Shown here: positions 1 through 16,009 of the stretch, in pieces
Position numbering within the stretch: the first letter of the stretch is position 1
How the letters are laid out: every line of letters begins with the position of its first letter
DNA from: Thermoanaerobaculia bacterium
GTDB lineage: Bacteria; Acidobacteriota; Thermoanaerobaculia; Multivoradales; UBA5704
Assembly: GCA_025937035.1 (NCBI GenBank)
Contig: JAICSG010000017.1
Location: forward strand, 1-16,009
Length of the DNA stretch: 16,009 bases
Direction of reading: 5' to 3'
Translations under genes and position numbers: made by a program
Notes under the pieces: generated by a model
The model's database searches: none
Seen by the model: the letters and a program-made list of their open reading frames with translations, nothing else
What the model was told of the DNA's origin: nothing

Positions 1-89
1 ATCGGCGTCAGGGGCGTGGCGGGGGGCGCCGCGGCGAGCGGAACGGCCAGCAACAGGGCAGGAATCCAGGAGAGAATTCGTCTGTTCAT
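1..89 (-). CDS. 5' end of an exported protein of unknown function (partial)
   Basis: Reading leftwards from an ATG at 89-87, an open frame runs to the window edge and gives 29 residues. It begins MNRRILSWIPALLLAVPLAA and continues with a short Ala/Pro stretch. This is a textbook Sec signal peptide: a positive n-region (RR), a hydrophobic core and small residues at a likely cleavage site. The product is therefore exported to the periplasm or beyond. No Shine-Dalgarno as strong as the neighbours' is visible upstream. The gene is divergent from the M16 peptidase gene and shares a spacer of about 114 bp with it. The mature domain lies outside the window, so its function cannot be stated. Confidence 0.6.
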   Translation of the reverse strand, partial: MNRRILSWIPALLLAVPLAAAPPATPLTP

Positions 90-122
90 GGCGGTAAAGC
101 TATCATTTCCACTCCCCGCAAC

Positions 123-151
123 TTGCATCGATCCCGCCCGTAGAAAAGAAT
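123..151 (+). promoter_or_regulatory. Candidate sigma-70-type promoter for the M16 peptidase pair
   Basis: In the divergent spacer, TTGCAT (123-128) is followed after 17 bp by AAGAAT (146-151). The -10 box matches TATAAT poorly, so this is only a candidate. The 204 start itself is well supported by AAAGGAGA at 191-198. Confidence 0.25.
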
Positions 152-203
152 CCGCTGTAGAGAGGCTCTCTCTCACGTCTCGGGACACGTAAAGGAGACC
201 CGG

Positions 204-1616
204 ATGCCCAGATCCAGAACCGCGCGCCTCATCGGGATGGCCCTCCTGATGACGGCCGTTCCGGCCCTGGCCGCGGACGCCCTCAAGGTGACGCCGCCGA
301 AGCTGGAGGTGCGCGAGCACAAGCTCGCCAACGGCCTCGACCTGCTGATGTACGAAGATCATTCGGTGCCGGTGGCCACCGTCGAGGTGTGGTACCACGT
401 CGGCTCGAAGGACGAGAAGAAGGGGCGGAGCGGCTTCGCCCATCTCTTCGAGCACCTGATGTTCAAGGGCTCGGCCCACGTCGGACCCGAGGAGCACAAG
501 AATTTCATCTCCTCGATCGGCGGGCGCTACAACGCCACCACCGATTTCGACCGCACCCTCTATTTCCAGAGCTTTCCCAGCAACTATGTGGAGCGGGTGC
601 TGTGGATGGAGGCCGACCGCATGAGCTCGCTCGACGTCTCGGACGAGAACTTCAAGTCCGAGCGGGACGTGGTCAAGGAGGAGCGCCGGCTGCGGGTGGA
701 CAACCCACCCTTCGGCCGCCTCTTCGAGGTGGTGCTGGACAAGACCTTCACCACCCACCCCTACAAGATCGAGACGATCGGCAGCATCGCCGACCTCGAC
801 GCCGCCACCGTCCAGGACGTGCGCGAGTTCCACAGCCTCTACTACGTGCCCAACAACGCCACCCTGGTGGTCTCGGGGGACGTCAATCCCGAGGCCGTGA
901 TCCGCTGGACCGAGAAGTACTTCGGCCCTATCCCGAAGGGCAGGCCGATCCCGCGCGACATCCCGAAGGAGCCGGCGCAGACGGCCGAGCGCCGCGCGGT
1001 CGACTATCACCCGAACACCCCGCTGCCGGCGGTGGTGATCACCTGCCACATCCCCCAGGCCGGGAGCCCGGACAGCTACGCCCTCCAGGTGGCGAGTAAC
1101 ATCCTCTCGGCCGGCGAGAGCTCGCGGCTCTACCGGCGGATGGTCTATGAGAAGCAGATGGCGGTCGCCGCCGGCGGCGACGCGATCCTCCTGGAAGACC
1201 CCGGAGTGTTCTTCTTCTACGCCATCCTCCAGGGGGGCCAGAAGCCCGAGGACGGCGAGAAGGAGCTGCTGGCCGAGGCCGACCGGCTGCGCGACCAGCC
1301 GGTCTCGGAGGAGGAGCTGGTCAAGGCGAAGAACCAGATCATCTCCAGCCTCGTCTTCGGCCGCCAGACCGACCAGGACAAGGCCGACGCCATCGGCTAC
1401 GCCAAGGTCATCCTGAACGACGTGTCCTACGTGAACCGCCAGCTCGCCGAATTCCAGAAGGTCACCGCCGCCGACGTGCAGCGGGTGGCGCGCACCTATT
1501 TCACCCCCCAGAACCGCACGGTGGTCTACATGCTCCCCGAGGCGATGCGCCCAAAAACCGAAGGGAAACCGGAAGGCAAGCCGGGAGCGGCCACAAGCGA
1601 GGTGAAGAACCCATGA
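204..1616 (+). CDS. Secreted M16 family zinc metallopeptidase, catalytic chain
   Basis: This 470-residue protein belongs to the M16 (pitrilysin/processing peptidase) family, subfamily B by size. Residues 1-23 form a Sec signal peptide ending ALA, so it acts in the periplasm or on the surface. The inverted zinc motif HxxEH is at residues 80-84 (HLFEH, in GFAHLFEHLMFKG). A conserved E-rich helix 76 residues further on (VVKEERR, E160) supplies the likely third ligand. A second M16-type domain occupies roughly residues 200-440, but it lacks the GLSYGA-type R/Y substrate-binding motif (the equivalent region reads EKQMAVAAGG). The C-terminus is a short charged, Pro/Gly-rich tail. The start is chosen for AAAGGAGA six bases upstream and for the signal peptide. 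Its stop overlaps the next gene's start (ATGA), so the two are translationally coupled. By analogy with bacterial M16B heterodimers, this chain holds the metal and the next gene completes the active site. The natural substrate is unknown. Confidence 0.93.
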   Translation: MPRSRTARLIGMALLMTAVPALAADALKVTPPKLEVREHKLANGLDLLMYEDHSVPVATVEVWYHVGSKDEKKGRSGFAHLFEHLMFKGSAHVGPEEHKNFISSIGGRYNATTDFDRTLYFQSFPSNYVERVLWMEADRMSSLDVSDENFKSERDVVKEERRLRVDNPPFGRLFEVVLDKTFTTHPYKIETIGSIADLDAATVQDVREFHSLYYVPNNATLVVSGDVNPEAVIRWTEKYFGPIPKGRPIPRDIPKEPAQTAERRAVDYHPNTPLPAVVITCHIPQAGSPDSYALQVASNILSAGESSRLYRRMVYEKQMAVAAGGDAILLEDPGVFFFYAILQGGQKPEDGEKELLAEADRLRDQPVSEEELVKAKNQIISSLVFGRQTDQDKADAIGYAKVILNDVSYVNRQLAEFQKVTAADVQRVARTYFTPQNRTVVYMLPEAMRPKTEGKPEGKPGAATSEVKNP

Positions 1617-3160
1617 GAGCCCCGATCTTCCTGAAGTCTTTCGGCCTGCTCCTGGCGCTCGCCTCCGCGGGCCTGGCCCAGGCTCCGGCCGCGAAAGCCC
1701 CGGCCGCGAAGAAGGCCGCGGCCCCGCCCGCCGCCGCCAAGGCGATGGCCAGGCCGTCCACGCCGGCCACGCCGCCGCCGCCGGCTCCGGCCAAGGAGAT
1801 CCGCTTCCCCGCCTTCCAGGAGAAGACGCTGGCCAATGGATTGCGGCTGGTGGTGATCGAGCAGCACGAGCAGCCGCTCGTCTCGCTGCGCATGACGCTC
1901 AACGCCGGCAAGGCCTACGAGCCGGAGGGCAAGGCCGGGCTGGCCAACGCCACGGCCGCCCTGCTCACCAAGGGCACGGCCACCCGCTCGGCCCAGCAGA
2001 TCGCCCAGGCTATCGACTTCGTGGGCGGCCATCTCGACGCCAACGCCGGGACCGAGGCGGGCTACGTGGACCTGTCGGTCACCTCGGACCAGCTCGATCT
2101 CGGGTTCGGCCTCCTCTCGGACGTGGTCCTCCATCCGGCCTTTCCGCAGGAGGAGCTCGAGCGCTGGCGCCGGCAGGCCGTGAACGGGCTCCAGATCGAT
2201 CAACAGGACGCCTCCTACGTGGCCACCACCGCGGTGACGCGGCTGATCTTCGGCGACTACCCCTATGGCCGGCCGGGCAGCGGCACTCCCGGGTCGCTCG
2301 CCGGGCTGACGCGGGACGACTTGGTGGCGTTCCACAAGCAGCACTTCATTCCCAACCAGACGATCCTGGCGGTCGTGGGGGACGTCAAGCCGGCCGATGC
2401 CTTCGCCCGCGCCGAGCGCGCCTTCGGCTCCTGGCCCAAGGGGACCCCCAGCGAGCTCCCCCGATTCGACGTGAAGGCTCCCGCCAAAACCCGGATCGTG
2501 GTGATCGACAAGCCCGACGCCGTGCAGACCGAGATCCGCCTCGGCCAGGTGGGGATCGCCTACCGCGATCCTTCGCTGTTCGCGGCCGAGGTCTACAACT
2601 CCATCCTCGGCGGCAATGCCAGCTCCCGGCTCTACGAGGAGATCCGGCGCAAGCGGGGCCTGTCGTACGGCGCCAGCAGCTACTTCCTGGAGGAGACGAA
2701 TCCGGGCTTCTTCGAGGCCTCGACCTTCACCAAGACCGAGAGCACGGCCGACGCCCTTGGGCTCGCCTTCGAGGTCCTGCGCGGACTGCAGGAGAAGCCA
2801 GTGCCGGAGGCGGAGCTCAGCTTCGCCAAGACCTACATCACCGGCGCCTTCCCGCTGGAGATCGAGACCGCCAACGGCATCGCCACCAAGGTGCTGGAGG
2901 CCATGCACTTCGGCTACGGCCGGGAGTTCCTGGAGAGCTACGACGACCGGATCTCCAAGGTGAGCGCGGCCGACGTCCAGCGCTTCGCCGAGACCCATGT
3001 CCACCCCGGCCAGATGACCGCCGTGCTGGTGGGCAACGCCTCGGCCTTCACGGACGCCCTGAAGAAGAAGTACGGGGAGGTCGAGGTGATCCCGATCGCC
3101 GACGTCGACTTCCTGCGGCCGGACCTGCGCAAGCCGCAACAGCCCAAAGCCAAGGGCTGA
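1613..3160 (+). CDS. Secreted M16 family peptidase-like protein, non-catalytic partner chain
   Basis: This 515-residue M16 homologue overlaps the upstream peptidase gene by four bases. Residues 1-22 form a signal peptide (cleavage near GLAQA), followed by an Ala/Pro/Lys-rich linker to about residue 62. Aligned with its neighbour, the HxxEH site is replaced by NATAA (residues 112-116, in GLANATAALLTKG), so it cannot bind zinc in the usual way. It does keep the substrate-binding motif of the C-terminal M16 domain (RRKRGLSYGASSYF, residues 345-358, with Y352). This is the division of labour known from two-chain M16B enzymes such as mitochondrial processing peptidase and bacterial heterodimers: one chain has zinc and the other has R/Y. 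An obligate heterodimer is therefore the best inference. A hairpin follows about 12 bases after the stop. The fold is certain, the partnership likely and the substrate unknown. Confidence 0.9.
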   Translation: MRAPIFLKSFGLLLALASAGLAQAPAAKAPAAKKAAAPPAAAKAMARPSTPATPPPPAPAKEIRFPAFQEKTLANGLRLVVIEQHEQPLVSLRMTLNAGKAYEPEGKAGLANATAALLTKGTATRSAQQIAQAIDFVGGHLDANAGTEAGYVDLSVTSDQLDLGFGLLSDVVLHPAFPQEELERWRRQAVNGLQIDQQDASYVATTAVTRLIFGDYPYGRPGSGTPGSLAGLTRDDLVAFHKQHFIPNQTILAVVGDVKPADAFARAERAFGSWPKGTPSELPRFDVKAPAKTRIVVIDKPDAVQTEIRLGQVGIAYRDPSLFAAEVYNSILGGNASSRLYEEIRRKRGLSYGASSYFLEETNPGFFEASTFTKTESTADALGLAFEVLRGLQEKPVPEAELSFAKTYITGAFPLEIETANGIATKVLEAMHFGYGREFLESYDDRISKVSAADVQRFAETHVHPGQMTAVLVGNASAFTDALKKKYGEVEVIPIADVDFLRPDLRKPQQPKAKG

Positions 3161-3171
3161 CCCGGACGAGA

Positions 3172-3194
3172 GCCGGGCGGGTCCGACGCCCGGC
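3172..3194 (+). terminator. Likely terminator after the M16 peptidase pair
   Basis: A perfect 8-bp stem pairs GCCGGGCG (3172-3179) with CGCCCGGC (3187-3194) across a 7-base loop. Pyrimidine-rich sequence with short T runs follows (CTCTTT, then GTTTTTCTTC by 3220). The T tract is interrupted and not immediate, so efficiency is uncertain. The position, directly between an operon and an independent promoter, supports the call. Confidence 0.5.
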
Positions 3195-3236
3195 CGGCCT
3201 CTTTCCCCGCGTTTTTCTTCGCTCCTCCCGTCAAGA

Positions 3237-3252
3237 TGGCACCCTCATTGCA
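3237..3252 (+). promoter_or_regulatory. Sigma-54-type (-24/-12) promoter, first LPxTG-like gene
   Basis: TGGCACCCTCATTGCA matches the sigma-54 consensus TGGCACG-N4-TTGCW at all key positions. The GG (3238-3239) and GC (3250-3251) dinucleotides are in the invariant spacing. Transcription should start near 3263, leaving a leader of about 84 nt before the ATG at 3347. Sigma-54 promoters need an AAA+ enhancer-binding activator, and none is encoded in the window. A sister site with the same spacing precedes the next, related gene, which makes chance a poor explanation. Confidence 0.75.
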
Positions 3253-3275
3253 GCAAAAAATGGAGAATAGTTGGG

Positions 3276-3305
3276 GGGGACATCCCCGCCGGAAGCTCCC
3301 TCCGG
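3276..3305 (+). other. Two small hairpins in the 5' leader of the first LPxTG-like gene
   Basis: Within the predicted leader, GGGG (3276-3279) can pair with CCCC (3284-3287). CCGGA (3289-3293) can pair with TCCGG (3301-3305). Both are short and lie upstream of the ribosome binding site AAAGGAGG (3332-3339). They may only stabilise the mRNA. Confidence 0.3.
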
Positions 3306-3346
3306 GGGAATTGCTCTCGAGGAATGACCGCAAAGGAGGAACAGCG

Positions 3347-4027
3347 ATGAAAAGGCAGATCTTCTCGCTCACGATGGCTCTCGCGCTCACCATGGGGACC
3401 GCGCTGCTGGCCCAGTCGGGCGGCGGCAGCGGCGGCGGAGCCAACAGCGGCTCGGTGGGCACCGGCTCCGGCGCCACCGGCACGACCGGCGCCGGCTCGA
3501 CCGGCAGCTCGATGGACCAGACCGGCACGACCGGCACCACCACCGGCACGATGAACAACACGGGCTCGACGACGACCGGGACCAACAACCAGACCGGCAC
3601 GACCACGACCGGCACGATGAATCAGCCCGGGAGCACGACCGGCACCACGACCGGGACGACCACTGGCACCACCACCGGAACCACCACGGGCACCACGACC
3701 GGGACCAACACCAACACCTATAACGGCGCGGGCTCGACCACCGGCACCGGCACGACCGGCACCACCACCGGCACTTACACCGGCACCACCGGCTCGACCA
3801 CCGGGACCTACAACGGCACGACCGGCAGCGCCACCGGCGCCGGCACCGCCTACGGCACCTCCGGCACAACCGACACGACCACCGGCATGAACGACACCAC
3901 CGGCACGGGCACCGGCGTATCCGGTACGCGCCGCCACCTGCCGGGGACCGGCAGCGACATGCCGCTCGTCGGCCTGCTCGGCGCCCTCTCGCTGGCCGGC
4001 GCTCTCGGCCTGCGGAAGCTCCAGTAA
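3347..4027 (+). CDS. Exported Thr/Gly repeat protein with LPxTG-like C-terminal anchor signal
   Basis: I do not recognise a named family. The start at 3347 is chosen over an upstream in-frame start because AAAGGAGG sits 7 bases before it and a signal peptide follows at once (MKRQIFSLTMALALTMGTALLAQ). The upstream start would also lie inside the sigma-54 promoter. The 226-residue product has three parts. Residues 1-23 are the signal peptide. Residues about 24-194 are low-complexity sequence made of T, G, S, N and a few Y/D/Q, dominated by TGT and TTGT units. Residues 198-226 are LPGTG followed by a hydrophobic helix and the tail RKLQ, which has the architecture of a sortase sorting signal. The Thr-rich body would suit an extended, possibly O-glycosylated stalk, but that is inference. 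The tail matches that of the next gene at 26 of 29 residues. A strong terminator follows, so it is probably transcribed alone from its sigma-54 promoter. Confidence 0.8.
   Translation: MKRQIFSLTMALALTMGTALLAQSGGGSGGGANSGSVGTGSGATGTTGAGSTGSSMDQTGTTGTTTGTMNNTGSTTTGTNNQTGTTTTGTMNQPGSTTGTTTGTTTGTTTGTTTGTTTGTNTNTYNGAGSTTGTGTTGTTTGTYTGTTGSTTGTYNGTTGSATGAGTAYGTSGTTDTTTGMNDTTGTGTGVSGTRRHLPGTGSDMPLVGLLGALSLAGALGLRKLQ
3434..3916 (+). repeat. Degenerate in-frame ACC-GGC-ACS tandem repeats coding TGT/TTGT
   Basis: Much of the body of the first LPxTG-like gene is built from 9- to 12-base units around ACCGGCACG and ACCACCGGC. The most regular block, about 3634-3700, encodes successive TTGT units. Synonymous third-base differences (ACC/ACG/ACT, GGC/GGG/GGA) show that the repeats are old enough to have diverged silently while the amino-acid pattern was kept. 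Repeat copy number is likely to vary between strains. Confidence 0.8.
3938..4024 (+). other. C-terminal LPGTG-hydrophobic-RKLQ sorting-signal-like module
   Basis: This codes for the last 29 residues of the first Thr/Gly protein: LPGTG, then SDMP, then about 16 hydrophobic or small residues, then RKLQ. The order of motif, membrane span and positive tail is that recognised by sortases. The module is nearly identical to 4569-4655, although the bodies of the two proteins differ. Confidence 0.65.
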
Positions 4028-4051
4028 GCGCGGATCGCCTTCCGATCCGGA

Positions 4052-4077
4052 AAAGGGGCCCGCTCGCGGGCTCCTTT
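4052..4077 (+). terminator. Rho-independent terminator after the first LPxTG-like gene
   Basis: AAAGGGGCCCG (4052-4062) pairs with CGGGCTCCTTT (4067-4077). This gives an 11-bp stem with one G-T wobble and a CTCG tetraloop, and CTCTTTAT follows. It lies 24 bases after the stop codon and ends only 8 bases before the next sigma-54 promoter. Confidence 0.75.
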
Positions 4078-4084
4078 CTCTTTA

Positions 4085-4100
4085 TGGCATCAGCGTTGCA
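4085..4100 (+). promoter_or_regulatory. Sigma-54-type (-24/-12) promoter, second LPxTG-like gene
   Basis: TGGCATCAGCGTTGCA keeps the GG (4086-4087) and GC (4098-4099) with consensus spacing. It differs from the canonical TGGCAC only in the last base of the -24 box. Transcription would start near 4111, giving a leader of about 53 nt before 4164. The similarity to 3237-3252 extends into the spacing and A-rich sequence just downstream, as expected for duplicated genes under one regulator. Confidence 0.7.
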
Positions 4101-4115
4101 GAAACTGAAGAGCAC

Positions 4116-4142
4116 CAGGGATAGTCCCTGCGCTTCAGGGAT
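4116..4142 (+). promoter_or_regulatory. Leader hairpin with alternative pairing, second LPxTG-like gene
   Basis: CAGGGA (4116-4121) pairs with TCCCTG (4125-4130) around a TAG loop. A second copy of CAGGGAT at 4136-4142 can compete for the same TCCCTG. The element lies in the predicted leader, 9 bases ahead of the ribosome binding site GGAGGAG (4151-4157). A translational switch is possible but unproven. Confidence 0.35.
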
Positions 4143-4163
4143 TCACAACAGGAGGAGATCGAG

Positions 4164-4658
4164 ATGAAACGACAGATCCTGGCGCTCTGGGTGGTCCTCA
4201 TCCTCGCGGCATGCGCGGCTCTGATGGCCCAGTCCACCACTCCCAACACCCAGGTCCCCCCCAGCCAGCAGGTCGACCAGTCGGGCCAGCCCGAGCACGC
4301 CGGCCGTCCGGACGTGGACGTCGACGTCGGCAAGAACGCCAAGAACGGCGTCCTGAACGTGGACGTCAAGCGCCACGGGGATTCCGATACCAAGGCCGGC
4401 AACAACCCGAATGGCAACCGGACCACCACCACGACGGGTACCACCGGCACCTACACCGGCACCACCACCTCCACAGGCGCGTCGACGGCCACCACCACCC
4501 GGCACACCCGGCACGCGGCCACGCACGTGCGTCATCGGATGCACCACGCCGCCTCCAAGCACCACCGCCTGCCGAAGACGGGGAGCGACATGCCGCTCGC
4601 CGGGCTGCTCGGCGCCCTCTCTCTGGCCGGTGCTCTCGCTCTGCGGAAGCTCCAGTAG
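4164..4658 (+). CDS. Exported small protein with LPKTG C-terminal anchor signal
   Basis: This 164-residue paralogue of the preceding gene starts at an ATG 6 bases after GGAGGAG. The signal peptide MKRQILALWVVLILAAC opens with the same MKRQI as its neighbour. LAAC at residues 14-17 also fits a lipobox, so it could be a lipoprotein with C17 as the anchor. Ordinary cleavage near ALMA-Q is the alternative suggested by the paralogue. The body (about 25-130) is not repetitive like its sister. It has an acidic VDVDVGKNAKNGVLNVDV segment (about residues 51-69), a short Thr-rich stretch (about 92-110), then a His/Arg-rich patch (about 111-134). Residues 136-164 are LPKTG, a hydrophobic helix and RKLQ. 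LPKTG is a canonical sortase substrate motif. No sortase is in the window. The family is not recognised. The shared start, tail and promoter type point to common regulation and location. Confidence 0.8.
   Translation: MKRQILALWVVLILAACAALMAQSTTPNTQVPPSQQVDQSGQPEHAGRPDVDVDVGKNAKNGVLNVDVKRHGDSDTKAGNNPNGNRTTTTTGTTGTYTGTTTSTGASTATTTRHTRHAATHVRHRMHHAASKHHRLPKTGSDMPLAGLLGALSLAGALALRKLQ
4569..4655 (+). other. C-terminal LPKTG-hydrophobic-RKLQ sorting-signal-like module
   Basis: This codes for the last 29 residues of the second exported protein. Compared with 3938-4024 only three residues differ (G to K in the LPxTG, V to A, G to A). The hydrophobic stretch and RKLQ end are otherwise unchanged. Confidence 0.7.
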
Positions 4659-4749
4659 GCCGGCTTTCCGTTCGGGGGGCGGCAGGCCCGCGCCCCCGGT
4701 TCCCTCCGCTCTTGAACCCTGCCGCCCTTCCAGCGTACAAAGCTCCAAC
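4659..4749 (+). other. Short spacer with a GC hairpin
   Basis: The 91 bases between the LPKTG gene and the phosphatase gene hold one 7-bp GC stem (4675-4681 with 4691-4697, 9-base loop) but no T tract and no clear promoter. Read-through from the sigma-54 promoter into the phosphatase gene is possible. Confidence 0.35.
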
Positions 4750-6162
4750 ATGGACGAAGCGGCGATCTTCCGCGCGGCGCTGCGGCACGACGCGCTCTCG
4801 GCGCCCATCGGCTTCCTGCTCCTCGGGCTGGGGCTGGCGGCGGGAGCCCTGGCCCTGGCGCGGCGGAAGGGCGGCGATCCGGCACTCACCTACTTCTCCC
4901 TCTTCACCTCGCTCTATGCCCTCCGCCTGCTCGCCGACAGCCAGACGGTACAGCTCCTCTACTCGCCTCCCGAGCTCATCTGGCGGAAGCTGATCGACAG
5001 CCTCACCTTCGTGCTGCCTATACCGGGTTTTCTCTTCTTCGAACGGGTGATCGGCCGGGGTTGGCGGTCGTCCATCCGCTGGGTCTGGCACCTCTACGTC
5101 GCGCTGGCCCTGGTGGCCGTCCCCTGGGAGATCGTCTCCTCCGCTCCGGCCGTCCTCTTCGGGATCTACCGCGTGCTGGTGCTGGTGGCGATCACGGTGA
5201 CCCTGGCGAATCTCTTCGCGCCAGGCCAGCCGATGGACCAGGACCGCTGGCTGCTGCGCATCAGCTTCCTGGCGCTCGGTGTGTTCGTCATCCTGGAGAA
5301 CCTCCGCGCCCTGGGGCTCACCCCCTGGCGGGACAACGCCGAGCCGGTGGGCTTCCTGATCTTCAACTGCGGCCTGGGAGTGATCGCCGCCCGCCGCATC
5401 TTCGACACCCAGGAGCGGCTGGCCTCGATCCGCCAGGAGCTCGAGACCGCGCGGCGCATCCAGCAGTCGATCCTCCCCGAGGAGATGCCCCGCGTCGCCG
5501 GCCTCGACCTCGCCGCGCGCTACGTCTCCGCCACCGAGGTGGCCGGGGACTTCTACGATTTCCTGCCTTGCGAGGGGCCGCGCGCCGGCCTGCTGATCGC
5601 CGACGTCTCGGGGCACGGCGTGCCGGCCGCCCTGGTGGCGTCGATGCTGAAGGTGGCCACCGCGGCCGAGATCCCCCACGCGGCGAGCCCGGCGCGGGTC
5701 CTCTCGGAGATGAATCAGATCTTCCACGGCAAGCTGCGGAACCAGTTCATCACCGCCTTCTGCGTCCATCTCGATCTGGAGGCGGGGCGGATCACCTGGT
5801 CCGGCGCCGGCCATCCGCCGGCCCTGCTCTGGCGAGGGAGTGAAGGGAAGGTCGAGGAGTTGGCGCCGGGAGGGCCGGTGATGGGCCGCCTCCGCCGGGC
5901 TCCCTATCCCGAGGCGTCGCTCCCTCTGGAGCCCGGGGACCGCCTCCTGCTCTTCACCGACGGCATTCCGGAGGCCCTGAGCCCCGCCGGCGAGCCGTTC
6001 GGGGACGAGCGCCTCCAGGCCCTGCTGGCGGCCCACGCCCCCCAATCCGCCGAAAGGATCGCCGAGGCGCTCCTGGCCCGCGTCGCGGAATGGACCGGCC
6101 GGAGCGCCTCGTTCGACGACGACCTGACGTTCGTGGTGGCCGGCATCACCGCTGGATCGTGA
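4750..6162 (+). CDS. Membrane-bound SpoIIE-type PP2C serine phosphatase
   Basis: The 470-residue protein has two parts. Residues 1 to about 218 contain about seven hydrophobic segments (near 15-36, 47-64, 83-100, 113-130, 133-155, 168-187, 198-215), an input module resembling 7TM sensory domains. A short coiled coil follows (about 218-240: RRIFDTQERLASIRQELETA). The SpoIIE/RsbU phosphatase domain spans about 236-466. Metal-binding motifs are present: EVAGDFYDF (263-271), ADVSGHG (284-290), LLLFTDG (399-405) and DDDLTF (456-461), with D267, D285, D404 and D457 as likely ligands. Such enzymes dephosphorylate an anti-sigma-factor antagonist (STAS) protein to release an alternative sigma factor or other partner. 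No STAS or anti-sigma gene is adjacent. The start at 4750 is chosen because the domain begins there and the frame upstream is a shadow of the preceding gene. There is no good Shine-Dalgarno, so the start is less certain than the domain. Its end overlaps the convergent tonB-like gene by 17 bp. Confidence 0.88.
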   Translation: MDEAAIFRAALRHDALSAPIGFLLLGLGLAAGALALARRKGGDPALTYFSLFTSLYALRLLADSQTVQLLYSPPELIWRKLIDSLTFVLPIPGFLFFERVIGRGWRSSIRWVWHLYVALALVAVPWEIVSSAPAVLFGIYRVLVLVAITVTLANLFAPGQPMDQDRWLLRISFLALGVFVILENLRALGLTPWRDNAEPVGFLIFNCGLGVIAARRIFDTQERLASIRQELETARRIQQSILPEEMPRVAGLDLAARYVSATEVAGDFYDFLPCEGPRAGLLIADVSGHGVPAALVASMLKVATAAEIPHAASPARVLSEMNQIFHGKLRNQFITAFCVHLDLEAGRITWSGAGHPPALLWRGSEGKVEELAPGGPVMGRLRRAPYPEASLPLEPGDRLLLFTDGIPEALSPAGEPFGDERLQALLAAHAPQSAERIAEALLARVAEWTGRSASFDDDLTFVVAGITAGS

Positions 6163-6916
6163 AGGTCACCGTCAGCGTGTAGTACACCTTCACCGGCCGG
6201 GTCCCCATCATCGCGGGCTTGAACTGGGTCTGCTGGATCGCCTCCATGGCGGCCCGGTCGAGACCCATCGGCAGCCCGCGGAGAATGTGTACCTGGGTGG
6301 CATTCCCCTTCTCGTCGATCACCGCCTCGACGATCACCATCCCCTGCATCCCGGCCCGCCGCGCCATCTCCGTGTACCGCGGCTGGATCGGGTGCAGCGG
6401 CACCGGCCGGCTCATCTCGGCGGTGAGGATCAGCGGCGCGCTCTCGGCGGGAGGGAGAGGCTCAGGCGTCCCGTTCGGCGTGCCGATCTCGCTGTGACCC
6501 TTGGCGTTGGGGTCCCCCGGCCGGGCGGGCGCGTCGGGGTCCGTCCCGTGGTAATCGGGGCCGGGATCCGGGACGGTCTCCTCCTGCTTCGGAGTCTCCC
6601 GCGGTTTGTCCACCGTATGCTCCGGGTCCGGCTGCACAGGCGTCTGGGGAGCCGGCGTCTTGATCTCCGTCTTGGTCTCCGGCGGCTTCGGGGGCTTCAC
6701 TCCCCCGCCCCGCTGGAGCTCGGGCGGCGGCAGGACCACGTCGATGAAGGCCACGTTGGTCTGCGGCTCCTGCACCGGGCCCACGCTCCAGTAGCTGGCG
6801 AACGCGAAGGCCGTCAGGCCCACCAGGTGCAGCACGATCGCGAGAGGGAGGGAGAGCCAGCGGCGCCGTTTCGGCTGCTTCCTGGCCTCCAGGTCGATCA
6901 GGGAGCTCTCGAACAT
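6146..6916 (-). CDS. TonB family energy transducer
   Basis: The 256-residue protein has the TonB layout. A short cytoplasmic N-terminus (with KRRRW at 16-20) precedes one membrane helix (about 21-43). A long Pro/Lys/Glu-rich periplasmic spacer follows (about 60-160, with VKPPKPPETKTEIKTP). The C-terminal TonB domain (about 175-256) includes QPRYTEMARRAGMQGMVIVE and the late QFKPAMMGTRPVKVYYTLTV segment. The family couples proton motive force to outer-membrane receptors, together with ExbB/ExbD, which are not in the window. The presence of this gene argues for an outer membrane. The start is supported by GGAGGTG on the minus strand at 6927-6921. The gene is divergent from the NYN nuclease gene. 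The symbol is left empty because acidobacterial-type genomes often carry many TonB-like paralogues. Confidence 0.9.
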   Translation of the reverse strand: MFESSLIDLEARKQPKRRRWLSLPLAIVLHLVGLTAFAFASYWSVGPVQEPQTNVAFIDVVLPPPELQRGGGVKPPKPPETKTEIKTPAPQTPVQPDPEHTVDKPRETPKQEETVPDPGPDYHGTDPDAPARPGDPNAKGHSEIGTPNGTPEPLPPAESAPLILTAEMSRPVPLHPIQPRYTEMARRAGMQGMVIVEAVIDEKGNATQVHILRGLPMGLDRAAMEAIQQTQFKPAMMGTRPVKVYYTLTVTFTIQR

Positions 6917-7138
6917 CTTCCACCTCCGGACGTCGGGTGTCGGTCGTCCTCGCCTCGATCCCCGAGGCGGGGGAAACTTCGGAGCGCTCCTGATTGGATT
7001 AGATGGGGTGGCCCGATTTTTGGTTCCAGGAAGGGCGTTGACCCATAGTCGGCGCCTGATATCTTTGGGCGCGGCGAAGCCGCTCCCGCATGCTGCCGGA
7101 GCGAGCTGCCCAACTTTTCTATTTCCTTGGAGGCTGCA
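6917..7138. other. Divergent spacer between tonB-like and NYN genes
   Basis: This 222-bp region contains both genes' 5' ends. It holds a perfect 10-bp palindrome, GGAGCGCTCC (6981-6990), which could be an operator. It also holds a promoter candidate for the rightward gene, listed separately. No leftward promoter stands out. Confidence 0.4.
7038..7065 (+). promoter_or_regulatory. Candidate sigma-70-type promoter for the NYN operon
   Basis: TTGACC (7038-7043) is followed after 16 bp by TATCTT (7060-7065). TG sits one base before the -10 (an extended -10, TGATATCTT). Transcription would start near 7072, with a leader of about 67 nt to the ATG at 7139. This is the best sigma-70-like match noted in the window. 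Confidence 0.5.
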
Positions 7139-8791
7139 ATGCCGGATTCAAACCCGAGCCTGACTCACGTGAGAACGGCTCTCTTCGTCGATTTCGATAA
7201 CATCTATCTCGGCCTGCAGCGGGAAGACCCCATGGCGGCCGAGCAGTTCGCCACCGACCCCACCCGCTGGCTGCTCTGGCTCCAGGACAAGCTCCCCCAT
7301 CAGGAGGGAGACGGCCGGCGGCGCAAGATCCTCTTCCGCCGCTGCTATCTCAACCCCTCGCAGTTCGGGCGCTTCCGGCCCTACTTCACCCGCTCGGCCA
7401 TCGAGGTGGTCGACTGCCCGCCGCTGACCAGCGGCGGCAAGACCAGCGCCGACATCCACATGGTGATGGACATCCTCGACACCCTGAGCCACCCCACGCG
7501 GTTCGACGAGTTCATCCTGCTCTCCGGCGACGCCGACTTCACGCCGGTGCTGCTGCGCCTCTCCAAGCACGACCGGCGCAGCGCCATCCTGGCCATCGGC
7601 CCCGCCTCGGTGGCCTACAAGGCCGCCTGCGACCTGCTGATCGACCAGGACACCTTCCTGGAGGAGGCGATCGGCGCCACCCCGAGCACCACCACCCGCG
7701 CCGCCGCCGGCCAGCCCAGCAACTCGGCGATGAGCGATCTCCTCACCAAGATCGCCGACAAGGTCTACGAGCGGGCGAGCACCAGCGGCGAGCTGGTGGC
7801 CACCGAGCTGCCGCCGATCTTCCGCGAGTTCTCCGAGTTCACCTCCAGCAACAACTGGCTGGGCTTCAACAGCCTGCGCAACATGACCACGGCGGTCGTC
7901 TCGATGCGCCGCGATCTCACGATGATCGACGGCGACCCCTGGCGGGTCGGCCTGCTGGCGGAGGGCGAGGAGCCCGTGGAGGCGCCGGAGGTGGGCCAGG
8001 AGCACGGCCGGATGGCGCCCTCGCCCCGCTTCCTCACCCCCGCGGACCGCCACCGCCTGATCGAGGAGATCCTGACCCACGTGCGCTCGGTCGTGGAGTC
8101 CTCGGACGCCGCGGTGCCCATGGCCCGCGCCGCCCAGATGGTGATCAGCCGCTTCGGCGAGCAGGTGCTGGCCACCCGCTGGGCCGGCGCCGGCACCTTC
8201 CGCGACCTGCTCGAAGGACGTGAGAACCCCGGCTTCGCCATCTCGGCCCTCAAGCCCGGCTACATCTACGACCCCGCGCGCCACCAGCTTCCGATCGACG
8301 GCCGGCCGGAGGAGCTGGTGGGCGATCCGCAGCTCAACGCGCTCGCCTACCGCGTCCACCAGCTCACGGACACCCCCTACCTGACCCGCGGCGACTACGC
8401 CCGGGTCTTCCGCCTCACCGCCGAGGAGGTCAACCAGCACGGCTACTTCCTCACCCGCACCTCGAAGGCGGTGCGCGACCGCTGCATCGAGGAGGGGTCG
8501 CCGATCGCCCGCGCGAGCGTCAACTTCATCCTCCGCGGCATCACCTTCGGCGGCCACCGCTTCGGCCAGAACGGCCCCGAGGAGCCGCTGGAGCTCGCCT
8601 CCTGCTTCTTCCGCAACGTGGTGAGCCTCTGCGACAGCGCGGGCATCGAGCTCGATTCCGGCGAGCGGGAGACCCTCGGCGACTGGATCCTGGGCGAGCT
8701 GCGGGCCGAGGAGGGGATCCCGGCGGAGCCCTCCGAAGCCGGAGACGAGGCCGAGGCGGTGCCCGTGGGCGCCCACGAGCCGGAGCCATGA
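7139..8791 (+). CDS. NYN-domain (PIN-like) nuclease with two OST-HTH/LOTUS-like domains
   Basis: The 550-residue protein opens with a NYN domain (about 12-165). Its acidic residues sit in the expected places: VDFDN (D18, D20), SADIHMVMD (D105, D111) and SGDADF (D131, D133). NYN domains are PIN-like, metal-dependent RNases. Two OST-HTH/LOTUS-like segments follow. The first, at about 198-273, contains NNWLGFNSLRNMTT. The second, at about 303-382, contains RWAGAGTFRDLLEG and a PGYIYDPARH end. LOTUS domains bind RNA or protein partners, and in animals they occur with NYN domains in MARF1-like proteins. A further mostly helical C-terminal region (about 385-530) is not recognised. The ATG at 7139 is preferred to the TTG at 7127 because GGAGG (7129-7133) lies 5 bases before it and overlaps the TTG. 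It shares an ATGA overlap with the next gene. The RNA target is unknown. Confidence 0.85.
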   Translation: MPDSNPSLTHVRTALFVDFDNIYLGLQREDPMAAEQFATDPTRWLLWLQDKLPHQEGDGRRRKILFRRCYLNPSQFGRFRPYFTRSAIEVVDCPPLTSGGKTSADIHMVMDILDTLSHPTRFDEFILLSGDADFTPVLLRLSKHDRRSAILAIGPASVAYKAACDLLIDQDTFLEEAIGATPSTTTRAAAGQPSNSAMSDLLTKIADKVYERASTSGELVATELPPIFREFSEFTSSNNWLGFNSLRNMTTAVVSMRRDLTMIDGDPWRVGLLAEGEEPVEAPEVGQEHGRMAPSPRFLTPADRHRLIEEILTHVRSVVESSDAAVPMARAAQMVISRFGEQVLATRWAGAGTFRDLLEGRENPGFAISALKPGYIYDPARHQLPIDGRPEELVGDPQLNALAYRVHQLTDTPYLTRGDYARVFRLTAEEVNQHGYFLTRTSKAVRDRCIEEGSPIARASVNFILRGITFGGHRFGQNGPEEPLELASCFFRNVVSLCDSAGIELDSGERETLGDWILGELRAEEGIPAEPSEAGDEAEAVPVGAHEPEP

Positions 8792-9174
8792 GCTGGCCTA
8801 TCGGCGAGGAGGAGATCCGGGAGCTGATGGCGCTCCCGGCCGCCGACCGGGCGGTGAATTTCTTTCAACTGGTCGCCGATTGGGAGGAGGTCTGGGGCCT
8901 CCAGGACGAGAACGGCTGGGTGGTGGGGCGCGAGACCGACGCCCTCCCCCTCTGGCCGCACGCCGCCTTTGCCGAGGCCTGCGCCCGCGGGCCCTGGGAA
9001 GGGGCGGTCCCGGGCATGATCTCGCTCGACGACCTGCTCGTCGACCTCCTCCCCCTGCTCGCGGCGGACACTCTGCGGGCCGCGGTCTTCCCCACCCCGG
9101 ACGACCCCGGCCTGCTCCTCACCCCCACCGAGCTCGGCGACCGGCTCGAACGGGAGCTGCAGATCGGCGGGTGA
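8788..9174 (+). CDS. DUF2750-type small protein
   Basis: This 128-residue cytoplasmic protein starts within the stop of the NYN gene (ATGA), so the two are translationally coupled. The pattern EVWGLQDENGWVVG (residues 32-45), then PLWPHAAFAEACA (53-65) and a later DLLPLL...AVFPTPDD (86-103), fits the DUF2750 family as I remember it. That family is of similar length and unknown biochemistry. There is no signal peptide, membrane helix or catalytic motif. Tight coupling to a nuclease suggests a modulator or partner, including an inhibitory one, but the sequence does not prove this. Confidence 0.75.
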   Translation: MSWPIGEEEIRELMALPAADRAVNFFQLVADWEEVWGLQDENGWVVGRETDALPLWPHAAFAEACARGPWEGAVPGMISLDDLLVDLLPLLAADTLRAAVFPTPDDPGLLLTPTELGDRLERELQIGG

Positions 9175-9193
9175 GCCGGCCGGGCCAGAAATG

Positions 9194-9210
9194 CCGCCCT
9201 TTCGGGGCGG
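9194..9210 (+). other. Small hairpin after the NYN operon
   Basis: CCGCCC (9194-9199) pairs with GGGCGG (9205-9210) around TTTCG. No T tract follows, so it is not a clear terminator. Confidence 0.35.
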
Positions 9211-9226
9211 ACCCTCACTCTTCCAA

Positions 9227-9268
9227 CCCTCTCTCCCGGCCTCTCCCGACCTGACGGGAGAGAGAGGG
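9227..9268. repeat. Nested palindromic element downstream of the NYN operon
   Basis: CTCTCCCG (9241-9248) pairs perfectly with CGGGAGAG (9255-9262) over a 6-base loop. An outer copy, CCCTCTCTCCCG (9227-9238), can pair with the extended 3' arm ending at 9268. The T run after it is only three bases. It may act as a terminator for the operon, or be one copy of a dispersed REP-like repeat. Confidence 0.45.
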
Positions 9269-9274
9269 CTTTGT

Positions 9275-9288
9275 AGGGGCGTGCCCCT
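9275..9288. repeat. Short inverted repeat, possible REP-like unit
   Basis: AGGGGC and GCCCCT flank a 2-base GT centre, followed by GCGTGGCGCCC. The style is that of small intergenic palindromes that recur across some genomes. Only one copy is in this window, so the repeat status is inference. Confidence 0.3.
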
Positions 9289-9515
9289 GCGTGGCGCCCT
9301 GTTTTCGTTACCGGCAGTCGTCCCAGGTTTCCGGGGGGATTGAGAAATCGTGTCACGCTCACATCTTTGGATACACTTATATTTCTAGACGGGAAGGTGA
9401 GCAGAATCACCCACCCTTGACGGAGGCTTGCAGCAACCGGAAAGAAGTAGCTGACACTAACCCACAGCATCCTGTTCGCTCCACCTCAAGAAAAGCTCTC
9501 TCTCGGAGGCAAGCC
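9289..9515 (+). other. Leader of the sulfotransferase gene with structured RNA
   Basis: These 227 bases hold no convincing gene. An in-frame extension of the sulfotransferase frame exists but lacks a ribosome binding site and family similarity. The composition is more AT-rich than the flanks around 9340-9390. A -10-like TATATT (9378-9383) would start transcription near 9390. Just there a hairpin can form: GGG (9391-9393) with CCC (9414-9416), a 2x2 internal loop, then GGTGA (9396-9400) with TCACC (9407-9411) around GCAGAA. An imperfect dyad, TTGCAGCAA, lies at 9428-9436. I could not match the leader to a riboswitch class. Confidence 0.4.
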
Positions 9516-10712
9516 ATGAACGCCACGCCAGTCACTACGGAGAGCCCGCTCCAGCCCATCTTCGTGCTCTCCTGCAACCGGTCCGGATCGACGCTGCTCC
9601 GGTCCATCCTCGACACCCATCCGGAGATCTACTGCCCGTCGGAGCTTTCCCTCGGCCATGCCGCGCACTCCCTCGCGATCCTCCTTGCCGGCCTCGAGGG
9701 CAGGGACTCGATCCAGGAGTCCGCGGGAAAGCTCTCCATCACGAAGGCCGTCACCGAGCCCATCCGAACCTTCATCCAGGAGCGGATAGCCAACTACGCG
9801 TCGCGCCAGGGAAAGCGCCGGTGGTGCGACATAACACCCAGCAACGTCTACCACCTGAAGCTCCTCGACATCCTGTTCCCCGAGGCGAAGCACATATGCC
9901 TGTACCGCCACGCCCTCGATGTGACGGTCTCGGCGATGCCCACGGCCGTGCGTATCCCCGGGCTCCAGAAGCACATCTACCAGAGCTCGGGGCACGTGCC
10001 CACCGGCACGATCCGCTGGTGGTGCGAGGTGACGCGCGAGCTCCTCGAGCGCGAGCGCAACGCCCCGGACCGCTGCTTCAGGCTCCGGTACGAGGACCTG
10101 GTGAGGACCCCCGGGCAGGTGCTCGGCCCCCTGTTCTCCTTCCTCGGCCTGGCCTGGGACGAGCGCATGCTGGACAGCGTTTTCTCCTCCGCGCGCGCGG
10201 TCGGACACGAGGACGAAGAAAGCATCGGAACCGGATCGAGCCTCTCTCTCGAGGAGGTCCCCGAGGAGGTGCTCTCCGAGATGCGGCAGCTCCTTTCGGA
10301 GCTCGGGTATCCGGAGGTGAGCGCGCAGCCCCCGGCCGCCGAGGCGGCCAGGAAGGTCACCATGCCCTGGTTCTTCGAGAGCTTCCTCCCCGGACAGATC
10401 CAGTCCATGCCCGACCTGGCGGCTTCCATCGACGCCACCTTCCGGATGGCCATCGACGGTCCGGAAGGGGGGATCTGGATCGTAGACCTGCGCCCGGACC
10501 GCCTGGGGGTCCAGCCGGAGAATGGACAGGCACTCGCCACCCTCATCATGTCGGCGTCCGACCTCACCGCAGTATCCCGTGGAGCCCTGAACGCGAGCAT
10601 GGCGTTCCACCAGGGGCGGTTGCGAATCGTAGGAACCCCCGATTACGACAAGCTGCACAAGCTGGTGCAACTGCTCCGGCCCACGAGTTGGAGCGCGGCG
10701 GACCCGCTGTAA
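9516..10712 (+). CDS. PAPS-dependent sulfotransferase fused to an SCP2-like lipid-binding domain
   Basis: The 398-residue protein starts at an ATG 6 bases after CGGAGG. Residues 13 to about 270 form a sulfotransferase. The 5'-phosphosulfate loop is SCNRSGSTLL (19-28). The 3'-phosphate-binding strand and helix are YRHALDVTVSA (130-140, R131 and S139). A later FRLRYEDLVRTPG segment is typical of the family. The enzyme moves sulfate from PAPS to a hydroxyl or amine. Residues about 300-390 look like an SCP2 sterol/lipid-binding domain: FRMAIDGPEGGIWIVDLRPD, an SASDLTAVSRG turn, then AFHQGRLRIVGTPDYDKLHKLVQLL. The fusion suggests a hydrophobic acceptor held by the SCP2 part. It is convergent with the GNAT-PKS operon, so it is a plausible tailoring enzyme for that polyketide. 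A role in sulfated lipid synthesis outside the PKS pathway is the alternative. Confidence 0.85.
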   Translation: MNATPVTTESPLQPIFVLSCNRSGSTLLRSILDTHPEIYCPSELSLGHAAHSLAILLAGLEGRDSIQESAGKLSITKAVTEPIRTFIQERIANYASRQGKRRWCDITPSNVYHLKLLDILFPEAKHICLYRHALDVTVSAMPTAVRIPGLQKHIYQSSGHVPTGTIRWWCEVTRELLERERNAPDRCFRLRYEDLVRTPGQVLGPLFSFLGLAWDERMLDSVFSSARAVGHEDEESIGTGSSLSLEEVPEEVLSEMRQLLSELGYPEVSAQPPAAEAARKVTMPWFFESFLPGQIQSMPDLAASIDATFRMAIDGPEGGIWIVDLRPDRLGVQPENGQALATLIMSASDLTAVSRGALNASMAFHQGRLRIVGTPDYDKLHKLVQLLRPTSWSAADPL

Positions 10713-10730
10713 CCCCTATCTTGAAAGGGG
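10713..10730. terminator. Weak hairpin between convergent genes
   Basis: CCCCT (10713-10717) can pair with AGGGG (10726-10730) across 8 bases, directly after the sulfotransferase stop. It is short and lacks a T tract. It is the only stem seen in the 48-bp convergent gap. Confidence 0.25.
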
Positions 10731-10760
10731 CACGTTCATGAAGATCTCTCTCCTGGAGGG

Positions 10761-11282
10761 CTAAGCCTCGCCGCCGGCCGCAAGGGCAAGCTCCGGGGGA
10801 ATCTTCGTGAAGTCCAGATACAGGACGGAATAGTCGATCCCCTTTCCCCAGTAGTCCTTCACGACACGCACTCCGTTGCCGTCTCCCACCCCCTCAGGCT
10901 CGAACCCCATCTTCATGTGGAAGAGGAGGGAGCGGAAGTTCTTGGGGAAGATGATCGCCTTGGCCCGTGTACAACCCCGCTCTTGGGTCTCTTTTCCGAA
11001 CCGCCACATCAGGGTCTCCACCACCCCGCGGCCCCGGTAGTCGGGATGGCAGGCGATCACGTGGCCGTAGGCGGTCTGCGGGTCCGTCTGCGAGATAAAG
11101 CCGAACAGGTAGCCGACGACCTTGTCGCCGTCTTTGACCACGTAGGCGGTGTCGCCAAATTCGTAGAGGAACATGGGGTGGTGCACGTAGAGGAGCTTGT
11201 CGTTGGTGACCCCCCAGAACACCTCGATCTGCTCGATGATCTGGTCGAAGTCTTCTTTGGTTAGCTTGGTGATCGGCAGCAC
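10761..11282 (-). CDS. GNAT family N-acetyltransferase
   Basis: This protein of 173 residues starts at a GTG (11282-11280), preceded by AAGGAGG on the minus strand (11293-11287). The frame stays open further upstream, but that part only shadows the PKS gene. The acetyl-CoA loop of GNAT motif A is visible as HPDYRGRGVVETL (79-91, with R83-G-R-G86). It follows the strand VVGYLFGFI (55-63), and FPKNFRSLLFHMKMGFEPEG follows as the usual motif B region. GNAT enzymes transfer an acyl group from acyl-CoA to an amine or related acceptor. Only 14 bases separate it from the PKS stop codon, so it is in the PKS operon. Its role may be to acylate the product or a starter, or to give self-protection. The acceptor cannot be read from the sequence. 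Confidence 0.87.
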   Translation of the reverse strand: MLPITKLTKEDFDQIIEQIEVFWGVTNDKLLYVHHPMFLYEFGDTAYVVKDGDKVVGYLFGFISQTDPQTAYGHVIACHPDYRGRGVVETLMWRFGKETQERGCTRAKAIIFPKNFRSLLFHMKMGFEPEGVGDGNGVRVVKDYWGKGIDYSVLYLDFTKIPPELALAAGGEA

Positions 11283-11296
11283 GTCGCCTCCTTGTT

Positions 11297-14200
11297 TCAG
11301 GCCTCTTGGCTGGACCGTCCGGAGTCGAGCAGCAGGGCGTGCAGGTAGCCGCTGAGATCCTCCAGGGTCTGGTGATCGAACAGCAGGGTCGGAGGCAGGT
11401 CTTGCCCCGTCGCGGACTTCAACCGGTTGCGGATCGTCATGGCCATCAGGGAGTCGAGGCCGTAGGACTGGAGCGGTAGCTGGAGATCCAGCTCCTGGCC
11501 GTTCGGGAGCCGCAGGATCTGGATCACCTGATCGCGTAGATACCGGGTGAGGACGCCCTTGCGCTCCTCCGGAGCCGCCGCTTGGACGAGGCCGGTGAGG
11601 TCGACTTTCGCCTCCGCGGGTTTGGCGACACGGCCGCGCCGCCCGAGCTGCTGGCGGCGTTCCAGCTCCCGTGAGAGCAGGGGCCGCTCCCGGGGGTCCG
11701 GGACCTTCTGCAGGAGGTGAGGCCAGTCGATCGGAACCACCGCGGCCTGGGTCAGGTCTGAGCCCAGCAGCCGCTCCAGCAGCTCGGTTCCCTGCTGGAC
11801 CGGGATCATCCCGATCCCCTCCTCTTCCCAGAGGCCACCGGAGATGTCCTGCTTGCCCGCCGCCATGCCCACGTCGGCCCACGGCCCCCAGTTGATGCTC
11901 AGCGCCGGTAGTCCTTCTCCGCGCCGCTGGTGGGCGAGCGCGTCGAGGAAGACGTTGGCTGCCGAGTACGTCCCCATGCTGCCATAGGGGAGCCAGGGCA
12001 CGACGGAGGAGAACAGGACGAAGTGGTCCAGAGGGTCGGGACGGGTCAAGGTATGGAGGTTCCAGGCCCCCTGGACCTTGGGGGCCAGGACGCCCGCGAA
12101 GCGGTTCCAGGTCTGGTTGATCAACAGGCCCTCGTCCAGCACTCCGGCGGCATGAAAGACCCCCCGCAGGGGCGGCATGGAAGCGCGGATCTTTTCGAGC
12201 AGCGCCTCGACGTCCTGCTGCTGGGCGACGTCGGCGGCGGCGACCACGATCTGGGCTCCACTCTGCCGGAGCTCCTCGACCGCTTCGGCGCCTCGCTCCG
12301 CGTTCCGGCCCACCAGGACCAGGTGCCGCGCCCCGCGCCGGACCATCCAGCGGACGACCGCGAGGCCCAGAGCGCCCAGGCCGCCCGTGACGAGGTACGT
12401 CCCGTCCGCCCGCAGCGGCGCCGCGAGGCTCAGCGGACCGCGCAGGGCCGGGCTCGCCGAAGGGGTGAACCGGGGAGCGAGCCGCTTTCCCTCGCGCCAG
12501 GCCAGGCGGTCCTCGTCAGGGGGAGCGAACAGCTCGGCGACGAGCTCGCTGGCGCCGTCCCCGGGAGCGGCGGGATCGAGGTCGACCATCAAGGGCCGCA
12601 GCTCCGGGTGCTCGAAGCCGGTCACGGCTCCCAGCCCCCAGAGCGGCGACGCATCCAGCGAGAGCGCCGCGGTTCCGGGTGCCACCGCCTGCGCGCCGCG
12701 GGTGGCGAAACAGAGGCGATGCCAGCCGGTGCGGTCGAGCCGGGACAAGGCTTGAATGAGCTGCAGCGCGCTGCCGGAGATTCGCCGCTGCGCCTCGACC
12801 CGGCCGCCGGGGGCCTCCGCCGTCGGGCTCGCGGAGAGCCCCACCAGGTGGACGGCTCCGCAGCAAGGGATTCCCCGGCCGGTCAGCTCCCGCTGCACCC
12901 TCCCGAAGAACGGCTCCGGATCCCGCGGATCCAGCCGCCAGCTTCCGCCCGCCGGCTCCTCCTCGCTCACGACGACTTCGATGCAGGTCTCCCCCCGGGC
13001 CGCGAGCGGCTCGGAGAGCCACCGGCCCTCGCCCTCGGCTCCCGTGATGATCAGCCAGACACCGGGCCGCCCGCCGTTGCGCGGTACGGCCGGCTCGGCG
13101 GGCTCGGACACCGGCGCCGGGACCCACTCCACCTCGTAGACCCAGCTCGCGAGGGGCTCGGCGGACCGCTGCTGGAGCAGCTCCTTCTCCGCCCTCTGGA
13201 GCTCGAGCCCGATCACCTCGGCCACCAGCTCGCCGTCCTCGCCATAAAGCCAGAGATCGCCGGTGAATCCGGCGGCCTCGGCGCCTCCCCCGGGCCGCAG
13301 GCGGACATGGCTCCACCGGGGCGGCTGCGACGCGCCGTAGAACCGGAGGCGCTCGATGCCGACCGGCAGATAGCTCACGTCCTTCACCGCCTCCGGCAGG
13401 GTCGGGGACAGGACGTGGAAGGCGGAGTCGAGAACGCCGGGGTGCAGGAGGAATCCAGGGCCTGGACCGCCCTCGACGGCAGGGAGCAGACGGCCCAGGG
13501 CCTCTCCTTCACCGATCCATGTCCGCTCGATCCGGCGGAAGGACGGCCCCAGCTCGATCTTGCGGCGGGCGAGCGCCTCGTAGAAAGCCGGCCCGTCGAC
13601 CTCCTTGCGGCAGCGGCTGCGGATGGCGTCGAACGATGGCGGCTCCCCTCCCGCGGATGTCTCGGCGGGTCCGACCTCGCCGCTCGCATGAAGGGTCCAG
13701 CCTCCCTCCTGCCCCTCCGTGCGGGCGCGGCCGTAGATCGCGAACCGCTCTCCGCGGGAGCCGTCCCGGGTCAGGACGAGTTGCATCTCCTGCTCGCTCT
13801 CCTCCGGCATGGCGTGGGCCCGGCCGAAGACGGGGTCGCTCACCTCCTGGCTCCCCTCGTCGGCGGCCCGAGCTGCTTCCAGGGCCATCACGAGGAGGGC
13901 GGCGGCGGGGACGACGACAGAGCCGAAGACCTGGTGATCCGCCAGGAAGGCGGGATGGCGGGCGTCGAAGGCCGACTCGTAGAGCACTCCGTCGAGGGCG
14001 GGGGAGTCGATCCTCCGCTCCAGGAGCTGTCCGGAGGGCACCGGCAGGCCGGTCCTGGGCGGCCGCACGTCACACCAGTAGCGCTCGCGCTGAAAGGGAT
14101 AGGTGGGGAGTCTCCGGCGGGTCCGGGGATAGTCCCGGTCGAAGCCTTGCCAGTCCACCTCGCAACCGTGCGCAAAAAGGGTCGCCAGGCTGCTCAGGAT

Positions 14201-16009
14201 GCGGTCCCAATCGTCCTGCTTCTTCTTGAGCGAAGGGAGGAACAGCGAGCCCGAGTCCTCGCCCTCCAGCTTGGCCGCCATTCCGAGCAGGGTGGTGCCG
14301 GGCCCGATCTCGAGGAAGACGGTGCAGCCCGCCCGCCGCAACGCCTCGACTCCGGCCATGAAACGGACCGGCCGCCGCGCGTGCCGGCGCCAGTAGCCGG
14401 CGTCCATCTGGCCCGCCGTGAGGAGCTCGCCGGTGAGGTTCGAGACGAGGGGCCGCTGAGGAGGGGCGTAGCGGATCTTGCGGGCCTGGGCCTCGAGCTC
14501 GCCGAGCATCGGCTCCATCAGGGGTGAGTGGAAGGCGTGGGAGACCTGGAGGGCCTCGACGCGGATCCCGCGCCGGCCGAGCTCCTGGGCGACGGTTTCA
14601 ACGGCCTGCCGGTGGCCCGAGATCACGGTATTGAGCGGGCCGTTGACGGCGGCGATGGAGACCTGGTCCGCTACCGGCCCGACCTCCAGCGCGACCTCGG
14701 ACTCGCTGGCGAAGATCGCCATCATGGCCCCGTTCCGGGGCAGATCTGCCATGAGGCGGGCCCGGCGGGCGATGAGAGCGGCGCCTTCCTCCAGCGTGAA
14801 GACCCCGGCCACGCAGGCGGCAGCGTACTCGCCCACGCTGTGGCCCATCAGGGCGTCGGGGACGATCCCCCAGGACTGCCAGAGCTCCGCCAGAGCGTAC
14901 TCCAGAGCGAACAACGCCGGCTGGGTGTAGGCCGTGTCGTCCAGCAGGGCTTCCTGCCCAGGCTCCGGGAACAGCACGGACAGCAGCGGCCGGTCGAGGT
15001 GGCCGTCGAGCGCCTCCTGGCAGCGCAGGAGAGCCCGCTGGAACGTCGGCTGCGTCTCGAACAGACGGCGCCCCATACCCGCGTACTGCGAGCCCTGGCC
15101 GGTGAACAGGAATGCGATCCTGGGGCGCTCGCGCCCCCGCTGGACCCCCTGAAACAGCGGACCGTCCGGGCTCTCCACGTCCGCGAGCTGCCGGGCGAGA
15201 TCCTCCCGGGTGGCCCCGACCGCAGCCAGGCGGTACTTGAAAGAGGTGCGGCCGGTGTTGGCGGAGAAGCAGAGGTCCGCGAGCGGCTCCCCATCGCCCG
15301 CGGCGAGGCGCTCGCGGTAGCGCTGGGTGAGCGCCACGAGAGCGGGCTCACTACGCGCCGAAAGCGTGAGGACGTGCAGCGGACGCTCGACGGCGGCGCC
15401 GCCCAGGGCGGCCTCCTCCGGCGGCTCCTCCAGGACCAGGTGTGAATTTGTGCCGCCGAACCCGAAGGAGCTGATGCCGGCGAGGAGCGGCTGGCCGGCG
15501 ATGCGCGGCCAGGGGCCGAGACTCGTCTGCACCTTGAGGCCCAGCTCCTCGAAGGGGATCTCGGGGTTGGGGGTTTTCAGGTGCAGACTGCCCGGGATCT
15601 GGCCATGGCGCATGGCGAGCGCGACCTTGATCAGGCTGGCGACGCCGGCTCCCGTCTCGAGATGCCCGATGTTCGTCTTGACGCTGCCGATGGTCAGGGG
15701 CTGCGAAGCCGGACGGCCCGGGCCGAAAACCGCCCCCAGGGCCCGGCACTCGATGGCATCGCCCACGGCCGTGCCGGTGCCGTGGGCCTCGACGTACTGG
15801 ACCTGGCTCGGCGACACGCCTGCAGAGCGGTAGGCTTCGCGCAGGACCGCCTCCTGGGCGAAGCGGTTGGGCGAGGTGAGGCCGTTGGTCCGCCCGTCCT
15901 GGTTGACGGCCGTCGACCGGATCACGGCATGGATGGGATCTCCATCGGCCAGGGCTTTCGACAGGAGCTTGAGGACCACGACTCCCGCGCCCTCGCTGCG
16001 GACATAGCC
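11297..16009 (-). CDS. Modular type I polyketide synthase, 3' part: KS(partial)-AT-DH-KR-ACP
   Basis: The frame is open to the right edge, giving 1570 residues of a longer protein (numbered from the edge). The KS lacks its N-terminal half and active-site Cys, which lie off the window. Both KS histidines are present: EAHGTGT (H76) and KTNIGH (H116). The AT (about 297-600) has GHSVGE (S391) and HAFH (491-494), the signature of malonyl-CoA specificity. The DH (about 665-940) has [10 protein letters not shown] (H692) and [10 protein letters not shown] (D861), so it should be active. A structural pseudo-KR region follows (about 955-1190). The KR (about 1200-1390) has TGGLGALG (1208-1215), FSS and Y1348/N1352/K1311. 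There is no ER. The ACP (about 1475-1560) carries YGLDSL with S1520 for phosphopantetheine. The module should give an alpha,beta-unsaturated thioester. It ends about 30 residues after the ACP core with no thioesterase or evident docking helix, so another protein takes or frees the chain. Confidence 0.96.

Follow-up and report, generated by a model that had tools for sequence, protein, structure and literature searches.

The pair of genes at positions 3,347 to 4,658 of the DNA considered here raises the question of how two proteins that end like sortase substrates come to be encoded by a bacterium that appears to have an outer membrane. Sortases are usually associated with single-membraned bacteria. 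The window, the whole stretch of 16,009 nucleotides that was analysed, is contig C355 of a 5.69-Mb MAG (93.75% complete, 4.01% contaminated) from an uncultured soil bacterium of the class Thermoanaerobaculia, phylum Acidobacteriota. An earlier note on this DNA had described the two proteins, termed T1 and T2 below, as matching at 26 of their last 29 residues (LPGTG or LPKTG, then SDMP, a hydrophobic helix and RKLQ), which proved correct. It left a choice between a sortase that acts in the periplasm and a distinct C-terminal signal that resembles LPxTG. From the comparisons presented here, T1, T2 and a third protein very probably make up the set of dedicated substrates for a class D-like sortase whose gene is on another contig (C1160), both as regards the pairing itself and the predicted steps from export to cleavage.

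The T1 gene (3347..4027, + strand) encodes a protein of 226 amino acids that may be considered in terms of a signal peptide, a Thr/Gly-rich stretch and an LPGTGS tail. Its start codon is most likely at 3347, preceded by the ribosome-binding site AAAGGAGG (3332..3339, +), which was read from the sequence. A mechanical list of open reading frames had begun the gene at the ATG at 3236; this start was rejected, as it overlaps a promoter-like site and the position of AAAGGAGG favors 3347. The predicted Sec signal peptide comprises 22 residues and ends in ALLA^QS (3347..3412, +). The AQ pair is found at the matching position in T2 relatives and in many other tail proteins, and A^Q is the likely cleavage site in both T1 and T2. 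In the predicted mature part of T1, 41% of residues are Thr and 27% are Gly, and neither Lys nor Cys is present. The sorting signal, delimited with a tail profile, runs from LPGTG-SDMP through the hydrophobic helix to RKLQ (3938..4024, +). A terminator-like hairpin lies 3' of the gene (4052..4077, +), one of two such sites in the region where 1.3 are expected by chance.

The T2 gene (4164..4658, +) has the ribosome-binding site AGGAGG (4150..4155, +; also read from the sequence) and encodes 164 amino acids: a signal peptide that begins with the same MKRQI as T1, a conserved segment, a Thr/Gly and His-rich linker and an LPKTGS tail. The sorting signal of LPKTG-SDMP, hydrophobic helix and RKLQ (4569..4655, +) is matched by TIGR01167, PF00746 and the tail profile. 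A search for T2 homologues returned 175 matches at E ≤ 0.001, T2 itself counted, and T2 was aligned with 27 sequences picked from 120 listed matches. Across these 28 sequences the N-terminal segment is conserved (PPSQQVDQSGxPE..PDVDVDxGKNAxNGVLNVDVKR..DxDTKA; 4257..4397, + in T2), and the middle is variable and Thr/Gly-rich. The tail is kept in all 28, with P, T and S invariant and either G or A at the fifth position of the motif. Since G and A alternate there within one family, LPxTG and LPxTA look like a single signal, and such alternation would account for the use of LPGTG, LPKTG and LPKTA by one enzyme.

A lipobox-like LAAC in T2 had suggested a lipoprotein anchored at both ends. This was discarded, as 25 of the 28 aligned sequences have no Cys there. 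More widely, a simple rule assigned a signal peptide to 92 of 95 full-length tail proteins (five tails in reading frames cut by contig ends were excluded, and the three proteins with no recognisable signal peptide belong to the 95, not the 92). Either of two lipobox patterns was present in only seven of the 92, several of which have a hydrophobic run after the Cys.

The inference of a diderm cell that the earlier note had drawn from a tonB-like neighbour agrees with the gene content. Besides the TonB_C domain in the window, the genome encodes LptD (3.4e-17) and three Omp85-type proteins above cut-off. The LptD search matched only E. coli and Caulobacter among the control genomes and is the better diderm marker, because the Omp85 control also matched Sulfolobus.

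A sortase is also encoded. One protein of the genome, 226 amino acids in length, exceeds the Pfam cut-off (PF04203, 2.1e-33, 116.8 bits against 26.6), and the only other match to this family has an E-value of 0.94; in the control genomes, matches at E ≤ 0.001 were obtained solely in Bacillus, Corynebacterium and Lactococcus. Its contig, C1160, is not that of the window. An N-terminal membrane helix and the family to which the protein belongs suggest that it acts in the periplasm. It passes the general model TIGR01076 and NF058671, which describes class D, LPxTATN-specific SrtD (144.9 against 140 bits). The scores are below cut-off for the broad class D model NF033746 (133.9 against 165 bits) and for the class GN model TIGR03784 (98.3 against 158.25 bits). 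Among solved structures, 2ln7 is the closest in sequence. A structure model of the relative from the congener G089 (pLDDT = 85, pTM = 0.75) has a helix at residues 10-59 followed by strands, and a Foldseek search of this model against the PDB gave 4d70, a sortase D, as top match; the 50 top matches shown were all sortases, with class C pilin sortases among the nearest folds. By these comparisons the enzyme appears closest to class D. All 16 sortases compared from the bacterial class share His148, Cys205 and Arg217, and the triad is also found in 26 of 26 sequences of a second set.

The sortase gene lies 73 nt 3' of a gene for a third protein with the tail, T3 (L001 474-1118). T3 has 214 amino acids and reads MKRQI...AQS...TTGTTTGT..., with the C-terminal end LPKTASDLPTVALAGLLALIAAFGIRFYSKRNA. 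A profile of the three tails, searched against the genome, gave three matches at E ≤ 2.3e-17, namely the same three tails from which it had been built, and the next best match has E = 1.4. Thus the tail, which the earlier note had proposed to count over the genome, is not limited to two proteins. By inspection, all three have the layout of an LPXTG sorting signal, with LPxTG in T1 and T2 and LPxTA in T3. T2 exceeds the cut-offs of both TIGR01167 and PF00746, the models for LPXTG signals, neither of which matches T1; T3 has no match to PF00746 and reaches 15.7 bits against a TIGR01167 cut-off of 15.9. The tails of T1 and T2 are identical at 77 of 87 nucleotides, and their codons differ by five synonymous and three non-synonymous changes, so their similarity is not merely that of a fresh DNA copy. 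Together with the sortase in the same genome and the co-occurrence described next, this layout bears out the substrate architecture that the earlier note had read in T1 and T2.

Co-occurrence was assessed across the class and the phylum. A sortase (PF04203) is present in 66 of 148 genomes of the class. The tail profile used there, A2, has 20 rows, three from this genome and 17 from sortase loci of the class (candidate L036 was left out), and matches 57 of the 148 genomes at E ≤ 0.01. With the tail taken at E ≤ 1e-4, 44 genomes have both, two the tail only (G096 and G140), 22 the sortase only and 80 neither; without the 18 genomes that supplied profile rows the counts are 26, 2, 22 and 80 (Fisher p 4e-12). 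At E ≤ 0.01 the corresponding counts for the full class are 49, 8, 17 and 74. The eight tail matches in the 82 sortase-less genomes at this threshold are mostly weak. Distances were taken for the 70 tail matches of the class with E ≤ 5.4e-5: 47 have a sortase domain no more than 2 kb away, and the other 23, T1 and T2 among them, have none that close. A phylum sample of 297 genomes gave a sortase in 59 and a tail in 40 at E ≤ 1e-3: both in 39, the tail only in one, the sortase only in 20 and neither in 237 (Fisher p 1e-32, or 2e-28 without six training genomes). The sole genome with a tail only, G321, has a weak match inside a 3114-aa frame. These p-values, like that for the class, overstate independence because the genomes are related. 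Of the 66 genomes of the class that have a sortase, 22 show no tail at E ≤ 1e-4 and 17 none at E ≤ 0.01, and a tail is likewise missing from 20 of the 59 in the phylum sample. At most 53 tail candidates per genome were scored in the class and at most 26 in the phylum, so tails may have been missed, and some of the genomes with a sortase and no tail are accounted for by missed variants such as LPKTSG.

The arrangement of the genes is consistent with the pairing. A scan of GTDB genomes confirmed at least 538 related stretches, of which the best 80 were examined; these are loci and not genomes, some genomes giving two, and they apparently include L076 and L077, the contigs of the congeners G089 and G090 that fed the tail profile. 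By organism name, 78 of the best 80 are acidobacterial, one is from Myxococcota and one from Deltaproteobacteria. Of the 80, 68 encode a protein whose C-terminus matches the tail profile at E ≤ 0.05, within 2.9 kb of the sortase gene and always on its strand. The order is substrate-VWA-sortase in 40 of the 80, with VWA assigned by motif, the substrate adjoins the sortase in 16, another order is found in 12, and 12 have no tail, of which three show LPQTAS or LPKTSG tails under looser criteria. The two VWA proteins of such cassettes that were examined match TIGR03436 (acidobact_VWFA) and end without the tail.

On architecture alone, T1 and T2 would also be compatible with bitopic membrane proteins, in which case the tail would be a plain, uncut C-terminal anchor that resembles LPxTG by accident. 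This is improbable in view of the motif LPxT[AG]S-x-x-P, in which both P residues, T and S are invariant over 20 otherwise differing tails (the pattern used to pick tails demanded the first P and T in part, but neither S nor the second P), and of the rarity of the tail in sortase-less genomes: of 82 such genomes in the class, two have a tail match at E ≤ 1e-4 and eight at E ≤ 0.01, and of 238 in the phylum sample, one has a match at E ≤ 1e-3. The second option of the earlier note, an LPxTG-like CTERM signal cut by another enzyme of the genome, considered here for exosortase K, fares no better and would be a real surprise. The genome does contain exosortase K (110.4 bits against a cut-off of 55), but this gene follows a VWA protein of its own that ends VPEPELPVLI..., and LPxT[AG]S tails track PF04203 and are mostly found near a PF04203 gene. 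Exosortase K was rejected as the enzyme of the T1 and T2 tails on account of this VWA neighbour with its VPEP-type tail; T1, T2 and T3 were likewise rejected as PEP-CTERM/exosortase substrates, as their tails have no PEP motif and are paired with PF04203. It is scarcely credible that C1160 was wrongly binned into this genome from a monoderm, which would leave the genome without a cognate enzyme. The contamination of 4% leaves room for it; against it, T3 beside the sortase has the MKRQI, AQS, Thr/Gly repeats and sigma-54-type site of T1 and T2, both congeners searched (G089 and G090) have sortase and tail, and the organism-named sortase homologues among 120 listed are all assigned to Thermoanaerobaculia, Acidobacteria or Acidobacteriota.

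A further alternative accepts the sortase and places its products elsewhere: the enzyme would cross-link its substrates with each other or with other proteins in a pilus-like manner, or free them by hydrolysis for export, with no anchoring to peptidoglycan. Pilins are polymerised by sortases of other classes, class C pilin sortases rank close in fold as noted above, and an outer membrane leaves several final places possible for such proteins. The best family model, sequence and fold matches are nevertheless all class D, and T1 cannot form a lysine-linked homopolymer because its predicted mature part has no lysine. Polymerisation or release is thus considered unlikely, though worth keeping in mind.

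With dedicated substrates of a class D-like sortase as the preferred reading, a sequence of events may be proposed. To judge from conserved upstream sites, sigma-54 RNA polymerase and an activator would turn on the substrate genes. The sequences suggest that the products would then be exported by Sec, with removal of the signal peptide at A^Q, and their architecture suggests that the C-terminal helix and basic end would retain them in the inner membrane. There, as predicted from the pairing seen in genome comparisons, the sortase would cut LPxT|G or LPxT|A and link the Thr to an amine. By analogy with class D of bacilli, the acceptor would be the meso-diaminopimelate amine of lipid II, so that Thr/Gly-rich stalks come to stand on peptidoglycan; this acceptor and the peptidoglycan-bound stalks are somewhat favored. 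By analogy with RpoN-dependent PEP-CTERM proteins, the likely purpose is the organisation of the envelope or extracellular matrix. Taken as a whole, the picture is of a sigma-54-switched sortase pathway in a diderm lineage of Acidobacteriota, similar to PEP-CTERM with an unrelated enzyme, in which a class D-like enzyme of the periplasm attaches stalks rich in Thr and Gly, and possibly glycosylated, to peptidoglycan or passes them surfaceward, holding exopolysaccharide on RpoN demand. This complete version is offered tentatively.

Several known systems provide comparison. The likeness to the class D sortases of bacilli and clostridia lies in the matches to NF058671, 2ln7 and 4d70 and in the substrates, as the class D enzyme of one Bacillus species is described as acting on LPNTA proteins, which resemble LPKTA here, with sorted proteins bound to m-DAP (PMC3208642). 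The differences here are the diderm host, the Thr/Gly-rich substrates, the alternation of G and A within one protein family and, in this genus, the upstream sigma-54-type sites. The class GN sortases of marine proteobacteria (TIGR03784, with the VWA target TIGR03788) likewise belong to Gram-negative hosts and have the gene of a substrate alongside, as one account has it (PMC3237569). The adjoining substrate gene and a VWA protein in the cassette are common to both; unlike class GN, the sortase here is below the TIGR03784 cut-off, the VWA gene stands between substrate and sortase in half of the best 80 loci, and the two VWA proteins examined match TIGR03436 and are tailless. Sortases outside Gram-positives were given in one 2006 account as one proteobacterial group and a Chloroflexus protein (PMC1586193), and a 2020 paper on bacterial phylogeny still calls them unknown in any strictly negibacterial phylum (PMC7203096). 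Databases already label close relatives of the present enzyme 'class D sortase [Thermoanaerobaculia bacterium]', and some relatives are annotated LPXTG. A search of titles and abstract openings in the open-licence literature found no paper on acidobacterial sortases. As far as that literature shows, the phylum-wide pairing, the substrate-VWA-sortase cassette, the G/A alternation in one family and the sigma-54-type sites are new. With a sortase in 59 of 297 Acidobacteriota, 39 of these with a recognisable tail, the role of a sortase under an outer membrane becomes testable.

The sigma-54-type sites were identified by pattern matching. TGGCAC-N5-TTGCA precedes T1 (3237..3252, +), where it coincides with a footprint of conservation in G090, and TGGCAT-N5-TTGCA precedes T2 (4085..4100, +); the sites end 94 nt and 63 nt 5' of the respective start codons. 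Both have GG at -24 and GC at -12 with 10 nt between, and RpoN is encoded in the genome (2.5e-65). With up to one mismatch allowed, the window contains these two matches and no others (0.17 expected). Exact matches over the 5.69 Mb number five, against one for a reversed control; three of the five precede T1, T2 and T3, although the T1 and T2 sites are not independent in this count because the pattern was written from them, and the T3 site, 164 nt from its start codon, had been seen earlier in the upstream scoring of tail genes. In that scoring, 12 of 93 tail genes with enough upstream sequence reached 10 or 11 of 11, compared with 0.3% of shuffles that permute two-base blocks. A score of at least 10 was obtained by all six tail genes known in the genus (of which T3 and the G089 gene are orthologues) and by six of 87 others, the site being uncommon outside the genus. 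Between T1 and its G090 relative, 19 nucleotides are identical at the site and the flanks have diverged; between T3 and its G089 counterpart, 17 are identical at the site, and the last ~60 nt before the start codon are conserved as well. Switching of the substrate genes by sigma-54 is considered probable from these sites. A 10-mer search upstream of five tail genes for a common activator-binding motif gave nothing beyond shuffles. PrsR, the PEP-CTERM regulator, was also considered, and the best match in the genome (403.8 bits) is below the cut-off of 502.6. Synteny with the locus of the T1 relative in G090 was rejected as well, since of eight window proteins compared only T1 and T2 matched, both at the gene for that relative.

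A further comparison is with PEP-CTERM/exosortase systems. Both have diderm hosts, Thr/Ser-rich secreted proteins and a tail of motif, helix and basic end; the differences here are the unrelated enzyme, the missing PEP motif and the lack of a PrsR above cut-off. PEP-CTERM genes of Proteobacteria are reported to have a sigma-54 site at a mean of 71 nt from the start codon (PMC1569441), a distance similar to those found here. In Aquincola, pepA is described as dependent on RpoN1, and its overexpression in an rpoN1 mutant as reducing soluble exopolysaccharide (PMC9850573). If sigma-54 control holds, exosortase and sortase, two unrelated systems of C-terminal sorting in diderms, would have converged on one regulator, which would point to a shared role in the extracellular matrix.

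Two further exact matches to the pattern were observed. One (C789) lies between a polysaccharide-export gene and an open reading frame that matches no family, the other (C1193) precedes the gene of a MoxR ATPase, and either may be accidental, given the one match of the reversed control. The gap between T3 and the sortase gene can form a 13-pair hairpin (-35.6 kcal/mol, z -4.9), on account of which the sortase may be expressed less strongly than T3.

The source genome carries a second C-terminal sorting pair, separate from the sortase pair, in which the gene of a VWA protein (L072, contig C645 of G000, 1983–3305, minus strand) is followed immediately by that of an exosortase K (1303–1986, minus strand; TIGR04287, 110.4 bits against a cut-off of 55). 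The VWA protein resembles TIGR03788 while scoring under its cut-off, and its C-terminus reads VPEPELPVLI...RMRMRTRRASR.

At the locus of the third substrate, T3, a strong hairpin (13 pairs, z = -4.9) lies between the T3 and sortase genes (L001, 1119–1191) and is perhaps an attenuator. The final ~60 nt of the T3 leader (L071, 1957–2015) are identical to the equivalent segment in G089, a relative of the same genus, in this comparison of two species; further upstream the two sequences have diverged except at the sigma-54-type site. The conserved segment is possibly a regulatory leader RNA.

The other two of the five exact sigma-54-type sites in the source genome lie away from the tail genes. One (L158, 1501–1516, minus strand; recorded together with 1759–2481, minus strand) is flanked by an ORF without family matches and a polysaccharide export gene that is TIGR03027-like (145 bits, under the cut-off of 180). 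The other (L160, 1379–1394) is found 23 nt upstream of a MoxR ATPase gene, which is followed by a DUF58 gene.

The conserved segment of the LPxTG-tailed protein T2 (PPSQQVDQSG..PDVDVD..NGVLNVDVKR; window 4257–4397) had no match above cut-off in Pfam or NCBIfam. Several T2 relatives are labelled 'cobalamin biosynthesis Mg chelatase CobN' by one source, probably wrongly.

Outside the source class, the sortase is often adjoined by a secreted protein of ~240 aa with the motif ..WNKKTxVTFSGPVEVPG.., as at L079, L132 and many other loci among the best 80 of 538 related stretches; the three examples scanned had no Pfam domain above cut-off. In one Myxococcota MAG and one Deltaproteobacteria MAG, the sortase adjoins Pro/Glu-rich peptides of ~97 aa each (L137, 800–1093; L142, 3644–3934), with a lipobox-like Cys where the signal peptide ends and an LPKTAS tail. 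Like Braun's lipoprotein, these peptides may tether the outer membrane to peptidoglycan; unlike it, they would be linked by a sortase.
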